64,000 nt of DNA, taken from positions 1-64,000 of the forward strand of contig SVBO01000005.1 in NCBI GenBank assembly GCA_015058845.1. Reading direction: 5' to 3'. Every line of letters starts with the position of its first letter. Within the stretch, counting starts at the first letter, position 1. Position numbers and translations under genes: made by a program. Shown here in pieces: positions 1 through 64,000 of this stretch. Below the pieces are notes generated by a model. The model did no database searches and was not told where the DNA came from. It saw only the letters and a list, made by a program, of their open reading frames with translations. The stretch is from Erysipelotrichaceae bacterium (GTDB lineage Bacteria; Bacillota_I; Bacilli_A; Erysipelotrichales; Erysipelotrichaceae).

Positions 1-1004
1 TAATGTTCTGTTCTAACAGTTGTACCATCGGCATTATAGATCGTTTCAATACGTATATCTCCGTTATATGTGGTATATACTTGACCATATACGATAGATG
101 GTTCATGAGAAGATGTATTTTGTTCTATCTCTTCATTCTCTGTATTTGGTTCATTGTGTTGTGATTGTTGGGTATGTTCAATGATAGTCTCATTACCACT
201 AGGATCGATCATCACTGTAACTGCTAAGATACCCTCTCTATCATAATGATCTTGTTGGATACTTCCATCGGGATGTGTAGAGAATACTACTTGTGATTCT
301 AGATCTCCTTGGCTATCATAGTGGGATTCTACCTTTAGTCCACGAGAATCTTCTTCCGTAATGATCACTTCTCCACTTTGGAATTGAAGTTCTTCTCTTA
401 GTACTTTACCAGTATCATCGAAGTCTTTGACTATAATAGTTCCATTAGAATCTTCTTCTCTAGTTTGAGCAGGCTTTCCATTATCATGGGTAGCGACTAC
501 ATGATCATCGATCACAGGATCTTCATTTCCTACTACTATTTGTGTTTCTCCTTGTTGGACTATGATACCTTCCATTTCAACATTCACATGGATCCCAGTA
601 TTATTCATGAACTCCTCCATGACATGTAGATAAGTATCATTATATACATCTACAGGAGCATCTCCCTTGGTATAAGGGGTAAGTACTACATCATTTCCCT
701 CTTGTAAGAATTCCTTCTCATAGGCAGAATCTATTACTTGACGTAGAGCCGTAGAATACTCTTGCCCGATCAACTCTAATCCCTCTAGGATCACATTGCC
801 ATCCTCATTTAAAGGTACTACTTCTAATGTGACACCCTCACTATCTAGATAGATCTCGACATGAGGATTGATCTTGATGTTGGCTATATAGACACTACCT
901 TCTATTTTGAATTTATCTGTGGTTTGTTGTTCTTGTTGTTGTTCTGTGTTACTACAGGCTACAAATGAGAATACTAGTAGTAATACTAGAATGATCTTAC
1001 GCAT
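1..1004 (-). CDS. Lipoprotein with RsgI-like middle domain (3' end beyond window)
   Basis: The start ATG is at 1004-1002, preceded by an AGAAGGG ribosome site, and the frame stays open to base 1, so the C-terminus is outside the window. Residues 1-17 form a lipoprotein signal ending in the lipobox FVAC. A Gln/Thr-rich linker follows. Residues about 35-125 read KINPHVEIYLDSEG, then VVPLNEDGNVILEGLEL; this resembles the extracytoplasmic middle domain of RsgI-type anti-sigma factors (family resemblance by eye). No cytoplasmic anti-sigma domain or internal membrane helix is present. The rest carries repeated short units of the type DSxG...DxxGxxxxE, then an acidic Gln/Glu-rich linker. A TATAAT lies at 1036-1031, but I see no good -35. 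It is separated from the division cluster upstream by a terminator. Function unknown; probably anchored outside the membrane. Confidence 0.8.
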   Translation of the reverse strand, partial: MRKIILVLLLVFSFVACSNTEQQQEQQTTDKFKIEGSVYIANIKINPHVEIYLDSEGVTLEVVPLNEDGNVILEGLELIGQEYSTALRQVIDSAYEKEFLQEGNDVVLTPYTKGDAPVDVYNDTYLHVMEEFMNNTGIHVNVEMEGIIVQQGETQIVVGNEDPVIDDHVVATHDNGKPAQTREEDSNGTIIVKDFDDTGKVLREELQFQSGEVIITEEDSRGLKVESHYDSQGDLESQVVFSTHPDGSIQQDHYDREGILAVTVMIDPSGNETIIEHTQQSQHNEPNTENEEIEQNTSSHEPSIVYGQVYTTYNGDIRIETIYNADGTTVRTEH

Positions 1005-1067
1005 AGGATCCCTTCTTTCAATTATTATGTATTATATCATAGTTACTATATAATCTCTATATATTAA

Positions 1068-1095
1068 TAAAGAGTATAGCTTTCACTATACCCTC
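1068..1095 (-). terminator. Terminator after the mraZ-ftsI cluster
   Basis: On the minus strand AGAGGGTATAG and CTATACTCT pair around a short loop (one bulged G) and a T-containing tail follows. It overlaps the stop codon of the penicillin-binding protein gene. Confidence 0.6.
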
Positions 1096-3311
1096 TATTC
1101 TATCTCTTCATTCTTTTCAGATAATGAGAACAACAACTGTATCGTATCATTCTCATCAATGATCTCCCCAGCAGGAATATTCTGTTCGATCACATATCCC
1201 TCTCCACTAGATGATAAAGCAATATTCGTTAGTGACCAGAAAGCGATCGCATCCTTACGACTCCATCCAGTCATATCAGGCATCTCTATCTTAGAATTCC
1301 CTGTATATAAGAACACCCTTTGTGACGTGAATACATTTGTATTACCAGCAGGATATTGAGAGATCACATCATTCCCCTCACCTATCACTACTACCTCATA
1401 GCCCTGTTCACTTAACTCTTCATAAGCTACTTCTGTAAGAGTATTCGTATAGTTATCGATCATATATTCTTGATAGATCGCTACTTCATCTTTCGTATTA
1501 CTATCATATTCATTTTGATCATGGATCCCTAGATATTGAAGTGTACTTCTAAAGATCTGTTTAAAGATCGTTGTATTGTCATGGACACTCTTAGTACTCG
1601 GTTGCTTGATTGCATAGAAGATCATGACTTCTGGATCATCCGCAGGAGCAGCTGCCACGATCGAATAAAGGTTCTGACCCTCTCCCTCGATATACGAACC
1701 ATCACCACTGATCTCCGCAGTACCCGTCTTACCAGCCATCTCTACCTCTGGGATCTTATAGAATCTACCAGACCCATACTCACTATTCTCAATAACTTCA
1801 GTCATCAGATCTAATACACGATCAGCAGTACTCTCACTGATCGGATATCCTAATACCTCAGTCTTGGCTTGATATAGAATAGAATCATCATAAGAATCTC
1901 TGATCTCACTGATCACATATGGTTTGACCATTTGACCCCCATTAAATAATGCTGTATAGGCTTGTAGTAACTGGATCGTATTGATCGAAATACCTTGTCC
2001 GAAAGTAGTAGTCAACTTCTCGATTCCATAGTCATAGTTGATAGAACCATTGACTTCTCCAGGAACATCGAAGTTTATACTTTGTAAGAATCCAAACTTT
2101 GTTAAGTAATCACGCCATGTAGCAGACATATTCTGGGTAACGAATAAGTCTACCATACCTGTATTAGAAGACCTGATCAATGCTTCATCATATGTAATAG
2201 TACCCCAACCCTTACCTTGGTTGAAGTCTTGGATAGTACCTACATAGCCACTACCACCCTTAGTATTTAATCTAGTAAATGTCCCATTCTTTAAGGCAGC
2301 ATGATATAGCCCTGATTTAAAGGCAGTATTTCCTTTATATACACCAGTATCGATAGCTGCAGCGATCAGGAATGGTTTCATAGTAGAACCTGGTTCGAAG
2401 GCATAGCCGATCGGTACGTCTACATAACTTACGATATCTTTCTTATTTAAGTCATAGGTAGGGTATGCCGCATAGGCTAAGATCCTACCTGTTTTCACTT
2501 CCATGATAACGCCCCATGCTTGCTCACATTCGAAAGATGTCATTGTTTCATTAAGACCATTTTCTAAATAAGACTGGATATTAGAATCGATCGTTAGATA
2601 GATATCATTCCCATTCTCTGAGGCTTGAGAGATCACTTGCGTACCAGGTAACTTGATACCTTCATTATTCGTCTGGTATTCAATATATCCATTTGTACCA
2701 GTCAAGTATTCATTATACGCTAGTTCGATCCCTGTACGACCAGTGACTTTTCCTTTCCCTGCATCATATTGGGCAAAACCTACTAAATGAGATGCGAAAG
2801 TACCACTTGGATAAATACGACCAGAATTTTCAGTAAACTCGATACCAGGTAGATTTAATTCATCGATACGATCTTTCGTAAGTTGAGATAAGTTTCTCCC
2901 CTTACTACCAAACTCTACTTGATATGCATCTGGGTTACTTGTTAGATACGCTAGACACTCTGCCTCACTCATAGAAAGTAATGGGGCTAATGCAGCAGCT
3001 GTAGTCTCTTTATCTGCTACATAAGCGATCGTACCAGGAAGTGCCTGACGATTCTCATCAATGACTGCGTATATATTATAGGTAGTAGTATCTTGAGCGA
3101 TTATTTCTTTATTCGTATCATAAATAAAACCCCTACGTGCTTGAAGGGTTTGTTTATATGTTGTGATGTTATTACTGTAGTTAGAGATATCTACTCCACT
3201 ATTGATATGGATACCTACAATACTCACTAGGAAGACGTTTCCTACGATCACGCAGAAGATAATGAAGAAAGTGAAGAAGATGACTCCTACTGTCTTATTA
3301 CTCTTGCGCAT
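1095..3311 (-). CDS. ftsI: Division penicillin-binding protein with two PASTA domains
   Basis: Class B peptidoglycan transpeptidase of the FtsI/PBP2x/SpoVD group; it cross-links septal peptidoglycan outside the membrane. One N-terminal membrane helix (about residues 8-30) is followed by the dimerisation domain and the transpeptidase domain. The active-site motifs are STMK (Ser near 309), SSN (near 381) and KTG (near 528). Two PASTA repeats fill about residues 617-730, as in Gram-positive PBP2x/SpoVD. The ATG at 3311 has GGTG six bases upstream; an in-frame GTG three codons earlier is possible. It overlaps the end of ftsL by 14 bases, and the order mraZ-rsmH-ftsL-ftsI is the classic dcw start. 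The usual next genes (mraY, murD) are not here: a terminator and an unrelated lipoprotein follow. Confidence 0.95.
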   Translation of the reverse strand: MRKSNKTVGVIFFTFFIIFCVIVGNVFLVSIVGIHINSGVDISNYSNNITTYKQTLQARRGFIYDTNKEIIAQDTTTYNIYAVIDENRQALPGTIAYVADKETTAAALAPLLSMSEAECLAYLTSNPDAYQVEFGSKGRNLSQLTKDRIDELNLPGIEFTENSGRIYPSGTFASHLVGFAQYDAGKGKVTGRTGIELAYNEYLTGTNGYIEYQTNNEGIKLPGTQVISQASENGNDIYLTIDSNIQSYLENGLNETMTSFECEQAWGVIMEVKTGRILAYAAYPTYDLNKKDIVSYVDVPIGYAFEPGSTMKPFLIAAAIDTGVYKGNTAFKSGLYHAALKNGTFTRLNTKGGSGYVGTIQDFNQGKGWGTITYDEALIRSSNTGMVDLFVTQNMSATWRDYLTKFGFLQSINFDVPGEVNGSINYDYGIEKLTTTFGQGISINTIQLLQAYTALFNGGQMVKPYVISEIRDSYDDSILYQAKTEVLGYPISESTADRVLDLMTEVIENSEYGSGRFYKIPEVEMAGKTGTAEISGDGSYIEGEGQNLYSIVAAAPADDPEVMIFYAIKQPSTKSVHDNTTIFKQIFRSTLQYLGIHDQNEYDSNTKDEVAIYQEYMIDNYTNTLTEVAYEELSEQGYEVVVIGEGNDVISQYPAGNTNVFTSQRVFLYTGNSKIEMPDMTGWSRKDAIAFWSLTNIALSSSGEGYVIEQNIPAGEIIDENDTIQLLFSLSEKNEEIE

Positions 3312-3606
3312 GTTTATCACCGATCGTTACTACGTTTGCTTGGTTATAAGCAAGATCTTCTTCAGCTACGATCGCCGTAACACGATTCCAGGAACTTAAT
3401 TCACTGATCTCTAATTGTAGTGTTTCTTTTTCTTTACTAAGTGTACGGATCTGTGTTTCTAGGGAAGATTGGCGTGCACTTAAAGATACGTTATAAGAAC
3501 GTAGTAAAGTAGAAGATGCGATAAAGCTCAACCCAAATACAACAAAAGTAGTAAAGGCTAAGTTTAAGATCTTGATTCTACGTGCTTTTTTAATAATTCG
3601 GGTCAT
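3298..3606 (-). CDS. ftsL: Cell division protein FtsL-like
   Basis: A 102-residue bitopic protein: a basic cytoplasmic start (TRIIKKARRIK), one membrane helix at about residues 12-33, then a coiled-coil-forming extracellular part rich in Ser, Leu, Glu and Lys (about 45-75). The ATG at 3606 has AAAGGATG at good spacing; a longer open frame reaches back into rsmH but lacks a comparable site. FtsL is poorly conserved in sequence, so the call rests on size, topology and position between rsmH and ftsI. It should bridge the divisome through DivIC/FtsB. Confidence 0.85.
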   Translation of the reverse strand: MTRIIKKARRIKILNLAFTTFVVFGLSFIASSTLLRSYNVSLSARQSSLETQIRTLSKEKETLQLEISELSSWNRVTAIVAEEDLAYNQANVVTIGDKHAQE

Positions 3607-3622
3607 AAGCTTAACATCCTTT

Positions 3623-4549
3623 CTATTTGATACGTTCAATGATACGTAGCTTAGCACTACGAGAACGAGGATTGGCTTCTAGTTCTTCCTCATCTGCTAC
3701 GATCACTTTACGATTTACTAAGCGATAGTTACATTCCATATCCTTGGCAAGTAATGGAACATTCTTTGGTAATTTAGGGGGTGTCGTACGTCTAGCGAAA
3801 CTTTCCTTGACCATACGATCTTCTAGAGAATGGAATGTGATCACACTCATTCTTCCTCCTACCGCTAACATATCCAAGCATTCTTCTAACATTTGTTCTA
3901 AGACATCCAGTTCATGATTGACCTCTATGCGAAGAGCTTGGAACACTTTACGAGCTGGGTGTTTTCCAGCATGGAATTTCTTAGGGATACCTTCTTTAAT
4001 GATATCTACTAACTCTAATGTCGTTTCGATCGGCTTTTGTTGTCGATGTACTTCGATCCTTTGGGCGATCGATTTAGCAAAACTCTCTTCGCCGTATTTA
4101 TAGAATATTCTAATTAGATCTTCTTTAGAATAATTATTTACTACATAATAAGCATCTAATGCTTGTTCTTGATTCATACGCATGTCTAAACGTGCGTCAT
4201 AGTGATAAGAGAACCCTCTTTCTCCATCATCGAATTGAGGAGAAGATACTCCTAGGTCGAACATCATGCCATCTACTTCAAAGATACCACGACTTCTTAG
4301 TTGTTGTGGGATATGGATGAAATTGTCATGGATCAATTCATAGCGATCAGAGATCTTGGCTAATCTTTGATCTGATTCAATGATCGCTTGCCTATCTTGG
4401 TCAAAAGCATATAACTTACCCTCTTTAATAAAGGATAACAAGTAAGAACTATGTCCCCCTCTACCCAATGTACCATCTACATAGACACCATCAGATCTAG
4501 GAGCTAAGCCCTCTACTGTTTCCTTAAGCATAATTGAAATATGTTCCAT
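3623..4549 (-). CDS. rsmH: 16S rRNA (cytosine1402-N4)-methyltransferase
   Basis: RsmH (MraW) methylates N4 of C1402 in 16S rRNA using SAM. The N-terminus MEHISIMLKETVEGL and the SAM-binding VDGTLGRGGHSSYLL are diagnostic; MMFDLGVSSPQFD, GERGFSYHYDARLDMRM and the C-terminal SRSAKLRIIERIK also match the family. Length about 308 residues, as usual. The start is taken at the ATG at 4549, which overlaps the mraZ stop codon (TAGTATG); a TTG four codons upstream is less likely by homology. Translational coupling to mraZ is likely. Confidence 0.95.
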   Translation of the reverse strand: MEHISIMLKETVEGLAPRSDGVYVDGTLGRGGHSSYLLSFIKEGKLYAFDQDRQAIIESDQRLAKISDRYELIHDNFIHIPQQLRSRGIFEVDGMMFDLGVSSPQFDDGERGFSYHYDARLDMRMNQEQALDAYYVVNNYSKEDLIRIFYKYGEESFAKSIAQRIEVHRQQKPIETTLELVDIIKEGIPKKFHAGKHPARKVFQALRIEVNHELDVLEQMLEECLDMLAVGGRMSVITFHSLEDRMVKESFARRTTPPKLPKNVPLLAKDMECNYRLVNRKVIVADEEELEANPRSRSAKLRIIERIK

Positions 4550-4550
4550 A

Positions 4551-4991
4551 CTAGATACCAAACACGCTTAATCTCTCAGCGATCTCCTCATAACTATTTC
4601 CTTCATAACATTCATCTTCTTGAACAGCATCCCATAACTTATCACACCAGATCTCAACATGGTCACCCACACCAGCGATCACAGCATCCTTTTCAATAGC
4701 AGCATCCTTGATCAAATTCTGTGGTAATAAGATACGCCCATGAGAATCAAACGTACACTCAGTTGCCTTAGAAGTCGTTAGACGAACATACATACGAGCA
4801 TCACGATTCGTTGTAGGAAGTGTCATCAACTTCTCATAGATCTTTTGCCATCTCTCCTGTGTATACACATTCAAGCAACCATCAAGACCTCTTGTCACGA
4901 TCACACATTCCCCTAATTCCTCACGCATCTTAGCAGGTAGAATGATACGTCCTTTAGCATCGACAGAATGTCGAAATTCACCCATGAACAT
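4551..4991 (-). CDS. mraZ: Transcriptional regulator MraZ
   Basis: MraZ is an AbrB-like DNA-binding protein that autoregulates the division cluster. Both half-domains are visible: FRHSVDAKGRIILPAKMREE near the start, and ECTFDSHGRILLPQNLIKDA about 75 residues later. Start: B. subtilis MraZ begins MFMGEY, which favours the ATG at 4991 (MFMGEFRHS). However, the GGTGAGG ribosome site is only 2 bases from that ATG and 8 bases from the ATG two codons later (4985), so 4985 is a real alternative. First gene of the mraZ-rsmH-ftsL-ftsI operon; its leader is filled by four MraZ-type boxes. Confidence 0.93.
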   Translation of the reverse strand: MFMGEFRHSVDAKGRIILPAKMREELGECVIVTRGLDGCLNVYTQERWQKIYEKLMTLPTTNRDARMYVRLTTSKATECTFDSHGRILLPQNLIKDAAIEKDAVIAGVGDHVEIWCDKLWDAVQEDECYEGNSYEEIAERLSVFGI

Positions 4992-4998
4992 ATCCTCA

Positions 4999-5040
4999 CC
5001 CACTTTCTCCCACTAGGAACCACTATCTACCACTATTATA
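4999..5040 (-). promoter_or_regulatory. mraZ promoter with four MraZ boxes at 10-base spacing
   Basis: On the minus strand a perfect -10 TATAAT (5040-5035) runs directly into four AGTGG(T/G) boxes starting at 5034, 5024, 5014 and 5004, each exactly 10 bases after the last. MraZ proteins are known to bind short GTGG/TGGG-type direct repeats with about one-helical-turn spacing upstream of their own gene. The last box runs into the ribosome site. The -35 is weak (T-rich). Confidence 0.88.
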
Positions 5041-5192
5041 CCTAAAAACAGCTAAAAAGAAAAGAAATATTTTAAAAAATATATAGAATATTTTGACAGA
5101 TTTTGTAGTGGAAATTATTACCATTTCATACTGTTTAGTTATGTTTGAAAACATTCATGAAATAAAGGTTAGTAAATAATTTGTAAAGTTAG

Positions 5193-5221
5193 TTGATGCT
5201 TTGATTCTTAAGTGTTATAAT
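5193..5221 (+). promoter_or_regulatory. Promoter of the phnD-phnC-phnE operon
   Basis: TTGATG at 5193-5198 and a perfect TATAAT at 5216-5221 are separated by 17 bases. The phnD ribosome site GGAGGG follows about 25 bases later. A second TTGACA at 5093-5098 lacks a convincing -10. Confidence 0.8.
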
Positions 5222-5256
5222 GACCCTAGGTTTACTGAATAATGGAGGGAAAATTA

Positions 5257-6315
5257 ATGAAAAAGTTATTAACAGTAATGCTTGCATTCTTAATGCTTGT
5301 TGGTTGTTCAACTACTAACAACGGTGGAACTAACACTGACAGCAAACACATCGAAGACTTAGAGCTTCAATTCGTTCCTTCAAAGGACGCAGACGTAATT
5401 ATCACAGGTACTAAGAACCTTCCTGAATTATTACAAGCTGCTCTTGCTGAAGAAGGTTACACTGTAGACGAGATCAACGTAACAGTTGGTAACAGCTACG
5501 ATGCTACTGGTGAAGCTATGGCTGCTGGTACTGTAGATGTAGGTTGGTTACCTGGTGGTACTTACGCTCTTTACAGCGATGAGACAGAAGTTATCTTAAC
5601 TTGTACTCGTAATGGTCTATCTAATGACTCTGAAAATCCTGCTGACTGGAACGGCGAAGAAAACAAGACTTTAAAAGATGGTCCACAAGTTGGTTTCTAT
5701 CGTTCATTGATCTATGCTGCACCAACTGAAAAGGGTAAGGCTTTAGCTGAAAAGGTTAACAATGGTGAAGCATTAACTTGGGAAGAATTAGATGCTGCTA
5801 CATGGGCAGTTCAAAAGACTTCTTCTTCTGCTGGTTATATCTATCCAACTCTTTGGTTAATGGAAAACTATGACAAGAAGATCTCTGATCTAAGCAACGT
5901 AGTTCTTCTTGACTCTGGTTATGGTACTGCATTTGCTCAAGCTGCTGCTGAACAAGTTGACATCATCGTTTGTTATGCTGATGGACGTAATGACTACGAA
6001 GCTTCTTGGAACATTCCTGTAACTGAAGCTGATGAAACTGGTAAGGCTGGTCTTGGTCGTGAAGTTTCTATCTGGGAAGAATTAAATGTTATCGGTGTTA
6101 CTGATGGTATCTATAACGATACTGTAGCAGTATCTAAGGCTGTTGAAGAAGTTTACAACGAAGAATTCATCACTGCTCTTCAAAATGCTATTATCGCAGT
6201 TATCAATACTGAAGAAGGTAAGGCAATCTTCGATGTATACTCTCATACAGGATATGTAGTTGCAAAAGACTCTGACTACGATGGTGCTCGTGCAGCATTA
6301 GAACTAGTTAAATAA
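5257..6315 (+). CDS. phnD: Phosphonate-type ABC transporter substrate-binding lipoprotein
   Basis: Solute-binding protein of the PhnD family, 352 residues from the ATG at 5257 (GGAGGG eight bases upstream; an upstream in-frame ATG at 5242 lies before that site). A signal peptide ends in the lipobox LMLVGC, so it is lipid-anchored outside the membrane. The region TVDVGWLPGGTYAL matches the conserved substrate-pocket segment of PhnD-like proteins. Codon use is biased toward a highly expressed pattern, and a hairpin follows the gene, as often seen when the binding protein is made in excess over the membrane parts. No C-P lyase or phosphonatase gene is in view, so the substrate may be a phosphonate, phosphite or another oxyanion. 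Confidence 0.85.
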   Translation: MKKLLTVMLAFLMLVGCSTTNNGGTNTDSKHIEDLELQFVPSKDADVIITGTKNLPELLQAALAEEGYTVDEINVTVGNSYDATGEAMAAGTVDVGWLPGGTYALYSDETEVILTCTRNGLSNDSENPADWNGEENKTLKDGPQVGFYRSLIYAAPTEKGKALAEKVNNGEALTWEELDAATWAVQKTSSSAGYIYPTLWLMENYDKKISDLSNVVLLDSGYGTAFAQAAAEQVDIIVCYADGRNDYEASWNIPVTEADETGKAGLGREVSIWEELNVIGVTDGIYNDTVAVSKAVEEVYNEEFITALQNAIIAVINTEEGKAIFDVYSHTGYVVAKDSDYDGARAALELVK

Positions 6316-6333
6316 TTTCAACTAACTTGTTTT

Positions 6334-6369
6334 ATGGAGTAGTTTGCGTATCCAAACTACTCCATTTTT
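6334..6369 (+). terminator. Strong hairpin between phnD and phnC
   Basis: ATGGAGTAGTTTG (6334-6346) and CAAACTACTCCAT (6353-6365) form a perfect 13-pair stem with a 6-base loop, followed by TTTT. It may be a partial terminator or an mRNA-stabilising hairpin that raises PhnD over PhnC/PhnE. Confidence 0.85.
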
Positions 6370-6393
6370 AAACAATCACAAAGGAGAATTAGT

Positions 6394-7158
6394 ATGATTG
6401 AATTTATTAATGCCAGTAAGGTATATCCTAATGGAGTACAAGGCTTGAAAGATGTTAACTTACGTATTGAACAAGGTGAATTCGTAGCGATCATCGGTCT
6501 TTCTGGTGCTGGTAAGTCTACATTGATCCGTACTGTTAATCGTATGCATGATGTTACATCAGGGCAAGTTTTAGTCGATGGAGTAGATGTGAATACTCTA
6601 AAAGGAAAAGAATTAAGACGTTTTAGACGTAAGATCGGGATGATCTTCCAATCTTTCAACTTAGTATCTAGATCTTCTGTCATCAACAATGTATTAGCTA
6701 GTATGGTTCCAGATATGCCTTGGTATCGTACTTTATTTGGGATCTACACGAAAGAACAAAAGATCAAAGCATTAGAGGCTCTTGATAAGGTAGGGATCTT
6801 AGAAAAGGCATATACTCGTTGTGACCAATTATCTGGTGGTCAACAACAACGTGTAGCACTAGCAAGAACTCTAAACCAAAATCCTTCTATCATCTTAGCC
6901 GATGAACCAGTAGCAGCATTAGACCCTATTACTGCTAAGGCTGTTATGAGTGACTTCAAGAGGATCAATAAGGATATGAATATTAGTATTCTATTAAATA
7001 TCCACCATGTCGATCTTGCTTTAGATTATGCAGATCGCGTGATCGGTATTCGTGCTGGTGAGATCGTATATGATGGTCCTACAAGTGCTGTTACACAAGA
7101 CGTTCTAGATTTGGTATACAATGGTAAGCCAATTCCTACTAGTGAGAATCATATTTAG
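6394..7158 (+). CDS. phnC: Phosphonate-type ABC transporter ATP-binding protein
   Basis: ATPase of the PhnCDE importer, 254 residues. Walker A is GLSGAGKST (about residues 35-43), the Q-loop lies at IFQSFNLV, the signature is LSGGQQQRVALARTL, Walker B is IILADEPVAALDP and the H-switch is at IHHVDLAL. The RVIGIRAGEIVYDGP segment is typical of PhnC. AAAGGAG precedes the ATG. It sits 78 bases after phnD, across a hairpin, and 8 bases before the first permease. Confidence 0.95.
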   Translation: MIEFINASKVYPNGVQGLKDVNLRIEQGEFVAIIGLSGAGKSTLIRTVNRMHDVTSGQVLVDGVDVNTLKGKELRRFRRKIGMIFQSFNLVSRSSVINNVLASMVPDMPWYRTLFGIYTKEQKIKALEALDKVGILEKAYTRCDQLSGGQQQRVALARTLNQNPSIILADEPVAALDPITAKAVMSDFKRINKDMNISILLNIHHVDLALDYADRVIGIRAGEIVYDGPTSAVTQDVLDLVYNGKPIPTSENHI

Positions 7159-7166
7159 GTGAGATC

Positions 7167-8003
7167 ATGAATAAAAAGAAAACTCCTTTATTCGATAGGA
7201 TCTTTAAACCTGAACATATTGTATTGCCAAATGGTCACTGTGTTGATCGTCCAAAGTCTCGTGTACCACTGATCTGTTGTATTTTATTAGTTGTTGTGAT
7301 TTGTGCTATTTATTTAACTGAATTCAATCTTCTTACAGTCATTCAAAGATTCGATCAATTCTTCGTGATTCTAGGTAAGATCTTTAAACCTGATCTAGAA
7401 TATTTCGACAAGGTAATCGATCCTTTACTAGATACTGTTAAGATGTCATTTCTAGGTTCTAGTGTTGGTTGTTTATTAGCATTACCTTTCGCGATCATTG
7501 CTTCTAGTAATATTAATAAGAATAAACCAACATTAATGGCCGTTCGTCTATTATTAGGTGTCATTCGTACTATTCCTACATTGATCCTAGCTAGTGCCTT
7601 CTCATTGATCTTTGGGCTTGGTACTTTTGCTGGTACTGCTGCGATCGTGATCTTTACGTTTGGGGTAGTTGGTAAGATGTTATTTGAAAGTATCGAAACT
7701 ATCGATCTTGGTCCATTTGAAGCATTAGAATCTATGGGTTGTAATAAGTTTGAAGCCTTCTGGAGTGCTTGTATGCCTCAGATCCTTCCTACTTATTTAA
7801 GCCATTGTTTGTATTGCTTTGAGATGAATGTCAGAGCTGCTTCTATTCTTGGGTATGTAGGAGCTGGTGGTCTTGGTATTCTGATCAATGAGCGTGTTGG
7901 TTGGCGTGATTATAATGGACTTGGTATGGTATTATTATCATTATTTGTTCTAGTACTTGTTATTGACCAAATAAGTACTCATTTCAGAAGAAAGTTGAGT
8001 TAA
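7167..8003 (+). CDS. phnE: Phosphonate-type ABC permease (first PhnE)
   Basis: Membrane subunit of the PhnCDE importer, 278 residues. About six hydrophobic segments are visible, the first at about residues 33-52. The EAA loop that contacts PhnC reads EALESMGCNKFEAFWSACMP, and VRAASILGYVGAGGLG is the usual PhnE C-terminal signature. It lies 8 bases after phnC and 4 bases before the second permease. Paired, divergent PhnE subunits are common in this family. Confidence 0.92.
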   Translation: MNKKKTPLFDRIFKPEHIVLPNGHCVDRPKSRVPLICCILLVVVICAIYLTEFNLLTVIQRFDQFFVILGKIFKPDLEYFDKVIDPLLDTVKMSFLGSSVGCLLALPFAIIASSNINKNKPTLMAVRLLLGVIRTIPTLILASAFSLIFGLGTFAGTAAIVIFTFGVVGKMLFESIETIDLGPFEALESMGCNKFEAFWSACMPQILPTYLSHCLYCFEMNVRAASILGYVGAGGLGILINERVGWRDYNGLGMVLLSLFVLVLVIDQISTHFRRKLS

Positions 8004-8007
8004 GCTT

Positions 8008-8814
8008 ATGTCTGTTATTGAAATGTTTGAGAAACGTCCACGTAAATGGTGGGTATATCTTCTTAGTGCAGCTTTCATGTTCATTGCTATTGTTTGGTCA
8101 ACAAATGGTATTGAATTTAAGGGATTAGCTACTAAGGGTACTGAAGTTGCTTGGGGTTTGGTATATGGTCTTACACATCCTGATAAGTCTATGTTATTTA
8201 GTTTAAGTAAGGAAGCTGTTCCTTATCTATTATTCCAAACTATTTCTATTGCGATACTAGGTACTCTATTTGGAGCGATCTTAGCTGTTCCAGTTAGTTT
8301 CTTGGCTTCCGAGAATATCGTAGGTCGTTCTGTAGCATTCGTAGTACGTGCATTCATTCTATTGATCCGTACGATCCCATCCCTAGTATGGGCCCTTATT
8401 TGGATCCGTGTAACTGGTCCTGGTCCTTTCTGTGGTGTTGTTACACAGAGTATATGTTCTATTGGTATGATCTCTAAGATGTATATTACTGCTATTGAAG
8501 ATTTAGATAATGGTATTATTGAGTCTTTAGATGCAGCGGGTTGTAATACCTTTGAGAAGATCCGTGTAGGGGTATTACCTCAATTATATGCTAGTTTTAT
8601 TTCTACTACGATCTATCGTTTCGATATCAATTTAAAGGACGCTAGTGTTCTTGGTATCGTTGGGGCTGGTGGTATTGGTGCTGCTTTATCACAAGCGATC
8701 AATTCTCGTCGTTGGGGTATTGTAGGTGCTTTCTTAACAGGTCTGATCTTATTAGTTATTATTATCGAATTCGTATCTACTCGTATTAGAAGAAAGTTAA
8801 CTACTGGTGAATAA
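8008..8814 (+). CDS. phnE: Phosphonate-type ABC permease (second PhnE)
   Basis: Second membrane subunit, 268 residues with an N-terminal helix at about 18-37. It carries the coupling loop ESLDAAGCNTFEKIRVGVLP and the signature LKDASVLGIVGAGGIG. It is clearly related to, but not a copy of, the preceding permease, so the pair probably forms a heterodimer. It is the last gene of the operon; a terminator follows within ten bases. Confidence 0.92.
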   Translation: MSVIEMFEKRPRKWWVYLLSAAFMFIAIVWSTNGIEFKGLATKGTEVAWGLVYGLTHPDKSMLFSLSKEAVPYLLFQTISIAILGTLFGAILAVPVSFLASENIVGRSVAFVVRAFILLIRTIPSLVWALIWIRVTGPGPFCGVVTQSICSIGMISKMYITAIEDLDNGIIESLDAAGCNTFEKIRVGVLPQLYASFISTTIYRFDINLKDASVLGIVGAGGIGAALSQAINSRRWGIVGAFLTGLILLVIIIEFVSTRIRRKLTTGE

Positions 8815-8822
8815 GCATACAC

Positions 8823-8852
8823 AAAGGCTGAAGCAAATGCTCCAGCCTTTTT
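8823..8852 (+). terminator. Terminator of the phn operon
   Basis: AAAGGCTG (8823-8830) pairs with CAGCCTTT (8843-8850), with inner AGC/GCT pairs, and runs into T residues. Confidence 0.9.
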
Positions 8853-8933
8853 CGTATTCTCTATAATACCTTTATACCATTTCATTTGATACTCTACTAC
8901 TTGTTCCACTCTTATCTCTTCATCTATAAATGA

Positions 8934-9236
8934 TCATTGTAGAGGTGAGAAATTCTTTTCAATATTATACCCATCATCTTCCTTATAGGACATGCCAACA
9001 CTACCATATGGGAAATAGTGGATCGTATAATACACTCTATCATCTACATATCCATCTATATATACAAATAGTGGTAGTAAAGGAAGTCTATTAGAATACA
9101 CTCCCTCAGATTGACTCTCTATAGCTTCAATATACTCTTGTGGTATTTCTTCCTTATTAAGAATAACAGGATCATATTTAAATGCACCATACAATATGAT
9201 CAATGCTATTAGAAAACTTATAATAATATGCTTCAT
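8934..9236 (-). CDS. Small exported or membrane-anchored protein, unknown
   Basis: 100 residues with a hydrophobic N-terminal segment (about 3-20), either an uncleaved anchor or a signal peptide without a lipobox. The rest is soluble and rich in Tyr, Asp and Glu (for example YIDGYVDDRVYYTIHYFPYG). A strong AGGAGG lies 7-8 bases before the ATG, so I take it as real. It sits 15 bases downstream of the ChrA pair on the same strand and may be cotranscribed. I do not recognise the family. Confidence 0.65.
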   Translation of the reverse strand: MKHIIISFLIALIILYGAFKYDPVILNKEEIPQEYIEAIESQSEGVYSNRLPLLPLFVYIDGYVDDRVYYTIHYFPYGSVGMSYKEDDGYNIEKNFSPLQ

Positions 9237-9251
9237 ATCTCTACCTCCTTA

Positions 9252-9812
9252 CTATACACCATAGATAACTATTCCCATTATTGCTGAAATGACAATTAAC
9301 CCGATCGGGGATGACTTCTTCTTAAAGATATATTTATACACTACCATATAACATAATAGAATACTAGTAATCGTCATTGCCTTCAGATCCATTACTCTAT
9401 TACTAACATTCAAACAATTATTCACTACCATATATATTCCAGTAGCCAATACGATCCCCACCACACAAGGTTTCAAACCATGTAATATAGCTTGTATATA
9501 TCGATCTTTCAAAAGTGTTTTCAAAGATATAGTGATCAATAGAATGACTAGAAATGACGGAAGAACTACTGCTGAAGTAGCTATGATAGCACCCATTAGA
9601 CCAGCTTGATCACTACCAATATAAGTTGCTAAATTGACCATGATCGGACCTGGGGTACTTTCACTGACTGCGATCATATAAGATAACATCTCATCACTTA
9701 ACCAACCATAAGACAACACAACATCTCGGATCAATGGAATAGCACCATACGCACCCCCATATGCAAAGCATCCCACCTTTAAGAAACCTAAGAATAGATC
9801 AAGACAGATCAT
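9252..9812 (-). CDS. chrA: Chromate transporter (ChrA-type), second half of a split pair
   Basis: A single-domain CHR transporter of 186 residues. The family motif FLKVGCFAYGGAYGAIPLI opens the protein, and SESTPGPIMVNLATYIG is the conserved loop. About five or six membrane segments. ChrA proteins export chromate or related oxyanions, but the physiological substrate of short bacterial pairs is uncertain. Its ATG overlaps the stop of the preceding chrA-like gene (ATGA at 9812-9809), so the two are translationally coupled and presumably form a heterodimer with opposed topology. Confidence 0.88.
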   Translation of the reverse strand: MICLDLFLGFLKVGCFAYGGAYGAIPLIRDVVLSYGWLSDEMLSYMIAVSESTPGPIMVNLATYIGSDQAGLMGAIIATSAVVLPSFLVILLITISLKTLLKDRYIQAILHGLKPCVVGIVLATGIYMVVNNCLNVSNRVMDLKAMTITSILLCYMVVYKYIFKKKSSPIGLIVISAIMGIVIYGV

Positions 9813-10384
9813 TTCGTAACACCTACCTTCACCATTTCTATTTGTAATATATAGACAACTAAACTTATAACTCCTGCGATCAACATCAAACTAATAGACG
9901 AGAAATCTAAAGCTAAGATATTGATACATAACATACTAATACAAGAGCATATCATAATAACTCTAGACATTATTCCCTTCTTCATCTTTCGGATCATTGT
10001 AATAGAAGCAGATAAGATCAATATTCCGCCCCCTATCTTGATCCCTTTAAATGCATTCGATATGATCGTGAATTCTAAGAAATTATCTAAGAACATGGAT
10101 ATTAGATAGATAACAATAAAGGAAGGTAATACAATACCCAATGTTGAGGAAATAGAACCTATTAGACCTCCTACCTTATATCCCGTATATGTTGCGCAAT
10201 TAATCGCGATAGGTCCTGGGGTAGATTCAGCGATCACTGTGATATCCATCAATTCATCATGTGTGATCCATTTCTTCTTCTCTACACAATTATGTTCGAT
10301 CATTGCGATCATAGCATATCCACCACCGAATGTGAAAAGAGAGATCTTAGCAAATATCAGAAATAATTCTAGTAATATATTCAT
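9809..10384 (-). CDS. chrA: Chromate transporter (ChrA-type), first half of a split pair
   Basis: A 191-residue CHR-domain protein with FAKISLFTFGGGYAMIAMIEH at the start and AESTPGPIAINCATYTGYKVG as the conserved loop. It has the same fold as the downstream gene but a divergent sequence, as expected for a paired single-domain transporter in place of one long two-domain ChrA. It overlaps the next gene by four bases. Confidence 0.88.
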   Translation of the reverse strand: MNILLELFLIFAKISLFTFGGGYAMIAMIEHNCVEKKKWITHDELMDITVIAESTPGPIAINCATYTGYKVGGLIGSISSTLGIVLPSFIVIYLISMFLDNFLEFTIISNAFKGIKIGGGILILSASITMIRKMKKGIMSRVIMICSCISMLCINILALDFSSISLMLIAGVISLVVYILQIEMVKVGVTK

Positions 10385-10446
10385 TAAGTTAGCTCCCTTC
10401 TATCACCTTTACATGTATTATACAGTAACTCTTCTTATAAAACAAA

Positions 10447-10466
10447 CCCTATGGTATACCATAGGG
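10447..10466 (-). terminator. Palindromic terminator after gatD
   Basis: CCCTATGG and CCATAGGG flank a TATA loop (10447-10466). On the minus strand it is followed by TTTGTTTTATAAG, a fair T-rich tail. Confidence 0.75.
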
Positions 10467-10473
10467 CCTTATA

Positions 10474-11202
10474 CTATTTCTTAAGTAATCTTTGTAACAT
10501 ATATTCTCTAGCTTGATCAGATAAAGAATCATTTATCTCTTGTAACTCTTCCGTAATGCCCTGTCTAGCTAATGCCATCTTAATGAAATGATCTGCGATC
10601 TTGGGATTCTTAGGTAGCAATGGACCATGCATATAAGTTCCTAGAGTCTTTCCATCATAATACCCCTCATACCCATTCTTCTCATTTCCATGACCAAATA
10701 ACACCTTGCCCCATGGCTTACTTACCTCATAAGTCTGTCCACCATGATTCTCGAAACCAACTACTTGAATAGTCTCTCCATCACACTCACACTCCACTGC
10801 AATATTCCCAATAGAACGTGTTCTACCATCAGCCACAGTATAATACTCAAAGATCCCAAGACCCTCTAAACGCTTACCATCTGCGTCCTCATAGTACTTA
10901 CCAAACAACTGATATCCCCCACAGATCAATAAGCATACCATACCATCATCCATAGCCTTCTTTATATCCTCTTTACGAGAGATCAGATCCTGATACATAA
11001 CACCTTGCTCACGATCAGCTCCACCACCCATAAATAGAATATCGATAGTTGAGAAATCTACCACATCATTGATCGAACACTTAACTACCTCTAACGGGAT
11101 CCCACGCCACTCACAACGCTTCTCAAATACTTGGATATTTCCTCTATCTCCATATAGATCCATAATATCTGGATACATCCATCCTAGTCTAATAGGTCTC
11201 AT
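10474..11202 (-). CDS. gatD: Lipid II isoglutaminyl synthase, glutaminase subunit
   Basis: GatD is the class I glutamine amidotransferase partner of MurT; together they amidate the alpha-carboxyl of D-Glu in lipid II in the cytoplasm. The nucleophile elbow reads LLICGGYQLFG (the Cys is catalytic) and the distal His lies in GTYMHGPLLPKNP. 242 residues. The ATG at 11202 overlaps the murT stop (TGATG), so the two are translationally coupled. CobB/CobQ-type relatives are similar, but the MurT neighbour fixes the assignment. Confidence 0.93.
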   Translation of the reverse strand: MRPIRLGWMYPDIMDLYGDRGNIQVFEKRCEWRGIPLEVVKCSINDVVDFSTIDILFMGGGADREQGVMYQDLISRKEDIKKAMDDGMVCLLICGGYQLFGKYYEDADGKRLEGLGIFEYYTVADGRTRSIGNIAVECECDGETIQVVGFENHGGQTYEVSKPWGKVLFGHGNEKNGYEGYYDGKTLGTYMHGPLLPKNPKIADHFIKMALARQGITEELQEINDSLSDQAREYMLQRLLKK

Positions 11203-12521
11203 CACTTACTACCTCCCTTCAACACTCTTCTAGTAGGTTGTAGTGAAGTATAATTCGCTATTACGAAACACTCTACATCATCACTATTTAAACGTACCTG
11301 CAATTCCTCTAGATCCTTCAAAGGAATGATCTCTCCCTCATATCCAGCATATTGCATACGTAAGGCCATATCTAAATAACGAGTACCACAAGTATAGATC
11401 CTCTTCACATTCTCTTTACACAATAATTCCATACGAGCATCATAGATCCAAGACACATCATGTCCATCAGCATCTAGATCATTCAACACTAACCCTACTA
11501 CACAAGGATCACTATATCTAGCCACGATCTTCATACTCTCATTTTGACCAGTAGGATTCTTCGCTAAGTTCAAGGTACATGTATGACCATTCTTCAGTGT
11601 ATAGATCTCCATTCTACCATTATTCATGGCAAATGAAGATACACTCTCTTGAATAATAGAAGTTGATACTCCTAACTGTAATGCCATTGCAATAGCACCC
11701 AATTCATTATAGAACGCATATAAAGCACGATATGGAGAATGATAGGGAACTCCATTGACCTCATAGATTCCTTGATCTACATCTACTACAGTTCCTTTGT
11801 ATTCAATACTGTGCTTTCCAAAGTCATCCTTCTCACAATAGAATCTACCAATATGAGAATACTGATAATACACATACTTTAACTCACTAGCACAGATCGG
11901 ACAGAATCTTCCCTCACTCGCCTCTTTAGACTGTTCCACACTACCTTCATACGCATCAAAGCCAAAGTAATGTACATCTGCCTTATTAGCACTTAAAGAT
12001 AATCTTGCAACAGAGGGATCATCCCCATTCAGTAATAACTTACCTGTATAGTCCCTCACACAAAGTTCCATTCTACGAACGATATTCTCCATCTCTCCCG
12101 CACGATCTAATTGATCTCTGAAGAAATTATTGATCACGATACAAGTAGGGGTAACATCTTCCATCACGCGTAGTACACTTAATTCATCTACTTCTAGTAA
12201 TAGAACATCTCCACTTATTCTTCCCATAAAAGAAGAATGCTTCAGTAATAAAGAAGCAGCCCCTGTCTTAAGGTTATTCCCCTCTCTATTACAGATCACT
12301 GACTTACCAGACTTTTCTAATATTTCGCATAATAAATTCGTAACAGTACTCTTCCCATTCGTACCCGTTACGATAATGATCTCTTTAGGATATGTAAAGG
12401 CTCTTAACATCGTAGGAGCTATTTTCAGTGCAATTGTACCAGGTAGAGTACCTCCACCTCTCTTCATCATCCATAAGATCCTTTGGATGATCTTTCCTAT
12501 CATAATAGCGATTTTGCTCAT
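11202..12521 (-). CDS. murT: Lipid II isoglutaminyl synthase, MurT ligase subunit
   Basis: Mur-ligase-like subunit of about 439 residues. The P-loop is VTGTNGKSTVTNLL, and the C-terminal DUF1727 region includes the LNDLDADGHDVSWIYD segment. The family's zinc-ribbon insertion is present, but its ligands read CPIC...YCEKD: the fourth expected Cys is Asp. The start is the ATG at 12521 with GAGGTGG five bases upstream; a GTG three codons earlier lies inside that site. Operon with gatD. Confidence 0.93.
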   Translation of the reverse strand: MSKIAIMIGKIIQRILWMMKRGGGTLPGTIALKIAPTMLRAFTYPKEIIIVTGTNGKSTVTNLLCEILEKSGKSVICNREGNNLKTGAASLLLKHSSFMGRISGDVLLLEVDELSVLRVMEDVTPTCIVINNFFRDQLDRAGEMENIVRRMELCVRDYTGKLLLNGDDPSVARLSLSANKADVHYFGFDAYEGSVEQSKEASEGRFCPICASELKYVYYQYSHIGRFYCEKDDFGKHSIEYKGTVVDVDQGIYEVNGVPYHSPYRALYAFYNELGAIAMALQLGVSTSIIQESVSSFAMNNGRMEIYTLKNGHTCTLNLAKNPTGQNESMKIVARYSDPCVVGLVLNDLDADGHDVSWIYDARMELLCKENVKRIYTCGTRYLDMALRMQYAGYEGEIIPLKDLEELQVRLNSDDVECFVIANYTSLQPTRRVLKGGSK

Positions 12522-12581
12522 TGTATCCACCTCAGGTATTAGTATACCATAATTCTACTTTAAATGCCTAAGAGAGTACAA

Positions 12582-12610
12582 AAAAAGAGTAGTTAATCTC
12601 TACTCTTTTT
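12582..12610 (-). terminator. Terminator of the yceD-rpmF unit
   Basis: AAAAAGAGTAG (12582-12592) pairs perfectly with CTACTCTTTTT (12600-12610). It works in the minus direction after rpmF and is nearly symmetric. Confidence 0.85.
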
Positions 12611-12776
12611 ATGCAACTTTCTTACCGTTGTAATCTCCACAAGATGGGCAAGCGTGGTGTGGTTGCTTTAATTCACCACAAGCAGGACACTTAACCAAAG
12701 TTGGAGCTGTAAGCTTGAAATGAGTTCTTCTCTTTGCTTTTCTAGTCTTAGATCCTCTTCTTTGTTGAACAGCCAT
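12609..12776 (-). CDS. rpmF: 50S ribosomal protein L32 (bL32)
   Basis: A 55-residue basic protein read directly from the sequence. It begins [20 protein letters not shown], and a zinc-binding CPACG...CPSCGDYNG pair closes it; both are hallmarks of the four-Cys form of L32. The ATG at 12776-12774 has AGGAGGTGC nearby. It lies 14 bases after yceD, the conserved yceD-rpmF pair of Bacillota and other bacteria. The terminator overlaps the stop. Confidence 0.97.
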
Positions 12777-12790
12777 GATAGCACCTCCTA

Positions 12791-13306
12791 CTATTCTTCA
12801 TTTTTTAATAGCTCTCTGAGCTTTGCTAGACGTGGGTCGAATTCTTCTTGTTGGTTTTCAGCTTCTTCTTCACTAAGTAGTACCCAACCATTTCCTTGAC
12901 GTTTGATCTCAGCTTCTTTACTGACTACCTTCAATGGAACTTCACAAATGATAGTTTCAAAGATCACTGGCATTAAGTCTGCGATCCCTTTCTTAGCTTC
13001 TAAGATCTCACTATCACTGTCTTCAAGTTTCACGAAAGAAAATACAACGTCACGTTTCTCCGAGAACGGATACTCCACATCCACATTTGTTAACGCGCAT
13101 GGAACGATCATAGTGCCTTCAACAACGAAATTGACGCGTAATTGCTCTTCATTCGTATAATATTGGGCTTCGCCCCAAACACGCACATCTCTCAAACTTC
13201 GAAGACCGGAAACAGTAAAATACATATCTTTTGGAAACGTTACAGTTTCTTCGAAAGGAACAGGAGCCCCTCCATGTTTCTGCAATTCACTTTTCAGGAA
13301 TTTCAA
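12791..13306 (-). CDS. yceD: YceD/DUF177 family protein
   Basis: A 171-residue acidic protein of the YceD family (YlbN in Bacillus), linked in other bacteria to 23S rRNA accumulation and 50S assembly. The conserved core includes the segment from [12 protein letters not shown] to the C-terminal [12 protein letters not shown] place the start at a TTG (13306) because GAGGTG lies six bases upstream and the length then fits the family; the only ATG in frame is 19 codons further up, inside a hydrophobic stretch without a ribosome site. It is directly upstream of rpmF. Confidence 0.85.
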
Positions 13307-13381
13307 AGTTATCACCTCACAGGTTAACGTAATTATTATAAAGAATCCTATTTGTAAAGTCAATGATTAAACCAATTTTAT

Positions 13382-14326
13382 TTACTTTTTTGATACATTT
13401 CTCACTATAAAATCCTTGATTTCTTCGAAAATCAAGTCCTTTTCTACCTCTAATAAGATCTCATGACGAAGAGTTGGATATAACTGTACTGTAACATTCT
13501 CAAAGCCTTGGGTACGCATATGCTCACTTGCCTTAACAATTCCTTCTCCAAAGCCACCACATGGATCTTCTTTCCCACTAAAGAAAGCGATCGGTAATGT
13601 CTTGTTTATACAAGTCTTAGGATACTCAGTATATACCTCTACCATACCACTAAACAAGTCATGATAACTCTGTACACTGAATAAGAAACCACAAGCATCA
13701 TCTGCTACATACCTAGCCACATTCTCCTCATTCTTACTCAACCATTCAAAGCCATTTGACTTATCACCTTTCTTTACAAAAGAAGTGCTCATAGAACCAA
13801 AAGCTAGTGTATTGATCAAAGGACTACGATGTTTATTTCCCTTACATACTCCGATCATCTTAGCAAGCTTAGCTGCTATACCTGCTGCTGGATTGCTAGA
13901 AGGAGCTCCACTTAATACAAGCATATCAATATCATTTGCATACTGACTTCTTAAGTACATTCTCGCAATGATCGTACCCATACTATGTCCCATCAATACA
14001 TATGTATACCCAGGATATCTATCTCTCAAAATATGCATCAGATCATGCGCATCTTCCATAGCCATATGTAGACCATCACTACCCATATAGCCATAATCAG
14101 CCTTACAAGCAGCTCCCTTATGCCCCCTATGACTACTTACCGCCACACTGATCCCTTGCCTCATAAGATATCTAGCAAACTCTCTATATCTCCCCTTATG
14201 CTCAGCCATACCATGTAAGATCAATACCACTACCTTCTGAACATTCTTCTCTGCTTCATAGAGATCATAGTGGATCTTGACATTCTCGAATCGAGAATCA
14301 AACTGTAGATCTAACAATATGCTCAT
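13382..14326 (-). CDS. Alpha/beta hydrolase, monoacylglycerol-lipase-like
   Basis: A serine hydrolase of the S33/lysophospholipase type, 314 residues from the ATG at 14326 (AGAGGTGAG upstream). Landmarks: oxyanion region LILHGMAEHKGRY, nucleophile elbow MGHSMGTIIAR, acid in SGKEDPCGG, and the catalytic His in YPTLRHEILLE. No signal peptide. Probably hydrolyses monoacylglycerols or lysophospholipids, but the substrate cannot be read from sequence. Monocistronic by spacing. Confidence 0.85.
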   Translation of the reverse strand: MSILLDLQFDSRFENVKIHYDLYEAEKNVQKVVVLILHGMAEHKGRYREFARYLMRQGISVAVSSHRGHKGAACKADYGYMGSDGLHMAMEDAHDLMHILRDRYPGYTYVLMGHSMGTIIARMYLRSQYANDIDMLVLSGAPSSNPAAGIAAKLAKMIGVCKGNKHRSPLINTLAFGSMSTSFVKKGDKSNGFEWLSKNEENVARYVADDACGFLFSVQSYHDLFSGMVEVYTEYPKTCINKTLPIAFFSGKEDPCGGFGEGIVKASEHMRTQGFENVTVQLYPTLRHEILLEVEKDLIFEEIKDFIVRNVSKK

Positions 14327-14437
14327 ATATCTCACCTCTTATCTTCATTATACTCAATCCATGTACGATCCTCAAGGTTTTCTTCTGTTCAAGATTTCTA
14401 TTCTTTGGTATACTAATAGTAATTAAGGAGAATGGTT

Positions 14438-15517
14438 ATGAAGAGCTGTGGTATTGTTTGTGAGTATAATCCGTTTCATAGTGGGCATGCGTATCATTTA
14501 CAACAAGCTCGTTTGCTCAGTGGGGCTGATGTGATGATCGGTGTGATGTGTGATCATTTCGTGCAACGTGGGGAAGTACCTTGTGTGAGTGCTAAGGAGC
14601 GTAGTTTAGAGGCTCTTCGCCATGGGATGAACTTGGTAGTAGAATTACCGTATCCGTATTGTTTAGAGAGTGCTGATCATTATGCTCAAGGAGCTATACA
14701 GGTATTAGAGAGATTACAATGTGATATGGTATGTTTTGGAAGTGAGAGCAATTCTTTAGAGGTACTACAAGAACAAGTTGCTAAGCAAGAAGAGATCGAA
14801 TATGATCCTAGTCTTTCGTACTTACAACAAGGAAGTCTATCTACTAGTAACGATATCCTAGGAACTGCTTATCTTAAAGCGATCCGAAATACTACGATCA
14901 CACCTATTACCATTCAAAGAACGAACACTTATCAAAGTCATGCATTAAATAGCACACACGCCTCTGCCACAACACTCAGAGAGTCCAAAAGAGAAGGCAA
15001 AGATATCTCTCAGTATACTCATTTACAAGAATACATGGAATTCATAGACTTAGAAGCCTATTATCCCTATATTCAGTTATTACTATTTACACTTCCTCAA
15101 GAATATCTATCTAATATATTCCTAATGAATGAAGGTATTGAAAATCTATTGGCTAAGAATGCTAGAGAATATGCTACCTATACTGAATTCTTAGAACATA
15201 GCATCACTAAGAAATATACGAAAGCTAGGATCCAACGTACGCTGTGGCATCTATTACTACAAACAAGCCAAGAAGAAGCTGAAATGTTGAAGAAGTTATC
15301 CTTTGTAAGAGTATTAGCAGCCGATGAGAAGGGACTGGCTTATTTAAATAGTATCAAGAAGAGTGAGGGACTACAGTTAGTCTCTAAGTTCTCTGCCCTT
15401 CCAGAAGAGTATCAAAGATATATTCATAGAGTACATGGTCTACTACATACACATCAAAGTAAATGTTGGGAAGAAGAACTAGCATTTCCTTATATAATCA
15501 ATCATGGAGGTAATTAA
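14438..15517 (+). CDS. tmcAL: tRNA(Met) cytidine acetate ligase
   Basis: TmcAL (formerly YlbM) forms N4-acetylcytidine at the wobble base of elongator tRNA-Met from acetate and ATP. The nucleotidyltransferase signature IVCEYNPFHSGHAYHL opens the protein, followed by IGVMCDHFVQRGEVP and VVELPYPYCLESADHYAQGA. About 359 residues. The ATG at 14438 has AAGGAG seven bases upstream; the in-frame ATG at 14432 is too close. It lies next to yceD and rpmF (divergent), as in the Bacillus ylbM-ylbN-rpmF order. The last ~140 residues diverge more than the core. Confidence 0.92.
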   Translation: MKSCGIVCEYNPFHSGHAYHLQQARLLSGADVMIGVMCDHFVQRGEVPCVSAKERSLEALRHGMNLVVELPYPYCLESADHYAQGAIQVLERLQCDMVCFGSESNSLEVLQEQVAKQEEIEYDPSLSYLQQGSLSTSNDILGTAYLKAIRNTTITPITIQRTNTYQSHALNSTHASATTLRESKREGKDISQYTHLQEYMEFIDLEAYYPYIQLLLFTLPQEYLSNIFLMNEGIENLLAKNAREYATYTEFLEHSITKKYTKARIQRTLWHLLLQTSQEEAEMLKKLSFVRVLAADEKGLAYLNSIKKSEGLQLVSKFSALPEEYQRYIHRVHGLLHTHQSKCWEEELAFPYIINHGGN

Positions 15518-15519
15518 GT

Positions 15520-16686
15520 ATGAATGATTTTGTTTACAACAATCCTGTTAAGGTCTATTTCGGAAAAGACCAACTACAACACCTAGGAAGTGAAGTAAGT
15601 AAGTTTGGTAAGAGAGTACTTCTTACATATGGTGGTGGTTCGATCAAGAAGACTGGTCTATATGATCGTGTAATGGAAGTTTTAAAGGCTTCTGGTCTAG
15701 AAGTATTCGAGATGAGTGGGATCGAACCGAATCCACGTATCGAGACTGTTAGAAGAGGCGCTGGAATGTGCAAAGAACATGAGATCGATGTGATCTTAGC
15801 AGTAGGAGGAGGCTCTACGATCGATTGTTCTAAGTGGATCGCTGCAGGAGCTTGTGTAGACTTTGATCCATGGGATTTCTTTGGTAAGAATGTAGTCGTT
15901 GAGAAGGCTTTACCATTAGTAACCATTCTAACACTCGCTGCTACTGGTTCAGAAATGAATATGGGTGGTGTAATCAGTAATCTAGAAACTAAGCAAAAGA
16001 TGGGTAGAGCTTCTGTACATCTATTCCCTAAGGTATCTTTCTTAGATCCTACTCTTACATATACTGTAAATCAATATCAAACAGCTTGTGGTTCTGCTGA
16101 TATTATGTCTCATATTATGGAAACATACTTTAATCCGAATGAGAGTATGTATATGATCGATAGTTTCATGGAAGGCATGATGAGAACTGTGATCAAGTAT
16201 GCGCCTATTGCGTACAATGAGCCTGAGAATTATGAAGCTAGAGCGAATTTGATGTGGGCTGGTAGTTGGGGGATCTCTCCTCTTCCTAGAACGTTCCAGA
16301 AGCATGCCTGGAGCTGTCATCCGATGGAGCATGAGTTATCTGCTTTCTATGATATTACACATGGTCTAGGCTTAGCGATCATTACTCCTAAGTGGATGCG
16401 TTATTGTTTAAGTGAAGAGAATGTAGATCGTTATGTTCAATTTGGTGTGAATGTATTTGGGATCGATGCTACGTTAGAGCCAATGGAGATCGCATATACT
16501 GCTATTGAGATGTTAGAGGATTTCTTATATAATCAGTTACATTTAGCAGATACTTTCACGAAGATCGATATTGGTGATGAAGACTTTGAAGCTATGGCGT
16601 ATAAGGCTTGTGGTGGTAATAGTATCAAGGGATTTGTTGAGTTAGATAAGGAAGATATCGAGGCTATTTATAGAATGTGTTTATAA
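15520..16686 (+). CDS. Iron-containing alcohol dehydrogenase (BdhA/YqhD-like)
   Basis: A group III alcohol dehydrogenase of 388 residues, probably NAD(P)H-dependent, reducing aldehydes such as butanal during fermentation. The nucleotide site reads AVGGGSTIDCSKWIA and the metal ligands lie in SADIMSHIMETYF and WSCHPMEHELSAFYDITHGLG. The start lies three bases after the tmcAL stop, with GGAGG in the tmcAL end, so it is cotranscribed although functionally unrelated. Confidence 0.92.
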   Translation: MNDFVYNNPVKVYFGKDQLQHLGSEVSKFGKRVLLTYGGGSIKKTGLYDRVMEVLKASGLEVFEMSGIEPNPRIETVRRGAGMCKEHEIDVILAVGGGSTIDCSKWIAAGACVDFDPWDFFGKNVVVEKALPLVTILTLAATGSEMNMGGVISNLETKQKMGRASVHLFPKVSFLDPTLTYTVNQYQTACGSADIMSHIMETYFNPNESMYMIDSFMEGMMRTVIKYAPIAYNEPENYEARANLMWAGSWGISPLPRTFQKHAWSCHPMEHELSAFYDITHGLGLAIITPKWMRYCLSEENVDRYVQFGVNVFGIDATLEPMEIAYTAIEMLEDFLYNQLHLADTFTKIDIGDEDFEAMAYKACGGNSIKGFVELDKEDIEAIYRMCL

Positions 16687-16691
16687 GACTT

Positions 16692-16718
16692 AAGAGACAG
16701 GGAACTGTCTCTTTTCTT
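16692..16718 (+). terminator. Terminator after the alcohol dehydrogenase
   Basis: AAGAGACAG and CTGTCTCTT flank a GGAA loop (16692-16713), followed by TTTC. Confidence 0.9.
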
Positions 16719-16745
16719 GTGGTAGAGCTTTTGTTGTAGTATAAT
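16717..16745 (+). promoter_or_regulatory. Promoter of the acetyltransferase-kinase-Nudix operon
   Basis: TTGTGG (16717-16722) and a perfect TATAAT (16740-16745) are 17 bases apart. The promoter starts inside the tail of the preceding terminator. Confidence 0.75.
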
Positions 16746-16784
16746 GCTCGTAGAATAGTAGTAAAGATTACAAGGAGGTAGAAT

Positions 16785-17342
16785 ATGACGGAGAGAGAAA
16801 AGGCTTTAGCAGGGTTAGTATTTAAGCGTGGGGATGTGACGTTGAAGGCACAAAGAGATCGTGCTGAGTTATTATGTTTCGAATTAAATGCTACTTCTCC
16901 TAAGGAGAGTGCGAGAAGATGTGAGATCTTACGAGAGTTATTACCTTCTTACAAGGAAGATAGTTTCATTAAGCCTCCTTTTATTTGTGAGTATGGGGAT
17001 TATATCTCTTTTGGAAAGAGTTTCTTTGTGAATTATAATTGTAAGTTGATGGATGGGGGTAAGATCACTTTCGGAGATAATATATTGATTGGTCCAGATT
17101 GCACATTCGTAACAGCTACTCATCCTACTGATCCAGTAAAGCGTTTAGAGGGATATCAGCAATTCAAGAATATTACAGTGGGGAATAATGTTTGGTTTGG
17201 TGCTGGTGTTATAGTGTGTCCAGGGGTTACTATTGGTGATCATTGTGTCATTGGGGCTGGTAGTGTGGTAGTGAAGGATATTCCTGATCATAGTGTAGCG
17301 GTAGGGAATCCTTGTAGAGTGATCCGTAAGGTAAATGAGTAA
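16785..17342 (+). CDS. maa: Maltose/galactoside O-acetyltransferase
   Basis: A 185-residue hexapeptide-repeat acyltransferase of the Maa/LacA family. The N-terminal helical part is followed by left-handed beta-helix repeats (GKITFGDNILIGPDCTFV and GVTIGDHCVIGAGSVV). The catalytic His lies in TATHPTDP. AAGGAGG lies about 7 bases before the ATG. It uses acetyl-CoA to acetylate sugars, possibly as detoxification. Its end overlaps the next gene by eight bases. Confidence 0.93.
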   Translation: MTEREKALAGLVFKRGDVTLKAQRDRAELLCFELNATSPKESARRCEILRELLPSYKEDSFIKPPFICEYGDYISFGKSFFVNYNCKLMDGGKITFGDNILIGPDCTFVTATHPTDPVKRLEGYQQFKNITVGNNVWFGAGVIVCPGVTIGDHCVIGAGSVVVKDIPDHSVAVGNPCRVIRKVNE

Positions 17343-18237
17343 TATGAGTGAGTTATTAGATAAGTATCATATCATTACCTCTGTACCTCTTGTAAAGGGA
17401 TGGTCTAGGGATCAGAAGTATATTCTAGTAGATGAAGATGGTAGAAAGTATTTACTAAGAATCTCTACTCAGGAATATTATGAGAGAAAGAAAGCACAAT
17501 TCGATCTACTTCGCAAGATAGCGTCTTTAGAGATCTATAGTACACAAGCGATCGAGTTTGGAGTATTCAAGGATGGAAGTGTATATATGTTGCTTTCCTA
17601 TCTAGAGGGAATAGATGGAGAGGAAGCGATAGATACTCTAAATGATCAAGAAGCATATGCTCTAGGAATAGAAGCAGGCAAGATCTTACATCAGTTACAT
17701 AGCATAGAAGTTCCTAAGCAAGAGCACACTTGGTGGGAGCGATATCAAACTAAAATGTATCGTAAGATCGAAGCATTACAGAAGTGTCAATATACGATCC
17801 CTAACCAAGAAAAGATCATTCAATACTATCAAGAACACTGGAAATTAATGCAGAATAGACCTGTAGTATTTACTCATGGAGATTATCATTTAGGAAATAT
17901 GATCGTGCATAATGGGAATATAGGGATCATTGATTTCGATAAGGCGAATATAGCTGATCCTTACGATGACTTCAAACCATTCTGTTGGAATGTACGTAAG
18001 AATGCTTACTTTGAAACAGGTCTGATCGATGGATACTTTGCTCATAAGATCCCTAATGATTTCTGGAAGATCTTGAAGTTCTATACAGCAGAGAGCTTGA
18101 TCTCTCAACTACCCTGGTCTGTATCCTTTGGAGAAGAAGAGATCCAGACTGCGTTAGAGGTAGCTAAGCAACAGATGCTGTGGTATGGTGATTTTGAGTT
18201 AGAGATCCCTACTTGGTATAAAGGAAGTGATATGTAG
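17335..18237 (+). CDS. Aminoglycoside phosphotransferase-family kinase
   Basis: A small-molecule kinase of 300 residues in the APH/choline-kinase fold. The catalytic loop THGDYHLGNMIV and the metal-binding IIDFDKANIADPYDDF are intact; the ATP-binding N-lobe holds KYLLRISTQEYYERKKAQF. It overlaps maa by eight bases and touches the Nudix gene by one, so it is coupled at both ends. Resistance activity cannot be inferred: many chromosomal members phosphorylate sugars, choline or other metabolites. Confidence 0.85.
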   Translation: MSNMSELLDKYHIITSVPLVKGWSRDQKYILVDEDGRKYLLRISTQEYYERKKAQFDLLRKIASLEIYSTQAIEFGVFKDGSVYMLLSYLEGIDGEEAIDTLNDQEAYALGIEAGKILHQLHSIEVPKQEHTWWERYQTKMYRKIEALQKCQYTIPNQEKIIQYYQEHWKLMQNRPVVFTHGDYHLGNMIVHNGNIGIIDFDKANIADPYDDFKPFCWNVRKNAYFETGLIDGYFAHKIPNDFWKILKFYTAESLISQLPWSVSFGEEEIQTALEVAKQQMLWYGDFELEIPTWYKGSDM

Positions 18238-18656
18238 TGAGATATGAGAAGTCTTGTGGTTTCGTGGTATATAAGCAAGTAGAGGGTGTGTTGTACTATC
18301 TAGTGATCTTGTCTTCTAATGGAGATCTAGGGTTTCCTAAGGGGCATGTAGAGCTAGGAGAAAGTGAGTATGAGACAGCGATCCGAGAACTAAAGGAAGA
18401 AACGAATGTAGAGGCAGAGATCTTAGAAGGATTTCGGTATGAGTTCGAGTATAAACTACCTTACAAGAAGAATGTGATGAAGCAGTGTGTATACTTTGTA
18501 GGGAAGTGTGTGTCAGAGGATATATGCTGTTTAGAGAAAGAGGTACTGGATGCGAAGTTCGTTAGTTTAGAGAGAGCTGTGAGTGCTCTTACATTTGACG
18601 ATACACGTAAGCTATTAAAAGAAGCTGATGCGTATATCAAAGCCCATATAGAATAA
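18237..18656 (+). CDS. Nudix hydrolase
   Basis: 139 residues with a complete Nudix box: GHVELGESEYETAIRELKEE, followed by TNVEA. It resembles bis(5'-nucleosyl)-tetraphosphatase types that begin with a K/R-SCGFVVY segment. The start is a GTG overlapping the upstream stop (TAGTG); GGAAG lies ahead of it. Last gene of the three-gene operon; the substrate is not evident. Confidence 0.9.
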   Translation: MRYEKSCGFVVYKQVEGVLYYLVILSSNGDLGFPKGHVELGESEYETAIRELKEETNVEAEILEGFRYEFEYKLPYKKNVMKQCVYFVGKCVSEDICCLEKEVLDAKFVSLERAVSALTFDDTRKLLKEADAYIKAHIE

Positions 18657-18661
18657 CCTAA

Positions 18662-18694
18662 AAAGACATTGGTCATAATGATCAATGTCTTTCT
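18662..18694 (+). terminator. Bidirectional terminator
   Basis: AAAGACATTG (18662-18671) pairs with CAATGTCTTT (18683-18692), with inner TCAT/ATGA pairs. It serves the Nudix operon and the converging rluF gene. Confidence 0.85.
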
Positions 18695-18696
18695 TA

Positions 18697-19404
18697 TTAT
18701 TTATGATAGTTTACTAAGCTCTCGATCTCTTCTGCAGTAAGTTCTCTCCACTTACCATACTTCACGCCTGCTAAAGTAAGATTCATGAAACGGACTCTCT
18801 TCAGAGAAATTACATGGTAATCAAAGGCCGAACACATACGTCTGATCTGACGATTATACCCTTGTGTTAGAATGATCTTGAAGCTTCTCTCTCCTGTTTG
18901 CTTGATCTTACATGGATTAGTAGTAACATAACTATTCGTAACAGGATTATAGATCCTTACTCCTTTACGCATCTTAGCTAAGAAATCCTCTGTGATCTTA
19001 CGATCTACATTGACTTCATACTCCTTCTCATGTCCATTCTCTACACGTAATAATTGATTCACTAGATCTCCTTGGTTAGTTAATAAGATCAACCCTTGGC
19101 TATCTTTATCTAATCTACCAATGGGGAATATTCTCTCAGGATAATTCACATAATCAATGATATTCCCCTCAATATGTCTCTCTGTCGTACAAGTGATCCC
19201 CGTAGGCTTATTCAATAAGATCATGATCTGTTTCTTTTCAGGCTCTACTACCTTACCATCAAGCAACACAGTATCATTCTCTTCCACAGTATCACTTAAC
19301 ACAGCTACCTTCCCATTGATCGTAACTCTCCCCTCCTGAATGAATTCTTCAGCTTTTCTTCTAGAACACATTCCAGAGGATGCGATATACTTATTGATCC
19401 TCAT
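18697..19404 (-). CDS. rluF: 23S rRNA pseudouridine synthase RluF-like
   Basis: A 235-residue enzyme: an N-terminal S4 domain (MRINKYIASSGMCSRRKAEE) and a RsuA/RluB-type catalytic domain with Asp in GRLDKDSQGLILLTN. The segment GHEKEYEVNVDRKIT and the ending QGYNRQIRRMCSAF follow E. coli RluF closely, suggesting U2604 of 23S rRNA (inference from similarity). Start at the ATG at 19404 with GAGGTG six bases upstream; a GTG three codons earlier overlaps that site. It starts 11 bases after the DUF4298 gene. Confidence 0.88.
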   Translation of the reverse strand: MRINKYIASSGMCSRRKAEEFIQEGRVTINGKVAVLSDTVEENDTVLLDGKVVEPEKKQIMILLNKPTGITCTTERHIEGNIIDYVNYPERIFPIGRLDKDSQGLILLTNQGDLVNQLLRVENGHEKEYEVNVDRKITEDFLAKMRKGVRIYNPVTNSYVTTNPCKIKQTGERSFKIILTQGYNRQIRRMCSAFDYHVISLKRVRFMNLTLAGVKYGKWRELTAEEIESLVNYHK

Positions 19405-19414
19405 TCCTAACACC

Positions 19415-19720
19415 TCAAATCTTACTATATGCCTCTTCTACTACACTCGCTAACTCTTCTACTAACTCATCATGATATGACAGAAGATTATACACAGCAT
19501 CTTCACTTAAGACACCTCTCTTCATATCCTGAGGGATCTTCCCAGCCTCATCATCGGCAAAGTCTTGTTTCCAAGTATCACTCTCATAATACGCTTCTAA
19601 CTCTGCTAACTCTTTACAAATATCCTTATACTTTCCAAGTGCTTCTTCTAATTCAAAGATCACTTGCTTAGATCTATCTAGAATATCTTCCATATGTTTG
19701 ATTCTCTCTAATTGTTCCAT
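19415..19720 (-). CDS. DUF4298 family protein
   Basis: A 101-residue acidic, helix-rich protein. The pattern IKHMEDILDRS...ELEEALGKYKD...ELEAYYES-W--D is that of DUF4298, a small family of unknown role. No membrane segment. It precedes rluF closely and is probably cotranscribed. Confidence 0.8.
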   Translation of the reverse strand: MEQLERIKHMEDILDRSKQVIFELEEALGKYKDICKELAELEAYYESDTWKQDFADDEAGKIPQDMKRGVLSEDAVYNLLSYHDELVEELASVVEEAYSKI

Positions 19721-19750
19721 ATATATTCCTCACTTATATGTATAAGTATA

Positions 19751-21004
19751 CTACAATTCTAACTGTTTTGGGAAAGCTTCTTTACGTAATATGCCCCACA
19801 TCTTATCAATATACGCTAATGTATAGAAATTCTCATAATAATGGTAATAGAAAGCTCCCTTCAATGTCATAGTATATACCCCATTTTCTACCGTCACAAA
19901 CCCTAACATCTTAGCGAACCATAACTCTACCCCATACATCTTTCGTAAAGGCACTTTAAAGAACCTTTCAAAGTCTCTCTCATCTACCTTCGTACTATAT
20001 GCGCTCCAGAACAAATAATAGATCATTCTCTGTCTTAGGGTAAAGTGGATCGTAAGTGAGGTAGGTAGTTTGTGTTCTTGTATTCTCTTACAATACTCTT
20101 TCACAGAGAAGGTATTGATCTTGAATCGATCTTTCAAAAGTGTAGTGGCTGAGCAACCAAAGCCTAAGAAATTCTCTCTTGTCATAGAGGAATACTTAGC
20201 ATCTTGTTTACTAGCAAAGGTCCAGATCGATGTTCTTTGATAGCCTTTGGATAGACAATACTTCGTGATGCTATCTAGCAAGTTTCTCTTCTCCCTCTTT
20301 CCCATAACAGGCACTGTACTACTAGTAAATGTGAAATCTATAAATGGGTAGATAGCCACATGATTAGCACCATACTGAAAGGCTAGATCGATATCTTTCT
20401 GTAGATCTTCATAAGTTTGCGTAGGGAGTGCAAAGATAAAGTCCATGGATACTGTTTCAAAGGATACTGCTTGTAATGCTGTATACATATGCTCTATATC
20501 CACACTACTTCTTCCTAAGATACTTTGAAACTTCTCTTGGAAGGATTGGATCCCGATACTTAGCTTAGTTACTCCCGCTTCTTTCAAAGTCTGTAAAGTA
20601 GGTATATCTACATTATCTGGATGTAGTTCTACTCCTATTCCCTCTGTAATACTATAATACTTCGAAATAGTATCTATGATCTCCTTGAGTCTATCACTTG
20701 CTAGAGAAGGTGTACCGCCTCCAAAGTATACACTAGTTACTACCTTCTTCTCTAATAGAGTACTCCCTACCATCTCGATCTCTTGTAGTAGCGCATCAAT
20801 ATACTGATCACACATCTCTTTCGAATATATGACCTTACAATACGGGCAGAAACTACAGATCTTCTTACAGAATGGGATATGGACATATAGCCCTAGGTGA
20901 TCTAAGTCTTGATGCTCTAGTACTGCCTCATACTCATTTGTAAATCTAAATGGTTTCAAAGAACGAGTCAACCACATTCTAGTTAATGTCGTGATAGTAC
21001 TCAT
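19751..21004 (-). CDS. HemN-like radical SAM protein
   Basis: A 417-residue radical SAM enzyme. The cluster motif is C46-x3-C50-x2-C53 in VHIPFCKKICSFCPYC, followed by FGGGTPSLA and the KLSIGIQSFQEKFQSILGR segment typical of the coproporphyrinogen-oxidase-like (HemN/HemW) group. The C-terminal part has a winged-helix-like region but lacks features that would prove haem synthesis, and no other haem gene is nearby. It lies 8 bases after a second radical SAM gene and a small membrane protein, suggesting a shared pathway. Substrate unknown. Confidence 0.85.
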   Translation of the reverse strand: MSTITTLTRMWLTRSLKPFRFTNEYEAVLEHQDLDHLGLYVHIPFCKKICSFCPYCKVIYSKEMCDQYIDALLQEIEMVGSTLLEKKVVTSVYFGGGTPSLASDRLKEIIDTISKYYSITEGIGVELHPDNVDIPTLQTLKEAGVTKLSIGIQSFQEKFQSILGRSSVDIEHMYTALQAVSFETVSMDFIFALPTQTYEDLQKDIDLAFQYGANHVAIYPFIDFTFTSSTVPVMGKREKRNLLDSITKYCLSKGYQRTSIWTFASKQDAKYSSMTRENFLGFGCSATTLLKDRFKINTFSVKEYCKRIQEHKLPTSLTIHFTLRQRMIYYLFWSAYSTKVDERDFERFFKVPLRKMYGVELWFAKMLGFVTVENGVYTMTLKGAFYYHYYENFYTLAYIDKMWGILRKEAFPKQLEL

Positions 21005-21012
21005 AATTCCTC

Positions 21013-21915
21013 CTAGATATATTTCAAATAGGTCAATAACATTTCTAATATGATCTTGATATTTCCTCTAAATAACAATGTATACTCTGCTACAAAGAAG
21101 TATCCACACTTCTCACACAGTCCCTCTACTTCAATACATCTACCACAAGTAGAGATCTTACCATTCTCTATGACTACGCATTGATGACATGGAGTGGGAA
21201 AGGTATTATTGATCAGATATGGGAAAGCACTCTTTAGATTGAATACAGGAGCTCCTTGCTTCATCATCCGGGAGATCACATCACAACACTCTTGTTTCTC
21301 TTCCTTAGTAAGTGCTAGTTCTTTGGTATCTGGATATGGTGTATGGAAGTTAAAGGATACTGCTCTGACATTCTTCATATCTCTAGCCGTCATACATACA
21401 TCTTTTACTTTATCTTTATTGATCTGATTGATGGCCATATAGAAGCATATATTATCACTTGTCGCATGCTTTATATTCTCCATGATCCGATCATATGTAT
21501 CTCCTCTGATCTTGTTATGTGCTTCCTTGTCTCCATCTAAGCTTAGTAAGATCAGATCTGCTTCTGGTAGATCGATTGGGAATGTTCCATTAGTTACCAC
21601 ATTCACGATCAGGAATCCCATTTCCTTAGCTTCTATCACAAGATCTCGTAAGGTCTTATCTTGATCTCTCCAAAGGAAAGTTTCTCCTCCACATAAGAAT
21701 AGAATACGGATCCCCATATCATATAACTTCACCATCTCTTGTTTGATATGGGTATATGGATATACGATCGCTGTAATATTATTTACGGAACAGTGTTTAC
21801 ACTTGAGGTTACATTTATCTGTGACTATGATAGTACCTAGGATCGGATCTTTTCTTCTAAATAGGATCGTAGTGATCCCGAATAGAGAAAGGTCTACGAA
21901 AGATGAAAGCTTCAT
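21013..21915 (-). CDS. Radical SAM protein with C-terminal Cys cluster
   Basis: 300 residues. The radical SAM motif C35-x3-C39-x2-C42 lies in VTDKCNLKCKHCSVN; GGETFLW and LLSLDGDKEAHNKIRG are the next conserved loops. Near residues 237-270 at least six Cys (CHQC, STCGRC, LCEKC) suggest an auxiliary Fe-S cluster of a reduced SPASM type. The end is hydrophobic. It overlaps the small membrane gene upstream by four bases (ATGA). The family includes peptide- and lipid-modifying enzymes; no precursor peptide is evident. I cannot name the substrate. Confidence 0.85.
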   Translation of the reverse strand: MKLSSFVDLSLFGITTILFRRKDPILGTIIVTDKCNLKCKHCSVNNITAIVYPYTHIKQEMVKLYDMGIRILFLCGGETFLWRDQDKTLRDLVIEAKEMGFLIVNVVTNGTFPIDLPEADLILLSLDGDKEAHNKIRGDTYDRIMENIKHATSDNICFYMAINQINKDKVKDVCMTARDMKNVRAVSFNFHTPYPDTKELALTKEEKQECCDVISRMMKQGAPVFNLKSAFPYLINNTFPTPCHQCVVIENGKISTCGRCIEVEGLCEKCGYFFVAEYTLLFRGNIKIILEMLLTYLKYI

Positions 21916-22241
21916 ACTCTTTCCCTCCTCTTAGTTCTATATTTACTAATTGGATATGCTAGTATGATCCCTAGGAATATACATACTACAAAGCCATAGA
22001 TGATCAACCAAGCAAATCGATCCCAACCCGTAGTCATTTGACAAACTATTTCAAGAGCTATTACTCCAATTATAGATAGTACTACTAGATATTTACTGAT
22101 CCTAGGATACTTCTGTAATAGAAACATGTGGATCCCCATAGGAATCAATATACATAGGAATATCCCTAGTGTTAGAAGTATATTAGACCAGTTAAAGAGA
22201 CCGGCAAAGAAACCTATTTCAAACAGTTCTATAAACATCAT
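21912..22241 (-). CDS. Small integral membrane protein, unknown
   Basis: 109 residues with about three membrane helices (roughly 8-37, 44-66 and 72-96) and a basic tail (KYRTKRRERV). AGGGGG precedes the ATG. Its stop overlaps the radical SAM start, so it is the first gene of the operon and probably anchors or supplies a substrate for the two radical SAM enzymes (inference). No family recognised. Confidence 0.7.
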   Translation of the reverse strand: MMFIELFEIGFFAGLFNWSNILLTLGIFLCILIPMGIHMFLLQKYPRISKYLVVLSIIGVIALEIVCQMTTGWDRFAWLIIYGFVVCIFLGIILAYPISKYRTKRRERV

Positions 22242-22316
22242 GGATATACCCCCTATCTTTACTTTAATAGTATCATATTTTGAGTATGATTCCTATCTAT
22301 GAATCCAAAATAAAAG

Positions 22317-22383
22317 GCACATGATCTTCATTTGGGGATTTATTACAACAAATTGGGGGGATTGTAATAAAGAGATCATGTGC
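22317..22383 (-). repeat. Large two-tier hairpin downstream of apbE
   Basis: GCACATGATCT (22317-22327) is matched by AGATCATGTGC (22373-22383), and inside it TTATTACAA (22340-22348) by TTGTAATAA (22362-22370), with C-rich single-stranded segments between (on the minus strand). It follows the apbE stop and ends in a T-rich stretch, so termination is the simplest role. It is longer and more elaborate than the other terminators here. Confidence 0.7.
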
Positions 22384-22432
22384 ATCTTTATAGTAACATA
22401 CCTCTGCTTACTACGCAAGGAATTCCACTTAA

Positions 22433-23584
22433 TTACTTCATATAATACATATATTGTACTAAATCATCACTAACAGCTATAAATGAACCATTGATAACTT
22501 GTGAGTGTTCCGCTTCAAAAGCCTTATTCTCATCACTCACCCAGATCCCCATAGCTCCTACACTATCTAGTAGTGCACTACCCTCTTCATAAGGTAATAC
22601 ATATACCGCTGTAGATAAGATATCTGCTAAGGCAGAGTTCTTGATATTCACGGAAGTAGAGCGATATGTATCGGCTGGATATAGCGTAAATGGAGAGATC
22701 AAGTGATGGTATCTAACCCCATCTACCATATAGTATCTTTGATAGTCTCCACTAGTGACCATCGACATGGAAGCATGATAGCGAACAGAATCTAAACTAC
22801 CCTCTGATTCCGGATCATTGGGATCTTGGATCCCTACGCTCCATGCCTCTCCATTAGGCTTCTCTCCAATCGTACGGATATTTCCACCAGCATTCACGAT
22901 CCCGCTAGTCAGACCCATACATTCTAACTCCTGAGCTACTTTCTCAGTAGCATAGCCCTTCGCTACACCCCCTACATCTAAAGAAGCATTCGCATGATTC
23001 AAATAGACAGTCATATTCTCTTCATCTAATTCCACATACTGCCATCCTACAAACTCTGACGCTTCTTGTAATTCATCATACGTAGGAACATTGCCATCAA
23101 GCCCTAGTAAAGCTAATTCATTCGCTTCTTCTCGATAGTTATGCCATACACTCAACACAGGTCCTAACGTAATATCAAATGCCCCATGACTCTTCTCATA
23201 CCATTCTTTAGATAATACTAGAAGATCCATCAATTCCTCATCTACTACCACAGGAGCTATCCCTGCTTGATCATTGATCGTCTTGATGTTATTGATCCCC
23301 TCATAGGTATTGAACTTATCAAATAACTGATGATAGTATCTAAACTTTTCTTCTAATACAGCATAATATTCATTGAACTTAGTAGTAGAATCTGTATAGG
23401 CCGTTAAGGAGATCACTGTATCAAACCCTAGATCTAGCGAATAATTAAAGAAACGATCATATACCTTCAGCGTACTAACATCTAATACCTCACACCCACG
23501 CTCATTCACATCTACTACTTTACCACTGCTACAACCACTTACTAATACTAATAAACAACAAAGTGTGATCCAATATCTTCTCAT
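22433..23584 (-). CDS. apbE: FAD:protein FMN transferase, lipoprotein
   Basis: ApbE covalently attaches FMN to Thr/Ser in SGAT-type motifs of exported flavoproteins such as RnfG and RnfD. 383 residues: signal peptide with lipobox LVSGC, then an ApbE fold with ISLTAYTDSTTKFNEYY, GAFDITLGPVLSVW, DVGGVAKGYATEKVAQEL, GIVNAGGNIRTIGEKPNG and YMVDGVRYHHLISPFT. It is extracytoplasmic. The Rnf operon at 35,682-41,135 encodes at least three SGAT domains that need it. A DUF1294 gene sits upstream. Confidence 0.95.
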   Translation of the reverse strand: MRRYWITLCCLLVLVSGCSSGKVVDVNERGCEVLDVSTLKVYDRFFNYSLDLGFDTVISLTAYTDSTTKFNEYYAVLEEKFRYYHQLFDKFNTYEGINNIKTINDQAGIAPVVVDEELMDLLVLSKEWYEKSHGAFDITLGPVLSVWHNYREEANELALLGLDGNVPTYDELQEASEFVGWQYVELDEENMTVYLNHANASLDVGGVAKGYATEKVAQELECMGLTSGIVNAGGNIRTIGEKPNGEAWSVGIQDPNDPESEGSLDSVRYHASMSMVTSGDYQRYYMVDGVRYHHLISPFTLYPADTYRSTSVNIKNSALADILSTAVYVLPYEEGSALLDSVGAMGIWVSDENKAFEAEHSQVINGSFIAVSDDLVQYMYYMK

Positions 23585-23617
23585 CTCACACGCCTCCTTA
23601 GTTATTTTCCTGATCTA

Positions 23618-23866
23618 CTAGAACAACCATTCAAAGCCATATAACCCTAATAAACAAAGAACAGGTACTCCAATATAGAACTTAGGCTTTCTAGTCTTAT
23701 GACGGAATACATACATACCAGCGAAGACACCAACACCTCCAAATAAAGCCATCGTTAATAATGCCTTCTCACTAATACGCCAACCACCACGCATACTTTG
23801 GAACTTATCCCATCCCATCATTAAGAATCCTGCTATACAACATACTCCATATACAATAATATCCAT
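23618..23866 (-). CDS. DUF1294 membrane protein
   Basis: 82 residues, about three membrane segments. The centre GWDKFQSMRGGWRISEKALL, then GGVGVFAGMYVFRHKTRKPKF, is the DUF1294 signature (WRIPE-x-LL-x-GGxxGa-x-G...HKT). Function unknown. It sits 3 bases before the YgjP-like gene end and 33 bases ahead of apbE, so the three may be one transcript. Confidence 0.88.
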   Translation of the reverse strand: MDIIVYGVCCIAGFLMMGWDKFQSMRGGWRISEKALLTMALFGGVGVFAGMYVFRHKTRKPKFYIGVPVLCLLGLYGFEWLF

Positions 23867-23869
23867 AAT

Positions 23870-24520
23870 TTATACCTCCAATAAAAATCCATACTCTTGT
23901 AACATCTTCTCTACTTTACGATGATCTGGGATGATCTTTTCTAATTCCTGATGGAATCGTTTCTGATGATCTGGATAGTAGAAGTGTAGCAGTTCATGTA
24001 CGACTACGTATTGGATACATAAGTATGGTACATGGACTAACTTACTATTCAATGTGATCTTACTCTTACGATAGGCACAAGAACCCCATCTAGTACGCAT
24101 CTTACGCACTTGTAAGATAGGTTTAGATAAACTAGGGAATAGTACCATACATTCCCTTAAACATTGCTCTAACAGCCTTTTAGCCTCATTTCTAGTGAAA
24201 CTCTCTAACACATCCGCAGCACTCTTACTACTATACTCAATACACACAGTATCTTCCTGAAAACTCACATGATCTCTCGTACTCTTTACACACACCTGGG
24301 TATATGCTTTCCCTAAGTAATAGTACCTAGGATCTAGTTTCCTACTCTCTTTTCTTTGATACTCTAATAGTAGCTTTGCTAATCTATCCCTCTTACGATC
24401 TATAAACTCCTCGATCATTGTTTGAGAAGTGAACCAGGGAACACGGATCTCGATAGTATCTAGATCTATGACACGTGCACTAATGCTCTTACGTCTTTGT
24501 CTGACTACTACGATCTCCAC
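23870..24520 (-). CDS. YgjP-like zinc metallopeptidase-fold protein
   Basis: About 216 residues of the DUF45/YgjP (M48-like) family. The zinc motif VVHELLHFYYPDH has HExxH, and TRWGSCAYRKSKITLNSKLV is the conserved preceding block. I place the start at a GTG (24520) because GAGGG lies eight bases ahead. ATGs at 24526 and 24538 have no well-spaced site, and the longer open frame runs into the divergent promoter region. Substrate unknown. Confidence 0.82.
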   Translation of the reverse strand: MEIVVVRQRRKSISARVIDLDTIEIRVPWFTSQTMIEEFIDRKRDRLAKLLLEYQRKESRKLDPRYYYLGKAYTQVCVKSTRDHVSFQEDTVCIEYSSKSAADVLESFTRNEAKRLLEQCLRECMVLFPSLSKPILQVRKMRTRWGSCAYRKSKITLNSKLVHVPYLCIQYVVVHELLHFYYPDHQKRFHQELEKIIPDHRKVEKMLQEYGFLLEV

Positions 24521-24633
24521 ATCCATCACCCTCTTCATTGTATCATAGAAAAGGATCGAAAAGTAGTAGCAAACTATGAAGGTTTTCTTTGCATTTTCGA
24601 AAGTATTTGTTATACTTGCTGTAGGTGATAAGT

Positions 24634-25425
24634 ATGTTAGTATGTCCAAAGTGTAATTGTAAATTAGTGAAAGAGAATAGAAGTGCTAAGTGTTGTCATG
24701 GTCATTGCTATGATTATGCGAAAGAGGGGTATTTGAATCTTCTTTTAAAGAACAGTGTGAATCATGGGGATAATAAGGATATGGTGGTGGCTAGAAGATT
24801 GTTTCTAGAGAAAGACTACTATGCTCCTTTATGTGATCGATTGATCGAATTACTACAGAAAGAAAAGATCTCTACGCTATGGGATATGGGATGTGGTGAG
24901 GGATATTATACCCATCGTATTGCACTAGCACTACCAGATACGCAAGTATATGGGAATGATCTATCGAAAGAGGCTATCAAATTAGCGGCTAAGAGTGATA
25001 AGAGTATTCAATATGTCATTGCTTCTAATGCTGCTTTACCAATAGAGGATGGGTCATTAGATGTGGCTTTATGTTTATTCTCTTTCTGTGATTATAAGGA
25101 AGTAGATCGTATTCTAGAGAGTCATGGGAAGTTATTTGTGATAGGAGTGGGGCCTAGACATTTATATGAGTTAAAGGAACATGTGTATGAGGAAGCGTAT
25201 TTGAATCCTCTACCTGAGGTAGATAGTTCTCCTTTGGTATTACGTGATACGATTCAAGTGACTTATACCTTTGAATTACATGAGAATAATGAGATCAAGG
25301 AGTTATTTGGTATGACACCGTATGCCTTTAAGACAAAGAAAAGCGATAAGGAGAAACTGGATACATTAGACCAGATCACACTTACCGCTGATTTCATGAT
25401 TCAAGTATTTACGAAAGAAGCCTAG
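24634..25425 (+). CDS. rlmA: 23S rRNA (guanine-N1)-methyltransferase RlmA-like
   Basis: A SAM-dependent methyltransferase of about 263 residues. It opens with a zinc knuckle (CPKCNCKLVKENRSAKCCHG) and the YAKEGYLNLLL segment that defines RlmA (RrmA/TlrB), which methylates N1 of G745 or G748 of 23S rRNA. The SAM motif is MGCGEGYYTHRIA. The ATG at 24634 has AGGTG six bases upstream; a GTG three codons earlier overlaps it. Putative promoter TTGCAT (24589) with TATACT (24611). Position specificity (745 or 748) cannot be decided. Confidence 0.9.
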   Translation: MLVCPKCNCKLVKENRSAKCCHGHCYDYAKEGYLNLLLKNSVNHGDNKDMVVARRLFLEKDYYAPLCDRLIELLQKEKISTLWDMGCGEGYYTHRIALALPDTQVYGNDLSKEAIKLAAKSDKSIQYVIASNAALPIEDGSLDVALCLFSFCDYKEVDRILESHGKLFVIGVGPRHLYELKEHVYEEAYLNPLPEVDSSPLVLRDTIQVTYTFELHENNEIKELFGMTPYAFKTKKSDKEKLDTLDQITLTADFMIQVFTKEA

Positions 25426-25439
25426 TGCTTCTTTTTCTA

Positions 25440-25868
25440 TTACAGGATCTCTACTTTCTCCATGACATCGCCATTACGCATAGCCTTAACAGCCTTCATA
25501 TTGTCAGTCACTTGACCAAATACAGTATGAACACCATCTAGATGAGGTTGAGGATCATGTACGATGAAGAATTGACAACAACCAGTGTCTTTCCCTCTAT
25601 GTGCCATAGATAAAGCACCTTCTACATGTCTATGAGGATTTCCTTTTGTTTCACAAGGAATAGTATATCCTAGATCACCCATACCATTACCATAAGGGCA
25701 TCCTCCTTGAGATACGAAATGAGGGATTACACGGTGGAATGTCTTTCCATTATAATATCCTTCTTGAATAAGTCTTACGAAGTTAGCTACTGTAATAGGA
25801 GCCTCTTCTTCAAATAATACAAATGGGATCACTTCGTGATTAGCCATTGTAATTTGTCCTTTGATCAT
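25440..25868 (-). CDS. Peptidyl-prolyl cis-trans isomerase, cyclophilin type
   Basis: A cytoplasmic cyclophilin of 142 residues. Family motifs: [34 protein letters not shown] and [11 protein letters not shown], with the catalytic Arg and Phe present. No signal peptide. Start at the second in-frame ATG (25868), eight bases after AAGGAAG. Converges with rlmA. Confidence 0.93.
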
Positions 25869-25980
25869 AATCATTACTTCCTTTCTTATAAATTAACAAG
25901 TATATTCTATCATTTCTAATATCATTTATACAAGTCCTTTTCAATTTGTTGTATAATATAGCATAAGGAGGTGTTGAGAT

Positions 25981-26658
25981 ATGAGTAATAAGATCTTAGT
26001 AGCAGAAGATGAAGCACATCTTAGGAAATTAGTATGTGACTATCTTACGAAAAGTGGTTTTGAGGTAGTAGGTGTGGCAGATGGGCAAGCTGCCTTAGAT
26101 GCCTTCTATGCTCAATCATTTTCACTGGCTATTCTAGATATCATGATGCCTAAAGTAGATGGATTAACTGTTCTTAAGGAGATCCGTAGTGTTTCATCGA
26201 TGCCTGTGTTGATGCTTACGGCTAAGAATACAGAGTTTGATGAGTTACAAGGGTTTACTAGTGGAGCAGATGAATATGTGGCTAAGCCTTTCTCTCCTGC
26301 CATTCTATTAGCACGTGTTAGGGCTTTATTGAAACGTAGTGGAGTAAACTTTGATAATGTGATCACTTTACAAGAGCTTTCTTTATATCAAAGAGAGCGA
26401 GAAGTATATGTGAATGATGTGAAGGTGATCTTGACACCTAAGGAATATGAATTATTATTACACTTTATTCAGAATCCTGGGAAAGTATTTTCTCGTGAGC
26501 ATTTGTTGAGTAGTGTATGGGGATTTGATTATGAAGGAGAAGAGCGAACTGTGGATACGCATGTTAAGTGTTTAAGAGCTAAGCTTGGTGTGTGTGGAGA
26601 CTTTATTAAGACATTACGTAAGGTAGGATATAAATTTGAAGCTTCCCATGAGATTTAA
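25981..26658 (+). CDS. OmpR/PhoB-family response regulator
   Basis: 225 residues: a receiver domain with acidic pocket ED at 9-10, phospho-acceptor Asp53 (LAILDIMMPKVDG), Thr in MLTAKN and Lys in YVAKPFSP, then a winged-helix DNA-binding domain (LTPKEYELLLHFIQNPGKVF, RTVDTHVKCLRAKLG). AAGGAGG precedes the ATG. It overlaps the kinase gene, so the pair is a two-component system; the stimulus is not evident from neighbours. Confidence 0.95.
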   Translation: MSNKILVAEDEAHLRKLVCDYLTKSGFEVVGVADGQAALDAFYAQSFSLAILDIMMPKVDGLTVLKEIRSVSSMPVLMLTAKNTEFDELQGFTSGADEYVAKPFSPAILLARVRALLKRSGVNFDNVITLQELSLYQREREVYVNDVKVILTPKEYELLLHFIQNPGKVFSREHLLSSVWGFDYEGEERTVDTHVKCLRAKLGVCGDFIKTLRKVGYKFEASHEI

Positions 26659-28132
26659 GATCCGTTCTAAATTGCTATGTGTCTTATGTGGTATTATTCT
26701 AGTAGATACATTAGCGATCTGGTTCTTAGGAAATTCTTATATCGATAGTTATTATAAGTATCGAAGAGATGAGGAATTAGCTGAAACAGCACAACATATC
26801 AAAGAGATCACGAATGAGAATCCATTAGAACGTAGACCTTGGTTCTCTTATGTAAAGAGTGCTGAGGAACAGTATATGGACTTCCTGATCTTCGACTATG
26901 TAGACCAACGTCCTTCGGTATTATATACAACCGATTCTTCTGCTTCTTCTCTCGTAAGTAATAAAGTAAGTTATCAATTATGGATCAATAAGGCAAATAA
27001 CAATAACGTATTTGCTTCCTTAGAACTAGCCCCTGATATCTTATTCTCCCATGAAGATAATGATTCTTTATACCTATATGCGAAATTAAAAGACAACCAA
27101 TTTCTATTTATCTCTACCCCACTAGATTACATCAAGACAACTTCTAGTATCGCTATTGAATTCTATTCCTATATCTTGATCATATCTGCTTGTATGGCAT
27201 TTATCTTGATCTTTGTCGCATCCTCTACGATCACGAAACCGATCGTTAAGATCTCTAAGATCACACAGAAGATCTCTAAGATGCAATTTGATGAGCGATG
27301 TGAAGTAAGTGGTAATGATGAGTTAACAGATCTTGCTAAGAGTGTTAATATGATGTCTGATCAGATCAAGAACTATTTAGATGTATTGATCGAGAAGAAT
27401 GAGATCTTGAAGAAGGACTTAGATAGACAAGAAGAGAATGAACGTTTGAGAAGACAATTCGTGGCGAATGTGTCTCATGACTTCAAGACTCCATTAGCTC
27501 TGATCCAGGCATATACAGAGGTACTCAAAGAGGATGCTGGGGATATTGATCAGGAGACTTGTACGATCATTCTATCGCAAGTAAAACAGATGAATATTCT
27601 AGTGAATCAGTTATTATCTCTGACTCAATTAGAGAGTGGTCTTGTTACGTTACAGTATTCTTTCTTCTCTTTACATGAGGTGATCTCTTCTGTTCTTAGA
27701 AATCTTTCTATTCTAATGGAAGAGAAGGATCTTACGTATAGTTATAGTAAGGATGAGGAGTATATTGTAAGTGGGGATTATCAACAGATCCATCAAGTGA
27801 TCCAGAATCTGATCGAGAATGCTGTGAAGTATACTCCTCAGGGTTCTAGTTTCCATATTCATGTTAGATCGTATTATTCTAGAGTACGTATTGAGATCAG
27901 TAATCCTGCAAATGAGGATCTAACGGATGAGATATTGCCTCATTTATTTGATAGTTTCTATATGACTGATCGCACTAGAAATGCTACTTTAAAGAGTTAT
28001 GGTTTAGGGTTAGCGATCGTGAAGGCTATTATGGAGTTGCATGAGCAGAGTTATGGGGCATATTTAGAAGATGGAAATGTGGTATTCTATATTACTTTAG
28101 ATATTTATTCTCTATCCGATGATGAGGAATAA
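26648..28132 (+). CDS. Membrane sensor histidine kinase
   Basis: About 494 residues. First membrane helix at about 9-28, an extracytoplasmic sensor of about 140 residues, second helix at about 170-194, HAMP, a coiled linker, HisKA with VSHDFKTPLALIQAY (catalytic His near 277), then an HATPase domain with N box (NLIENAVKYTP) and G box (YGLGLAIVKAI). The G1 region (FDSFYMTD) is slightly atypical. Start uncertain: ATG at 26648, or a TTG at 26636 that is better placed behind AGGA. It overlaps the regulator gene. A terminator follows. Confidence 0.92.
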   Translation: MRFKIRSKLLCVLCGIILVDTLAIWFLGNSYIDSYYKYRRDEELAETAQHIKEITNENPLERRPWFSYVKSAEEQYMDFLIFDYVDQRPSVLYTTDSSASSLVSNKVSYQLWINKANNNNVFASLELAPDILFSHEDNDSLYLYAKLKDNQFLFISTPLDYIKTTSSIAIEFYSYILIISACMAFILIFVASSTITKPIVKISKITQKISKMQFDERCEVSGNDELTDLAKSVNMMSDQIKNYLDVLIEKNEILKKDLDRQEENERLRRQFVANVSHDFKTPLALIQAYTEVLKEDAGDIDQETCTIILSQVKQMNILVNQLLSLTQLESGLVTLQYSFFSLHEVISSVLRNLSILMEEKDLTYSYSKDEEYIVSGDYQQIHQVIQNLIENAVKYTPQGSSFHIHVRSYYSRVRIEISNPANEDLTDEILPHLFDSFYMTDRTRNATLKSYGLGLAIVKAIMELHEQSYGAYLEDGNVVFYITLDIYSLSDDEE

Positions 28133-28138
28133 GAAAAC

Positions 28139-28168
28139 AAGGATGTAAGTGTGATCTTACATCCTTTT
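28139..28168 (+). terminator. Bidirectional terminator
   Basis: AAGGATGTAAG (28139-28149) pairs perfectly with CTTACATCCTT (28156-28166), then TTT. It serves the kinase gene and the converging DegV gene. Confidence 0.9.
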
Positions 28169-29012
28169 AGTTATATTTCTTAGTATATCCAATACCTACT
28201 GTACGATTCCCAGTGTGAGCAGCAATGATCGGTGTGAAATGATCAGCAAATACATCCTCTCTTCCAATCACTTCTTTAAACATATTTAGTAATTCTTGTT
28301 CTTCTTCCTTAGTAAAACCAATACTTAAGAATAACCAGTTTACCTCATGCTCTGGAGCAGAGTTCTTCACTTGTTCCATAGCCTCTTTATACGCTTTCTT
28401 TAGAGTACGTACTTTACTGTGTAGATCTACGTTACCATATTCGATCTTCAAGATCGGTTGGATCTTTAATAGTCCTGCTACTGCCGCAACGGCAGGTGTG
28501 ATCCTTCCTCCTCGTTTTAATGGTTCTACTGTTTCAGGTACGATACAAGCATAGGTAGAGCGGAAATCTGCTTCTAGTGTTTCTTTGATCTCTAGGGCAC
28601 TCATTCCCTTATCTACCATCTTCTTAGCTTCTAAACAAACATATCTAAGAGGACTCTCTACTGCCTTAGCATCTACTACGACTACTCTACCCTCATATTC
28701 TTTCGATAATGTATAAGCATTCGCACAGCTTCCACTTAATCCACTAGATAATGGAATATAGAGAACAGTTTCATACTCTTCTAAGGCTTCTTCCCAGATC
28801 GTTAACATTTCTTTCACTAATGGTTGTGCTGTTTTGAATACTTTCTTTTCTTGTAAGAATGTTACGGCATCTTCATAGAACATATCTATGCCATCTAAGT
28901 ATTCTTTACCATCAACTACGATCGGCATGGGAACTACACCGATCTGTAATCTTTTCCCTTCTTCTTGGGAGATACCACTGGATGAATCTGTAATAATCTT
29001 TATTTTCTTCAT
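28167..29012 (-). CDS. DegV-family fatty-acid-binding protein
   Basis: 281 residues. Family landmarks: IITDSSSGIS at the start, VPMPIVVDGKEYLDG, PLSSGLSGSCANA and RGGRITPAVAAVAGLLKIQPIL; the C-terminal IIAAHTGNRTVGIGY closes the lipid-binding fold. DegV/FakB proteins bind a fatty acid for phosphorylation by FakA; no FakA is in view. TAGGAG precedes the ATG, and a TATAAT lies about 30 bases further up. Monocistronic. Confidence 0.93.
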   Translation of the reverse strand: MKKIKIITDSSSGISQEEGKRLQIGVVPMPIVVDGKEYLDGIDMFYEDAVTFLQEKKVFKTAQPLVKEMLTIWEEALEEYETVLYIPLSSGLSGSCANAYTLSKEYEGRVVVVDAKAVESPLRYVCLEAKKMVDKGMSALEIKETLEADFRSTYACIVPETVEPLKRGGRITPAVAAVAGLLKIQPILKIEYGNVDLHSKVRTLKKAYKEAMEQVKNSAPEHEVNWLFLSIGFTKEEEQELLNMFKEVIGREDVFADHFTPIIAAHTGNRTVGIGYTKKYN

Positions 29013-29139
29013 GGCATAATACTCCTAACGTACAGCGTATTATAGCACAATAATTTAGGAATTACACTACTTTTTTGTCGTACTGAAACAATGGGCCTGT
29101 GTTTGTGTCTTATAAGGAACTTGAAATGGTGTGTAGTGC

Positions 29140-29331
29140 TTAGTTAGATAGCCAATCATGGATGGAGTCATAGAGTACGAATACAGCGCTCATGATAAGT
29201 GTTTCTATTATTACTTCCTGTAGATCTACTGAATGATGGCGAAGTAGGTCTATGATAACAGATACAGACACATATACAGGTATATATCTTAGAAATAATT
29301 CCCACTTGATCTTGAACTTATGGATCTTCAT
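29140..29331 (-). CDS. Small two-helix membrane protein, unknown
   Basis: 63 residues with a basic N-terminus (MKIHKFKIKWELF), then two hydrophobic stretches (about 14-30 and 42-57). GGAG lies eight bases before the ATG at 29331, which favours this start over upstream in-frame codons. Isolated between DegV and tRNA-His. No family recognised; moderate confidence that it is expressed. Confidence 0.5.
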   Translation of the reverse strand: MKIHKFKIKWELFLRYIPVYVSVSVIIDLLRHHSVDLQEVIIETLIMSAVFVLYDSIHDWLSN

Positions 29332-29471
29332 ACACATCACTCCATTTTAATAAAAATACCATATATACCCATATTTTAAATACCAGACACTCATTTCACA
29401 TAAATTTACACATTTTCTTCTCTTATTCCCCAATAATTCCTAAGAAATTTATAGAAAAAGTCAAAAAGATA

Positions 29472-29500
29472 TTTACAAATCTTCGAAAATACTGTATCAT
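29472..29500 (+). promoter_or_regulatory. Promoter of tRNA-His
   Basis: TTTACA (29472-29477) and TATCAT (29495-29500) with a 17-base spacer, 22 bases before the tRNA. Confidence 0.65.
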
Positions 29501-29522
29501 ATATAAGCATTATGCGATACAT

Positions 29523-29599
29523 GGCGACGGTGGTGAAGTGGTTAACACATCAGATTGTGGCTCTGACACTCGAGGGTTCGATCCCCTTTCGTCGCCCCA
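29523..29599 (+). tRNA. tRNA-His (GTG)
   Basis: A 77-base cloverleaf. Acceptor GGCGACG pairs with CGTCGCC, which includes the extra G(-1):C73 pair typical of tRNA-His; the anticodon loop is TTGTGGC with anticodon GTG; the T loop reads GGTTCGATCCC; CCA is encoded. A single-gene transcript followed by a terminator. Confidence 0.97.
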
Positions 29600-29610
29600 T
29601 TTTAAAAGAT

Positions 29611-29632
29611 ACAAGGCTATGCCTTGTTTTTT
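29611..29632 (+). terminator. Terminator after tRNA-His
   Basis: ACAAGGC / GCCTTGT with a three-base loop and a run of T. A weaker second hairpin with a run of eight T follows at about 29642-29668. Confidence 0.9.
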
Positions 29633-29791
29633 ATTATCTATAACTCTCTTTTACAGGGAGTTTTTTTTGTTTTCTTAGACTCATTTTTCTTCATTTTCGC
29701 ACCTTTTGTAAACTTTTTTAATTTTTTTGCATTATTTTTTAAACTTTTCTAATTTTCTTATAATAATAAATATGAAGGGAGGTTAAGAATT

Positions 29792-29863
29792 ATGTTGTTT
29801 CCAATTAGTGTGATCGTTTCCCCATTTCTGATCTGGCTGATCCAACATGCTCAAAATAGCTAA
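29792..29863 (+). CDS. 23-residue hydrophobic peptide leading the pilus operon
   Basis: A short open frame with a strong GGGAGG site 9 bases before its ATG. It encodes a single hydrophobic helix: MLFPISVIVSPFLIW, then LIQHAQNS. Its TAA overlaps the ATG of the next gene (TAATG), so translation is coupled. It could be a leader peptide, a tiny pilus component, or a peptide resembling small membrane toxins of the Fst/TxpA type (IVSP motif); I cannot decide. AT-rich DNA from 29670 to 29780 is the likely promoter region. Confidence 0.5.
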   Translation: MLFPISVIVSPFLIWLIQHAQNS

Positions 29864-30318
29864 TGAAGAGTGCATATCTAAGTTTCATGGCAGCTATAGG
29901 GGGCATCATCCTCTTTGTCAGCATAGCGATCATCTTTCAATACACAACTGTGTATAAGAATCTATCCTTTGAACTTCGAAACGCTCTGATCCAAGCAGGA
30001 GAAGAAGCCATGGTTCCAGAGGAAGTATGTGAGATGATAGCTTGTAGTGTTGAAGAGATGGAAGATGCAGAGTCGTTTGGGTGTAATGAGGAGGGATTTA
30101 AGGAAGAGTGTGTCGATGTGTATATGGATGAGGATGAGTTCTTTGAGGTGCTAGTAGGCCATCTAGAAAGACTAAAGAGAACGAATCAGAATGTAAGCAT
30201 TACTCTACATGCTTACCATAATCCCCCCTTCATTGCTAAGGCTAGTGTTAGAGTAGATCTAGTTGGTTCTTTCATTAAAGTACCGATCATGATCGAAGAG
30301 ATCTGTTTAGAGAGTTGA
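29863..30318 (+). CDS. Tad pilus locus membrane-anchored protein, unknown
   Basis: 151 residues: one N-terminal membrane helix (about 5-27) and a long acidic extracytoplasmic domain with five Cys (for example MIACSVEEMEDAESFGC). The topology resembles TadE/pseudopilin-like proteins, but I do not see the family signature. First full-length gene of the pilus operon, coupled to the 23-codon frame before it and 8 bases from the CpaB-like gene. Possible role: minor pilin or assembly factor (inference from context). Confidence 0.75.
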   Translation: MKSAYLSFMAAIGGIILFVSIAIIFQYTTVYKNLSFELRNALIQAGEEAMVPEEVCEMIACSVEEMEDAESFGCNEEGFKEECVDVYMDEDEFFEVLVGHLERLKRTNQNVSITLHAYHNPPFIAKASVRVDLVGSFIKVPIMIEEICLES

Positions 30319-30326
30319 GGTAGATT

Positions 30327-31046
30327 ATGAAGAAGAGGTATGTAATTGGTTGTATTGGCTTTATACTCATTGCAGTAGTGAGTTATTTCTTATTCCAAGT
30401 AGCCCTGGATAATGCAGTAGACTTAGTAGAAGTACCCTTTGCAAAGAAGACCCTCTATGCTCATCAAATGATCCAAGAGGAAGATATCGAGATGCGTGAG
30501 GTACCTAGGGTATATGTGCAAAGTGATGTGATTCAAAAGAGAGAAGATATTGCTGGTAAGTATGTGGATCTGTCTAGTAAGATCCCTAAGGGATCCTTGT
30601 TCTATAAGGATTTTCTAGTAAGTGATGAGGAGATCAAAGATCTACCATCCTTGTTACTAAAGGAGGGACAAATGGCTTATCCAATCAAAGTAGATCTACT
30701 GAAAAGTAGTGGTGCCACTTTACACGTCAATCAACATGTAGATATCTATATGACGTATGCAAGTAAAGTCAATAAAGTTAAGGTCACTACGGTAGAATGC
30801 TTGATCAGAAATGCTAGGATCATTAATGTGAAAGATCGCAATGGGCTAAATGTAGGAGAAGAAGATGCGAAGAGCGTTCCTTCGATTGTAGTACTAGCGA
30901 TTCAACTAGAACAAGTAGACTTATTACGTAAGGCACAAGAGATCGGTGAGCTTGATATCTATGCTCCTCGTAGTGAATATAGTGTAGAGGAGGAAGCAGT
31001 GTTGAATGAGGAGAGTACATTGCTGCAGGTGTTGAAAGATGAGTGA
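30327..31046 (+). CDS. CpaB/RcpC-like SAF-domain pilus assembly protein
   Basis: 239 residues with an N-terminal membrane helix (about 5-23) and an SAF domain at about 35-100: VPFAKKTLYAHQMIQEEDIE, then IPKGSLFYKDFL. The rest matches CpaB-type proteins loosely (MAYPIKVDLLKSSGATLHVNQHVDIYMTY is split over two conserved blocks). In Tad systems CpaB/RcpC works with the secretion channel; in Gram-positives its role is less clear. It overlaps the ATPase gene by eight bases. Confidence 0.8.
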   Translation: MKKRYVIGCIGFILIAVVSYFLFQVALDNAVDLVEVPFAKKTLYAHQMIQEEDIEMREVPRVYVQSDVIQKREDIAGKYVDLSSKIPKGSLFYKDFLVSDEEIKDLPSLLLKEGQMAYPIKVDLLKSSGATLHVNQHVDIYMTYASKVNKVKVTTVECLIRNARIINVKDRNGLNVGEEDAKSVPSIVVLAIQLEQVDLLRKAQEIGELDIYAPRSEYSVEEEAVLNEESTLLQVLKDE

Positions 31047-32106
31047 GTTTGATTTCAAGGCTTTGACTCCTTATATTGAGGATAACTTGATCACTGATAT
31101 TAATTACAATGGTAGAGAACTATGGATCGATCATTTAAAGAAGGGTCGATATGCCTGTGAGGACTTCTTTATGGAAGAGCGTTTAGAACAATTCTGTTAT
31201 CGATATGCGAACCATGCGAATCTCTTATTCAACGCAACGTATCCAGTGCTAGAGAGTGAGAATGAGGCTCTACGCTTATCGATCATGCATGATTCAGTAG
31301 CTCGTAGTGGATACAGTATCTCGATCCGTAAGACACCTACATTGATCCGATTGAATAGGGAGAAGATGTTAGAAGAGAACTATGCTACTACTGGTATTCT
31401 AGAGTTCTTAGAAAGAGCAGTAAAAGCTCGTTGTAATATCTTGATCTGTGGTCTTCCTGGGGCTGGTAAGACAGAGTTAGTGAAATATCTTACTACTCAT
31501 ATTCCCTCTAGTGAAAGAGTGATCACGATAGAGGATACATTAGAGTTACATTACTCTAAGCTTCATCCTCATAAAGACTGTGTAGAATTGAAAGTCAATG
31601 ATAACTTTACGTATGTAGATGCGATCAAGGCTTGTCTTAGACAACGACCAGATTGGTTATTGGTATCTGAGGTAAGAGGTGCAGAAGTTGTACAGATGAT
31701 GCAGGCAGTGAGTACAGGGGCAAAGTTGATATCTACACTACACTGTGATGATGCTTCCGCGATCCCTTTACGTTTACTACATATGTTCCCTGGTATGGAG
31801 TTAAGTAATGAAAGGATCTTACATATGATCTATGAGAGTATCGATATTGGGATACATATTTCTTCCACTATTACAGATCAAGGGGTACAACGACAGATCG
31901 AGAAGGTAGTATGTTATCAGATCTTAGATAATAATATCTTAGATCAAAAGGTCATCTACCAAGATCATAAGATGTGTAGTGAATACCCAGAAAAGATCAA
32001 AGTGAAGTTCGATAAGTATGATAAGCGTATGAAGCTTCAAGAGAAAGGAAGTAAGAAAGGAGATAAACGAAATGAATCTAAGAGAAGTTTACGAAAGATA
32101 TCGTAA
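31039..32106 (+). CDS. tadA: Tad pilus ATPase (TadA/CpaF family)
   Basis: A VirB11/PilT-superfamily secretion ATPase, 355 residues. Walker A ICGLPGAGKTELVKY, Asp box TIEDTLELHY, Walker B region RQRPDWLLVSEVRGAE and His box TGAKLISTLHCDDA. Short for CpaF: the N-terminal domain is reduced. It powers assembly of the Flp-type pilus from the cytoplasmic face. The C-terminus is highly basic and overlaps the next gene by 35 bases. Confidence 0.9.
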   Translation: MSEFDFKALTPYIEDNLITDINYNGRELWIDHLKKGRYACEDFFMEERLEQFCYRYANHANLLFNATYPVLESENEALRLSIMHDSVARSGYSISIRKTPTLIRLNREKMLEENYATTGILEFLERAVKARCNILICGLPGAGKTELVKYLTTHIPSSERVITIEDTLELHYSKLHPHKDCVELKVNDNFTYVDAIKACLRQRPDWLLVSEVRGAEVVQMMQAVSTGAKLISTLHCDDASAIPLRLLHMFPGMELSNERILHMIYESIDIGIHISSTITDQGVQRQIEKVVCYQILDNNILDQKVIYQDHKMCSEYPEKIKVKFDKYDKRMKLQEKGSKKGDKRNESKRSLRKIS

Positions 32107-32854
32107 GAGGATCGAGGCATATGGTTTCGTATATCGTCCTTATCTACATACACTCTTACTGATCGCTATGTATCTAGGTGTGATCTTATTTGGTTTCTTC
32201 TTTCGAATGCATACTCTTCCTTTATTGATATTGCTCCTCTCTGTTACACTCGTGATCCCTGTGATCCTATATCTGCAATATGAATATAGCTTTGAGGAAG
32301 CTTGTTTCAAAGAATTTACTAGTTATATCCAACAAGTAAGTGCTGCCTTCAAGATGCATCCTAAGATCCATACAGCTATGCAAGAGGCTCTTCCTTTGGT
32401 CAGTGGGGAACTACATCATTGTGTGAGTGAAGCTTTGTCTAAGATGAATGAGGGAGAGAAGTATGAGGATGCTCTAGCATGTATAGAGGATAAGTATTCG
32501 ATCTATATCTTAGAGAACTTACATCGATTAATGATCGCGGTAGAGGTACATGGAGCTAAGCGTTTTGAAGAGGGGATCCATTTACTGCAAGATGATCTAG
32601 ATGATCTGATCGAGGATATGTACTTACATCAAAAGGAATTACTAGCGATCCAGAAGAAGGTATATATCTTATGTTTACTCTCTATCTTGATCTGTGTGTT
32701 AAGTAAGAATATGTTGATGGATCTATACGCCTTTGAGAAGGAATTGATCTATCAGGGTGTATTACTACTCTTTGTCTTCTCTCTACTTTGCTGTATCATA
32801 CTCTCTCAAGTATTCTTACGTCATTCTTGGCGGATATGGGGGAATGAGAGATGA
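32072..32854 (+). CDS. Tad pilus membrane protein (TadB-like)
   Basis: 260 residues. Two N-terminal helices (about 24-44 and 47-66), a cytoplasmic helical region with the T2SSF-type pattern FTSYIQQVSAAFKMHPKIHT, and two C-terminal helices. AAAGGAG lies nine bases before the ATG, inside the end of tadA. Paired with the following TadC-like gene as the inner-membrane platform. Confidence 0.8.
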   Translation: MNLREVYERYRKRIEAYGFVYRPYLHTLLLIAMYLGVILFGFFFRMHTLPLLILLLSVTLVIPVILYLQYEYSFEEACFKEFTSYIQQVSAAFKMHPKIHTAMQEALPLVSGELHHCVSEALSKMNEGEKYEDALACIEDKYSIYILENLHRLMIAVEVHGAKRFEEGIHLLQDDLDDLIEDMYLHQKELLAIQKKVYILCLLSILICVLSKNMLMDLYAFEKELIYQGVLLLFVFSLLCCIILSQVFLRHSWRIWGNER

Positions 32855-33555
32855 GATATGTGATTTGTGTACTATTATTTGTAGGTATTCTATTACTAGG
32901 TATATATGTGCTTCCTAGAAGAGTATATCTGTTTAAAGAGGATAAACGATATAAACAATTGATGTATGTTTGTTCCCTATTGATGCTTTGGCCTCTAGCA
33001 GATTATTCTTGGATATATGCTACAGGAATAGGAATAGCAGGGATATTCGTATACTTCTATCCTGTATATCAGAAACAGAAAGAGGAAGAGAATAGTCTTA
33101 GAAGATTACGCTATGATTTCCCAATATGGTTAAGACAAATACAGATCTTGTTACAGAACAACAATGTGCAACATAGTTTAGAGAAATCCCTTCCACAGGC
33201 CCCTATGATCATGCACGAGGAATTACGAACTCTGATCGATCGGTTGAATCAGAATGCCACTGATCTAACTGCTTATCTAAACTTTATGAGTGAGTATGAT
33301 ATCTATGAGATCTCTAGAGCTATGAAGTTATTGTATCGTTACCATATGGTGGGTGCTGAGGAGAGCTACCATCAATTCCATCGTATGTTAGAGTCTACGG
33401 GTAAGTGGCTTAGAGCTGAGCGAAAGAGAGATAATGATTCCTTGATCATGATGTTGAATTGGATCGGGTTGATTCCTTTGTTGGGGTGTACTGTGATGTT
33501 TGTTAGTATGATGATTTTAATTGTTATGAATATGATGAAAGGTGGATTAGTATGA
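32851..33555 (+). CDS. Tad pilus membrane protein (TadC-like)
   Basis: 234 residues. Two or three N-terminal helices, a cytoplasmic domain (DFPIWLRQIQILLQNNNVQH) equivalent to the T2SSF fold, and a C-terminal hydrophobic helix. It overlaps the TadB-like gene by four bases (ATGA) and the pilin-like gene by four. Function as platform partner is inferred from order and topology. Confidence 0.78.
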   Translation: MRYVICVLLFVGILLLGIYVLPRRVYLFKEDKRYKQLMYVCSLLMLWPLADYSWIYATGIGIAGIFVYFYPVYQKQKEEENSLRRLRYDFPIWLRQIQILLQNNNVQHSLEKSLPQAPMIMHEELRTLIDRLNQNATDLTAYLNFMSEYDIYEISRAMKLLYRYHMVGAEESYHQFHRMLESTGKWLRAERKRDNDSLIMMLNWIGLIPLLGCTVMFVSMMILIVMNMMKGGLV

Positions 33556-33716
33556 AGATTTTCTTTGAAGAATATGGTATGGTCATCGTGGTGACAGTGT
33601 TAGCACTTGGTATGATCACATTTGCCAATGATTTTAAGGGTACTTTAGGAGACTCTATTGAAGAACAATGGGAAACTATTGTGAGTGAAGCTGAAGGTGG
33701 CGGAGGAGGAGAATAG
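33552..33716 (+). CDS. Flp-pilin-like small protein
   Basis: A 54-residue protein read from the sequence; its ATGA overlaps the TadC-like stop. It begins MKIFFEEYGMVIVVTVLALG: an acidic pair and Tyr followed by a hydrophobic helix, as in Flp pilins (E-Y near the start of the helix). The C-terminal half is acidic and ends in GGGGGE. No long leader peptide precedes the helix, so processing, if any, would remove very few residues. Best candidate in the locus for the main pilus subunit (inference). Confidence 0.7.
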   Translation: MKIFFEEYGMVIVVTVLALGMITFANDFKGTLGDSIEEQWETIVSEAEGGGGGE

Positions 33717-33719
33717 TCC

Positions 33720-34043
33720 TTGAAGATTGGATTTGAGGCTATGTTACTATCCTTCTTCTCGATGTTCTTTCTAGCGATCGGTCTATATTTCATGGACATC
33801 TTGTTCACACATCAAAGTGCTCTGCAGTTACAGGAGTATGCAGTGATGATGATCGAGCATCATGATCGGTATGATTCCATGGTAGCTGAGGCGATCGAAC
33901 AAAAAGCGAATGCGAGTGATCTAGCTGTGTCTGTAACTGAGGTGGGAGATACTTATGGGGTAGAAGTGACTTACTCTGTATCTCTTCCTCTTTTAGAAAG
34001 ACATTTATCCAATACTTTATACACTATCTGTGCTTCACGTTAG
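33720..34043 (+). CDS. TadE-like minor pilin
   Basis: 107 residues starting at a TTG (33720), with a strong GGAGGAGGAG stretch upstream that also encodes the Gly tail of the preceding protein. An ATG seven codons later is the alternative. One N-terminal membrane helix (about 8-28), then a short extracytoplasmic beta-rich domain (VSVTEVGDTYGVEVTYSVSL). Size and place at the end of a Tad operon fit a TadE-type pseudopilin. Confidence 0.7.
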   Translation: MKIGFEAMLLSFFSMFFLAIGLYFMDILFTHQSALQLQEYAVMMIEHHDRYDSMVAEAIEQKANASDLAVSVTEVGDTYGVEVTYSVSLPLLERHLSNTLYTICASR

Positions 34044-34050
34044 AATTTAA

Positions 34051-34076
34051 AAATGCGAAGATTCCTTCGCATTTCA
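34051..34076 (+). terminator. Terminator of the pilus operon
   Basis: AAATGCGAAG and CTTCGCATTT around an ATTC loop (34051-34074). It may also serve the converging gene. Confidence 0.9.
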
Positions 34077-34089
34077 TTATAGAATACTA

Positions 34090-35115
34090 TTAAATATTTA
34101 TAGCTAAGATCTCACGGATCACATATGGATCATACATATACTCTTGTAATACACTATGATCCTCTACTGTAATATCTTTAGCACTAAAGTACTGATCGAT
34201 CTTATGATAGATCTTTTGAAGTTCAGGATCTTCATGTTCTAATTCCATATCATTTGCAAGAGAGTGGAAATATACACACATCATACTACTAATGAAGTTA
34301 CAACAAGTACTCTCGATCCAGAAGTCTACCTTCTCATGTTCTGGTAGATATCCCTCTAACATCCTTTGGATCATTTCAAATCCATCTCCATTAGATTTCC
34401 AAATATCTGTAAAGCAATAATCGTACTTTGATAAGAACTCTTCATTGAAGTAATCAAACGCATCTCCATGAATGATCTCTACATCTCCTCCACGAGGAAA
34501 TTGTGGTAATAAGTACTTAGTAAACATATCGATCACTTCTTGTGAATACTCTACTACGCATACTTTCTCAACATTCGGATTCAGTAATGCATTATACACA
34601 AAGTATCCGATCCCAAGACCAAATACAGCTACCTTACCATGTGCTTTCTTAGCAAATGGATCGATCGTATTGGCTTCTTGTGGCGTATCACTCATCCAGT
34701 ATTCCCCATCTTGTAATAAGACTGCTGCTTCATAAGGAGCATCTAGAGCACGTAACATAAGAGAATCATTAAGTTCTCTGTTAGGATCTTCTTGGATCAC
34801 TGATACGTTGAATAATGTATAAGGAGGCATTGTTTGTTTGCGGAATTCAAAGGTATCGCTCTTGATCTGATCTAATTGAATATGACTTTGATACGCTGTC
34901 TTTAAGTATTCTTCAGTAGAGATATATAAAGATGGCCATTCACTTTCTGGTCCTTGGAATTCAATAGCACCTACTTCTGCTAATTCATATTGTAATTCTT
35001 TTTCTTGTTCTGGTAAGAATGTGACTCCAATATAGTCATTGATCTCTTCATTTCCCATATGGAAGAAACAACGTTCAAAGAATGCTTGCATTTCAGGATT
35101 ATTATTGATCTTCAT
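34090..35115 (-). CDS. SAM-methyltransferase-fold / spermidine-synthase-like protein
   Basis: 341 residues. An N-terminal domain of about 165 residues precedes a Rossmann domain with VAVFGLGIGYFVYNAL (motif I), VVEYSQEVI and IIHGDAFDYFNE, as in spermidine-synthase-like proteins; catalytic Asp residues of true spermidine synthases are not clear. The ATG at 35115 has AGAGGG eight bases upstream and overlaps the GNAT gene by 14 bases, so they are cotranscribed. Exact activity unknown. Confidence 0.72.
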   Translation of the reverse strand: MKINNNPEMQAFFERCFFHMGNEEINDYIGVTFLPEQEKELQYELAEVGAIEFQGPESEWPSLYISTEEYLKTAYQSHIQLDQIKSDTFEFRKQTMPPYTLFNVSVIQEDPNRELNDSLMLRALDAPYEAAVLLQDGEYWMSDTPQEANTIDPFAKKAHGKVAVFGLGIGYFVYNALLNPNVEKVCVVEYSQEVIDMFTKYLLPQFPRGGDVEIIHGDAFDYFNEEFLSKYDYCFTDIWKSNGDGFEMIQRMLEGYLPEHEKVDFWIESTCCNFISSMMCVYFHSLANDMELEHEDPELQKIYHKIDQYFSAKDITVEDHSVLQEYMYDPYVIREILAINI

Positions 35116-35611
35116 GTAAGTTACCCTCTTTCTTCCATTCATAAGCATAACGTGGTTGATGTTCATTTACATATACGATACCACAGTATTTGAAATTCTC
35201 TTTCTGAATACATCTCTGCATTGGTAAGTTAGCACTATGTGTATCTACTCGTAATACATCATTCATACCCCTAGCAAACTCAAAGAAATAATGAGCAAGT
35301 CCTTTTCCTCTATACGCTTCATCTACAGCAATACGATGGATCACATGATATGAACCATCTGTCAACCATTCTCCCTCGATCTCTGCATACCATGGATCTG
35401 GTCCTTCGATAATAGCCGCATATCCTAATACATATTCCTTATCATCTACTAGTACATACCCTACACCCTTCTTGATATCACTAGCAATAGTATCGGCATT
35501 GGGATATCCATTCTGCCATTGGTTACTGACCTTTCCCATCATGATCTTTGCTTGATCAATGATCTCCATGACTCTTGGGATCTCATGTTCTACTACTTTA
35601 CGGATATACAT
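35102..35611 (-). CDS. GNAT-family N-acetyltransferase
   Basis: 169 residues. The acetyl-CoA-binding motif A is RIAVDEAYRGKGLAHYFFEF (R/Q-x-x-G-x-G/A type), and THSANLPMQRCIQKENFKYCG is the conserved C-terminal segment split in two. AGGAGG precedes the ATG. Substrate unknown; upstream partner of the methyltransferase-like gene. Confidence 0.88.
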   Translation of the reverse strand: MYIRKVVEHEIPRVMEIIDQAKIMMGKVSNQWQNGYPNADTIASDIKKGVGYVLVDDKEYVLGYAAIIEGPDPWYAEIEGEWLTDGSYHVIHRIAVDEAYRGKGLAHYFFEFARGMNDVLRVDTHSANLPMQRCIQKENFKYCGIVYVNEHQPRYAYEWKKEGNLHEDQ

Positions 35612-35653
35612 ACTACTACCTCCTACTAGACTACTCTAGTGGTATTATATAAT

Positions 35654-35681
35654 AAAAAGCGATGGATATCCATCGCTTTTT
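35654..35681 (-). terminator. Terminator of the rnf operon
   Basis: A perfect palindrome: AAAAAGCGATGG, a central ATAT region and CCATCGCTTTTT (35654-35681). It directly follows the rnfB stop. Confidence 0.92.
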
Positions 35682-35999
35682 CTATAAAGTTACATTTACT
35701 GTAGAACCATCTGGTCCAGGTGTATTCGCTAGATACTCTATAATTGCTTCTCTAGCCTCTGGTTTACTTGGCTTACAACCAGTGACCTTCTTAGCCTCAC
35801 CTTTTACTAGAGCCTCTGCAAATCCAGCACATCCAGCATAGCCACAACCACCACAGTTATAATTCGGTAACATTCCTGTTACTGTTTCTACACGTGGATC
35901 TGCTTCTACACGTAAGAACTTATCAGCTATTCCTAAAGCAAACCCAAGAAATGCTCCTAGTACTAGCATCATACCTACTGCATTTACTAAACTTGACAT
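35682..35999 (-). CDS. rnfB: Short RnfB: membrane anchor and first Fe-S domain only
   Basis: 105 residues: a membrane helix (about 6-26) and the RnfB-type [4Fe-4S] domain with C49, C52, C57 and C75 (LPNYNCGGCGYAGCAGFAEA, then GCKPSKP). Ordinary RnfB continues with ferredoxin-like CxxCxxCxxxC repeats and is about twice or more this length; here the frame stops and a perfect terminator follows at once, so no frameshifted remainder exists downstream. GGAGGG precedes the ATG. Last gene of the operon. How ferredoxin docks without the missing domain is open. Confidence 0.9.
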   Translation of the reverse strand: MSSLVNAVGMMLVLGAFLGFALGIADKFLRVEADPRVETVTGMLPNYNCGGCGYAGCAGFAEALVKGEAKKVTGCKPSKPEAREAIIEYLANTPGPDGSTVNVTL

Positions 36000-36011
36000 C
36001 CACTTACCCTC

Positions 36012-36185
36012 CTACTCATTATGAGAAGGATGATTCCCACAGGCAATATCACGACAGCCTTGGCAACTCACCTTCAGATCCTCGCACCCTTCTGGTACAG
36101 GAGTCATACGATTCATAGTATACACGATCGCAAAGATCGCTCCTAGCACACCTGCATATAAGAAAGCAGTCAGCATATTTCCCAT
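36012..36185 (-). CDS. Cys-rich small membrane protein in the rnf operon (NqrM-like?)
   Basis: 57 residues read from the sequence. Its ATG overlaps the rnfA stop (TAATG), and its stop is 13 bases before rnfB. One membrane helix (about 4-23) is followed by a short tail with C34, C41, C44, C49 and two His (GCEDLKVSCQGCRDIACG). The shape (one helix plus four Cys) recalls NqrM, the maturation factor for the iron site of Na+-NQR, and also FeoB-associated Cys-rich proteins; the sequence is too short for me to assign a family. Its position suggests iron or cluster delivery to RnfA/RnfE (inference). Confidence 0.75.
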   Translation of the reverse strand: MGNMLTAFLYAGVLGAIFAIVYTMNRMTPVPEGCEDLKVSCQGCRDIACGNHPSHNE

Positions 36186-36757
36186 TATACGAGACCTGCC
36201 AATCCACTAAATGCAAGTGCCATCAATGCACAAGTAATAAGAGCGATCGGATTACCACGGAAATACTTAGGAGTATCACTAGCCTCTAATCTTTCACGGA
36301 TCTTAGAGAAGATCACAATGATCAATAAGAAGCCTACAGGAACTGCTGTAGAATATACTAACATATGAAGGAAATCATATCCCTTAGAAATATTCTCTAA
36401 TACTACATATAATACTGCACAGTTCGTAGTGATGAGCGGAAGATAGATCCCTAGTGATTTATATAAACTAGGAGAGAACTTCTTGATCACCATTTCTACG
36501 AATTGTACTAATGATGCAATGACTAGGATAAAGGAGATCAGTTTCATGTATTCGATCTCAAGTGGTACTAATACTTGATAATACAGACCATATGTTACCA
36601 AAGAGGCACTTAAGATGACGAAGATGACTGCCATACCCATCCCAATCGCACTACTAGATTTCTTAGAAACTCCTAGGAAAGGGCACATACCCGTAAACTT
36701 AGTAAGAATAATATTATTGATCAATGCTGCTGAAATAAACAATGTAAATAGATCCAT
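36185..36757 (-). CDS. rnfA: Rnf electron transport complex subunit A
   Basis: 190 residues with six membrane helices. The start ALINNIILTKFTGMCPFLGV and the centre TTNCAVLYVV hold the conserved Cys residues that ligand the intramembrane iron centre shared with RnfE. GGAGGG lies upstream. Paired with RnfE in inverted topology. Confidence 0.96.
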   Translation of the reverse strand: MDLFTLFISAALINNIILTKFTGMCPFLGVSKKSSSAIGMGMAVIFVILSASLVTYGLYYQVLVPLEIEYMKLISFILVIASLVQFVEMVIKKFSPSLYKSLGIYLPLITTNCAVLYVVLENISKGYDFLHMLVYSTAVPVGFLLIIVIFSKIRERLEASDTPKYFRGNPIALITCALMALAFSGLAGLV

Positions 36758-36759
36758 AA

Positions 36760-37440
36760 TTACTTACCCTCCTTAGCAGCGGCAGCCGCTGCCTTAGCAA
36801 GTGCTGCTTGTTTCTCAGCCTTCTTGCCATTATACAGAGCCATGAGACCAGATAACACACCAAATGTTAAGAAAGCACCCGCTGGTTGTGTGAATAAAGA
36901 GATAACGAAATCACTAGGAATGATCTCAATATTGAAGAATACTTGTGATGGATCAAATGGATTAGACATACTTAATACACCAGTACCTAGTAATTGACGG
37001 ATCAGAGCCAATGCCACTAATGCTAACGTATATCCAAGACCCATACCAAGCGCATCTAAGATCGAATCAAATACACCATTCTTACTAGCAAATGCCTCTG
37101 CACGTCCTAGAATGATACAGTTCACAACGATCAAACTAATAAATGTACCCAGTGATTGAGCAAGCGTATTCGCATAAGCATACATCAACATTTCTACGAC
37201 TGTCACAAGAGTCGCAATGACGACGATATACACAGGAATACGAATATCATTTGGAGTGACTTTACGTAATAATGAGATAATGATATTAGAGAATAATAGT
37301 GTAATGATAACACATACTCCCATACCGATCGCATTATCTAGATTGTTAGATACCGCTAGTACCGAACAAATACCTAAATATAGACCAAATACTGGGTTTT
37401 CACGAACAAAACCCGAACTAAAATTCTTCCATCTGTTCAT
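36760..37440 (-). CDS. rnfE: Rnf electron transport complex subunit E
   Basis: 226 residues, six membrane helices. The family start NPVFGLYLGICSVLAVSNNL and the central SLIVVNCIILGRAEAFAS carry the conserved Cys pair. The C-terminus is Ala/Lys-rich (AALAKAAAAAAKEGK), probably unstructured. It follows rnfG by 12 bases. Confidence 0.96.
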   Translation of the reverse strand: MNRWKNFSSGFVRENPVFGLYLGICSVLAVSNNLDNAIGMGVCVIITLLFSNIIISLLRKVTPNDIRIPVYIVVIATLVTVVEMLMYAYANTLAQSLGTFISLIVVNCIILGRAEAFASKNGVFDSILDALGMGLGYTLALVALALIRQLLGTGVLSMSNPFDPSQVFFNIEIIPSDFVISLFTQPAGAFLTFGVLSGLMALYNGKKAEKQAALAKAAAAAAKEGK

Positions 37441-37452
37441 ATACTCACCCTC

Positions 37453-37959
37453 CTATTTAAAGTTAGCAGCATAATGTGCACCCACTTCTGCTAACGTATC
37501 TACCACTGCTTTAGATGTGATCGTAGCTCCAGAGATCGTATCGATCTTATTCTCAATATTACTGCTAGTAACTACTGCCTTATATTCAGGTTCATTGACC
37601 TTCATACCAAAACCTGGTGTATCTGCTAACTCTAAACACTCAAAGCCTAAGATACTACCATCTTGTGCCACACCTACGATATACACGATCTCTGATTGAT
37701 AGCCATATGTTCTTACCTTATATGCATATCCCATATCACCAGCTACAAAGATCTGTTCGATCGAACTGTCTGTAAGATCGAATTCTACTGCCTTATAATT
37801 AACTCCCTCACCAAAGATCTTGGCAAAGTTAGCAGCTTCTGCTTGTGCTTTATTGTATTCAATGATTGGTGCTGTAATATCATTCACGATCGATAAGATC
37901 CCTCCTGACATCACACAGATCCATGCTAAGAAAGCCGCTAGATATAAACTCTTCTTCAT
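37453..37959 (-). CDS. rnfG: Rnf electron transport complex subunit G
   Basis: 168 residues: one membrane helix (about 5-26) and an extracytoplasmic FMN-binding domain. The flavinylation motif ISGATITSKAV puts the FMN-carrying Thr at position 146; LADTPGFGMKV is the other signature. It needs ApbE (22,433-23,584). AGGAGGG precedes the ATG. Confidence 0.96.
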   Translation of the reverse strand: MKKSLYLAAFLAWICVMSGGILSIVNDITAPIIEYNKAQAEAANFAKIFGEGVNYKAVEFDLTDSSIEQIFVAGDMGYAYKVRTYGYQSEIVYIVGVAQDGSILGFECLELADTPGFGMKVNEPEYKAVVTSSNIENKIDTISGATITSKAVVDTLAEVGAHYAANFK

Positions 37960-37971
37960 ACTTGCGCCCTC

Positions 37972-39840
37972 CTATTTTCTATTAGCGATCTCTAACATCG
38001 CTGACTTTACTGCTGTAGAAGTAGTTGTTTGAGAGAAAGTAGCCCCAGATACAGCATCATTCATGAAGACATTCTCTAAAGTAGCACCCTTCTCGATATA
38101 TGGACCAACGATCGCATTCTCAGCATAACTATCGATTCCCTTAGAATCGCCCCATTGCTCTACTTCCCAGCCGATCAAAGCATGTGTAGTAGCATCAAAT
38201 GTGAATACAGCAATATTAGGAATCGCACTCTCATTTCCCTCATGCTTAAGATCATACGCCATATAATACCCATTATACACCACTCTGACCTTGATCACAT
38301 CTTCATCCTCATAGATCACTTCAGACTCATTCATATACAGATTCACAACTTCTCTAGCCGCACGAACAGTAGAACGTACTGTACCAGTAGCTCCACTTAC
38401 CACATCATCTAATACCTCGATCTTAGAGAAATTATCTAATGCAATACCTTCAAATTGTGCTAGATACTCAGGATCCATTACCATCTCAGCAATGCCTGGT
38501 GTATCCCCTAAAGAGATCACTTCCATCTTACTAATACTCATCGTATCTTCATTCACATATACTGCAAACACATTTGCTTCCTTCTCCTTATTACTAGAAG
38601 ACTGTGCTCCATCTGTCCAAACAGTATACTTGATATCATTGCCTACTTGCTCAGCACCAATAATATTCGCACGCCATTGTAGGATCTCAGTAGTATCTCC
38701 ATTTACAAAGACACGTGGATCTTTCGCTGTTACTTGACTACCCACTAGACCAACAACTACTGTACCTACTACGAAAGTAGTGGCTACGATCATAACATTC
38801 TTCTTAAGATTCTTAATCACACTACCACTCATTACACTATCGATAAGAGGAGATACCATATTCATGATCAAGATAGAATATAATACACCCTCTGGTAGAT
38901 TTGCCTTAACACGGATCAATACTGTTAGAATACCACACCCTACTGCATATAGAACTCTACCAGCAGGATGCGTAGGATTTGTTACAGGGTCTGTTGCCAT
39001 GAATACAGCACCAAATAATAGACCACCAGTAAGAATACTGAATACAGGATACCAAAGACCAGTTCCATGAGAGAAACCAATAATAGTGGTTAATACAAAT
39101 ACAGTACCTACATAGAATACTGGGATCCTCCAATCGATCACCTTACGGATCGCCAGGAAGATACCTACTGCTATAATAGCCAATGAGAATGTTTCACCAA
39201 TAGCCCCTTGATAGAAACCAAGTAGCATATTCCACATACCACCAAATTGCTCTAATAAACGAGTCCCTAATACCTCTTGTTCTACGACCCAACCTAGTTG
39301 AGAAGCCATATACGTAGTAGGAGTTACTGTAGTAATAGCATCGTTAATGATACCACTTCCTGTTAGAATACCACCCGCTGCATCTGTTAAATATGGTACA
39401 GTCTTGCCAGAGAATGCTGCGAATACGACTGCTCTACCAATACCTGCTGGATTAAAGATATTACTACCAAATCCTCCAAAGATCAATTTCCCAAAGAAGA
39501 TCGCAAAGAAGCTACCTACTCCAATGACATATAATGGAGTTCCGATAGGACAAGTCATTGCGAAGATCACTGCTGTGATAAGCGGGAAAGACCCTGAGAT
39601 ATGTTGCTTAATATTCTTCTTCATCATGATCGCCCAAGCTACCTCAGTCACAATAGCAACGATACAAGAAGTTAATAGCATCATGATCACTTTGATCCCA
39701 TAGGCACTTCCATGTACTGTATAGTTAAAATACACACTGAAACATGCTACGATCAATAAGCCAAAGGCTAATTCCTTCATGATCTGTTTCGTACTTTGTG
39801 GTTGACGATAGTTAGGAGAAGTTCTAAATGTGAATTTCAT
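37972..39840 (-). CDS. rnfD: RnfD fused to two extra FMN-binding domains
   Basis: 622 residues, roughly twice the usual RnfD length. Residues 1-342 are a complete RnfD/NqrB-type membrane domain (about nine helices; NIFNPAGIGRAV, MATDPVTNP; the loop NDAITTVTPTT is where RnfD carries covalent FMN). An added helix at about 345-368 leads to two RnfG-like domains: the first at about 372-503 with DTPGIAEMV and VVSGATGTV (Thr485), the second at about 505-622 with AVSGATFSQ (Thr601). A separate, intact rnfG follows, so the complex has three RnfG-type domains. No stop or frameshift interrupts the fusion. Confidence 0.95.
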   Translation of the reverse strand: MKFTFRTSPNYRQPQSTKQIMKELAFGLLIVACFSVYFNYTVHGSAYGIKVIMMLLTSCIVAIVTEVAWAIMMKKNIKQHISGSFPLITAVIFAMTCPIGTPLYVIGVGSFFAIFFGKLIFGGFGSNIFNPAGIGRAVVFAAFSGKTVPYLTDAAGGILTGSGIINDAITTVTPTTYMASQLGWVVEQEVLGTRLLEQFGGMWNMLLGFYQGAIGETFSLAIIAVGIFLAIRKVIDWRIPVFYVGTVFVLTTIIGFSHGTGLWYPVFSILTGGLLFGAVFMATDPVTNPTHPAGRVLYAVGCGILTVLIRVKANLPEGVLYSILIMNMVSPLIDSVMSGSVIKNLKKNVMIVATTFVVGTVVVGLVGSQVTAKDPRVFVNGDTTEILQWRANIIGAEQVGNDIKYTVWTDGAQSSSNKEKEANVFAVYVNEDTMSISKMEVISLGDTPGIAEMVMDPEYLAQFEGIALDNFSKIEVLDDVVSGATGTVRSTVRAAREVVNLYMNESEVIYEDEDVIKVRVVYNGYYMAYDLKHEGNESAIPNIAVFTFDATTHALIGWEVEQWGDSKGIDSYAENAIVGPYIEKGATLENVFMNDAVSGATFSQTTTSTAVKSAMLEIANRK

Positions 39841-39851
39841 TGCCTTTCCTC

Positions 39852-41135
39852 CTATTTCAATAATTGAATACGACGTTTCGCACGACGTACACTCTCAGTA
39901 ACATCTAATTTAGATGGACATACATACGTACATAGTCCACACTCGATACAAGACATCACATCCATAGTCTTAAGACCATCGATATCTCCTGCCTTCTCTA
40001 ATTGGCGAATACGTACTGGTTGGATCCCTGCTGGACAATGATCCGTACAACTACCACAACGAAGACAAGCTACACTATCAATCGGCGTTGTCTTCAAGAT
40101 TGTAATAGCATTTGAATAAGAAGAGATCACGAATTGATCATTGATCACAGTCTTACCCATCATAGGTCCCCCAGCGATCAATAATACATCTTCTGCTAAG
40201 TAACCACCTAGCTTCTCTACGATCTCTTTTACTTGCATACCCACTGGTACCCAAACATTCGCTGGTTTGATAGCATCTCCTGATACTGTAACCATCTTAT
40301 GTGTAATACCATGGCCCTCTAACATAGCCTGAGCAAAAGAGATAGCTGTAGTAGCATTACTTACGATCACCCCGATCTCTCCTGGTAAACGATCATAGCG
40401 CTTCTTGAATAACTCAAATACTACAGTTCTTTCCCAACCCATTGGATATACATCACGTACTTCTGCTACACGTACATTCTCTACCCCTTGTAAAGCTTCA
40501 CGAACATGTTTGATCAACTCTACTTTCGTACTCTTAATAGCGATCACTGCTTCCTTAGCCATAGCCATCTTGACCATCGTAGAAGCGCCGATCACTAATT
40601 CCTTTGTATATTTCTCCATCATCACAGCATCTGCCGTAATATAAGGCTCACACTCTACCCCATTGATCACCACAGTATGAATATCCTTAGCGCCCTGATA
40701 CTTGATATATGCTGGGAAACCAGCCCCACCACAACCAACGATACCAGCGTCCTTCATGAAAGTGATCAACTCTTCACGAGAACTATGAGGTGAAATAGGA
40801 TCAAAAGATGGTTCTTCTTCATTAAGTCCATCACTAATGATCTCTAGATGTGGTTGCACACGAAGACTAGGATGCATAATATTCACGATCTTACCGACTG
40901 TTCCTGATACACTACTGAAAACTGGTACAATGAAGTTATCATTACGTGTGGCAAGTTTCGTACCGATCTTGACATGATCTCCCTCATTCACATGTACTTC
41001 AAATTTCGTAGAATTCATATGGATCAATGGTATATATACTTTAGATGATGCTTGTACTGTCACTACACTCTCATGCGCAGTAAGCTCTTTCTTACCATCT
41101 ACATGTTGACACATTGGTCCTGTAAAAATCGCCAT
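39852..41135 (-). CDS. rnfC: Rnf electron transport complex subunit C
   Basis: 427 residues. GIVGCGGAGFPAYIKY is the NADH/FMN-binding loop; two [4Fe-4S] motifs follow at C357/C360/C363/C367 and C396/C399/C402/C406. It links the complex to NAD. First gene of the operon; AAAGGGAGA precedes the ATG. Length is typical of compact RnfC proteins without the long C-terminal repeat region. Confidence 0.96.
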   Translation of the reverse strand: MAIFTGPMCQHVDGKKELTAHESVVTVQASSKVYIPLIHMNSTKFEVHVNEGDHVKIGTKLATRNDNFIVPVFSSVSGTVGKIVNIMHPSLRVQPHLEIISDGLNEEEPSFDPISPHSSREELITFMKDAGIVGCGGAGFPAYIKYQGAKDIHTVVINGVECEPYITADAVMMEKYTKELVIGASTMVKMAMAKEAVIAIKSTKVELIKHVREALQGVENVRVAEVRDVYPMGWERTVVFELFKKRYDRLPGEIGVIVSNATTAISFAQAMLEGHGITHKMVTVSGDAIKPANVWVPVGMQVKEIVEKLGGYLAEDVLLIAGGPMMGKTVINDQFVISSYSNAITILKTTPIDSVACLRCGSCTDHCPAGIQPVRIRQLEKAGDIDGLKTMDVMSCIECGLCTYVCPSKLDVTESVRRAKRRIQLLK

Positions 41136-41220
41136 AACTTCATCTCCCTTTCTCTTTGCACTTACGCAAAGATTATACCATATATCTCTGCATAACTGAT
41201 ACTTATTTCGTATTTATTAT

Positions 41221-41248
41221 ATTATACAGACGTTTTCCGATCTGTCAA
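41221..41248 (-). promoter_or_regulatory. rnf operon promoter
   Basis: On the minus strand, consensus TTGACA (41248-41243) and consensus TATAAT (41226-41221), 16 bases apart. A second TATAAT nearer the gene (41177-41172) has no clear -35. Confidence 0.85.
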
Positions 41249-41249
41249 T

Positions 41250-41267
41250 ATGTGAAACATTTCGCAA
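41250..41267 (-). promoter_or_regulatory. Rex-like operator at the rnf promoter
   Basis: ATGTGAAACATTTCGCAA (plus strand) matches a Rex-type palindrome (TTGTGAAA-N2-TTTCACAA) at all but two positions and abuts the -35 box. Rex represses fermentation and electron-transport genes when NADH is low. No rex gene is in the window; inference from pattern only. Confidence 0.45.
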
Positions 41268-41330
41268 TCATTATTCGACATACCTAATTCTATCTATTTG
41301 ATATAGTTGACATCAAAAGGAGTCATACCT

Positions 41331-41765
41331 ATGAAACGTACAACTCAATCTACTTCTATTCTACTATATACATTTAGCTACATTCTCTTTGCCCTATCTC
41401 TTCTCATTACTCTATATACAACCACACTTAGTCAACAGATCTTTACGTATTCATTCATTAAGCAAGAAGATGTACTATTACTTACTTGTAAAGAAGAATA
41501 CCTAGATATTTCTAAAGAAGATGCGATCTTATACTATGACCAAGAGCATATCTTGAAAGATACTATCACGCAAATGAATCATCCTAAGTATCAAATATAC
41601 TTAGAAGATACATATATCCTTCCTTCTAACTACATAGGAACGATCCTTTATGAATTTCCTGTATTCCCTTCTATCTCAGTGATCAATACGCTATTAACAC
41701 TTTTACTGATCCCACCTACATGGATCATACTATACTTTCTTAAGAAACATATGAAGAAAGTATAA
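41331..41765 (+). CDS. Two-helix membrane protein, unknown
   Basis: 144 residues from the ATG at 41331 (AGGAG eight bases ahead). Helices at about 10-32 and 110-136 flank a charged middle domain (KEEYLDISKEDAILYYDQEH), probably extracytoplasmic. The layout recalls small signal-peptidase-like proteins, but no catalytic motif is evident. Divergent from the rnf operon. Confidence 0.7.
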   Translation: MKRTTQSTSILLYTFSYILFALSLLITLYTTTLSQQIFTYSFIKQEDVLLLTCKEEYLDISKEDAILYYDQEHILKDTITQMNHPKYQIYLEDTYILPSNYIGTILYEFPVFPSISVINTLLTLLLIPPTWIILYFLKKHMKKV

Positions 41766-41808
41766 GATCGTATTTACTTCTCATACTAGTGGTATGTGAG
41801 GTAGATAT

Positions 41809-43134
41809 ATGGAAACTAAGATAGCGATCATTGGTGGTGGTTTGGCTGGGTTACATACGGCTTATGAGTTAGAGCAGCGTGGGTTCAAGAACATTGTGAT
41901 CTATGAGGCTTTAAAGATCGGGGAAGGGGCGAGTGGTCATAATACAGGGAAGGTCACGATCCAACAGGCAGGAAAATACCACTGTTTGAATATAGAAGAT
42001 GCAAAGACTTTCTATGAAGCGCAAGTAAGAGCTCTAGATAAACTTACTAAGATCATTCAAGAGCATGATATCTCTTGTGGTTTTCAAGAATGTTTAAGTG
42101 CTTTGACTTCTCATAGTTATAGTGGACTTACGCAAGAGTGTACTTGCTATGAAGATCTTGGACAGAGCTATACCATGGATCAAAGTCAAGATATTACCCT
42201 ACAGATCCCTTCTCAGTATTCTTATCAACCCAAAAAGTTCTTATATGGTCTATCAAAGATCCTACGATATACTCAAATCATAGAGAATTGTCGGATCCTG
42301 AAGATCACTAAGAACTCAGATCACTATTTACTACATAGTACACATAATGAATTTACAGCTTCTCATATCATCATCTGCACGAATTACCCGATCTTTCCCA
42401 AAACATTCTCTGTATACCTACATCAGATCGGTCAGTACATGATCACTACTAAGCAACCACATACCTCAGATCGATACACCCTATCCAACGACCAACCAAA
42501 CCTCTCTTACAATGCCTCTAGTATTGAGACTCGTTATACGGGATTTGGGGCGAGGGTGGGGGTATATAATGATCTAAAGAAACTCTCCCAAGCATTCTCA
42601 GACACCTTCCATACACCCATTGGAACTATCACCTATATCCAAGATACTCTCACAAGCGATGGTCTGCCGATAGCAAGTCCTGCTCATTTATATCAGAATA
42701 TATATGTGGTAACGGGATTCAATAAGTGGGGTAATCTGAATGCTTTAGTATGTGCTGAGGTAATCGGTAACTTGTTAACAGGTCAAAAGGATTCAGTTAA
42801 CAAGTTACTTTCATACACTCGTGCTTCTTTGTATAATGGAACATTTTGGTCAGAAAATGTACGTACCATCTCATCATTACTACAACGTACTCCTTCTACT
42901 TGTATATACATCGATGATGTACCGTATGGGGAATATACTAAGAATCATACTACCTATCTAGTATCCTTGGTATGTCCTCATTTAAAAGGAATACTACGCT
43001 TTAATCCAGTCAGTGAGCAATATGAATGCCCAGTTCATGGATCAGTATTTAATTACGATGGTAAGGTACTACACTCTCCTGCTGTTCAAGCATTATCAAC
43101 GCCCTCTCAGGGAAGCGAATTTTCTTCGTACTGA
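41809..43134 (+). CDS. FAD-dependent oxidoreductase with C-terminal Rieske domain
   Basis: 441 residues. An N-terminal DAO-type FAD domain (IAIIGGGLAGLHTAYELEQR, then GEGASGHNTGKVTIQQ), and a Rieske [2Fe-2S] domain at about 370-430 with LVCPHLKGIL and YECPVHGSVFNYDG (C-x-H and C-x2-H ligands). This architecture occurs in amine/amino-acid-oxidase-like proteins of Bacillota. Substrate unknown. No Rieske partner genes nearby. Confidence 0.9.
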   Translation: METKIAIIGGGLAGLHTAYELEQRGFKNIVIYEALKIGEGASGHNTGKVTIQQAGKYHCLNIEDAKTFYEAQVRALDKLTKIIQEHDISCGFQECLSALTSHSYSGLTQECTCYEDLGQSYTMDQSQDITLQIPSQYSYQPKKFLYGLSKILRYTQIIENCRILKITKNSDHYLLHSTHNEFTASHIIICTNYPIFPKTFSVYLHQIGQYMITTKQPHTSDRYTLSNDQPNLSYNASSIETRYTGFGARVGVYNDLKKLSQAFSDTFHTPIGTITYIQDTLTSDGLPIASPAHLYQNIYVVTGFNKWGNLNALVCAEVIGNLLTGQKDSVNKLLSYTRASLYNGTFWSENVRTISSLLQRTPSTCIYIDDVPYGEYTKNHTTYLVSLVCPHLKGILRFNPVSEQYECPVHGSVFNYDGKVLHSPAVQALSTPSQGSEFSSY

Positions 43135-43254
43135 TAAGAAGAATGATTTACTACTTGGAAAGTAATATGATATACATATATATACCAAGTACCATAGATA
43201 GATTACAGTTAATAGTAAGAATAACGCTAATGCGACTTGTGTTGTTAGATTCAT
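43096..43254 (-). CDS. Possible 52-residue membrane protein, partly antisense
   Basis: An open frame with GAGAGGTGAG just ahead of its ATG (43254). It encodes a single strong membrane helix (ALALFLLLTVIYLWYLVYIC) and a basic tail (VRRKFASLRGR). Its last 39 bases lie opposite the end of the Rieske oxidoreductase gene. The ribosome site and the clear bitopic design support it; no homology is known to me. Confidence 0.5.
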   Translation of the reverse strand: MNLTTQVALALFLLLTVIYLWYLVYICISYYFPSSKSFFLSVRRKFASLRGR

Positions 43255-43330
43255 AAGCTCACCTCTCATCTATATAATAGAGGGAAGTGTCTTAAAAGAA
43301 TGTCGAATAATGTAGAAAAATCTAAAGAAT

Positions 43331-44131
43331 ATGCGAAAATATCAAATAAGTAAACTTTTCTTAATTCAATTAGTTAAACTTACTTTTAAAGAGTATATAG
43401 ATCCGAAAGGGACACTGGTAAGAAACAACATAGCCTTCTCTATATTACTCTCTCTAGCCCCGATCATTGCTCTACTATCACTCTTCTCCTTACATATCCT
43501 CCATACAACATCTTGGGTATTAGATACCCTAAGTCATTTTATTCCACCGAATTATCTAACCACATTCATGGAAGTAGGTCTTAAGACTTCTAGCTATAGT
43601 TTTATTCCCTTCCTCATCACTCTACTCTTCTCTTATTACACAGCTACTAGAGGATTCTATGCCCTCATGTTAGCCTTCTCTCCCCTAGATCATGAACAGT
43701 TATATGATCATAGACTCTTACTTACCATTCATTCCATCTTCACTCCATTACTATTCATATTTCTAGTACTCTTAGCCGTAGGATCGATCACCTTACTTCA
43801 ATACATCCTCCCGAATACTTCTATCTACCTAGTATTACTGGCCTGTTTCAGTATCTACCAATTCCTCTCTCTTTGTTTCTTCTATATCATGACATATCCT
43901 AGGACATCCTTATCTTTCCTATTCCCAGGCTCTTGTTTCTTTGCATTGGGTCTTACTGGAATGGGTATATTCTTCTTTCTGTATATAGAAATGTTTACGA
44001 ATTACCAAGATATATATGGCTCTATTACTTCGATGATCGTATTATTACTCTCTGTGAATGTGATATCGGTATTGATGCATATAGGAATATGTATCGATCG
44101 GGTGTATAAACAAATAAAGGAAGCGAGATAA
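43331..44131 (+). CDS. YihY/BrkB-family membrane protein
   Basis: 266 residues with six membrane helices. NNIAFSILLSLAPIIALLSL is the family start; the central SYYTATRGFYALMLAF and the end SMIVLLLSVNVISVLMHIG fit the YihY fold (once mis-called RNase BN). Role unknown. The ribosome site is weak. Terminator follows. Confidence 0.85.
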   Translation: MRKYQISKLFLIQLVKLTFKEYIDPKGTLVRNNIAFSILLSLAPIIALLSLFSLHILHTTSWVLDTLSHFIPPNYLTTFMEVGLKTSSYSFIPFLITLLFSYYTATRGFYALMLAFSPLDHEQLYDHRLLLTIHSIFTPLLFIFLVLLAVGSITLLQYILPNTSIYLVLLACFSIYQFLSLCFFYIMTYPRTSLSFLFPGSCFFALGLTGMGIFFFLYIEMFTNYQDIYGSITSMIVLLLSVNVISVLMHIGICIDRVYKQIKEAR

Positions 44132-44147
44132 CTCACTTCCTCTTTTT
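44118..44147 (+). terminator. Terminator of the YihY gene
   Basis: AGGAAG/CTTCCT and GAG/CTC pairs around an ATAA loop, then CTTTTT. It overlaps the gene end and faces alr. Confidence 0.8.
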
Positions 44148-45270
44148 ACCTAGGGATCGTATAACGCATTCTAGGATTCTCTATTCCTACTACTTTGCCA
44201 CCTCTACGATAGACTCTTGGTACACGGTCTGTTAATAGGCATACTACCTCATAACTGATCGTTCCTAATTCATCTGATACGCGTTTTAGTGGGCAATGTG
44301 GTCCGATCAATTCTACTAACGTATCCACAGGATATTCTCTATCTAGTCTGATCATAGCTTGGTCCATACAAATACGACCCACGAATTCACAGGCAGTATC
44401 TTCAATGTAACATACTCTTCCTTGGTTGGCTCTGACCCAACCATCGGCATATCCAATAGGAACCGTTCCGATCCACTCGGGTGTATCACTATGATATGTT
44501 TGAGAGTATCCTACTCCCTCTCCCTCTTCCATCTTATGTACATGTGTTAATCGTGTATATAAAGATAGGATCGGTCTAACATCTTCATCAAAGTCACTAA
44601 TCCCATACATCACTAGTCCCACACGTACAGCATTGGTAATATCTTCTTTTACTTCTCTCATCGTGGCATCTGAATTAGAAGCATGGATATATGGGAATGT
44701 ATAATTACTACCCTTCACGATGCTTGCAAACTCTTGATACTGTTTCAGAGTAAATGTACCTTCTACTTGATCACTACAAGCATAGTGCGTAAAGATGCCA
44801 TCTACACAGATCCTCTTTTCCCGTAAGATATGGATAGCTTCCACTACCTCTTCCACACACCTCATACCCAAACGATTCATCCCCGTATCTACCTTGATAT
44901 GGACTTTTAACTTATCCTCAGGCATCATTCTCTCTAATCTACTACACCACTCTACACTAGGTGCTGTTAGGGTAATGTTATGATACATGGCCAGGGAAGC
45001 ATCCATGGGACGAGTATATCCTAATACTAGTATATCTGCTGTGATCCCTTGTGAACGTAGAGTCAATGCTTCATCTAAAGAAGAGACTGCTAATGTCTTA
45101 CAACCCAATCGTAACACTTCTTTAGCGATCTCTAATGCCCCATGTCCATATCCATTCGCCTTGATCACAGCGATCATTTTCTTATCCTTGATCTTATCTT
45201 GAATACACTTTAAGTTATGTTCCAAGAGATCTAAATCTACCTCTGCAAAGGTATCTCTATAGAAATTCAT
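44146..45270 (-). CDS. alr: Alanine racemase
   Basis: A PLP enzyme making D-Ala for peptidoglycan. PLP Lys37 lies in AVIKANGYGHGA, the catalytic Tyr in VGYSQTYHSD, and TVPIGYADGW and GRICMDQAMI are family motifs. 374 residues, standard length. Eight bases after the small membrane gene upstream, likely cotranscribed. Confidence 0.96.
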   Translation of the reverse strand: MNFYRDTFAEVDLDLLEHNLKCIQDKIKDKKMIAVIKANGYGHGALEIAKEVLRLGCKTLAVSSLDEALTLRSQGITADILVLGYTRPMDASLAMYHNITLTAPSVEWCSRLERMMPEDKLKVHIKVDTGMNRLGMRCVEEVVEAIHILREKRICVDGIFTHYACSDQVEGTFTLKQYQEFASIVKGSNYTFPYIHASNSDATMREVKEDITNAVRVGLVMYGISDFDEDVRPILSLYTRLTHVHKMEEGEGVGYSQTYHSDTPEWIGTVPIGYADGWVRANQGRVCYIEDTACEFVGRICMDQAMIRLDREYPVDTLVELIGPHCPLKRVSDELGTISYEVVCLLTDRVPRVYRRGGKVVGIENPRMRYTIPR

Positions 45271-45278
45271 CCAATCAC

Positions 45279-45698
45279 CTACACAATTCTAGATTGCTCA
45301 TATGCTGTCGCTACAGCCCCTATTCTAAAAACTAATCCTAGTATTCCCCATAAAGAAGTAAGGGATGAGAAATAGTTCATCACACTGATCATCCATAGAT
45401 ATGGATTCAACATACCCCAAATACCACCGATCGCCATAGCATCTGCAAGAATGATCGCTACAGCACATAATACAGCTCCTAAGATAGAGAAACGTGTTTG
45501 TACACCTCTACCATACGTTCTGATCACATATCCGATCGCATATCCTACTCCTAAAAACATGATCTCGAATTGGATCGGCATAATATTCAGTAAGAACCCT
45601 AGCACGATCGCTATGACTAATGTAGCAGGGATCCCATATAATACCGCTTTGACAAAGCGTTGATTTCTTGTTAAGGCACTTTTATTATAGATCTTCAT
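45279..45698 (-). CDS. Four-helix membrane protein, unknown
   Basis: 139 residues from the ATG at 45698 (GGAGGTGGA upstream). Helices at about 17-38, 42-60, 72-94 and 105-128; the central YAIGYVIRTYGRGVQTRFSI is a conserved-looking cytoplasmic loop as found in small DUF families with a GYxIR pattern. Role unknown. Precedes alr. Confidence 0.7.
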   Translation of the reverse strand: MKIYNKSALTRNQRFVKAVLYGIPATLVIAIVLGFLLNIMPIQFEIMFLGVGYAIGYVIRTYGRGVQTRFSILGAVLCAVAIILADAMAIGGIWGMLNPYLWMISVMNYFSSLTSLWGILGLVFRIGAVATAYEQSRIV

Positions 45699-45808
45699 AT
45701 AAACATCCACCTCCATACCATATTAGTATACCATATTTGTATCAGAAATCAAAAGAATCGTTTGCCTCTAGTCTGTATTATGTAGTATGATACATATAAG
45801 GAGTTGTG

Positions 45809-46783
45809 ATGAATATGAAGTATGTTGTAGTGGGACTTGGGTCCATGGGTAAAAGAAGGATCCGTTTATTGAAACAAGTAAGACCAGAAGCACGTATCAT
45901 GGGAGTAGATTCTATGGAAGATCGTCGTGAGAGTGCTGCTAGAGAATATGAGATCGAAGTGGTTGCTTCTCTTGAAGAAGCATTAGAGTGTGGAGATATT
46001 GTGTTTGTAAGTACTTCTCCGCTCTCTCATAGTAGTATTATTAATCAAGCGTTACAGAAGGGTTGTCATGTATTTACAGAATTAAATCTAGTACAACAAG
46101 GATATGAAGAGAATATCGCATTGGCTAATCAAAAGGGATGTGTATTATTCTTAAGTTCCACTTTCTTATATCGTAAAGAGTTACAACATTTACGTGAGAA
46201 TGTAGAACATTCTAATAATGCGTATGTGTATCATGTAGGACAATATTTACCTGATTGGCATCCTTGGGAGAGCTATAAGGACTTCTTTGTAGCAGATAAG
46301 AGAACGAATGGGTGTCGTGAGTTATTAGCGATCGAATTACCTTGGTTATGTGAATGCTTTGGGGATGTTGTAAACTATCATGTAGTAAAGAGTAAGAAGA
46401 GTCAGTTAGATCTACCGTATCCTGATACTTACCAGATCATTCTAGAGCATGAGAATGGGAATAGTGGTGTGATCTGTGTGGATATTCTAGCACGTAAGGC
46501 GATCCGTTCTTTAGAGGTATTACATGAGAACTATCATTATTTCTGGAAGGGTACGCCTGATTCTTTCATGAAGTATGATGTGGAGAGTAAGCAATTGGTG
46601 AATATTTCTTGTTATGAGGCGTATGAGAATGATCCTAGATATAGTGAGAATATTGTAGAGAATGCGTATATGGATGAGATCATTGCGTATTTAGAGGAGA
46701 TCGAACATGGAACTCAGGCTTTATATAGTTTCGAGAAGGATCTCAAGATCTTGAATCTAATTGATCACTTAGAGGAGGAATAG
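45809..46783 (+). CDS. Gfo/Idh/MocA-family oxidoreductase (first of a pair)
   Basis: About 324 residues. The NAD(P)-binding start VVVGLGSMGKRRIRLL is clear, and VFVSTSPLSH matches the second motif. The usual EKP is replaced by a TELNL motif. The substrate domain contains PDWHPWESYKDFFV, seen in this family's sugar-dehydrogenase members. Promoter candidate TTGCCT (45762) and TATGAT (45786). The ATG at 45809 has AAGGAG five bases ahead. Paired with the next gene. Confidence 0.88.
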   Translation: MNMKYVVVGLGSMGKRRIRLLKQVRPEARIMGVDSMEDRRESAAREYEIEVVASLEEALECGDIVFVSTSPLSHSSIINQALQKGCHVFTELNLVQQGYEENIALANQKGCVLFLSSTFLYRKELQHLRENVEHSNNAYVYHVGQYLPDWHPWESYKDFFVADKRTNGCRELLAIELPWLCECFGDVVNYHVVKSKKSQLDLPYPDTYQIILEHENGNSGVICVDILARKAIRSLEVLHENYHYFWKGTPDSFMKYDVESKQLVNISCYEAYENDPRYSENIVENAYMDEIIAYLEEIEHGTQALYSFEKDLKILNLIDHLEEE

Positions 46784-46785
46784 AG

Positions 46786-47676
46786 ATGAAAGTAGCTTTT
46801 GTAGGGCTAGGGAGTATTGGTAGAAGACATCTACAGAATCTTCATACAGTAGCACAGAATCGTAATATTCCGCTAGAGGTACATGCGTATAGACATAGTC
46901 AAAGTAGTGATATTCCTTTGGTAGATAAGCAATATTGTACGACTTTACCGCAAGAAGAGTATGATTTGGTATTTATTACCAATCCTACTTCTATGCATGA
47001 GGAGAGTATCCTACATTTCCAATCGCATACTAAGATGATGATCATAGAGAAGCCTATTGGGATCGATATGGTAGATGAATCTAAGTTATTGAGTCATGTG
47101 ACATACTATGTGAACTGTCCATTACGTCATACACCTGTATATGCTTTGTTACAAGAGCATGTAAAGGTAGAGGATGTGTTTGCTGTGAGAGCGATCTGTT
47201 CTTCTTATCTTCCTAATTGGCGTAAGAATGGGGATTATCGTGAGTGCTACAGTGCTAAGGCTGAGCTTGGTGGTGGTGTGGAGTTAGATCTGATCCATGA
47301 GATGGATTATCTAGTATCTTATCTAGGATATCCTAAGTCTATGACTAAGATGGCTACTAAGGTCTCTGATCTAGAGATCACTAGTCATGATTTCGCAAGT
47401 TACTTGATGCAGTATGAGGATAAGGTAGTAGAGCTACATTTAGATTATTTTGGTAGAGTGACTAAGCGGGAGATGGAGTTATATACGCCTTATGATACAT
47501 ATACATTAGACTTTGTTAAGAAAGAACTACGTGGTAGTGGGAATACTTGGAAAGCTAGTGATGAAGATATGTATGTGAGGGAGATGAATTATATCTTTGA
47601 TCTGTTTGAGAGTAAGGTAGAGAATATGAATTCTATTTCTCATGCGAATCAGGTGCTTGGATATAGCAAAATGTAA
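46786..47676 (+). CDS. Gfo/Idh/MocA-family oxidoreductase (second of a pair)
   Basis: 296 residues with FVGLGSIGRRHLQNL and the EKP motif (IIEKPIGID). The active-site region LGGGVELDLIHEMDYLVSY includes the catalytic His typical of sugar-dehydrogenase members. Starts two bases after the previous gene, with GAGGAGGAA ahead. The two proteins share the PNWR/PDWH block, suggesting ancient duplication; they may act on one pathway intermediate. No transporter or sugar gene is adjacent. Confidence 0.88.
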   Translation: MKVAFVGLGSIGRRHLQNLHTVAQNRNIPLEVHAYRHSQSSDIPLVDKQYCTTLPQEEYDLVFITNPTSMHEESILHFQSHTKMMIIEKPIGIDMVDESKLLSHVTYYVNCPLRHTPVYALLQEHVKVEDVFAVRAICSSYLPNWRKNGDYRECYSAKAELGGGVELDLIHEMDYLVSYLGYPKSMTKMATKVSDLEITSHDFASYLMQYEDKVVELHLDYFGRVTKREMELYTPYDTYTLDFVKKELRGSGNTWKASDEDMYVREMNYIFDLFESKVENMNSISHANQVLGYSKM

Positions 47677-47725
47677 TATTTTAGGAGAAATTAGAGGAAA
47701 TTATTGTACTTTTTTCAAAAAGTGC

Positions 47726-47754
47726 TTGACGTTCCTCTTTCTTTTTGGTATATT
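47726..47754 (+). promoter_or_regulatory. Promoter of the tRNA-Val/tRNA-Thr pair
   Basis: TTGACG (47726-47731) and TATATT (47749-47754) with a 17-base spacer, 19 bases before tRNA-Val. Confidence 0.88.
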
Positions 47755-47773
47755 TATATAGCGCCAAGTTAAT

Positions 47774-47849
47774 GGAGGTTTAGCTCAGTTGGGAGAGCAT
47801 CTGCCTTACAAGCAGAGGGTCAGCGGTTCGAGCCCGTTAACCTCCACCA
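47774..47849 (+). tRNA. tRNA-Val (TAC)
   Basis: 76 bases. Acceptor GGAGGTT/AACCTCC, anticodon loop CTTACAA (anticodon TAC), T loop GGTTCGAGCCC, encoded CCA. Cotranscribed with tRNA-Thr, three bases apart. Confidence 0.97.
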
Positions 47850-47852
47850 TTT

Positions 47853-47928
<76 letters not shown>

Positions 47929-47938
47929 TTTGTTAGAT

Positions 47939-47961
47939 ACATCGCTTAGGCGATGTTTTTT
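47939..47961 (+). terminator. Terminator of the tRNA pair
   Basis: ACATCGC/GCGATGT around TTAG (47939-47956), then a run of T. Confidence 0.92.
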
Positions 47962-47985
47962 ATTTATATACTTGAGATATTTAGA

Positions 47986-48019
47986 AAATGGCACTTTCCT
48001 CTATAGGACAGTGCCATTT
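47986..48019 (-). terminator. Terminator of the methyltransferase gene
   Basis: AAATGGCACT pairs with AGTGCCATTT, with inner TCCT/AGGA pairs and a CTAT loop (47986-48019). Confidence 0.88.
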
Positions 48020-48020
48020 C

Positions 48021-48800
48021 TTATTTACTTCTATATTCATATAGTTTATATAACTTACTTGCGAAACTACCCGCATAAAGCTTCTGGAAGATCACTCTCT
48101 CTACTCTTTGTAATTTCTCGATCAAATACCTAGGAGTCAATTCATGTTCTCTAACATACACCATACCACTCTCTTCTAATACCCTAGGATCATCGATACC
48201 ATATACCACAGTAACTCCCACATCATTAATAGGATTCTTATACTTAGAAGCCTTAGCCGCTAGTACAGTATATTGATCCATAAGGATATGAACACTCTCA
48301 AAGTGATCATGGATACGCTTCATCACACCTCTTAACTCTTCTACAGTAAGATACATACTGATCCCTTCCATGATGACAATAGCATTCTGACTAGGAATAT
48401 CCTTTAACCATGCCTCTTCTCTTACATCACTCTCTATCATATGATAGTGCTCATTCTCTGTATAATATTTCTTCCGCTCCTCTATTACCTGAGGAAAATC
48501 TACATCATACCATAGAGTAGTTCTATTCACTCTCTCCACTCTACTATCTAAACCACAACCAAGATGGAGCACTACTGCATTCTCTAGTGTATCGATCTTC
48601 TCCCTTACCCACTCATCAAATACTCTAGAACGCATTCCCATGTAGTAGGCTAACCACTTAGAACTAGACTTACCTTGTAGTGTAAATCCTTCTTTACTCC
48701 AGATCTCTTCTGCCTTCTTATCCTCTAATATGATCCCCTTTTGGCTCACATAAGCCTTACCATATAAAGGAATATATAACGTCTTATTTACCTGATCCAT
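48021..48800 (-). CDS. Leucine-carboxyl-methyltransferase-family protein
   Basis: A class I SAM-dependent methyltransferase of the LCM/TcmP type, 259 residues. Motif I is VVLHLGCGLDSRVERV, and WYDVDFPQVIEERKKYY is the characteristic second block; IVIMEGISMYLTVEELR is motif IV. The start is the ATG at 48800 behind GGGTGAG (close spacing); upstream in-frame codons lack a site. Substrate unknown. Confidence 0.85.
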   Translation of the reverse strand: MDQVNKTLYIPLYGKAYVSQKGIILEDKKAEEIWSKEGFTLQGKSSSKWLAYYMGMRSRVFDEWVREKIDTLENAVVLHLGCGLDSRVERVNRTTLWYDVDFPQVIEERKKYYTENEHYHMIESDVREEAWLKDIPSQNAIVIMEGISMYLTVEELRGVMKRIHDHFESVHILMDQYTVLAAKASKYKNPINDVGVTVVYGIDDPRVLEESGMVYVREHELTPRYLIEKLQRVERVIFQKLYAGSFASKLYKLYEYRSK

Positions 48801-48878
48801 ACACTCACCCATTTCTATACTCATTATATATATAATCAATATACACAGCAAGTAAAAAAGAAGACCTAAGCCTTCTTT

Positions 48879-49442
48879 CTACATATGTTTTCTAATAATA
48901 GAAGCAACCTCACTAGCAGCACGTAACACATCATCATTACATACTACAAACTCATATTCCTTCTCTAACAACATTTCCTTCTCAGCCTTAGCAAGACGCT
49001 CTTGGATCACTTCCTCACTCTCACTCTTACGACCACGAATTCTTCTCTCTAATTCCTTCATTGAAGGAGGTACGATGAAGATCGTTAAGGCATCAGGACA
49101 TTTCTCTTTGATCTGTAACATACCTTGTACTTCGATCTCTAATAGAACATTCTTACCTTCATTTCTAAGCTTCTCTACATAATCAAATGGTGTTCCATAG
49201 TAGTTTCCTACAAACTCTGCATACTCTAATAACTCACCATTCGCAATAGCCTCTTCAAAACGCTCTCTAGTCACAAAGAAATAATCAATACCATCTACCT
49301 CACCCTTACGTGGTTGACGTGTAGTCATAGAGATAGAATATGTGATCTTTAATTCAGGATCTGCTTGGAAATACTTACGAACAGTTCCCTTACCAACACC
49401 ACTTGGTCCACTAAATACGATCAATAAACCTTTTTTACACAT
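48879..49442 (-). CDS. gmk: Guanylate kinase
   Basis: GMP to GDP conversion. P-loop FSGPSGVGKGTV, GMP-binding SMTTRQPRKGEVDGIDYFFV and LEIEVQGMLQIK are intact. 187 residues, slightly shorter than many. A weak hairpin (AAGAAG/CTTCTT, about 48857-48880) sits at the end. Confidence 0.96.
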   Translation of the reverse strand: MCKKGLLIVFSGPSGVGKGTVRKYFQADPELKITYSISMTTRQPRKGEVDGIDYFFVTRERFEEAIANGELLEYAEFVGNYYGTPFDYVEKLRNEGKNVLLEIEVQGMLQIKEKCPDALTIFIVPPSMKELERRIRGRKSESEEVIQERLAKAEKEMLLEKEYEFVVCNDDVLRAASEVASIIRKHM

Positions 49443-49465
49443 AACTAATTCCCTCTTCTAACTTC

Positions 49466-50962
49466 TTAAATCTTATACATATCAGAATACTTATTCTTTA
49501 AATATTCTACATAATACATTGGATCAAATTCCTCACCAGTAGCCTGTACCATAATTTCCTTAGGATACCTAGAAGAACCACACCAATGGATCTTTTCTTT
49601 TAACCAATCATTGATCTTCTTAGTTGTCCCCTCACCTAAAGAAGCCTCAATATCTAGATCCTTACTCATAGCATGATAGAACTGAGCTGCATAAGCACTA
49701 CCTAATGCATAAGTAGGGAAATATCCAAATAATCCTGTACCCCAATGGATATCTTGTAATACACCTACAGCATCATTTGGTACTTCTATACCAAAGTATT
49801 CCTTGAATCTCTTATTCCACTCTTGTGGTAATTCATCCACTGTGATCTCATCATTCATAAGAGCTCTTTCAAGATCATATCTAAGCATAATATGTAGAGG
49901 ATATGTTAATTCATCAGCCTCGATACGGATCAGAGAATTCTCTACCTTATTGATATGATAGTAGAACTCTTCCTCATCAAGATCTACCCCACAGATCTTA
50001 TTGAACTTAGGTAATAACACCTTTACAAATGCCTTACTTCTACCGATCATATTCTCATAGAAACGAGATTGGCTCTCATGCATAGCACTACTAGCTCCTC
50101 CACCTACAAATGTATCATCTAACTGTGGATCGATCTGTTGCTCATATAAACTATGCCCTAGTTCATGCACTGCAGAGAAGATAGAAGATTCAAACTTATC
50201 TTCGTGGAAATGATTTGTATAACGTACATCATATGTACCACTACCCGTTGTAAATGGATGCTCACTCTCTTTAGATAGCCCTCTATTTAGATCATAGCAT
50301 AAGATCTTCTCGATCTCTTGGGCTACTTTTCTTTGCTTATCAGCTGGGATCACTAACTTAGTTAGATCTTCTTTACCAGGATATCCCTTCTCGATCACTT
50401 TCTTAACAAATGGAACTAATTCTCTCTTTAAACAATCAAAGAACTTATCATATTCCTTTGTCGTAAAGTCATGCTCATATTCATCTAATAGAATATCATA
50501 ACCCTTAAGTGCATCACTCTCTTGCCATTTCACATACTTCTTTTGATAGTCTACTACCTTTTGGAATAATGGAGCAAATTGAGAGTAATCATTCTCTTTC
50601 TTAGCTTTCGCCCATACTTGTTCCGCATTAGCCATCAATGTAGCATAGGATACATACTCTTCCATAGGAATTCTATTTTGTTTATCATTAGAGCGTTTGA
50701 TCTCAATGATCTCATGTCTAAGAACTGGATCTAATTCATCCTTATGTTCATATAACTGTGCGATCAATTGCTTATACTCATCACTCGTTTCTAATGTATA
50801 CAACATTTCTGATAAGACACCACTATACTCAGCACGCTTCTCAAAACAACCTGCAGGAGCTTCTGTAGCTGAATCCCAGCTAATGATGCCCATGGCATAA
50901 TGATATGCTTTGATCTTTTGACGGATCTGTTGATATCTTTCAATAATTTGTTCTAAATTCAT
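49466..50962 (-). CDS. M32-family metallocarboxypeptidase
   Basis: A zinc carboxypeptidase (Taq/PfuCP type) of 498 residues. HELGH at 266-270 (AVHELGHSLYEQQ), the third ligand near HESQSRFYENMIGRS, and IRIEADELTYPLHIMLRY are all present. Cytoplasmic; trims C-terminal residues from peptides. 23 bases before gmk on the same strand, possibly cotranscribed. Confidence 0.94.
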   Translation of the reverse strand: MNLEQIIERYQQIRQKIKAYHYAMGIISWDSATEAPAGCFEKRAEYSGVLSEMLYTLETSDEYKQLIAQLYEHKDELDPVLRHEIIEIKRSNDKQNRIPMEEYVSYATLMANAEQVWAKAKKENDYSQFAPLFQKVVDYQKKYVKWQESDALKGYDILLDEYEHDFTTKEYDKFFDCLKRELVPFVKKVIEKGYPGKEDLTKLVIPADKQRKVAQEIEKILCYDLNRGLSKESEHPFTTGSGTYDVRYTNHFHEDKFESSIFSAVHELGHSLYEQQIDPQLDDTFVGGGASSAMHESQSRFYENMIGRSKAFVKVLLPKFNKICGVDLDEEEFYYHINKVENSLIRIEADELTYPLHIMLRYDLERALMNDEITVDELPQEWNKRFKEYFGIEVPNDAVGVLQDIHWGTGLFGYFPTYALGSAYAAQFYHAMSKDLDIEASLGEGTTKKINDWLKEKIHWCGSSRYPKEIMVQATGEEFDPMYYVEYLKNKYSDMYKI

Positions 50963-51002
50963 GGGTATTTCCTTTCTATTTGTAGTATTCTCTATAGGAA
51001 CT

Positions 51003-51027
51003 AAAAGGCATCCTTAGGATACCTTTT
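51003..51027 (-). terminator. Terminator of the TelA operon
   Basis: AAAAGG/CCTTTT with inner ATCC/GGAT pairs (51003-51027); on the minus strand it ends in TTTT. Confidence 0.85.
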
Positions 51028-51030
51028 CGA

Positions 51031-51300
51031 TCATCTTTTCTTGAATAATTTACGTAACATAGTAGAAAAGTCTTCTTTGGAGGAGAGATCAAAATAGTCT
51101 TTGTTCTGATAACGAGATCTAGGAACATAATTAGATGGATGTGGCTTCTCATACATAGGATTGACCCCCATCTTTAGTCTATTATAAGACATATGACGCA
51201 TCCTTCTTTGTTGAAGTACATAATACACCAATACCCCAATCAAGATAATGATCACAAGGACTAGACCCACGATCCATAAGTTCTCTCTAATAAACTCCAT
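51031..51300 (-). CDS. Small membrane protein downstream of telA
   Basis: 89 residues: an N-terminal helix (about 9-30), then a basic cytoplasmic tail (QQRRMRHMSYNRLKMG) ending in SKEDFSTMLRKLFKKR. 20 bases after telA, so probably part of the same response. No family recognised. Confidence 0.72.
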   Translation of the reverse strand: MEFIRENLWIVGLVLVIIILIGVLVYYVLQQRRMRHMSYNRLKMGVNPMYEKPHPSNYVPRSRYQNKDYFDLSSKEDFSTMLRKLFKKR

Positions 51301-51320
51301 ACTACACTTCCTCTTCTATA

Positions 51321-52475
51321 CTATTTAGTCATTTCTAATAATTTTGCCTTAAGTTCTCCCTCGATCTCACGAAGCTTCACTTCAGCAGCAGCACGTTTCG
51401 CACGACCTTCCTTTTGAATAGTCAATACTTCATCAAAAGTAGAGATCAATTGCTCATTAGTATGCATCAATGTCTCAATATCAACAATACCACGTTCACT
51501 TTCCTTAGCCACTTCAATAGTAGCCATCTTCAATGTATCCGCATTCTTACGAAGTAATTCATTCGTCATTTCAGTAACTTCACGTTGTGCTTCCATTGCT
51601 TCCTTAGCATGGTCAACACCTAGTGCTAATACCATTTGAGACTTCCATAAAGGAATCGTATTCACGATCGTAGATTGGATCTTCTCAGCCATCAATGTAT
51701 CATTATTCTGGATCAAACGGATCTGAGGAGCCATTTGCACAGAGATCATACGTGTCAACTCTAGATCATGTAACTTCTTCTCGAAACGATCACATAATTG
51801 AGCATAGTCATTAGCCTTTTGAGAATCCTCAGGAAGACCAGTAGCTTGTGCCTTAGCCGCTAATTCCTTTAAAGTAGTAGCACGGCATTCTTCTAATCTC
51901 TTCTTACCAGCTAGAATATACATAGATAGTTCTTTAAAGTTTACTAGATTCTTTTCATACATTTGATCTAGTAAAGCAATATCTTTAAATAAAGTGATCT
52001 GATGATTCTCTAGAATACCCACGATCTTATCTACATTTACTTCAGCCTTAGCATAACGAGCCTTTAAAGATTCGATTCTATTACTAGCCTTCTTGAATAG
52101 CCCTAAGAATCCCTTCTCTTCCTCATCAGCATCAAAGCCCTTTAATTCTACTAATAGATCACTAATATCATTTCCTATTTCACCTAGGTCCTTTGTTTGT
52201 ACATTATTTAAAGCGACCTCAGAGAACTCAGACATCTTCTTTTGAGCATCAGCCCCATATTGAAGGATCATATTCGTATTCTCAATATCGATCTTCTTAG
52301 CAAAGTCATCGACCATTTGTCTCTCTTGCTCTGTTAAGATAGATTCATCAAACTTAGCAGGTTCAACCTTCTTCTCCTCAACAACTTCTTCTTTCACCTC
52401 TTCTACAGGTTCTTCTACCTTAAAAGGTTCTAATGTTAATGTTGGCATTTGTTGTTCTAATTTCTCACTCATAGG
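51321..52475 (-). CDS. telA: TelA-family toxic anion resistance protein
   Basis: About 384 residues, helical and coiled-coil rich, cytoplasmic. The acidic N-terminus (PVEEVKEEVVEEKK) leads to the TelA core (NTMILQYG-like block and IRLIQNNDTLMAEKIQSTIV, then TIPLWKSQMVLALG). TelA/YaaN proteins are linked to tellurite and cell-envelope stress. The start at 52475 has AGGAG nine bases upstream. Confidence 0.92.
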   Translation of the reverse strand, partial: PMSEKLEQQMPTLTLEPFKVEEPVEEVKEEVVEEKKVEPAKFDESILTEQERQMVDDFAKKIDIENTNMILQYGADAQKKMSEFSEVALNNVQTKDLGEIGNDISDLLVELKGFDADEEEKGFLGLFKKASNRIESLKARYAKAEVNVDKIVGILENHQITLFKDIALLDQMYEKNLVNFKELSMYILAGKKRLEECRATTLKELAAKAQATGLPEDSQKANDYAQLCDRFEKKLHDLELTRMISVQMAPQIRLIQNNDTLMAEKIQSTIVNTIPLWKSQMVLALGVDHAKEAMEAQREVTEMTNELLRKNADTLKMATIEVAKESERGIVDIETLMHTNEQLISTFDEVLTIQKEGRAKRAAAEVKLREIEGELKAKLLEMTK

Positions 52476-52606
52476 ACACATCTCCTTTACCATACTTATA
52501 TATCACTATTTTAGCATACATTTTTGTATTTTTACTACCTTTTTTGTATCATTCTTCAATTATTATGTGTTATGATTAGAGAAATCAAATACAAGGAGGT
52601 ATTTCT

Positions 52607-54247
52607 ATGAGTTGTGATGGACTATTACTACATCGTATCCATGAAGAGATCAAGCAATTCTTACCCGCTAAGATCAATAAATTATACTGTATCAGTGATA
52701 CAGAGTTATTACTACATTGTCGTGGTAGACATGAGAACTTCAAGATCTTGATCTCTGCGCATTCTCAATATGCTCGAATGAATATCACTACTCGTAGTTA
52801 TCCTACTCCAGAAACTCCCTCAAACTTCACTATGTTACTAAGAAAACACTGTGAAGGAGGTGTGATCTTGGATCTACATCAAGTGGGACTAGATCGTGTG
52901 TTCTACTTCGATGTACAAGTGCGTAATGAGATCGGTGACTTAGTAGTATCTCGTTTATATGTAGAATTGATGGGGAAATATGCGAATATTATTCTCTGTG
53001 ATGAGAAGGGTAAGATCATTGATGCTATGAAGCGTATTCCTCCTTTCGAGAATACTAAGCGTATCATCGTACCCACAGCTATGTATACCCCTGTCGAAGT
53101 ACAGGATAAGAAAGATCCACTAGGAGATAATATTCAAATAGATGATCTAACTCCTTTATATAAGCAATTCCATGGATTCTCTCCACTACTAAGCAGAGAA
53201 TTTGAATATCGTATTCATAATGGTGAAAAGTTTGAAGATATCATGCATGAATTAATGTCTACTGATAGAATGTATTTCTATGACCTAGGAGATAACTTTG
53301 AATACCATTGTCTACCACTACTACATCTGGATCAGAAAGCAGTAGAGTATGATCTTATGGAAGGCTTTGATATCTTGTATTATCACAAAGAAGAGAAAGA
53401 GCGTATTCGTCAGCAAACAGGTGACCTATTTAGATTCGTAAGTAAAGAACTTAATAAGCTAAGAAGCAAGCTCCTTAAGTTAAGAGATACACTAGAAGAG
53501 GCAGAGAATTGTGAGAAGTATCGTATTTATGGAGAACTTCTATATGCCTATGGATATAGTATCGAGAAAGGGGCTAAGAAAGCATTACTTCCTTCCTTTG
53601 AAGATGGGAAATTAATAGAGATCCCACTAGATCCGAAGTTTGATGTGAAGTATAATGCTAAGAAGATGTATCAGAAGTATAACAAAGGAAAGAATGCTCA
53701 AGTGATCGTAGCAGAACAAATAGAGCTATGTAAGAGTGAGATCGCATACTTTGAACTACTACAAACACAATTAGAACAAGCTACTTTCGATGATGCTCGT
53801 GAGATCCGAAGTGAACTTGCTTCTAAAGGGTATATGAAGCAATTAGTGAGCAAGGTACGTAAGAAAAAGAATACAGTGCCTGCCTATGCTACTTACAAAT
53901 TAGGAGATACATTGATCCATGTAGGTAAGAACAATATCCAGAATGATTATCTAACATGGAAACTAGCCAAGAGAGATGATTATTGGTTCCATGTAAAGGA
54001 TATGCATGGTTCTCATGTGATCGTACAAGGAGAAATGAGTGAGGAAGTGATCCGTGCTGCTGCCAATCTAGCTGCCCTATATTCTCAAGGAAGAGCTTCT
54101 TCTTCAGTACCAGTCAACTATACTCAAGTACGTGTTTTAAAGAAAGTACCATCTTCTGCTACAGGATTCGTAGTATTCCATACCTACAAGACGATCTACA
54201 TCGATCCAGAAGAATCTTTAGAGCAAACATACCAAAGAATCAAGTAA
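52607..54247 (+). CDS. rqcH: Ribosome quality control factor RqcH (NFACT family)
   Basis: RqcH (formerly FbpA/YloA) adds Ala tails to nascent chains on split 50S subunits. 546 residues: NFACT-N with the DR motif at Asp96-Arg97 (HQVGLDRVFYFDV), a coiled-coil middle (about 270-420), and NFACT-R with RDDYWFHVKDMHGSHVIVQG. AAGGAGG precedes the ATG. Monocistronic with its own terminator. Confidence 0.94.
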   Translation: MSCDGLLLHRIHEEIKQFLPAKINKLYCISDTELLLHCRGRHENFKILISAHSQYARMNITTRSYPTPETPSNFTMLLRKHCEGGVILDLHQVGLDRVFYFDVQVRNEIGDLVVSRLYVELMGKYANIILCDEKGKIIDAMKRIPPFENTKRIIVPTAMYTPVEVQDKKDPLGDNIQIDDLTPLYKQFHGFSPLLSREFEYRIHNGEKFEDIMHELMSTDRMYFYDLGDNFEYHCLPLLHLDQKAVEYDLMEGFDILYYHKEEKERIRQQTGDLFRFVSKELNKLRSKLLKLRDTLEEAENCEKYRIYGELLYAYGYSIEKGAKKALLPSFEDGKLIEIPLDPKFDVKYNAKKMYQKYNKGKNAQVIVAEQIELCKSEIAYFELLQTQLEQATFDDAREIRSELASKGYMKQLVSKVRKKKNTVPAYATYKLGDTLIHVGKNNIQNDYLTWKLAKRDDYWFHVKDMHGSHVIVQGEMSEEVIRAAANLAALYSQGRASSSVPVNYTQVRVLKKVPSSATGFVVFHTYKTIYIDPEESLEQTYQRIK

Positions 54248-54249
54248 AA

Positions 54250-54283
54250 AGGCAAGGACTATACAGTTCTTGCCTCTTCTTTA
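54250..54283 (+). terminator. Terminator of rqcH
   Basis: AGGCAAG/CTTGCCT with inner GACT/AGTT pairs (54250-54275), then a T-rich tail. It meets the end of the converging coat-like gene. Confidence 0.85.
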
Positions 54284-54664
54284 TAGAGTATTCATGAAAT
54301 TCGTATAATTAGGATACGTCATTGTAGAACCACCAGAATATAATGTAGCCACATTATTAGGCTCTACTACATCTTCTGTAGTATATCGATAGTTCGTATA
54401 TACTCTTGGATAGAAATTATGATGACGAACAGTACGATTCTCGATTGGTTGGATCACAGGTTGCTCATGATAATGACAACTATGTGCATAACAAGTAGAT
54501 TCTGGTAAAGTGATCGGTGTTGTTTGCGGTACGAAAGCACATCCACAACCAGTTCCCATACTACCTAAGCCAATAGATGTTCCACCACAACCACATCCAC
54601 TCCCCATCGTATTTCCACAGCCACAACCACAGCCTCTATTAAAACCACTAGAATTACAGAACAT
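54281..54664 (-). CDS. Cys/Gly-rich coat-like protein (CotD-like)
   Basis: 127 residues from the ATG at 54664 (AGGAGG ahead; the longer open frame has none). N-terminal half: GCGCGCGNTMGSGCGCGG-type repeats with at least ten Cys. C-terminal half: His/Tyr-rich (CYAHSCHYHEQPVIQP, NRTVRHHNFYPRVY) resembling CotD-type spore coat proteins. No membrane helix. Divergent from ylbJ. Suggests a sporulating ancestor or lifestyle (inference). Confidence 0.72.
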   Translation of the reverse strand: MFCNSSGFNRGCGCGCGNTMGSGCGCGGTSIGLGSMGTGCGCAFVPQTTPITLPESTCYAHSCHYHEQPVIQPIENRTVRHHNFYPRVYTNYRYTTEDVVEPNNVATLYSGGSTMTYPNYTNFMNTL

Positions 54665-54779
54665 AGAGAATTCCTCCTTTCTAATATAAGGTATGAGAAG
54701 AATCAGAAATGTTCTATGCACAATCCCAATACGACTATCTATATTTTCACTTTCATATACTGTTGTATGAGGTGATGAT

Positions 54780-55634
54780 ATGTGGATCACAGATATAACT
54801 TTACTAATACTATTTATACTCTCTTTCTTTCAAATGAATATCATTATAGAAGTATCTAGACAAGTACTACAGACCTTTCTAATAACTATCTTCCCTTCTT
54901 TGTTCTTTATGTTAGTACTCTGTAAACTCCTATTACAAAGTGGTATGTTACAAAGAGTACTACAAAGATCTTCTTTACATTATGCGTTATACTTATATGC
55001 TCTACTAGGGATCATTATAGGCTTTGCAGGAAATGCCTTACTTCTTAAAGATGCGTATCACCATGATCAAATAACCTCTCGTGAAGTACAGATCATTACT
55101 CTATGCTGTTGTATCCCTTCTTTCCCCTTCTGTATCTTTACATTAGGGAGTTTACTAGGAGATATGCGATATGGGGTATTACTATATGCTACACAGTGTA
55201 TATTTGCTTGTGTAATGCTTAGTTTCTATATCCCTAGTACTAAGTTATCTCTAAAAGAAAACACTGCTCTAAGCTTACAAGAAGCCCTACAGAGCAGTGG
55301 GAATGGTTTATATATGATGTTAGGATATATTCTATTAGTCAGTGTTATGTTAGCTCTAGTAACTCCATTACTTCCTCAGTATCTCCAAGAGATCCTATTC
55401 TATATCGGAGAATTTGCTTCAGCAAGTATTAAAACCGTTACTTCCTCAAACACCCTCTCTACTAAGCTATATACTCTTTCTATCATACTAGGATTTGGAA
55501 GTCTCAACGCACACTTACAGATCTATGCGATCACACCTGTAGTACCGAAATATAGTACATTCCTACTATATCGTATCTTACAGATGCTCTTCTCTATCAG
55601 TATCCTCTACTTATTTCTGAAACTTCTTCACTAA
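54780..55634 (+). CDS. ylbJ: YlbJ-like sporulation membrane protein
   Basis: 284 residues, about seven helices. The start has the nucleoside-recognition/YlbJ pattern (TIFPSLFFMLVLCKLLLQSG); the middle GIIIGFAGNALLLKDAY corresponds to the YlbJ gate region in shortened form. Adjacent to coaD (ylbI) in convergent orientation, unlike the tandem order in Bacillus. It overlaps coaD by 24 bases. Confidence 0.75.
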   Translation: MWITDITLLILFILSFFQMNIIIEVSRQVLQTFLITIFPSLFFMLVLCKLLLQSGMLQRVLQRSSLHYALYLYALLGIIIGFAGNALLLKDAYHHDQITSREVQIITLCCCIPSFPFCIFTLGSLLGDMRYGVLLYATQCIFACVMLSFYIPSTKLSLKENTALSLQEALQSSGNGLYMMLGYILLVSVMLALVTPLLPQYLQEILFYIGEFASASIKTVTSSNTLSTKLYTLSIILGFGSLNAHLQIYAITPVVPKYSTFLLYRILQMLFSISILYLFLKLLH

Positions 55635-56096
55635 CATTTCTTCAACTGGTGTAGGTACTAGATCTGTTAGTGCTACATGCGCCATAGCGATCTCTTTGAC
55701 AGTAGTAGATGAGATAAAGGATAGTTCTGGTTTAGTAGGTAAGAAGATCGTTTCGATATCATCATCCATGAACATATTTGCAGATGCTAATTGGATCTCG
55801 TATTCAAAGTCCATCGATACACGTAATCCTCTTACGATCACACTAGCGCCCTTTTCCTTTGCATATAATACTGTCAAACCATGACCGATCTCAGCCTCTA
55901 CATTCTCAAGTCCTGCCTCTTGAATACTCCTATTGATCATTTCTAGTCTTTCTTCTTCAGAGAATAAACTACTTTTCTTAGTATTATGCATAATAACGAT
56001 ATATACCTTATCAAACATCTTAGCAGCTCTTGTTAAGACATCCATATGTCCTAATGTAATAGGATCAAATGTTCCTGGATAGATCGCGATTCTCAT
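55611..56096 (-). CDS. coaD: Phosphopantetheine adenylyltransferase
   Basis: 161 residues. AIYPGTFDPITLGHMDVLTR holds the HxGH-type nucleotide motif, and FISSTTVKEIA the second; PPAT family, CoA biosynthesis. AGGAGGTAA precedes the ATG. Its 150-base leader contains several hairpins. Confidence 0.96.
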   Translation of the reverse strand: MRIAIYPGTFDPITLGHMDVLTRAAKMFDKVYIVIMHNTKKSSLFSEEERLEMINRSIQEAGLENVEAEIGHGLTVLYAKEKGASVIVRGLRVSMDFEYEIQLASANMFMDDDIETIFLPTKPELSFISSTTVKEIAMAHVALTDLVPTPVEEMLVKKFQK

Positions 56097-56136
56097 GGTT
56101 ATTACCTCCTAATGATAATTCTTGTATAAATGTGTT

Positions 56137-56230
56137 AGAAGAGGGCATTCTACTAATGCATCTAGATAGATGCTTATTATCTTTGTTTCTCCTCTTCCCT
56201 TTTAGAAATAGCCTGTTATACAGGCTATTT
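56137..56230 (-). promoter_or_regulatory. Structured region upstream of coaD
   Basis: Contains a perfect hairpin GCATCTA/TAGATGC (near 56158-56173), a wider AGAAGAGG/CCTCTTCC pair around it, and AAATAGCCTG/CAGGCTATTT (56206-56230). The last may terminate the ylbD-ylbE unit; the others would lie in the coaD leader if transcription starts upstream. Confidence 0.55.
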
Positions 56231-56273
56231 TATATGCTTTGATTGTACCATTGTTTGATTGAAAAGAAAAGTA

Positions 56274-56480
56274 TCATAAGAACATTTGTGCCATCGAAGC
56301 TAACTGTCCTACTCTCTCTATACGATCTCCAAAGGTCTTATGAGTATCTACCTTATAATGCTCTATGATCTCAGTGATCATTGTATCATCTCGATAGACT
56401 TGTCTTATATAGTAAGGATGTACTCGCATATATTGAAAGAATTCTAGATCACTATCTGCCATAGCTCTTAACTCATCCAT
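56274..56480 (-). CDS. ylbE: YlbE-like protein
   Basis: 68 residues: FFQYMRVHPYYIRQVYRDD, then HKTFGDRIERVGQLASMAQM, match the small YlbE family (R..P.yYR.L.R.P, then Tfg.ri...). Cytoplasmic, role unknown. Starts one base before the end of the YlbD-like gene (coupled). Confidence 0.8.
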   Translation of the reverse strand: MDELRAMADSDLEFFQYMRVHPYYIRQVYRDDTMITEIIEHYKVDTHKTFGDRIERVGQLASMAQMFL

Positions 56481-56854
56481 TAGTCATTATACCTCCTGAA
56501 TACTTGATTCGCCTTCTCACTCTTCACATCTCCTTTCCCCACTACATCCTTAGCCATAGATACCATTCTACTTAGGTTATCTACGGTATGAGAGATGGCT
56601 CCCCAATCTAGTGTAGTAAGTGATAGTAAAAGGGGATTGATCCCTGATAATGATGTTGTATTCGTAGGAGTAGTGGTTGTAGTAGGTTGTTCTACTGTTT
56701 CAGTGAATGGTTGTAATGATTGTAATTCTGGTGCTTCATTTCCATATAGATCAAAGGCTTCATAGGCTTTCTGCCAAGTGATCTTTCCCTCATCTACTCC
56801 TTGTTTAATGTGAGGATTGTTCCTCACATAATTCTTGAATTCCTCTTTAGACAT
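56480..56854 (-). CDS. ylbD: YlbD-like coat protein
   Basis: 124 residues from the ATG at 56854 (GGGTGAG ahead). MSKEEFKNYVRNNPHIKQGV and GKITWQKAYEAFDLYGNE match the YlbD spore-coat family start; the centre is Thr/Pro-rich (TTTTTPTNTT) and the end basic. Overlaps ylbE. In Bacillus ylbD and ylbE are also adjacent. Confidence 0.78.
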   Translation of the reverse strand: MSKEEFKNYVRNNPHIKQGVDEGKITWQKAYEAFDLYGNEAPELQSLQPFTETVEQPTTTTTPTNTTSLSGINPLLLSLTTLDWGAISHTVDNLSRMVSMAKDVVGKGDVKSEKANQVFRRYND

Positions 56855-56913
56855 AGTGCTCACCCAGTATAGTATATGCTTCACTTGTCATCCTGAGCGA
56901 AAGAAAAGGAGAC

Positions 56914-58125
56914 CTATACGATCTCCTTACGATTAAATCTCACTATGATCGCTTGCGCAACTCCTAGGGATAACATAGCATTCAGTGTAGAACTACCTCC
57001 ATAAGAGATAAATAGAAGTGGTACACCTGTGATCGGGATCAGACCTGTGATCCCTCCAATATTTAGAACAAAGTGTAAGAAGAAGTAAGTAGCGATGCCT
57101 ACTAAGATCATTCTAGCACTAACTGTCTGGATCTTCCAAGCATACCTAAATAAAGTCCAAAGGATCAGGAAATAGGCAACAGCGATCACTAAGAATCCAC
57201 CAATACCTAACTCTTCTACAATGATCGGTAAGATAGAGTCTGTTAGAGCAGTCGGTACATATCCATACTTATAAGAAGAATTTCCAAGACCTACACCCTT
57301 CCAACCACCTTTATGGAAAGCAACTAAAGAAGAAACAACTTGCCAACCCGTATCTAAATAATCCGTAAATGGATTTTGAGCGATCGCGAATCTTTGTACT
57401 TGATATGCCTCTTCTCCCGCAAAGAATGTAAGCAACTTGACCCCTAGTGGAGAAAACATAAATAACCAACTAAAGAACGCACAGATCACGATACATGTAC
57501 GAATAAAGTTACGGAAATCTTTCAACACTGGATGTGTCGTTAGAATACACATGATCCCTACGATCACCGCAATGATCATGATCGCTCCAAAGTCATCTTG
57601 CTTCAGAATAATGAAAGCAGATGTTCCTAAGAGTACCATTGGAGCTAATAACACATCATTACGTGAATAATTGATCTTAGAAGATAGAGATCCTAGATAA
57701 CTTCCGATATAGATAATAAGTGCTAGTTTCAAGAACTCAGAGGGTTGGATCGTTAGACTAAATGGACCTATATTGATCGGGATCCATGCACGAATACCAT
57801 ATTCATTAGGAAGGAATAAGCAAGCAGTACATAAGATCAATACAAGTACTACTAGCGCAAAAGAATACTTCTTAGCAAGCGTAAGGGAGAAGAAACGGGT
57901 AATGAATACCATAGCCACATAACCACCCATAAAGAACACTACTTGCTTGATCAATGTCTTATATACTGCGAAAGAATCACTCACAGCATCCTTAGCATTT
58001 ACAGATAAGATCATGATCGTACCAAACATACATAAGAATAACATGGAGAAAAAGATCGTCTTATCATACTTAGCAGGCATACGCAAAGACCACCATTTAC
58101 TTTTCATAATACTCTTGAAGTTCAT
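56914..58125 (-). CDS. ftsW: SEDS peptidoglycan polymerase FtsW/SpoVE-like
   Basis: 403 residues, about ten helices. SEDS-family motifs: SLTIQPSEFLKLALIIYIGS, GWQVVSSLVAFHKGGWKGVG, DSILPIIVEELGIGGF and LLFISYGGSSTLNAMLSLG. It polymerises glycan strands with a class B PBP such as the one at 1,095. FtsW rather than RodA is favoured by the neighbouring division context only weakly. AAAGGAGGG precedes the ATG. It is separate from the dcw cluster. Confidence 0.9.
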   Translation of the reverse strand: MNFKSIMKSKWWSLRMPAKYDKTIFFSMLFLCMFGTIMILSVNAKDAVSDSFAVYKTLIKQVVFFMGGYVAMVFITRFFSLTLAKKYSFALVVLVLILCTACLFLPNEYGIRAWIPINIGPFSLTIQPSEFLKLALIIYIGSYLGSLSSKINYSRNDVLLAPMVLLGTSAFIILKQDDFGAIMIIAVIVGIMCILTTHPVLKDFRNFIRTCIVICAFFSWLFMFSPLGVKLLTFFAGEEAYQVQRFAIAQNPFTDYLDTGWQVVSSLVAFHKGGWKGVGLGNSSYKYGYVPTALTDSILPIIVEELGIGGFLVIAVAYFLILWTLFRYAWKIQTVSARMILVGIATYFFLHFVLNIGGITGLIPITGVPLLFISYGGSSTLNAMLSLGVAQAIIVRFNRKEIV

Positions 58126-58250
58126 GCTCTCTCCCTCCTTTGTCTATCTATTATACCTTGTTTACTTTGAAAATTCTACACCTTATAGGAGGTTCGCACA
58201 GAAACAGTTCTCCTATATGCATATCGTATGAGTAGAAAGGAGGTCTCCTC

Positions 58251-58454
58251 ATGTATTATTATGGCTATGGAAATGGAGGTAACAACTGCTGTCCTCCAAA
58301 TTATTCTTACAATCCTTGTTGCAATCAATGTGGTGGCGGTGGTGTTGGTCTAGGAGGTAATATTAGTTGGATCGCAGTGATCTTGGTTATCTTCTTGTTA
58401 TTAGTATTATGTGGTTTCGCTCGTGGTGGTAATGGTTGTGGCGGTTGTATGTAA
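58251..58454 (+). CDS. Small Gly/Cys-rich membrane protein (YjcZ-like)
   Basis: 67 residues: a Tyr/Gly/Cys-rich head (MYYYGYGNGGNNCCPPNYSY, CCNQCGGGG), one helix (WIAVILVIFLLLVLCGF) and a GGNGCGGCM end. Small YjcZ-type sporulation proteins have a similar Gly-Tyr head and hydrophobic tail. GAAAGGAGG lies before the ATG. Terminator follows. Confidence 0.78.
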   Translation: MYYYGYGNGGNNCCPPNYSYNPCCNQCGGGGVGLGGNISWIAVILVIFLLLVLCGFARGGNGCGGCM

Positions 58455-58465
58455 ATAGTATGAAT

Positions 58466-58491
58466 AACGGACGGGAAACTGTCCGTTTTCA
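58466..58491 (+). terminator. Terminator of the YjcZ-like gene
   Basis: AACGGAC/GTCCGTT stem, then TTTC (58466-58491). Confidence 0.85.
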
Positions 58492-58495
58492 TAAT

Positions 58496-58521
58496 TTAAA
58501 AGGTATATCTTTTAATATACC
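58496..58521 (-). terminator. Terminator of the pseudouridine synthase gene
   Basis: On the minus strand GGTATAT/ATATACC (58521-58502), followed by TTTT. Confidence 0.78.
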
Positions 58522-59394
58522 CTATTTCCACTTATTCAATAACTTACGGATCTTATTATCCATCTCTAAAGAGATCTCTAAGCCATCCTCATACAACATA
58601 CTATTCACATATAACATATACGCTTGTAAAGCAAGATGCGGATACTTAGAAGTAGGATTATAGATCTTATCTCCTACTAAAGGATGCTTATGATGAGATA
58701 GATGTACTCTGATCTGATGTGTTCTACCAGTATCTAGTGTACATTCTACTAAAGATCGATTCTCTTTACGAGAAGATTCTAAGCATGTTACATAGGTAAG
58801 AGCACTCTTACCAGTCTCACTGACTCTATACTTATTAGATACATGTCTATCTCTACCAATAGGGGCATCTATCGTGATCTTTTGTCCTTTACGATAATAT
58901 CCATCGACAACAGCATAATACTTACGACCGATCTTCTTATCCTTCAATAAAGCATCTAGATATGGTTGTAACTTAGGACACTTAGAAAAGATCACCATAC
59001 CACAAGTATCTCTATCTAAACGATGTAATGGTCTTACTGTAGTCATGACTCCATTAGATTGATAGTAATAGGCTACTCTATTGGCTAGTGTTCCTACACC
59101 ATCCTTAGTATCAGGATGTACCATGATCCCTGCTGGTTTATTGACTACTAATAGTAGATCATCTTCATATACTACATCTAATTCATCAGATTCTGCTATG
59201 AAATCCACTTCATTCTCTTCAAATACCTTCATCCATACGACATCACCATTCACTAAGGTAGACTCTTCCATGAACTTATTCTTGCGAGAAACTCTGTATT
59301 CACACTTCAATAATAACTCATTTAGAAGTGCTTCTACTCCTACTGGTTCGTTTACCTGTAGTAGTAACCATTCTCCCTTTCTCTCATATCCCAT
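58522..59394 (-). CDS. RluA-family pseudouridine synthase
   Basis: 290 residues. An S4-like N-terminal region is followed by the RluA catalytic domain: VNKPAGIMVHPD, RPLHRLDRDTCGMVIFSK (catalytic Asp) and ECTLDTGRTHQIRVHLSHH. Closest in style to RluD/YlyB-type rRNA enzymes; target position not assignable. It ends near a converging small gene. Confidence 0.92.
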   Translation of the reverse strand: MGYERKGEWLLLQVNEPVGVEALLNELLLKCEYRVSRKNKFMEESTLVNGDVVWMKVFEENEVDFIAESDELDVVYEDDLLLVVNKPAGIMVHPDTKDGVGTLANRVAYYYQSNGVMTTVRPLHRLDRDTCGMVIFSKCPKLQPYLDALLKDKKIGRKYYAVVDGYYRKGQKITIDAPIGRDRHVSNKYRVSETGKSALTYVTCLESSRKENRSLVECTLDTGRTHQIRVHLSHHKHPLVGDKIYNPTSKYPHLALQAYMLYVNSMLYEDGLEISLEMDNKIRKLLNKWK

Positions 59395-59408
59395 AAATAA
59401 TCTCCCTA

Positions 59409-60224
59409 TTAATGTGAAAGGACCTCAAATCCATCCTCAGTCACTAATACCATGTATTCCCATTGCGCAGATGGCTTCTTATCTACTGTAGTAACAGTCC
59501 ATCCATCCTTACGAGATACACTGATATTACGTGATCCCATGTTCAACATAGGTTCGATCGTAAAGATCATACCTGGTACCATTACCATACCAGTATTTCT
59601 CTTACCATAATGTAGAATATAAGGATCCTCATGGAAAGCATTACCTACCCCATGCCCACAGAACTCACGTACAACACTATAACGATTCTTAGTAGCATGT
59701 GCTTCGATAGCAGCTCCAATATCTCCTACATGACCCCAAGGCTTTACTTCTTGTAGACCTAGTTCTAAAGCATCCTTAGTAACTTCTACTAGTTTCTTCT
59801 TAGCAGCTGGTACCTCTCCGATCAAGAACATTCTAGAAGCATCAGAGAAATATCCCTTATAGATCGTAGATACATCTACATTCACAATATCTCCACTACG
59901 AAGTACTCTAGTTTTACTAGGGATCCCATGACATACTACCTCATTGATAGATACACATACACTCTTTGGATATCCTTCATAGTTTAGCGGAGCTGGTACA
60001 GCTCCATGAGAAGTCGTGAAGTCATAGACTAACTTATCGATCTCTTCTGTTGTGATCCCTTCTTTCATGAAAGGAGTAATATAATCTAGTAAAGCAGTAT
60101 TAATCGCAGCACTTTCACGAATTCCTTGTAATTGTTCTTCTGTCTTGATCAAAGACATAGGAGGAACGATCTTTCCTTCGGCTTGAAGCTGCGCTAGCTT
60201 ACTTCTTAATTCTTTTCTATCCAT
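59409..60224 (-). CDS. map: Methionine aminopeptidase, type I
   Basis: 271 residues. Metal ligands: Asp in VNVDVSTIYKGYFSDASRMF (two), His in CGHGVGNAFHEDPYI, Glu in FTIEPMLNMG and Glu in QWEYMVLVTEDGFEVLS. The N-terminal extension of about 20 residues is short and lacks a SEC-C zinc motif. 14 bases before the RluA-family gene. Confidence 0.95.
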   Translation of the reverse strand: MDRKELRSKLAQLQAEGKIVPPMSLIKTEEQLQGIRESAAINTALLDYITPFMKEGITTEEIDKLVYDFTTSHGAVPAPLNYEGYPKSVCVSINEVVCHGIPSKTRVLRSGDIVNVDVSTIYKGYFSDASRMFLIGEVPAAKKKLVEVTKDALELGLQEVKPWGHVGDIGAAIEAHATKNRYSVVREFCGHGVGNAFHEDPYILHYGKRNTGMVMVPGMIFTIEPMLNMGSRNISVSRKDGWTVTTVDKKPSAQWEYMVLVTEDGFEVLSH

Positions 60225-60326
60225 ATTTATACCTCATAAGTTTATACCTATATATTGTAATACTTTTTAGGAAATTTCTAAAGAACTATTTCATTTTTCT
60301 ATAAAATCTTATATAAGAAGTGAATT

Positions 60327-60350
60327 AAAAAGGGGCAGAACTCTGCCCCA
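60327..60350 (-). terminator. Terminator of the YegP-like gene
   Basis: GGGGCAGA/TCTGCCCC (60332-60349); on the minus strand it is followed by TTTTTAATT. Confidence 0.92.
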
Positions 60351-60357
60351 TTGATTA

Positions 60358-60726
60358 TTATTCTTCTACGATCTCAGCTTCAGGTGCATTCTTCTTAACA
60401 GACTCGATACCATTGATGCAATTATCATGAGTAGTGTATCCTTCACTAACAGCAATGATCTGACCATTCTTAGCTTTTAAACGGAAACGGAATTCACCAG
60501 CTTTGTCCTTATACACTTCAAACTTAGGACATTTCACAGTTGCATATCCTTCCTCAGTTTGATCTTCGATACCAGCCACTACTGCATTAGTCTTAACACT
60601 ATTGATACCATTTAAGCAAGCAGGCTTACCAGTATACACTTCAGAAGTAGCGATCACTTGACCATTAGTAGCCTTTAAATCAAATTTAATTCCAGTTTTA
60701 GTATTCTTTACAACAAATTTACCCAT
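60358..60726 (-). CDS. DUF1508/YegP-like protein, two repeats
   Basis: 122 residues from the ATG at 60726 (AGGAGG ahead). Two tandem repeats of about 55 residues: FDLKATNGQVIATSEVYTGK and FRLKAKNGQIIAVSEGYTTH, each ending CxNGIxSVKxNA. YegP family, cytoplasmic, role unknown. Monocistronic. Confidence 0.9.
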   Translation of the reverse strand: MGKFVVKNTKTGIKFDLKATNGQVIATSEVYTGKPACLNGINSVKTNAVVAGIEDQTEEGYATVKCPKFEVYKDKAGEFRFRLKAKNGQIIAVSEGYTTHDNCINGIESVKKNAPEAEIVEE

Positions 60727-60889
60727 ACTATGTCCTCCTGTATGATTCTCTTTGTAATAATTATAAATCATTCATCGATATAGGTCAATAATCTTTACAT
60801 ACACTATATAAGTAACATTTTCAAATTCTTATTTTACTTTTTGACGCACAGGTTTATAATAGTTACTAATAAGATAGAGGGTGTTACTA

Positions 60890-61624
60890 ATGGAAAGAGG
60901 ATATAGATTACAAGATAATAAAGATATATTGTATCAAGGGATCAAGGATGGGATCCCTATTGGTCTTGGATATCTAGCAGTCTCTTTCTCATTGGGAATT
61001 GCTGCAAGAAATGCTGGTCTATCTACTTTCCAAGCATTCTTATGTAGTTTGCTGTGTAATGCTTCTGCTGGAGAATATGCAGGCTTTACAGTCATTGCGG
61101 CTTCTGCTAGTTATATAGAATGTGCTCTGGTAACACTTGTTACGAATGCTAGATATATGTTGATGAGTTGTGCGATGTCTCAAAGAGTAGATCCGAAGAT
61201 GCCGTTTAAACATCGTTTAGTAATGGCTTTCTATATCGTCGATGAGATCTTTGGGATCATGATCTCTCGACCAGGTTTCTTGAATCCATATTATATGTAT
61301 GGTGCTATTTTAATGGCTGCTCCTAGTTGGGCGATCGGTACTGCACTAGGGGCTATTGCTGGTAGTATCTTACCACCTCAGTTAGTGAGTGCTTTCAGTG
61401 TGGCTTTATATGGAATGTTCATAGCAGTGTTTATTCCTCCTGCTAAGAAGAATAAGGTCATTGCTGCTTTAGTAGTGATCAGTTTCTTCTTAAGTTATTG
61501 TGCTACTTTAATACCAGGGATCTCTAGTTGGAGCGATGGTACTCGTACGATCGTCCTTACAGTTACTCTATCAGCCTTAGCCGCTGTATTATTTCCTAGA
61601 AGAGAGGTGAAGGATCATGAATAA
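60890..61624 (+). CDS. azlC: Branched-chain amino acid exporter AzlC
   Basis: 244 residues, about six helices. GIPIGLGYLAVSFSLGIAAR and the central CNASAGEYAGFTVIAA are the AzlC signature. AzlC forms a two-part exporter with AzlD. The ATG at 60890 follows AGAGGGTG; an in-frame start three codons earlier overlaps it. Overlaps azlD by eight bases. Confidence 0.93.
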   Translation: MERGYRLQDNKDILYQGIKDGIPIGLGYLAVSFSLGIAARNAGLSTFQAFLCSLLCNASAGEYAGFTVIAASASYIECALVTLVTNARYMLMSCAMSQRVDPKMPFKHRLVMAFYIVDEIFGIMISRPGFLNPYYMYGAILMAAPSWAIGTALGAIAGSILPPQLVSAFSVALYGMFIAVFIPPAKKNKVIAALVVISFFLSYCATLIPGISSWSDGTRTIVLTVTLSALAAVLFPRREVKDHE

Positions 61625-61922
61625 TATGTATGTATATATCTTGATTATGTGGGGTGTAACTTACTTGATCAGATCTCTTCCTCTCACACTATTCAAGAAA
61701 CAGATCGATAATGAATTCATTCGCTCATTCTTATACTATGTACCTTATGTTACCCTAGCCGTCATGACATTCCCTGCTATTCTAGATGCTACCCGTAGTC
61801 CTATTTCTGGGGCTGCTGCATTGATAGTAGGTATTATAGTAGCTTGGATAAGTGAGGATCTATTCAAGAGTGCGGTGTCTTGTTGCTTGATCGTATTGGT
61901 ATTAGAAACATTCTTATTCTAA
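61617..61922 (+). CDS. azlD: Branched-chain amino acid exporter AzlD
   Basis: 101 residues, about four helices. VTYLIRSLPLTLFKK is the family start, and FLYYVPYVTLAVMTFPAIL follows. Partner of AzlC. GAGGTGAAGG lies before the ATG. Confidence 0.93.
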   Translation: MNNMYVYILIMWGVTYLIRSLPLTLFKKQIDNEFIRSFLYYVPYVTLAVMTFPAILDATRSPISGAAALIVGIIVAWISEDLFKSAVSCCLIVLVLETFLF

Positions 61923-61932
61923 GTAAAACAAC

Positions 61933-61958
61933 AAGGTAGGAGTTATCTCCTACCTTTC
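61933..61958 (+). terminator. Terminator of azlCD
   Basis: AAGGTAGGAG/CTCCTACCTT around TTAT (61933-61956). Also faces the SDR gene from the other side. Confidence 0.9.
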
Positions 61959-61959
61959 A

Positions 61960-62613
61960 TTAATCCTTCCATACAAAGTTATAATTAATAGACTCTCCCC
62001 CATCTACTAGAATATTCTGCCCCGTACAGAACGTATTCACCATAGTTAAGAAATACGCCCAATCAGCGATCTCTTCTACGGTAGCCCATTTCCTTAAAGG
62101 TGTCTCATTCATGATCTCTTCCCATAATACAGGATCATTCATAACACATTCATTTAACGGTGTGATCACACCCCCTGGATCTAAACTATTACAAGTAGCT
62201 CCATAAGGTGCAATACGCATAGCAACATTCTTTGTATACGCTAAGATGCCACCCTTACTAGCACAATACTCGGGAAACTCTGCTCCTGTATGACCACTAG
62301 CAGAACCAATATGTAAGATCGAATGGATCTGATCTTGGATGCCATATTTCTCTGTAATACGGATCACAGCCTTTAGATTGATCTCGATATCATCTTCATT
62401 CTGTGTACCTGCATTATTGATCAATACATGGATATTGCTTAATTCTGGTAGATGCTCATAGTCACGGACATCCATTTGGTAATGTTGATACATGGTATGT
62501 GTGAGTGTAGAGGCTTGTCTATCAATACCAATTACCTCATGTCCCTCCATCAGAAATCTCTCAGCAATTCCTTTACCAATTCCTTGTGATGTCCCTGTAA
62601 TTAAGATCCTCAT
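61960..62613 (-). CDS. Short-chain dehydrogenase/reductase
   Basis: 217 residues. Cofactor motif ITGTSQGIGKGIAERF, NNAG, and active site Ser104/106, Tyr116 and Lys120 (PEYCASKGG). The family also has LVDGGESINYNF at the end. Substrate unknown. Overlaps the transporter gene by four bases (ATGA), so a linked pathway is likely. Confidence 0.92.
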   Translation of the reverse strand: MRILITGTSQGIGKGIAERFLMEGHEVIGIDRQASTLTHTMYQHYQMDVRDYEHLPELSNIHVLINNAGTQNEDDIEINLKAVIRITEKYGIQDQIHSILHIGSASGHTGAEFPEYCASKGGILAYTKNVAMRIAPYGATCNSLDPGGVITPLNECVMNDPVLWEEIMNETPLRKWATVEEIADWAYFLTMVNTFCTGQNILVDGGESINYNFVWKD

Positions 62614-63380
62614 TCTTGTTTCCCTCCATTCACATATGTAATATATTCTCTCCCTACTTCATGTTCTTTCCACTTCATTAAGATCTTGTATCCAAAAGGA
62701 GAGAATACGATCTCCATGATCAATTCAGCAAAGGCTCCTGTTAATGCACATGTCGTACATTGTAATACGGTCCAGTGAAAGCCATCCCAGAATATAGGAG
62801 CAAAGCCTACAAAAACGATCAAGGAGAAGATCAGATTGTCGAAGAATTGACCAAAGAATGTAGAGATATAGGATTGTATGGCAAATGTTACTTTGCTATT
62901 CCATTTATGGGAAATAGCTTTCCCAATGCTCCAATTCAAACAGTTATTGATCACTGCAGATATTAAGAAAGCGATCGTACTTCCAAGTAGAATGAACCAA
63001 GTACCTCCTAAGATCTCATCTAGGGCTGTGTAATCATTCGCATTAGAGGGGATGATACTAGCTATATAGAAGATAAAGCAGGTAAGTACGTTGATCGAAG
63101 AGGCTAATACTGCGATCTTATTCGATGCTTTAGGTCCAAAGTACTTAGTAATAATATCCATACACATAAAGGATAGCCAAGAGATCAAGATCCCACCATC
63201 TAATGCAATATAGTAATTCTGGAATAATGTTTTATTCGCTAGTAAATTCATACAGATAACACTTACTACAAACAAAGATACAGTCGTAGCAGGAATACTT
63301 CTCAGTAATACTTCTGTTTCTTCTTTTTCTTGTATGATCCATTCTTTTAGTAAGAATGTTTTATTTTTCTTATCATTCAT
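62610..63380 (-). CDS. YhhQ/VUT-family transporter (queuosine-precursor type?)
   Basis: 256 residues with about six helices. The N-terminal region MDIITKYFGPKASNKIAVLA resembles the VUT/YhhQ core (DI-TE-YG-k-A), and NNCLNWSIGKAISHKWNSK plus QSYISTFFGQFFDNLIFSLI follow it. Homologues import preQ0/preQ1 or queuine, but I cannot confirm the substrate. GGAAGGAAAC lies about 7 bases before the ATG. The leader upstream has attenuator architecture. Confidence 0.78.
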   Translation of the reverse strand: MNDKKNKTFLLKEWIIQEKEETEVLLRSIPATTVSLFVVSVICMNLLANKTLFQNYYIALDGGILISWLSFMCMDIITKYFGPKASNKIAVLASSINVLTCFIFYIASIIPSNANDYTALDEILGGTWFILLGSTIAFLISAVINNCLNWSIGKAISHKWNSKVTFAIQSYISTFFGQFFDNLIFSLIVFVGFAPIFWDGFHWTVLQCTTCALTGAFAELIMEIVFSPFGYKILMKWKEHEVGREYITYVNGGKQE

Positions 63381-63525
63381 ATTGTATAGTTTCCTTCCAA
63401 TAAAAAAATAGTTTTACATCACATAAAACTACCTTCCAACAAGACATAGTAATACTATGTCTTTCTATTAGATGAGTAGCCCTAGTTTTGTTTTACGACA
63501 GGATGGTACAAATGAACTGTCGTTC
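63381..63525 (-). promoter_or_regulatory. Attenuator-like leader of the transporter-SDR operon
   Basis: On the minus strand, from upstream: hairpin ACGACAG/CTGTCGT (63523-63495) with a 15-base loop; an A-rich tail containing AAAACTA (63489-63483); a GACATAGT/ACTATGTC hairpin (63461-63443); then TAGTTTTA/TAAAACTA (63431-63409) followed by seven T, a clear intrinsic terminator before the ATG. The 5' arm of the terminator can pair instead with the upstream AAAACTA. This is the layout of a riboswitch or attenuator. The class is not assignable by eye. Confidence 0.65.
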
Positions 63526-63531
63526 CTATGT

Positions 63532-63560
63532 ATTCTACAATAGATCTTGTAAAATATCAA
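63532..63560 (-). promoter_or_regulatory. Promoter of the transporter-SDR operon
   Basis: On the minus strand TTGATA (63560-63555) and TAGAAT (63537-63532) with a 17-base spacer; transcription would start just ahead of the first leader hairpin. Confidence 0.8.
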
Positions 63561-63584
63561 TTCCTTTTCTATAACTCCTATACT

Positions 63585-63611
63585 ATAAAGGCATACTCTT
63601 ACAAGTATGCC
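63585..63611 (-). terminator. Terminator of the GlnQ-type ATPase gene
   Basis: GGCATACT/AGTATGCC (63590-63611) then TTTATA on the minus strand. Confidence 0.85.
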
Positions 63612-63618
63612 CACTATA

Positions 63619-64000
63619 CTAATTAATAATTCTAGATAAGAACGCTTTCGTTCTTTGATGCTTAGGATTCTGAAAGATCTCCTCTGGAGTACCTTCTTCC
63701 AGTACTCTACCTTGATCCATGAAGCATACACGATGAGATACATCTTTCGCAAAGCTCATCTCATGTGTTACTACTAACATCGTAATACCACTATGTGCAA
63801 TATCACGCATGACATCTAGTACATCTCCTACCATCTCTGGGTCTAATGCACTAGTAGGTTCATCAAATAATAAGACTTCACAATCCATAGCCAATGCTCT
63901 AGCGATCGCTACACGTTGCTTTTGACCACCAGATAACTGTGTCACACTCGCATTTGCGAAATCCTTCATACCTACTTTTTCTAAGAAGTGCATCGCTTTC
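63619..64000 (-). CDS. glnQ: Amino-acid ABC transporter ATPase (N-terminus beyond window)
   Basis: The C-terminal 127 residues of a GlnQ/HisP-type ATPase: signature [16 protein letters not shown], Walker [17 protein letters not shown]-switch [12 protein letters not shown] and the typical end [19 protein letters not shown]. The frame is open through base 64000, so the gene is cut by the edge; Walker A lies outside. Probably the last gene of a polar amino acid importer. Confidence 0.95.

Follow-up and report, generated by a model that had tools for sequence, protein, structure and literature searches.

An unnamed gene encoding a small cysteine-rich membrane protein, here called X, lies between rnfA and rnfB of an Erysipelotrichaceae bacterium and accompanies Rnf complexes with a short RnfB subunit across the class Bacilli. 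The window that was analysed is a 64,000-nucleotide stretch of contig SVBO01000005.1, in which X is a frame of 57 codons on the minus strand (36185-36012). Conservation far beyond that of a chance frame establishes X as a real gene, and its distribution supports a role as a dedicated companion of Rnf. What the protein does is less certain; our leading reading, which we hold tentatively, is that X may be an iron or Fe-S assembly factor dedicated to the Bacilli-type Rnf, similar to NqrM in layout and not in descent.

Organization of the rnf operon

The operon is transcribed from the minus strand in the order rnfC-D-G-E-A-X-B, and consists of rnfC (39852..41135), rnfD (37972..39840), rnfG, which carries an FMN_bind domain (37453..37959), rnfE (36760..37440), rnfA, with a TIGR01943 match above cut-off (36185..36757), X (36012..36185), and rnfB (35682..35999). 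The RnfB product is a short form of 105 residues that comprises one helix and a PF04060 FeS domain and has no ferredoxin domains. As the original prediction held, the start of X overlaps the stop of rnfA: direct reading shows that the ATG of X (36185-36183) and the TAA of rnfA (36187-36185) have one base in common within TAATG. At the other end, the TAG of X (36014-36012) is overlapped by the Shine-Dalgarno sequence of rnfB, AGGAGGG (36007..36013, minus strand), which lies 7 nt from the rnfB ATG.

The translation of X, MGNMLTAFLYAGVLGAIFAIVYTMNRMTPVPEGCEDLKVSCQGCRDIACGNHPSHNE, contains the single N-terminal helix, four cysteines and two histidines that had been predicted, with Cys34, Cys41, Cys44 and Cys49 in a C-x6-C-x2-C-x4-C arrangement and the histidines at positions 52 and 55. 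AlphaFold, from a shallow alignment of 11 rows, returned a confident helix at residues 2-27 and an unstructured tail. Basic residues follow the helix, suggesting that the tail lies on the cytosolic side of the membrane. The presumed client of an assembly factor is also present in this operon type, because Cys25 and Cys113 of RnfA, presumably the ligands of the intramembrane 2Fe-2S cluster, are invariant across 134 RnfA sequences.

Several other features of the region deserve mention. RnfD is 622 residues long, with a C-terminal extension that contains FMN_bind stretches, and is likewise long (616-619 residues) in two related loci (L073 and L074). To our knowledge, an RnfD with flavin domains has not been described. 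A multi-flavinylated RnfG has been published (PMC8238504). By eye only, a Tad/Flp pilus-like cluster on the opposite strand adjoins the operon (29863-34043), with CpaB-like, CpaF-like ATPase and TadB/TadC-like genes and a 54-residue Flp-like frame, and an FAD oxidoreductase whose C-terminus carries a Rieske-like motif, CPHLKG...CPVHGS, is found at 41809-43134.

Conservation of X

A family-wide search recovered relatives of X in 191 of 273 genomes of its own family, and in all 41 Erysipelotrichaceae loci that were read the gene sits precisely between rnfA and rnfB. Among 34 homologues (33-59% identity), all four cysteines and a P-x-P-x-G-C-E motif are retained, with N25, P29, P31, G33, C34, E35, C41, C44 and C49 invariant. 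The original prediction was to be abandoned if relatives failed to keep the cysteine pattern; they do keep it. The pooled pN/pS over seven close pairs is ~0.10, and X is thus under strong purifying selection.

In a wider alignment of 37 diverse members, only P31 and C-x2-C-x4-C are invariant (with x5 as the last spacing in three of the 37), N25 and T28 are each present in 95%, the first cysteine is kept in 70%, and the histidine pair shows no conservation. The most reduced versions are found in a family of small-genome relatives (f12), where mini-X frames of 35-40 residues, consisting of the helix, a CxxC and one or two further cysteines, occupy the position between rnfA and rnfB (L194-L198); the genomes concerned measure 0.6-1.0 Mb.

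Distribution across the Bacilli

Among 395 Bacilli genomes, the X profile has matches in 168 and rnfA in 214. All but three of the X-positive genomes carry rnfA (165 of 168), and X occurs in only 3 of the 181 genomes without rnfA, a co-occurrence that is partly phylogenetic because large rnf-less clades are counted many times. Closer comparisons point in the same direction. Within the Erysipelotrichaceae of this sample X and rnfA are fully concordant (25 genomes with both, 11 with neither), and in one genus of the family (g60) both have been lost within the genus. A rescan with the 37-member alignment found X in further genomes.

Several families have an operon without X, in which rnfA abuts a short rnfB, and 19 of 23 genomes that have lost X from the operon keep a copy elsewhere. 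These trans copies are found in two conserved settings: in one, X directly precedes a dCMP deaminase gene, and in the other it is flanked by pgm and ung (neighbours named by eye; L145-L157, with X near 1500, L076 and L077; L086, L144, L147 and L159). Both settings involve uracil or deoxynucleotide genes, possibly by chance. In family f9, which still has X in the operon, a dCMP deaminase gene is found downstream of rnfB, suggesting, without proving, that rnf relocated and left the trans copies in place. The association with Rnf also holds in a family with mostly trans copies (f17), where X was found in 19 of 22 rnfA-positive and 1 of 6 rnfA-negative genomes (one-sided Fisher test, ~0.003, calculated by hand). 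Five genomes with a short-RnfB Rnf, most of them incomplete, yielded no X (G479, G502, G515, G588 and G311).

A phylum-wide scan found matches in the same class only, and a match in Desulfosporosinus from the collection scan (L042) was dismissed as chance, there being no rnf nearby. In the operons checked outside the Bacilli, rnfA and rnfB are separated by 27 nt in Fusobacterium and by 0-20 nt in E. coli, Methylococcus and the Clostridia, the last covered by four loci; X is missing from each of these operons. The proposed check for small frames between these genes was therefore positive throughout the Erysipelotrichaceae loci read and negative in the other groups checked, in agreement with the premise that Rnf operons do not usually include such a factor.

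Comparison with NqrM and FeoB-associated proteins

X is unclaimed by the Pfam, NCBIfam, PHROGs and PDB families that were searched. For profile comparisons with hhalign, controls were made by shuffling the columns of X within the helix and tail blocks (200 shuffles). Because shuffled profiles sometimes reach 85-93% probability, percentages carry little meaning for profiles as short as these, and the evidence lies in the gap between the real and shuffled scores.

The original prediction likened X to NqrM, which has been reported as necessary for the cluster of NqrD/NqrE or predicted to supply it with iron (PMC12174285; PMC6209661). The resemblance in layout stands: both proteins have one N-terminal helix followed by a basic residue and Thr, a Gly-Cys and a presumably cytosolic Cys tail, and both are encoded in or beside the operon of a complex with an intramembrane 2Fe-2S cluster. 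The two differ in cysteine spacing and in the complex served, Rnf for X and NQR for NqrM. A relationship by descent is not borne out. In a profile search of the 34 and 37 X members (E up to 10, HMMER filters on), PF04400 was not among the 25 families listed, nor did PF04400 have a match over cut-off in the genome itself. With hhalign, X aligned to NqrM through the helix only, at 43%, a value equalled or exceeded by 12 of 200 shuffles. Furthermore, I-x-G-S-C-G-G, invariant in nine NqrM sequences from public records (only the fetched DNA was tested), is absent from X. We therefore reject homology between X and NqrM.

The comparison with FeoB-associated proteins (PF12669), also tiny helix-plus-cysteine proteins and common in Firmicutes, gave a mixed outcome. 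The hhalign alignment, over the cysteine part, scored 94.8%, with none of 200 shuffles as high, whereas the window protein itself has no PF12669 match and the matches of other members are weak (10 of 34 and 16 of 37, best E 8.1e-4, with the cut-off shown for the first member only). X has (C)-Cx2Cx4C in place of the Cx3-5Cx2-3Cx6-8C described for FeoB-associated proteins (PMC8749426), and its gene lies in rnf and not with feoB. X is not a stray FeoB-associated gene either, as the genome encodes a separate PF12669 protein directly after a feoB frame. That separate protein also argues against a broader proposal, in which X would be a thiol or iron protein of general function, of the FeoB-associated type and linked to Rnf by phylogeny and not by function. 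The weak PF12669 matches and the conserved positions of the trans copies would fit such a protein, but the coupled translation of X inside the rnf operon and its loss together with rnfA in families and genera would not, and we regard this proposal as the least probable of those considered.

A short RnfB without ferredoxin domains

RnfB has no room for ferredoxin domains in any of 80 X-positive genomes sampled. Most of these RnfB frames are 90-150 residues long, and frames of 386 residues or more in the sample are other proteins with weak scores. RnfB of family f9 is longer (183-194 residues) and contains two tandem FeS (CX2CX4C) domains and no ferredoxin domain (L085:6004-6558, L092:4452-5030 and L202:1282-1833). 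Conversely, X is absent from all 8 Bacilli genomes with a long RnfB, seven of which encode an RnfB of ~260-280 residues; in the eighth (G485) the gene is cut by a contig end and the genome was grouped by genus.

This pattern underlies the main rival to an assembly role, that X is a stoichiometric redox subunit, in effect a miniature RnfB, in which a CX2CX4C Fe-S cluster would replace the missing ferredoxin domains by taking electrons from ferredoxin or relaying them. The position of X directly before rnfB is compatible with this idea, as is the layout of a helix followed by C-x2-C-x4-C, spaced as in the N-terminal half of RnfB. The hhalign score between X and the RnfB N-terminus is 93.7% over 57 columns, with none of 200 shuffles as high, compared with 21% for FeoB-associated proteins or NqrM against RnfB. 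Yet X gives no hit to PF04060 or TIGR01944, and it has neither LPG-NCGACG, nor the downstream fourth cysteine of the FeS domain, nor the rest of the PF04060 domain; the alternative fourth cysteine is absent in 30% of members. Because real helices have local patterns in common that shuffling destroys, common descent of X with RnfB, or with PF12669, is put forward as a suggestion only. Also difficult to accommodate in a stoichiometric subunit are the mini-forms with other cysteine spacings, the many genomes in which the gene is unlinked and the few in which it was not found, and the tail that is not folded in the AlphaFold model.

Nor can the pairing of X with a short RnfB carry the argument for compensation. 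In the RnfA tree, the long-RnfB Bacilli cluster with Clostridia, Fusobacterium, E. coli and Bacteroides (support 99/96), and the pairing may therefore be a single ancestral event and would not in itself demonstrate replacement of the ferredoxin domains by X. We rejected co-occurrence as proof on these grounds. The few Bacilli genera with a classical long-RnfB Rnf (L093, L094, L096 and L100) probably acquired it by transfer, judging from the tree. Taken together, we consider a redox subunit possible but rather unlikely. An extended version, in which a distinct and undescribed Bacilli Rnf uses the short RnfB and X as a new electron-input module, with X a redox subunit that arose from, or came to resemble, the N-terminus of RnfB, seems to us less likely again. 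Additional Rnf components are not without precedent, as RnfH of the Azotobacter vinelandii Rnf1 system is one; RnfH is a cytoplasmic subunit without a cofactor (PMC12174285), in contrast to the membrane-anchored and cysteine-bearing X.

A possible role in Fe-S cluster assembly

Iron delivery or cluster assembly best fits the combination of an unlinked gene, drifting cysteine spacing and an unstructured tail. In Bacilli-type Rnf complexes, whose RnfB lacks ferredoxin domains, X would be an accessory protein anchored by its N-terminal helix, with a tail, presumably on the cytosolic side, whose C-x2-C-x4-C may bind iron or a labile Fe-S cluster, with help from the upstream Cys, or from His, where these are present. 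As the complex is assembled, X would hand the iron or cluster on to RnfA/RnfE, and the intramembrane 2Fe-2S cluster would thereby be loaded onto the invariant RnfA cysteines. Such a job would parallel that ascribed to NqrM for NqrD/NqrE, without detectable common descent.

Several observations argue for this role. X directly follows rnfA and is coupled at both its start and its stop; it co-occurs with rnfA, in the operon and in trans; the number and spacing of its cysteines drift, from a three-cysteine core to the mini-forms; the helix is predicted with confidence and is followed by basic residues and an unstructured tail; and its profile similarity to FeoB-associated cysteine-rich proteins exceeds all shuffles. 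Working from an unlinked gene would also suit an assembly factor better than a stoichiometric subunit. Against the role stand the five short-RnfB genomes, mostly incomplete, in which X was not found, the match to the RnfB N-terminal profile, which would fit a redox role equally well, and the comparison with NqrM, which gave no sequence relation above noise. Moreover, X is not generally required for cluster insertion into RnfA/RnfE, because long-RnfB Rnf complexes, in Bacilli and elsewhere, do without it.

Respiratory complexes commonly include short hydrophobic subunits, and X could instead be a structural single-helix subunit whose cysteines bind a structural metal or form a disulfide, with no part in electron transfer or iron delivery. 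The strict link to Rnf and the limited conservation beyond N, T, P and three cysteines would be expected of such a subunit. The trans location of the gene in many lineages would not, and the invariance of the three cysteines in 37 diverse members argues for a metal or thiol role. We consider a purely structural function improbable, and retain an assembly role as the tentative preference.

Implications for Rnf biology

No description of a cysteine-rich gene in rnf operons was found in the open-access literature searched, and a 2025 review of Rnf and Nqr mentions NqrM for NQR only and names no Rnf counterpart (PMC12174285). Rnf is a main energy converter of anaerobes, and X marks an Rnf variant that is common in Bacilli of anaerobic habitats. 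Because the RnfB of this variant lacks ferredoxin domains, its electron entry must differ from that in the solved structures. An unnamed gene that is distributed class-wide and tied to one type of Rnf thus provides a direct handle on how the intramembrane Fe-S cluster is built.
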